Shown here piece by piece: positions 1-12,087 of a stretch of DNA of 12,087 bases. A program made the translations under genes and the position numbers. Below the pieces are notes generated by a model that saw only the letters and a list, made by a program, of their open reading frames with translations, ran no database searches and had not been told where the DNA came from. Positions within the stretch are counted from its first letter, which is position 1. Every line of letters begins with the position of its first letter. This DNA is from Flavobacterium sp. (GTDB lineage Bacteria; Bacteroidota; Bacteroidia; Flavobacteriales; Flavobacteriaceae), in NCBI GenBank assembly GCA_003449615.1, contig DMHA01000209.1, positions 2,179 through 14,265 of the forward strand, written 5' to 3'.

Positions 1-1
1 T

Positions 2-1063
2 CAATTGCCTAATTTTGATACCGTAGAAATTAAATATGCCAAAGGTTTCAAAATACTGCAATCAAAGGATAGCCTGATGTTGGTTATTAAAAATCCTTGG
101 CAAGGGGCTGAGAATATTGAGCAAAAGTATTTACTTTCTCGCAATTTTAAAAAATCAGATGCCAATTCTCAAATTCCAAAAATAAAGCTACCTGTTCAGC
201 GCATTGTTTGTCTTTCTACTACTCATATTGCAATGATTCAGTTCATTAAAAAGACCCATTGTATTGTCGGAATTTCGGGTACACATCTTATATCAGATAC
301 AATGATTTTAAATAGAATTGAATCTGGCGCTATTAAGGATGTGGGCTATGAGCAAAGTTTGAACTATGAAACTTTACTTTCATTAAAGCCTGATTTGCTT
401 ATGGCTTATGGTGTTGGAAATGATTTCTCCGCCTATTTGAGCAAAATTAAGGAAATGGGCATACCTGTTGTTTTAAATGCTGAGTATTTAGAAAACCATC
501 CTTTAGCGAAAGCTGAATGGGTAAAATATGTTGCCGCTTTTTTCGATTGTATAGATACTGCCAATAATTTGTTTTATCAAATAGATTCTTCATATCTGCA
601 TTTAAAAAAATATGCCCAAACATTTTCAAGCAAGCCGCAAGTTCTTGCTGGCTTGCCTTGGAACGAAACTTGGTATGTTCCGGGTGGTAAATCTTATGCT
701 GCAAAACTTATTGAAGATGCTGGTGGTGAATTTCTGTGGCGTGAAAATCATTCACATGAAGCCATCCCATTAAATATTGAATCGGTAATTAAGAAAGCTT
801 CTAATGCCGATATATGGATCAATGCGGGTGCAGCTAATAATTACAAAGAAATATTTGCTGTAGACAGCCGGTTGAAACATTTGAAACCTTTTAAAACATT
901 TAAAGTTTATAATAATAATAAGCGTGTTTCAAAGGGTGGGGGAAACGATTACTGGGAAAACGGAACCATGTTGCCCCATCTTATCTTGAAAGATTTAATT
1001 TGTATTTTCCATGGTCCTCAAAATGGAAATGATAGTTTGTTCTTCTATAAAAATATTCACTAA
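2..1063 (+). CDS. ABC transporter substrate-binding protein, BtuF/FhuD-like (5' end outside window)
   Basis: Periplasmic metal-chelate binding protein of the BtuF/FepB class, which would deliver vitamin B12, heme or a siderophore to the permease encoded two genes downstream. The reading frame is open to the window edge, and the first start-like codon is a TTG with no signal peptide or lipobox after it, so the true N-terminus lies upstream. Visible features (numbered from that TTG) are the beta-strand RIVCLSTTH near 66-74, the family-typical 'L..KPDLL' near 126-132, 'GLPWNETWYVPGGKSY' near 216-231, and 'NDYWE.G...PHLILKDL' near 314-331, a pattern common in Bacteroidota homologues. It is 12 bases from the next gene and clearly in one operon with the permease and ATPase. 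The substrate cannot be decided from sequence alone. Confidence 0.87.
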   Translation, partial: QLPNFDTVEIKYAKGFKILQSKDSLMLVIKNPWQGAENIEQKYLLSRNFKKSDANSQIPKIKLPVQRIVCLSTTHIAMIQFIKKTHCIVGISGTHLISDTMILNRIESGAIKDVGYEQSLNYETLLSLKPDLLMAYGVGNDFSAYLSKIKEMGIPVVLNAEYLENHPLAKAEWVKYVAAFFDCIDTANNLFYQIDSSYLHLKKYAQTFSSKPQVLAGLPWNETWYVPGGKSYAAKLIEDAGGEFLWRENHSHEAIPLNIESVIKKASNADIWINAGAANNYKEIFAVDSRLKHLKPFKTFKVYNNNKRVSKGGGNDYWENGTMLPHLILKDLICIFHGPQNGNDSLFFYKNIH

Positions 1064-1075
1064 ATAAATATAATT

Positions 1076-1354
1076 ATGGCTAGTAAAAGAATTTTAAAAA
1101 AAGAAATCAATTTCCTTGGGTCAGAACTTATCAATGAATGCTTTGCTTACCAACAGTTTCATACTGATGCTCCAGCTGAAAAGATAGAAGAGATAGCCAA
1201 CAAAATTTTACAAAAAAGAAATGAATTGGTTGCCCGCTTAAATCTCCCTACTTCAGAGATGACTAGGGCTGATATCAAAGCTTATTTCAAGAAAATTAAT
1301 GAGGAATTCATTGATAGTATTAAGTATTTAGATGAATTGGCTGCCTTGAAATAA
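1076..1354 (+). CDS. Small helical hypothetical protein within the importer operon
   Basis: A 92-residue, charged, apparently all-alpha protein without signal peptide, membrane segment or cysteine pair, hence probably cytoplasmic. It begins MASKRILKKEINFLGSELI and has an aromatic patch (CFAYQQFH, about residues 22-29) followed by heptad-like helices rich in K, E and I. ATG at 1076 follows the binding-protein stop by 12 bases, and the stop at 1354 is 1 base before the permease start, so it is translated with the transporter genes. I recall similar small helical proteins of unknown function in Bacteroidota, but I cannot assign a role. Possible roles include an accessory or regulatory factor of the transporter. 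No Shine-Dalgarno is visible, which is usual for the phylum. Confidence 0.8.
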   Translation: MASKRILKKEINFLGSELINECFAYQQFHTDAPAEKIEEIANKILQKRNELVARLNLPTSEMTRADIKAYFKKINEEFIDSIKYLDELAALK

Positions 1355-1355
1355 T

Positions 1356-2384
1356 ATGGGTTCTCGTTTTATTTTATTTGCTTCTTTATCGCTTTTGTTT
1401 GTATTATTATTTGTTGCCGATATTTTTCTAGGCTCGGTAATGATTTCTCCAAAAGTGGTATGGAATGCTTTTTTTAATATTCAAAGCGTTGAAAACGAGT
1501 TTCTGATTATAATACGTGAATTCAGATTGCCAAAAGCTATAACTGCAATTTTTGCTGGTGCTGCTTTAAGCGTTGCGGGTTTGCAAATGCAAACTATTTT
1601 TCGAAATCCTTTGGCCGGACCCTATGTGCTTGGCATTACTTCTGGTGCCAGCTTGGGGGTGGCTATTCTTATATTGGGCTATAGTTCTGTATATAGTACC
1701 GAGTATATTTCTTATTTGCGTAATTTTTCAATCGCTGCTAGTGCATGGATGGGTGCTGCTTTTGTGCTGTTGCTGATTCTTATAATTTCAAATTGGGTCC
1801 GCGATATTATGACCATCCTTATTCTAGGTATTTTATTTAGTGGTGCCATTTCGGCACTGGTTAATATATTGCAATATTTTAGCAGCGAGTCTATGCTAAA
1901 AAGTTATGTAATATGGACTATGGGTAGCCTTTCTGGTGTTTCTGTGCCGCAATTGCAGATTATGATTCCTTCTGTTGTATTTGGCATTACTATTGCGTTT
2001 TTTATTTCTGCTTGGTTAAATATACTTTTGTTGGGTGAAGATTATGCCAAATCATTGGGTGTTAATATTTTACTGGTAAGAATTTGTGTATTTATTTCTT
2101 CAAGTATTTTGGCAGGTACTATAACTGCATTTTGTGGTCCTATTGGATTTATTGGAATTGCAGTTCCCCACTTAGCCCGCATGTTATTTAAAACAGCAAA
2201 CCATTTTATTTTAAATGCAGCTTCTATTCTTATAGGAGCTAGTATGATGCTTTTTAGTGATATCATTTCTCAATTGCCCGGCTCTGGAATTAGCCTGCCA
2301 GTAAATTCAATTACAGCTCTAATTGGAATCCCTTTGGTGGTATATATAATTGTTAAAAAAGAAAAATATTCTACCAATCTTTAA
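1356..2384 (+). CDS. FecCD/BtuC-family ABC transporter permease
   Basis: Inner-membrane permease of the iron-siderophore/heme/B12 importer family, about 342 residues, which is the usual full length, with roughly ten hydrophobic helices throughout. Family motifs are present in order: FRLPKA (56-61); the 'GL.MQ..FRNPLAGPYVLGI.SGA' region at about 75-98; GEDYAKSLGV (227-236); the coupling-helix signature CGPIGFIGIAVPHLAR (260-275), which contacts the ATPase; and the C-terminal LPVNSITALIGIP (314-326). It starts 1 base after the preceding stop and overlaps the ATPase gene by 35 bases. The complex would be a homodimer of this protein with two ATPase subunits. Substrate (B12, heme or siderophore) is not resolved. 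Confidence 0.93.
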   Translation: MGSRFILFASLSLLFVLLFVADIFLGSVMISPKVVWNAFFNIQSVENEFLIIIREFRLPKAITAIFAGAALSVAGLQMQTIFRNPLAGPYVLGITSGASLGVAILILGYSSVYSTEYISYLRNFSIAASAWMGAAFVLLLILIISNWVRDIMTILILGILFSGAISALVNILQYFSSESMLKSYVIWTMGSLSGVSVPQLQIMIPSVVFGITIAFFISAWLNILLLGEDYAKSLGVNILLVRICVFISSSILAGTITAFCGPIGFIGIAVPHLARMLFKTANHFILNAASILIGASMMLFSDIISQLPGSGISLPVNSITALIGIPLVVYIIVKKEKYSTNL

Positions 2385-3108
2385 ACCCGAGACATTCGTT
2401 ATTGAAACAATAGACCTAAGTATTGGTTATAAGCGCAGTGAGCCGATTTTAAAAAAAATATCGATTAAAATACCGCATGCTTCTTTAATCGCTATTATTG
2501 GACGCAATGGAACAGGTAAGAGCACTTTGTTTCGGACTTTGGTTGGACTTTTAAAGCCAATTAATGGGCAAATTATTATTGAAAATAAAGAATTGAATAA
2601 GTTTTCAAATACCGAATTGGCTCATAAAATTGCTTTTATTTCAACTGAGCAAGTTAGGGTCAATCATTTAAATGTATACGATTTGGTTGCGATGGGTCGC
2701 TTTCCATACACAGGTTTAATGAATAAGCTTACTAAAGAAGACCATGATATGGTAAGCTCTTCTTTGGAAAAAACAGGTATGCTATCCTTTGCTTATCGCA
2801 ATATTAATAAACTTAGTGATGGCGAGCGTCAAAGAGTTATGATAGCAAGAGCTTTGGCTCAGGATACCCCTTTGATTATTCTTGATGAACCAACAGCTTT
2901 TTTAGATATACCTGGCAGATTGGCAATTAATAATCTTCTAAAAGACCTTTCTCTGAATGAAAAAAAGACGATACTTTTTTCAACTCATGATTTAGAAATG
3001 GCAATGAAAAATGTTGACTATTTTTGTGTAGCGCATTCTTCTGTTATTGAATTGCTAAGTATTTCTGAGTTTAATGATAAGGGGTATTATCAGAAAGTTT
3101 TTTCATAA
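2350..3108 (+). CDS. ABC transporter ATP-binding protein, BtuD/FecE/HmuV-like
   Basis: Cytoplasmic ATPase that powers the preceding permease. All ABC motifs are intact: Walker A GRNGTGKST (51-59), Q-loop Q101 in ISTEQ, signature LSDGERQR (155-162), Walker B LIILDE (175-180) followed by the D-loop, and the H-loop histidine in STHD (213). At 252 residues it has the usual family length. The frame has a TAA immediately before the TTG at 2350 and no ATG before the Walker A motif, so TTG is the most likely start. This makes a 35-base overlap with the permease gene, consistent with translational coupling. The gene ends just upstream of a strong hairpin, so it is the last gene of the operon. Confidence 0.92.
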   Translation: MLKKKNILPIFKPETFVIETIDLSIGYKRSEPILKKISIKIPHASLIAIIGRNGTGKSTLFRTLVGLLKPINGQIIIENKELNKFSNTELAHKIAFISTEQVRVNHLNVYDLVAMGRFPYTGLMNKLTKEDHDMVSSSLEKTGMLSFAYRNINKLSDGERQRVMIARALAQDTPLIILDEPTAFLDIPGRLAINNLLKDLSLNEKKTILFSTHDLEMAMKNVDYFCVAHSSVIELLSISEFNDKGYYQKVFS

Positions 3109-3111
3109 AAA

Positions 3112-3144
3112 AAGAGGCTATGTAAATTTTTAACACAGCCTCTT
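3112..3144. terminator. Bidirectional intrinsic terminator
   Basis: A 12-bp inverted repeat with one mismatch (AAGAGGCTATGT at 3112-3123, ACACAGCCTCTT at 3133-3144) around a 9-base loop. It starts 4 bases after the ATPase stop codon. Read on the - strand the stem is followed by seven T's (3107-3113 on +), a classical rho-independent terminator for the convergent truncated secretion gene and for any read-through from the defence operon. On the + strand the following tract (ATATTA) is weaker, but the stem should still end the transporter transcript. Confidence 0.8.
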
Positions 3145-3166
3145 ATATTAATACATTTATATCAGA

Positions 3167-3304
3167 TTATTCAATAACTATCTTACTTTTCAGAATGCCT
3201 GCATCACCTTCAGCAATCACAAAGTATAAACCTTTTTCCCAATCTTTTGACTGAATAATTATTTCCTGACTTCTCCCTTTTAGTGCGGTATGTTTAATTT
3301 TTTC
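3167..3304 (-). pseudogene. C-terminal remnant of a type IX secreted protein (T9SS sorting domain)
   Basis: Read on the - strand, 45 codons end in TAA and translate to EKIKHTALKGRSQEIII, then DWEKGLYFVIAEGD, then ILKSKIVIE. The pattern 'KG.Y.V.......K..KIVI-end' is the hallmark of the type A C-terminal sorting domain that directs proteins through the Bacteroidota type IX secretion system to the cell surface. The frame has no start of its own, and the coding match ends at about base 3304, where the 111-bp repeat begins, so the rest of the gene was removed by the mobile element or by the later deletion. It converges on the terminator at 3112-3144. It was found by translating a stretch too short for an ordinary ORF call. 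The parent protein's function cannot be known from this domain. Confidence 0.78.
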
Positions 3305-3305
3305 T

Positions 3306-3416
3306 GACTTGTCCGTTTTAGTGCAACAATTAAGAAAATCTTGATGAGATGTTGTGGCTTTTGCTGAGCAAGCATTAATTGCATAAATTTAAAGGGGCGT
3401 AGCTCCGCAATCTTCG
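3306..3416 (+). repeat. 111-bp inverted repeat, left copy (IS200-like element left end, copy A)
   Basis: This segment is the reverse complement of 4563-4673 with 5 mismatches in 111 positions. It begins GACTTGTCCG and ends GCAATCTTCG. Identity stops sharply at both ends: outside 3306 only one more base matches, and inside 3416 nothing does. In the right copy the same unit lies directly upstream of an IS200-type tnpA start, so I read it as the element's left end with its upstream leader. Small imperfect hairpins are possible (TTGC-TGA-GCAA near 3361-3371; GGGGC-GTA-GCTCC near 3394-3406), as expected for ends recognised as single strands. Here the unit is followed at once by a group II intron 5' end instead of tnpA. 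Confidence 0.85.
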
Positions 3417-3830
3417 GTGTGCCAAGCATACTGTTAATCTAAGAGGTGCGGGAGCAATCCCTAGTCCTAAAGAAGCCCGTCGACGGGAATTTTATAGCTG
3501 AAGGCAAGGGTGTTTACGGTGACGTAAAATCTGAAGGAAGCCGAAGGCAAAAGTTTGATGTAACGAACAGAAAGCGAATATAAGGTTTGTCCATTAGGGG
3601 TAATTGAGCCGTATATCAAGACGCCCGAAAGTCGAACGGAACATGGAGAAATAAATCCGCTACATCAAATGGAAAGATTAACAGTTTACCTTGGGAGATC
3701 TTTTCAATATTCCAGAAATGGATAGCCGACATGGCAACATGAAAGTGAACAATGTGAAGAAGTCAGCAGCGAGCATAATACCGAACCTAATTATCGGGAA
3801 GGCTCAAATTTATTAACAATTAAAGGCGCA
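3417..3830 (+). ncRNA. Group II intron 5' ribozyme RNA (domain I region, remnant)
   Basis: This gene-free stretch upstream of the reverse transcriptase has the look of a folded intron RNA. It includes GTGTGCC at the 5' end, a palindromic stem CCCGTCGACGGG (about 3477-3488), repeated GAAGG/GAAGC purine segments near 3500-3550, and a GTCGAACGGAACATGGAGAA stretch (about 3632-3651) of the kind found before group II intron ORFs. These are pattern judgements; I could not fold the RNA or align it to a covariance model. Without domains V and VI it is a non-functional remnant. Confidence 0.62.
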
Positions 3831-4371
3831 GTGAAAATGCGTAAAAGCAGAATGCAACAGCAAAACGAAGTAGTAAAACAACTAAATTTGTTTACAACTA
3901 TAGGTAACACACAGTCAACTGAACCCAACGGAATTGGGACATCACGGACGAGTGTGGTTGAACTGTTATCGCGATTGGAACAACAGCGTACTTTAACTCA
4001 AAACATTTTAGAAAGGATAGTATATTATGGGAACTTAAACAAGGCGTACAAGCGATTAAAATCCAATGATGGAAGTGTAGGTTCGGATGGTATGAATATC
4101 GATGAATTGCAAATTTATTTGAGTAAACACATCGAAGAAATGCAACAATCGATACTAAATGGCAGCTATAAAGTTTCACCAGTACGTAGGATAGAAATAG
4201 ACAAGCCCAATGGCGGAAAACGAAAGTTGGGCATACCTACTGTGCGAGACAGATTAATACAGCAAGCTATATCACAGCAGATGAACATTTATTATGACAT
4301 GCATTTTAGTGAACACAGTTTTGGATTTAGACCAAACCGGGAGTGCACATGACGCAATTAAACAAGCATCG
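3831..4371 (+). pseudogene. Group II intron reverse transcriptase/maturase (LtrA-like), N-terminal fragment, frameshifted
   Basis: The intact frame runs from GTG 3831 (or ATG 3837) to a stop at 4350-4352 and encodes the N-terminus plus the first RT blocks: GSVGSDGM (81-88, RT0), SPVRRIEIDKPNGGKRKLGI (116-135) and 'TVRDRLIQQAI' (RT1), and FSEHSFGFRPNR (159-170, RT2). One extra G near 4338-4341 shifts the frame. Reading on from 4342 restores SAHDAIKQAS, the expected continuation in this family. After about 4371 the similarity ends. The catalytic YADD block, thumb, maturase X and any endonuclease domain are missing, leaving roughly 180 of the usual 400-600 residues. The damage is thus a single-base frameshift and a large 3' deletion. 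No activity is expected. Confidence 0.88.
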
Positions 4372-4373
4372 TT

Positions 4374-4547
4374 AACATGAGTGTGATCTGGGTTGCAATA
4401 AATAGCATAGGCTTTACATTTATGATTACTGATAATCCCACATATCGTTTTTTCTAATTAGTCTCTGAATTTTTCTTGTATAACGTTTTCTCGATTCCTT
4501 ACCGCAAAAACGTATTGCGTATATAGTTGGGTATATGTATTTGCCAT
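4374..4547 (-). pseudogene. tnpA: IS200/IS605-family TnpA transposase, N-terminal fragment with internal stop
   Basis: Translating the - strand from ATG at 4547 gives MANTYTQLYTQYVFAVRNRE, then NVIQEKFRD, a TAA stop (4458-4460), then LEKTICGIISNHK and finally AIYCNPDHTHV. This matches the start of solitary IS200-type Y1 transposases common in Bacteroidota: 'MANTY.Q.Y.Q.VFAV..REN.I', helix, and 'PDH.H', the HUH metal-binding motif (here H55-T-H57). The stop replaces what is normally a glutamate codon and is explained by one GAA-to-TAA change. Similarity ends after V58, exactly where the reverse-transcriptase fragment on the other strand ends, so the catalytic tyrosine half is deleted. It is a dead gene, found only by reading through the stop. 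Confidence 0.85.
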
Positions 4548-4562
4548 TTTGGATATTTTCTA

Positions 4563-4673
4563 CGAAGATTGCGGAGCTACGCCCCTTTAAATATATGCAA
4601 TTTATGCTTGCTCAGCAAAAGCCACAACATCTCATCAAGATTTCCTTAATTGTCGCACTATAACGGACAAGTC
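4563..4673 (-). repeat. 111-bp inverted repeat, right copy (IS200-like left end, copy B)
   Basis: Inverted partner of 3306-3416 with 106 of 111 bases identical. The five differences are scattered single substitutions, so the two arms have diverged slightly or come from separate insertions of related elements. The pair could form a large cruciform with about 1.15 kb between the arms. Its outer end is one base from the jetD stop codon at 4675-4677. Confidence 0.88.
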
Positions 4674-4674
4674 A

Positions 4675-5526
4675 CTATTCATTTATAAATATTTCTTGGT
4701 CTAATCCTTTTTTATGTCTGTGAATTGAATCTAATAATTGTAGTAAATTTTCTTCTTTGATATTACCGATGTCAAAATTTATTTTTTGTTCGTCATATCG
4801 TTTTTTGCTTCCTGATTTTTTAATGCTGCTGTCAATGTTGTCTGGCGTATAGAACTTGGCTTTGTTGTCAAGATGCTTCTTAAATTCATTTAGATAAATT
4901 CCTATTCCTGCAAAGTCAAAGTCGCCATAATGTAAATAATTGTTTGGGATTGATTGCAGCCACTTAATTAAATCCTTGCTTTGATTTTGAGGATAGCGAC
5001 TGACAAAAAGCGGTTTGATGTTCTTAAACAAATATTTCTGTTTGTCAATGTGCCGAAAGTTTTCAGGGTTCTCAATTCCTACAATTGTTATGTCTTGTTC
5101 GGGAATGAAACTTTTAAAGTCATAAATGAAATTGAATGTTCCATTGGTCGGTAAAATTGTAATTGCTTGTCCGTTTAATGTTGCATGTGTAGGAGAGTAG
5201 GAATTCACTAAAAAACCTTTAAAAGTTCGTAATGATTTTATTTTAGAATCAGCAGCAACAGAAACAAGGTCGGCACGAAGCAAATCTTCTTTCTTAAAGG
5301 TTTCAATGTATGTGAGAAGGTCTCTGATAGCAAAATGATTTTCTAAATAGAGTTTCAGTTGTTGCTTGTCCGCCAATTGAACTGTGCTTTTAAGTTTTCC
5401 TGGCTTATGAATTATTCCTTCTGAAATCATGTCTTTAACAATTTCATGTTTTAGTTTGCTTGAAGGAATTTTTTCTCCGCTAACAAGCAACAAAAGTTTC
5501 TCAGCAATATTTAAAGGTAGTTTCAT
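4675..5526 (-). CDS. jetD: Wadjet JetD-like Toprim nuclease subunit
   Basis: Probable nuclease of the SMC plasmid-defence system. In characterised Wadjet systems JetD cuts circular DNA after the JetABC motor has extruded it. The C-terminal half carries a Toprim-type acidic set: E152 in ITIVGIENPENF (146-157) and the D-x-D of YGDFDFAGI (D202, D204), followed by the topoisomerase VI/Spo11-like terminal LDQE (275-278). The N-terminal ~100 residues look like winged-helix/arm regions with no clear motif. At 283 residues it is shorter than the roughly 390-residue type I JetD I recall. The ATG overlaps the jetC stop (ATGA), so translation is coupled. The TAG stop lies one base from an IS left end, so the last residues (IFINE) could have been altered by the insertion. 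The LDQE motif is retained, so the loss, if any, is small. Confidence 0.86.
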   Translation of the reverse strand: MKLPLNIAEKLLLLVSGEKIPSSKLKHEIVKDMISEGIIHKPGKLKSTVQLADKQQLKLYLENHFAIRDLLTYIETFKKEDLLRADLVSVAADSKIKSLRTFKGFLVNSYSPTHATLNGQAITILPTNGTFNFIYDFKSFIPEQDITIVGIENPENFRHIDKQKYLFKNIKPLFVSRYPQNQSKDLIKWLQSIPNNYLHYGDFDFAGIGIYLNEFKKHLDNKAKFYTPDNIDSSIKKSGSKKRYDEQKINFDIGNIKEENLLQLLDSIHRHKKGLDQEIFINE

Positions 5527-8500
5527 TGCCGTTCTCTATTGTTTGTAATTAAGCGGTTGATTATCGTTACTGGCTTTCCATCGCGGGAATCAACTTGCTT
5601 TGCAAGTTTGTAGGTATGGCGATAAGCCAAAGCATCCAATGATTGAGGAGAGCTGTTTATGAGATATATGTTTCTATCATTTGCAAATTTTAATAACCCC
5701 CGAACATTCTCAATATGTAGTGTTCCAATTTCGTCAACCATACAGTGTAATCGAAAGTCTTTAAATCTATTTTTTGTAGCCCCTTCCTTAAATACATTAA
5801 GAAGCATAATGTTAATCATTGCTTTTACTAAAACATCAGTTCCATTGGAACCAACATTAGCAAGGCTTTGAACCCAATTTGTATCGTTGTCATTCTCCAC
5901 AACTTTAAATTCTAATTCAAATGAATCCGAAAGGTTAATGTCTTTGTGTTTGTAATCTGAAATTTCCTTTATCAATTGCGTTAGCAAGCCAATTGCTTTT
6001 TTGTTTTTTGCTTCCCGTGTTTGTTCGCTTGTAGAAAACAGATTTGAAACACCAATCTCATTTATGTTTTCATCATTGAACTTTTTGATTTCAGTCAAAA
6101 GATGAACAATTTTATTTTCACTTTCCACAACTCTCAACTCAATACTTTTAATTACACCAGTAAATATTCGCTTCACAAAGTCAGTATTGATGCTTCTGAT
6201 TACGGTTTCAATTTCTCCTTCTTTAGAAAGCAACTCTGTTGTTTCTTTTCCTACTTGCTTAATGATGTCGGCAAAAAGTTCATTCACTCGTTTTTCAAAA
6301 AGTGCAATCTTATCTTCCTCAACAAACTCTTGTAAGTCCTCTGAGAATTGGAAATACTCGGATTTTTCAATAAGATTTGTTTTGAACTTGAAAATATTTT
6401 GGGGAGAAAAATTTCCGTTGAACTTATTTATTGCTTCCTGTAAGTCAGTATATTTTTTGATGCCTGTGTAATACTTTTCATTCAGTTCTGCTATCAAAAG
6501 TTTACAACGCTTCTCACTTTTATTTTCTGTTACTGGCTCGTTAGTGAGTTCTGGAATACTTTTAAAGCAATCTGTTATTTTGAATGCTTCATACTCAATC
6601 AAATCTTCCTGAATATTACCAAGAAGTTGTTTTATGATTTCAATTTCTGCTTTGAGTAAATTGATTTCATCAATGAGTTTCTGCTTTTGAATATTGTGCT
6701 TTGTTTGTTCTGTGCCTAATTGATTTTCAAAACCTGTCTTTTGGTTTTTGAAATATTCAACTTTGTCAAACAGTTGTTCCTTGTCGTATTTGTATCTTTC
6801 AGTAATCGGATTATTTTTTTCAATAAAATATAACTCGGTTTTCAACTCTTCTATTCTTGCAGTAAGTTTTGCAATCTTTTCTGTGTCTGCACCTTTAGAA
6901 TCTAACTCCTTTTTTTGTTGGACTTTTAACTCGTCTGTTTTCTTTTTCGATTCTTCTTTTTTGTTCCTGATAGCCAAATTGATTTCAGCAATTGAATCAC
7001 TCACTTTCTTTTGTTCTGCATCAACTTTTTTGTCCTTCTCTTTTCTCTTACTATCTATTTGCTTTTTAATTCCGTCTTCAACTTCTTTCACTGCTTTATC
7101 AGCATCAAATTTTTCTGAACTTGTTCTTTCAAAGCAGCTTTGAATTTTTGCTAATTCAGTTTTTTTATCTGCTGCTGCTTTATTAGCAAATTCTTCTGAA
7201 CTTACTTTTGCTTCATTAAGTTTTATTGTGTTTTGTTCAATTGTGTATCCGTTGCTACGAATTGTTTCTTTGCACTTATTTATTTTGGGCTGCTGTTTCT
7301 TTCTCAGGTTTTCTAAATCAACATTCAATTGTTCAGCAATTGCTGAGATTTCTTTTTGCAATAATTCAATTTTCTTGCTGAATTCAATTTTTTCTTTCTC
7401 ATAATCAGCAACAGTTTTTACTGACTTTGCAACTTCATTCAAGTCAATTATAATTCCGTAAAAACTTAAATCAGTTTTTGAAATTTGTTCTGGTGCCAAA
7501 CCTGACTTGAACAAAATATTTTCTTCATCAATAACTTTTCCGATTGTCTTTTCCCAATTCGGATATTCTTTATTGAGCCAACCATAGAGAGAATCTTTGC
7601 TGTTCTCAACTTTCTCGTTTATGACTTTAATTTTATCATTGAGTTTCCAGATTTGCTCATTCGCCTTTTCCTTTTGATTGTTAGAAGTAGTTTCAATTTT
7701 CTCCTTTTCTAACTCCCACTGCTTTTTAATGGTTTCTATTTCATCATTAAGTTGCTTTGTATCACTGTTGGCAATTCTGATTTTCTCTGTTAAACTATCT
7801 ATGTCTGTTTTTAGATATTCAATTTCAGTTTCGTAAAAGCGTTTGTATTCGGTCTTCGCCTTTAATATTTGGAGATTGCTAATTGCTTTTTTCTTTTCTT
7901 CAACAAGATTTTTAGCAAGCTGCAATTCTTCTTGGTGTTGCTTCTTTATTTCCTCAAATAAAATTTCATACTCCTTTGTAAATTCTTCTTTGAAACGCAG
8001 TAGGTTTTTGTTTGTAGAGTTGATTTCATTCTGTTTTAAGTTTTCAAATGTTGAAAGTTGATTTGTCAACTGAGTTATTTGGGCTTCAAACTTTTGCATG
8101 ATGTCAACAAAGTTTGATTCCAAAAGTTCTTTCTGTTTTGTAAGTTCTTCCTTCTCCGTTTCCCAATCCGATTTTTTTGAAACCCTTTTGATAATACTTT
8201 CAATTTTTAGTTCTGCATATTTTTCTGATTTTGTTTTCGCATCTTTTAATTTGCCTTCATACACATTTATCTCAGCAGTAATTTTTTCTTTTTTGCTTTG
8301 AAAAATTCTTTCAAGGTCTCCTATCTTTTCTTCAAGTAAATTTTGTTTTATTTCTTCTTTGCCAAGTTTGTCGGCAACCTTTGGTTGCTGCTTTTCAATT
8401 TCATTCAACTGCCAAACTAACTCACCTGCCAATTGTCGTTTTTCGCTGTCGTAAAATTTGATTGCAGAATAGGTTGTTATTACTGTTTCTGCTTGCTTTC

Positions 8501-9221
8501 GAACTATTATCTCTCCGCTTTTTGTTTTCTCTGTCCACTTTTTAATGTCGATTAATTGTGTGTCAAAGTTTTTTAAGTGTGAAGAGTAGTTTGATAAATC
8601 AATATTGATTTCTTCTTCGTTCAAAGATTTTATTATTGTGTCTTTTATAAATTCACTCTCAACTTTGTAATTCAAAAACACATGTTGAATTGCTCTCGGA
8701 ATATTTTGATACTGTTTGCTTTCAAGCAAAGCATATTTCTTAAACTCCGAACCTAATCCTTGACTATTTCCATAGAGTATGTTTCTGTAATCTTCGTAGC
8801 GGTCAATTTTTCTTGTGTAATAAGTGTCTTTGCCGAAAGCTAATTTTATTTTATCCCAAGTTTCAAGTATGTTTCCTTCACTGTCAATGAAGTGATTTCT
8901 GTTGTAGTTGCCGTCAATAAATCTAAAACAAACTCTGCCTTGCGATTTGAAAACCAAAACACAAAACATTCCTGTTTCTCTGTTCACTTCATAAACGATG
9001 TAGGAATTTTGATATGGAAAATAGAAATCAAGAAAACTTTTTTTGCCAACTGGAATGCCCAACTTCTGCTGATTTGCATTGTAGAAAAAAAGCAAAGCCC
9101 TAAGCAAAGTGCTTTTACCTACACCTTGTGTCCCTATGAAATGCACATTACCATCAACATTCACTTCCGAATACTTGATGTTAGCACTTTCAATAAATAT
9201 TATTTTACTCAGGTATCTCAT
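5523..9221 (-). CDS. jetC: Wadjet JetC / MksB-like SMC ATPase
   Basis: Motor of the complex: an SMC/MukB-type ATPase of 1232 residues that dimerises and extrudes DNA loops. The N-terminal head has Walker A GTQGVGKST (30-38). Long K/E-rich coiled coil follows from about 270 to 540 and again from about 600 onward. Between them lies a globular, probable hinge with GWLNKEYPNW, LAPEQ and SFYGIIIDL (about 547-594). The C-terminal head has an ABC-like signature GSNGT (1124-1128) and Walker B LHCMVDE (catalytic E1164). All catalytic parts look intact. It begins inside the 3' end of jetB (17-base overlap), behind a strong GGAAGGAG, and shares ATGA with jetD. Weaker alternatives are other MukB/SbcC-like ATPases, but the JetA/B/D neighbours settle the family. 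Confidence 0.93.
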   Translation of the reverse strand: MRYLSKIIFIESANIKYSEVNVDGNVHFIGTQGVGKSTLLRALLFFYNANQQKLGIPVGKKSFLDFYFPYQNSYIVYEVNRETGMFCVLVFKSQGRVCFRFIDGNYNRNHFIDSEGNILETWDKIKLAFGKDTYYTRKIDRYEDYRNILYGNSQGLGSEFKKYALLESKQYQNIPRAIQHVFLNYKVESEFIKDTIIKSLNEEEINIDLSNYSSHLKNFDTQLIDIKKWTEKTKSGEIIVRKQAETVITTYSAIKFYDSEKRQLAGELVWQLNEIEKQQPKVADKLGKEEIKQNLLEEKIGDLERIFQSKKEKITAEINVYEGKLKDAKTKSEKYAELKIESIIKRVSKKSDWETEKEELTKQKELLESNFVDIMQKFEAQITQLTNQLSTFENLKQNEINSTNKNLLRFKEEFTKEYEILFEEIKKQHQEELQLAKNLVEEKKKAISNLQILKAKTEYKRFYETEIEYLKTDIDSLTEKIRIANSDTKQLNDEIETIKKQWELEKEKIETTSNNQKEKANEQIWKLNDKIKVINEKVENSKDSLYGWLNKEYPNWEKTIGKVIDEENILFKSGLAPEQISKTDLSFYGIIIDLNEVAKSVKTVADYEKEKIEFSKKIELLQKEISAIAEQLNVDLENLRKKQQPKINKCKETIRSNGYTIEQNTIKLNEAKVSSEEFANKAAADKKTELAKIQSCFERTSSEKFDADKAVKEVEDGIKKQIDSKRKEKDKKVDAEQKKVSDSIAEINLAIRNKKEESKKKTDELKVQQKKELDSKGADTEKIAKLTARIEELKTELYFIEKNNPITERYKYDKEQLFDKVEYFKNQKTGFENQLGTEQTKHNIQKQKLIDEINLLKAEIEIIKQLLGNIQEDLIEYEAFKITDCFKSIPELTNEPVTENKSEKRCKLLIAELNEKYYTGIKKYTDLQEAINKFNGNFSPQNIFKFKTNLIEKSEYFQFSEDLQEFVEEDKIALFEKRVNELFADIIKQVGKETTELLSKEGEIETVIRSINTDFVKRIFTGVIKSIELRVVESENKIVHLLTEIKKFNDENINEIGVSNLFSTSEQTREAKNKKAIGLLTQLIKEISDYKHKDINLSDSFELEFKVVENDNDTNWVQSLANVGSNGTDVLVKAMINIMLLNVFKEGATKNRFKDFRLHCMVDEIGTLHIENVRGLLKFANDRNIYLINSSPQSLDALAYRHTYKLAKQVDSRDGKPVTIINRLITNNRERQ

Positions 9222-9780
9222 TCTTTGCTCCTTCCGAAATGTTTATGGTCATAACTATTTGCTCAAGATATTTGAACGAAGCCAATACTTTGTATTTATG
9301 AAAGTTGGGGTCTTCAATGTCAATAAATTTATCTTTAACAAGGTCGGCTAATATTTTTTCTAAAATTTCACTTGGTTTTTCCTTCCCGTTGCTGTGTCTT
9401 TTCAATCCTTCAATTTTAGATTTCAATTCAGCATCAAGATTCAGTTTCACCAAAATGTCAGAAGGAGTAAAGCGATAACCTGAGCCAAATGAATTGTCAA
9501 AAGTTTTAAAGAAATCAAGAATATCAATCCACTTAAACGCCTGTTCAATCTTTCTTTCTAAATCAATTTTGTTTTCAACTCTAGTGAAATAATAATACTC
9601 GTCTCCTTTTTCTAAAATGAAATTGATGCTTAAAAAATAATCATACAAGAAATCAAAAATTTGTTCTTCTTCAATAGCTGAATACAGTTTTCGAATGGAT
9701 TCATCATTGCTGTTTGAGCAAATGAATTGGCCTCTGCTTAGTGTTTCAAAAATCGCGGCTGTCTGTTTCGGTGCTTCCAT
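9205..9780 (-). CDS. jetB: Wadjet JetB / MksE-like accessory subunit
   Basis: A 191-residue protein between the kleisin and the SMC gene, the usual position and size of the KITE-type (MukE/MksE/JetB) winged-helix subunit that bridges kleisin and DNA. The start 'IFETLSRGQFICSNSND' (about 10-26), 'DYFLSINFILEKGDEYYYFTR' (split: DYFLSIN at 47-53, YYYFTR at 62-67) and the following hydrophobic helix DILDFF resemble MksE proteins, in which a 'L..G.FI' opening and a 'Y.YF.R' strand recur. There are no catalytic motifs. It starts 7 bases after the jetA stop and overlaps jetC by 17 bases. Identification rests on position and weak motifs together. Confidence 0.82.
   Translation of the reverse strand: MEAPKQTAAIFETLSRGQFICSNSNDESIRKLYSAIEEEQIFDFLYDYFLSINFILEKGDEYYYFTRVENKIDLERKIEQAFKWIDILDFFKTFDNSFGSGYRFTPSDILVKLNLDAELKSKIEGLKRHSNGKEKPSEILEKILADLVKDKFIDIEDPNFHKYKVLASFKYLEQIVMTINISEGAKNEIPE
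9228..9235 (-). promoter_or_regulatory. Strong ribosome binding site of jetC
   Basis: On the - strand GGAAGGAG lies 6 bases before the jetC ATG, inside the last codons of jetB. It is the only strong Shine-Dalgarno sequence I find in the window; the other start codons have none or only weak purine matches. It supports the ATG at 9219-9221 as the jetC start and would let ribosomes initiate there independently of those finishing jetB. Confidence 0.68.
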
Positions 9781-9787
9781 TACTTAT

Positions 9788-10984
9788 TTATTTTGGATAA
9801 ACCAATGCATATTCTATTTCTTGTTCTGAACTATATTTTTCCGTCAATGCAAATGATGAATCGTATTGCGAAATCAACTGACAATAGACGGTTACTTTTT
9901 CATCAAAGGAAAGTTCTTTTTCAAAATTGTAAGCCAACACGAAATCAAACAAGTTGTTTCCTGATGCTATGAAACTGTTTCTAACTTCTTCTAAGTTGAT
10001 TTGAATTTCCTCTTCAACATTCGGTTGCAGATATTCATTTGATATTTTTCCTGCTAGCGGCAACTTTATTTTCACTAACGACTTAATCCTCTTTGCAATT
10101 CTCAGTATGCTTGTGTAAGCGTCATTGTTGGACTGTAAATATTCTAAACTTAGCTTCAACGGATAAGCAGGGTTTGCTTCAAAAATGACATTGTCATTTT
10201 TGAGAATTACTTTATCAATATCTGTGTCTGCTCTGATTGTGAACTGGTCTTTCAAATATTTTAGCTGCCGCAACTTTTCAATTACTCCGCTTTGATACTT
10301 GATTTGATTGAGGTATTCAATAATTTGTTTTTGAATTTCAATAAGGTTGTGTCTGCACTCATTCAATTGCAGTTTTAATTGAGTGATTACTCGGCTTAAC
10401 TCATCATCCAAAGCAGATTTGAAAAATGATAATTCTTGTTCTGAGATTAACTGGTAGGTTTGTTCAATGAAAGAATTGATGTCAATTCTATTCTTGTCAA
10501 GGTTTTCAAGTTTTGCTTTCTTGACTTTGTAGTTCGGTTCGTTTTTAAAAGTATTGTCAATATTCCGTTTTAGGTCAACAACATTTCTCAGAGTGATGTT
10601 GCCGATTTTCCGTAAAGCATTCTTTACTTTTCTCAGATAGTCATATTTTCTGATTTCGTTGTTCTCCTTCAGATAGTAGAGAATATTCTCTTTTACATTC
10701 TGAATATTGGAGATTATAGAAGAAGTATTTATTTCTTCATTGACTTCTAAAACTTGTTCAAAGAAATCTTTGAACTGTTCCTCTATTTCTAAGAAACTCC
10801 CGTTTTGTCTGATAATGGAATGTGAGATTAAGTATTGAATCCTTTCTTCATTATAGTCAACCATTTCCAAAGCAAGGTCATACTTGTATGAAAGCGTTTT
10901 ACGCTTTTCAAACATCTCTGTAAGGAGTTTATGCTCCCTGACAAGAGTTGAAAGTAGTTCCTTTATTGAAGTGAAAGTGTTCAT
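9788..10984 (-). CDS. jetA: Wadjet JetA / MksF-like kleisin subunit
   Basis: First gene of the SMC module, encoding a 398-residue helical protein. The N-terminal region (about 1-90) looks like a winged-helix domain (YKYDLALEMVDYNEERIQYL, then SHSIIRQNGSFLEIEEQF). A long helical, coiled-coil-rich centre (about 100-240) has repeated charged heptads, and a mixed C-terminal domain extends to YALVYPK. This build and the place upstream of jetB and jetC match the kleisin that closes the SMC ring. I see no enzymatic motif. It begins 11 bases after the AbiEii stop, with only an A-rich leader and no Shine-Dalgarno. The Wadjet subtype (I, II or III) cannot be set without profile searches; subunit identity is inferred from architecture and gene order. 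Confidence 0.82.
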   Translation of the reverse strand: MNTFTSIKELLSTLVREHKLLTEMFEKRKTLSYKYDLALEMVDYNEERIQYLISHSIIRQNGSFLEIEEQFKDFFEQVLEVNEEINTSSIISNIQNVKENILYYLKENNEIRKYDYLRKVKNALRKIGNITLRNVVDLKRNIDNTFKNEPNYKVKKAKLENLDKNRIDINSFIEQTYQLISEQELSFFKSALDDELSRVITQLKLQLNECRHNLIEIQKQIIEYLNQIKYQSGVIEKLRQLKYLKDQFTIRADTDIDKVILKNDNVIFEANPAYPLKLSLEYLQSNNDAYTSILRIAKRIKSLVKIKLPLAGKISNEYLQPNVEEEIQINLEEVRNSFIASGNNLFDFVLAYNFEKELSFDEKVTVYCQLISQYDSSFALTEKYSSEQEIEYALVYPK

Positions 10985-10995
10985 GCGAATGTCAA

Positions 10996-11805
10996 CTAAT
11001 TTTTCAGGTTCAGTTTCTTTAAATGTCTTTGCACTTCCCGTTCTACTTGGTCAAAGTCGGGCAAGTTTTTTATTTGTTCACTCATGGAACTCTGCCAACG
11101 ACCTTTGTATTGCTGCAATCGTTCGGCTAATTTTTTCGGAAAATCTGTGTGATTTAATTCTTTGCTTTTACACTTTGTTTCGAATTCATTCAAATAAAAA
11201 TCAACGTCCATTCCTTGTTGCTCCAAAAGATACCAGATGTCATAAAGATCACGGGCTTGCATTCTTTGCATAACTGACCACATTTTCTCCACTAATACTT
11301 CTTCCAATGGATAACACAAAAGTTGGTGTTCTTCCATATCGGTATAGTCAATGAAAACATCTTTATTTTTTGGTTCAAAAACGAGTTGTTCGCTTCTCGA
11401 AATGTCAATTTTTACTCGCTTGTTATTTCTTTTTCCGCCAAGCGGGCCGATATAGCTTATGTAAAAGTTGATGCCACCATCTTCGTGTTCATTGTTATCA
11501 ATGAATTCAAGTGGAATATTGGCTTCTTCCTTAATGTAGTCAAAGGTTTCCCTGAACCATTCAAAAATTTGTTCATTAGAAATTTCATTATTAATTAGGG
11601 TAAAATCCAAGTCTTCTGAAAATCGGTAATCTTCAAAATAGATTTTCTTTAAAACAGTTCCTCCTTTAAAGACGATAACTTTTGAAAGTTGTTCATATTG
11701 TGCAATGCCTTTTAATATCCATGAAAGAATATAATCTTTTTCAATCTGCTGGTCACGAACGCCAACAGCTCTTGCTTTTTGCTGTATCACTCCGGGCTTA
11801 ATCAT
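10996..11805 (-). CDS. abiEii: AbiEii/AbiGii-type nucleotidyltransferase toxin
   Basis: Toxin of a type IV AbiE toxin-antitoxin pair: a polymerase-beta-fold nucleotidyltransferase; characterised relatives block growth during phage infection by transferring nucleotides. All four family motifs are visible: motif I FKGGT (46-50) with RFSEDLDF (61-68), the metal-binding D-x-D region; motif II VKIDIS (131-136); motif III EEVLVEKMWS (168-177), with K174; motif IV ARDLYDIWYLL (184-194). The length of 269 residues is within family range, so the toxin looks active. Its ATG overlaps the AbiEi stop (ATGA), the classical abiE arrangement, and jetA follows after 11 bases. RNA target and nucleotide preference cannot be inferred here. 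Confidence 0.93.
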   Translation of the reverse strand: MIKPGVIQQKARAVGVRDQQIEKDYILSWILKGIAQYEQLSKVIVFKGGTVLKKIYFEDYRFSEDLDFTLINNEISNEQIFEWFRETFDYIKEEANIPLEFIDNNEHEDGGINFYISYIGPLGGKRNNKRVKIDISRSEQLVFEPKNKDVFIDYTDMEEHQLLCYPLEEVLVEKMWSVMQRMQARDLYDIWYLLEQQGMDVDFYLNEFETKCKSKELNHTDFPKKLAERLQQYKGRWQSSMSEQIKNLPDFDQVEREVQRHLKKLNLKN

Positions 11806-12087
11806 GTGTAAATAGCAGATTTAATCGTGTCAGTTTCTAAGTTCTGCTGAATGCTCCACCGACTGTTGCGTTTGCCAACCTTTGGCAATTCGGTGTCAAG
11901 CACTACATAAGAAGCAGTTTTTATTGTATGTAAATCGTCAATAATTCCTGAATTGATGTCGAGTATTTCTAACAAAAATCCTAACCGTTTTATTACAGCT
12001 TGAGAATCGAATTTTTTTGCATAATCAAACAGTATATCGTATTTTATTTTTTCTTTTGAAGTATAAATAGCCCTTGCTACTTCCACT
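11802..12087 (-). CDS. abiEi: AbiEi-type antitoxin/repressor, C-terminal part (5' end outside window)
   Basis: C-terminal 95 or so residues of the protein encoded upstream of AbiEii; the frame is open to the window edge, and the GTG near the edge is not a convincing start. AIYTSKEKIKYDILFDYAKK resembles the helical part of AbiEi C-terminal domains. KRLGFLLE and RNSRWSIQQN match the recurring 'RLG.LLE ... W.I..N' ending. In known AbiE systems AbiEi has an N-terminal winged helix that binds inverted repeats in its own promoter and a C-terminal domain needed for antitoxicity. The promoter and operator for the whole six-gene operon would therefore lie beyond base 12087. Confidence 0.82.
   Translation of the reverse strand, partial: VEVARAIYTSKEKIKYDILFDYAKKFDSQAVIKRLGFLLEILDINSGIIDDLHTIKTASYVVLDTELPKVGKRNSRWSIQQNLETDTIKSAIYT

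Follow-up and report, generated by a model that had tools for sequence, protein, structure and literature searches.

An AbiE toxin-antitoxin pair directly in front of a divergent Wadjet operon suggests a swappable head of defence operons in Bacteroidota

The window, the whole 12,087-nucleotide stretch of Flavobacterium DNA analysed here, contains six open reading frames that follow one another on the minus strand in the order abiEi (11802..12087), abiEii (10996..11805), jetA (9788..10984), jetB (9205..9780), jetC (5523..9221) and jetD (4675..5526). A re-check of the open frames agreed with an earlier note on this DNA, which had described the same six frames and junctions of −4, +11, +7, −17 and −4 nucleotides; as that note had also stated, all six lie on one strand with no space for a promoter between the two modules, the gap between abiEii and jetA (10985..10995, minus strand) being 11 nucleotides long. 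The window ends where its contig (C69, 14265 bp) ends, so AbiEi is represented by its last 94 residues only, and the start of the operon and its promoter lie outside the window. At the other end of the operon, a group II intron fragment (3513-4352) is placed between jetD and plus-strand genes (2-3108) for the binding protein, permease and ATPase of an iron/B12-type ABC uptake system. The fragment consists of Rfam D1-D4 matches at 3513-3685 and 3723-3804, followed by the 173-amino-acid start of an intron reverse transcriptase that ends at 4352.

The first two genes encode a putative autorepressor antitoxin and a nucleotidyltransferase toxin of 269 amino acids; they are adjacent on one strand and overlap by 4 nucleotides. 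AbiEii belongs to PF08843 (DUF1814; E = 1.3e-35, above the curated cut-off), matches the PADLOC AbiEii model at 3.2e-96 and has a relative in the PDB, 9hlo_B, named AbiGII (E = 5.8e-10). The AbiEi fragment (94 amino acids) aligns with PADLOC AbiEi models over their C-terminal part (E = 1.4e-27 at best), and a full-length relative of 273 amino acids, which has no Pfam match at 0.001, is present at 4719-5540 in locus L188 of another genome. An overlapping antitoxin-toxin pair with a PF08843 toxin is also found in type IV AbiE systems (AbiEi/AbiEii of S. agalactiae and Rv2827c/Rv2826c of M. tuberculosis), and a palindrome just upstream of abiEi, seen in relatives of the window pair, is a further likeness. 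Type IV AbiE is, however, described as a bicistronic operon in the portions of PMC3985639 cited here, whereas in the window a four-gene defence operon follows on the same strand 11 nucleotides downstream.

The likeness of these four genes to Wadjet (JetABCD, MksBEFG), a defence system that cuts plasmids, lies in the order jetA-jetB-jetC-jetD, an MksE-like JetB, an SMC-type JetC and a Toprim JetD. JetB (191 amino acids) matches the MksE family PF21980 (E = 1.1e-40). JetC (1232 amino acids) is an SMC ATPase that matches DUF3584 (PF12128) along its length (E = 2e-65); residues G30, G35, K36 and T38, which we take to be its Walker A motif, are invariant across 17 sequences, as are D1163 and E1164. 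A JetC profile search of the PDB at a threshold of 0.1 matched neither JetC nor MukB. JetD (283 amino acids) is a Toprim nuclease that matches DUF7281 (E = 1.9e-8) and, weakly, PADLOC JetD models (near 1e-5), and its fold resembles JetD and the C. glutamicum nuclease. JetA (398 amino acids), a putative kleisin-like subunit, is assigned by position and has at least 2814 relatives at E ≤ 0.001, with no accepted family in Pfam or PADLOC and no sequence match in the PDB. Its structure model has a mean pLDDT of 66.3, too low to lean on; the top two Foldseek matches were 8q72_E (JetABCD, E = 0.01) and 7nz2 (MukBEF, 0.024), and there was none at 0.001. The window operon differs from known Wadjet in divergence and in the length of JetD: the window proteins are too divergent for the PADLOC JetA and JetB models, which gave no match at E 0.1, and matched the JetC and JetD models at only about 1e-5 to 1e-4, and JetD has 283 residues compared with 368 and 374 in solved chains.

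Jet loci were surveyed by scanning one genome per species, and 80 of 280 candidate loci were kept. As a unit the Jet genes are conserved, with all four detected in 61 of the 80 loci and the 17-nucleotide overlap of jetB and jetC present in 59 of 74 measurable cases. Several loci depart from the common arrangement, with jetB and jetC (L072) or jetB, jetC and jetD (L081) on the strand opposite jetA, or with JetABC and no detected adjoining JetD (L111 and L117; genome G407 and a Parabacteroides distasonis plasmid record, in which JetABC is followed by NAD synthase). The titles of the 80 loci are nearly all Bacteroidota; Nitrospirae, Desulfuromonadales and Altiarchaeales also occur, a distribution that points to wide horizontal spread. 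Of 60 relatives searched, two had JetC (the window genome and G052); the 36 genomes of the same genus had none, so the Jet locus is accessory. A sample of 395 genomes from the phylum Bacteroidota gave only three JetA matches, including that of the window and one weak match. Eight plasmid records contain a JetA relative, each at less than 60% identity, and in six of these there was no AbiE among the four to six listed upstream genes (BLAST with P0005 and the AbiEi fragment). Two scans of viral contigs, one using only JetC and the other a JetA alignment, yielded no relatives and so gave no support for a phage-borne Jet copy.

The earlier note had held that a fused AbiE–Wadjet unit would merit description if conserved. 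A broad AbiEii profile detected four AbiEii genes among the 80 Jet loci, and in only one locus (L073) did AbiEii lie within 1 kb of jetA. In L073, apparently identical to contig G052:C173 from the window genome's order, AbiEii is on the same strand as jetA, 315 bp away, and is 33% identical in the aligned part. With a count of 1 in 80, the idea of an AbiE–Wadjet pair conserved in itself was dropped; this pair-specific reading fails, and a broader one, in which AbiE heads defence operons of several kinds and which the earlier note had not anticipated, replaces it. The genes found upstream of jetA were very varied, and by eye included ArgB-like, Obg-like and WYL-like proteins, HNH remnants, a methyltransferase-HIT fusion and others. 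Two further arrangements were seen in the course of the survey. In L074, a HEPN and nucleotidyltransferase pair (9302-9996) ends 4 bp before jetA, another example of a Jet operon headed by a toxin-antitoxin-like pair. In L112 (G052), one strand carries in succession a different AbiE (DUF6088 antitoxin and 325-amino-acid toxin), JetABCD and a type I HsdM, separated by 315 and 225 bp.

A search of genomes with AbiEii revealed the window junction in a second genome, G917 (L188), which belongs to another family than the window genome. The two sequences match over 1164 nucleotides at 95.1% identity, from the window end through abiEi, abiEii and the 11-nucleotide gap into the first codons of jetA; within this segment, the 72 nucleotides that run from immediately behind abiEii into jetA match at 97%. 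A second match of 43 nucleotides (97.7%) lies deeper in jetA after a gap of about 200 nucleotides. Nothing on the G917 contig matched the window beyond these two segments, and a JetA search of the G917 genome returned the jetA remnant at the AbiE locus alone. Both AbiE frames of G917 are complete, while the Jet part has decayed, and the jetA remnant lies near a contig end. Because G917 carries the same junction, the AbiE–Jet composite is not private to one assembly; the pairing is thus not limited to one strain, the jetA of the second copy being decayed. The same observation bears on a possible misjoining of AbiE and Jet in the window assembly, which is fragmented (437 contigs, 75.8% complete) and has abiE at a contig end. 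Since the junction recurs in a second assembly and is internal to its contig in the window, about 1.1 kb from the end, we regard such an artefact as extremely improbable.

Decayed cargo was also found with a gene of another kind. In G790, the abiEii frame is again complete, and behind it come a short remnant resembling the start of a C5-methylase and then unrelated sequence; in G756, which serves as the reference for this remnant, the C5-methylase is intact behind AbiE. Elsewhere in G790 there is a weak, stop-riddled JetA-like stretch (24% identity, E = 4.9e-4). In L181 (G817), a relative (68%) of the second protein of the L142 cargo, which has 171 amino acids, lies 40 bp behind AbiE without a methylase in front, as if the first cargo gene had been lost. 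Intact AbiE frames beside decayed cargo in G917 and G790 are consistent with AbiE acting as a stabiliser only, which would hold the island by addiction, with Wadjet co-transcribed by accident and AbiEi exerting no useful control. In the published portions cited here, AbiE kept a test plasmid from being lost in E. coli (PMC3985639), and AbiE together with SezAT stabilises an integrative element in S. suis (PMC11062541). An addiction module ahead of its cargo, on the other hand, gives no protection from 3′ deletion of the kind seen in G917 and G790, and stabilization offers no reason for defence genes, rather than others, to lie so close behind; we consider this explanation improbable.

For a broader view of what follows AbiE, 49 AbiE loci were counted after AbiEii matches of less than 40% identity (L107-L110) had been dropped, and a locus was called tight if a same-strand gene lay within 15 bp downstream. 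Eleven loci were tight, 33 had no same-strand gene within 15 bp and 5 more were cut or geneless; as 33 of 49 are without a tight gene, AbiE needs no cargo. The first gene behind AbiE matched PADLOC at 1e-20 in 6 of the 11 tight loci and in no more than 4 of the 28 non-tight loci scanned, from which five neighbours running off the contig were left out (Fisher p = 0.017). With the window Wadjet added, the count at the operon level was 7 of 11 (p = 0.0044), the tight group being judged by whole operons and the comparison group by first genes only. L147 and L187 come from a single family, have cargo in common and may therefore be one event; counting the two MmeI loci once gave 6 of 10 at the operon level (p = 0.010). 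Junctions of −4 to +11 nucleotides were found with six defence or restriction-modification cargo types (window, L102, L142, L143, L146 and L147/L187). The tight neighbour in L103 is a metabolic transporter, and those in L105, L162 and L150 had no PADLOC match. A control set of 100 genes taken from these loci gave matches to 60 PADLOC families at 1e-20, with one member each among the matches listed, so defence genes are abundant around AbiE in any case. The statistics on defence cargo behind AbiE are modest.

These counts bear directly on whether AbiE and Wadjet are simply independent modules that came to be neighbours in a region rich in defence genes, where tight junctions, common in compact genomes, would mean nothing. 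The defence matches of the control genes, the variety of genes upstream of jetA, the majority of AbiE loci without tight cargo and the accessory nature of the Jet locus are all consistent with such adjacency. It does not, however, account for the enrichment of defence genes directly behind tight AbiE pairs, for the identical junction in a second family, or for the short junctions across six cargo types, and we consider it rather unlikely, though still credible. Cargo is also scattered on the AbiEii tree, where 13 cargo-labelled rows, loose gaps and remnants included, required 10 changes compared with a shuffled mean of 10.9, and where the well-supported sisters L143 and L146 differ in cargo. 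Cargo therefore looks as if it had been exchanged often, or gained and lost often. A guard function, in which AbiEii would arrest the cell upon inhibition or loss of Wadjet, for example via a shared trigger, would fit an operon common to both modules and the description of AbiE as a bacteriostatic toxin-antitoxin system in the cited portions of PMC3985639. But closely related AbiE pairs have widely differing cargo, and AbiE is retained in loci that have lost their cargo or have none, which makes specific sensing of Wadjet unlikely; a guard role is very improbable.

The Bacteroidota −7 box, TAnnTTTG, was absent from the 1103 nucleotides before jetA in the window, and in a simple consensus scan nothing resembling a terminator appeared between abiEii and jetA. 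The scan did list sigma-70-like sequences within abiEii on this strand; in the window as a whole, such matches were about as frequent as chance predicts (44 compared with 43.6). These results are in line with the statement of the earlier note that the two modules leave no room for a promoter between them. In relatives of the window pair, a proximal 17-mer palindrome precedes abiEi, mostly starting at −26, with at least 7 of 8 pairs formed in 29 of 46 relatives compared with 2.4% of shuffles. Sequence variants of this palindrome still pair (GTCAG/CTGAC, GTGAG/CTCAC and GCCAG/CTGGC), and TAnn(T/A)TTG is present at −36 in 29 of the 46 (count from the list). Some loci also have a clear distal palindrome, which is weak overall (15 of 46, compared with 9.3% of shuffles). 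AbiEi binds inverted repeats and represses its own promoter, according to the cited portions of PMC3985639 and PMC7319586; the proximal palindrome is a candidate operator for the autorepression that the earlier note had assumed. BrxR-type WYL regulators are likewise transcriptional regulators associated with many unrelated defence systems (PMC9122601, as far as cited here); AbiEi would differ from them in being the antitoxin of a toxin-antitoxin pair that heads the same operon.

The borders of AbiE units were also inspected for repeats. Direct repeats flank the units in L151, L193, L180, L190, L156, L106, L191 and L192. The copies in L151 (124 bp) and L193 (106 bp) are 98% and 96% identical, and those in L180 and L190 are 64 and 30 bp long; the L156 repeat (26 bp) reads like a tRNA 3′ end, and in L106 part of a permease is duplicated around the unit. 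These repeats hint at integration without a visible integrase. A recurring intergenic repeat, with matches of about 45 to 440 bp, was found near AbiE in at least 10 loci (L142, L143, L144, L146, L180-L182, L188, L189 and L193) and just upstream of jetA in the AbiE-less Jet loci L015, L019 and L042; it may mark cassette borders. No common excision or att site is claimed, the short motif TTCGGAAATA being present on both sides of L190 but not generally.

AbiE relatives at the front of unrelated defence operons suggest a swappable starter unit, and not a partnership special to one system. No description of AbiE heading a defence operon, whether Wadjet or any other, was found in the portions of the literature consulted, including PMC10586767, PMC8649781 and PMC10924106. 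We lean towards the explanation that AbiE is an exchangeable, self-repressed head of defence operons. In this explanation the gene layout is directly observed and the regulation inferred: the pair would bring its own repressed promoter, and cargo would be transcribed behind abiEii. A more specific version for Bacteroidota, which we put forward tentatively, is that the head is mobile. Defence systems of unrelated kinds would then be swapped in and out at the abiEii stop codon, and an attack that lowers the level of AbiEi would switch on cargo and toxin together and give a combined clear-or-arrest response; where the cargo is lost, the AbiE head would remain as a scar. If the operon-head explanation is wrong, the locus represents ordinary island adjacency of two known modules. 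If it is true, an antitoxin-repressor would set the level of costly defence systems whose operons otherwise lack a regulator, and part of defence-gene shuffling would be explained by a single small module. The AbiEi operator and the abiEii stop codon would then provide a simple marker for new defence cargo in Bacteroidota, and the regulation of Wadjet in its host would become directly testable.
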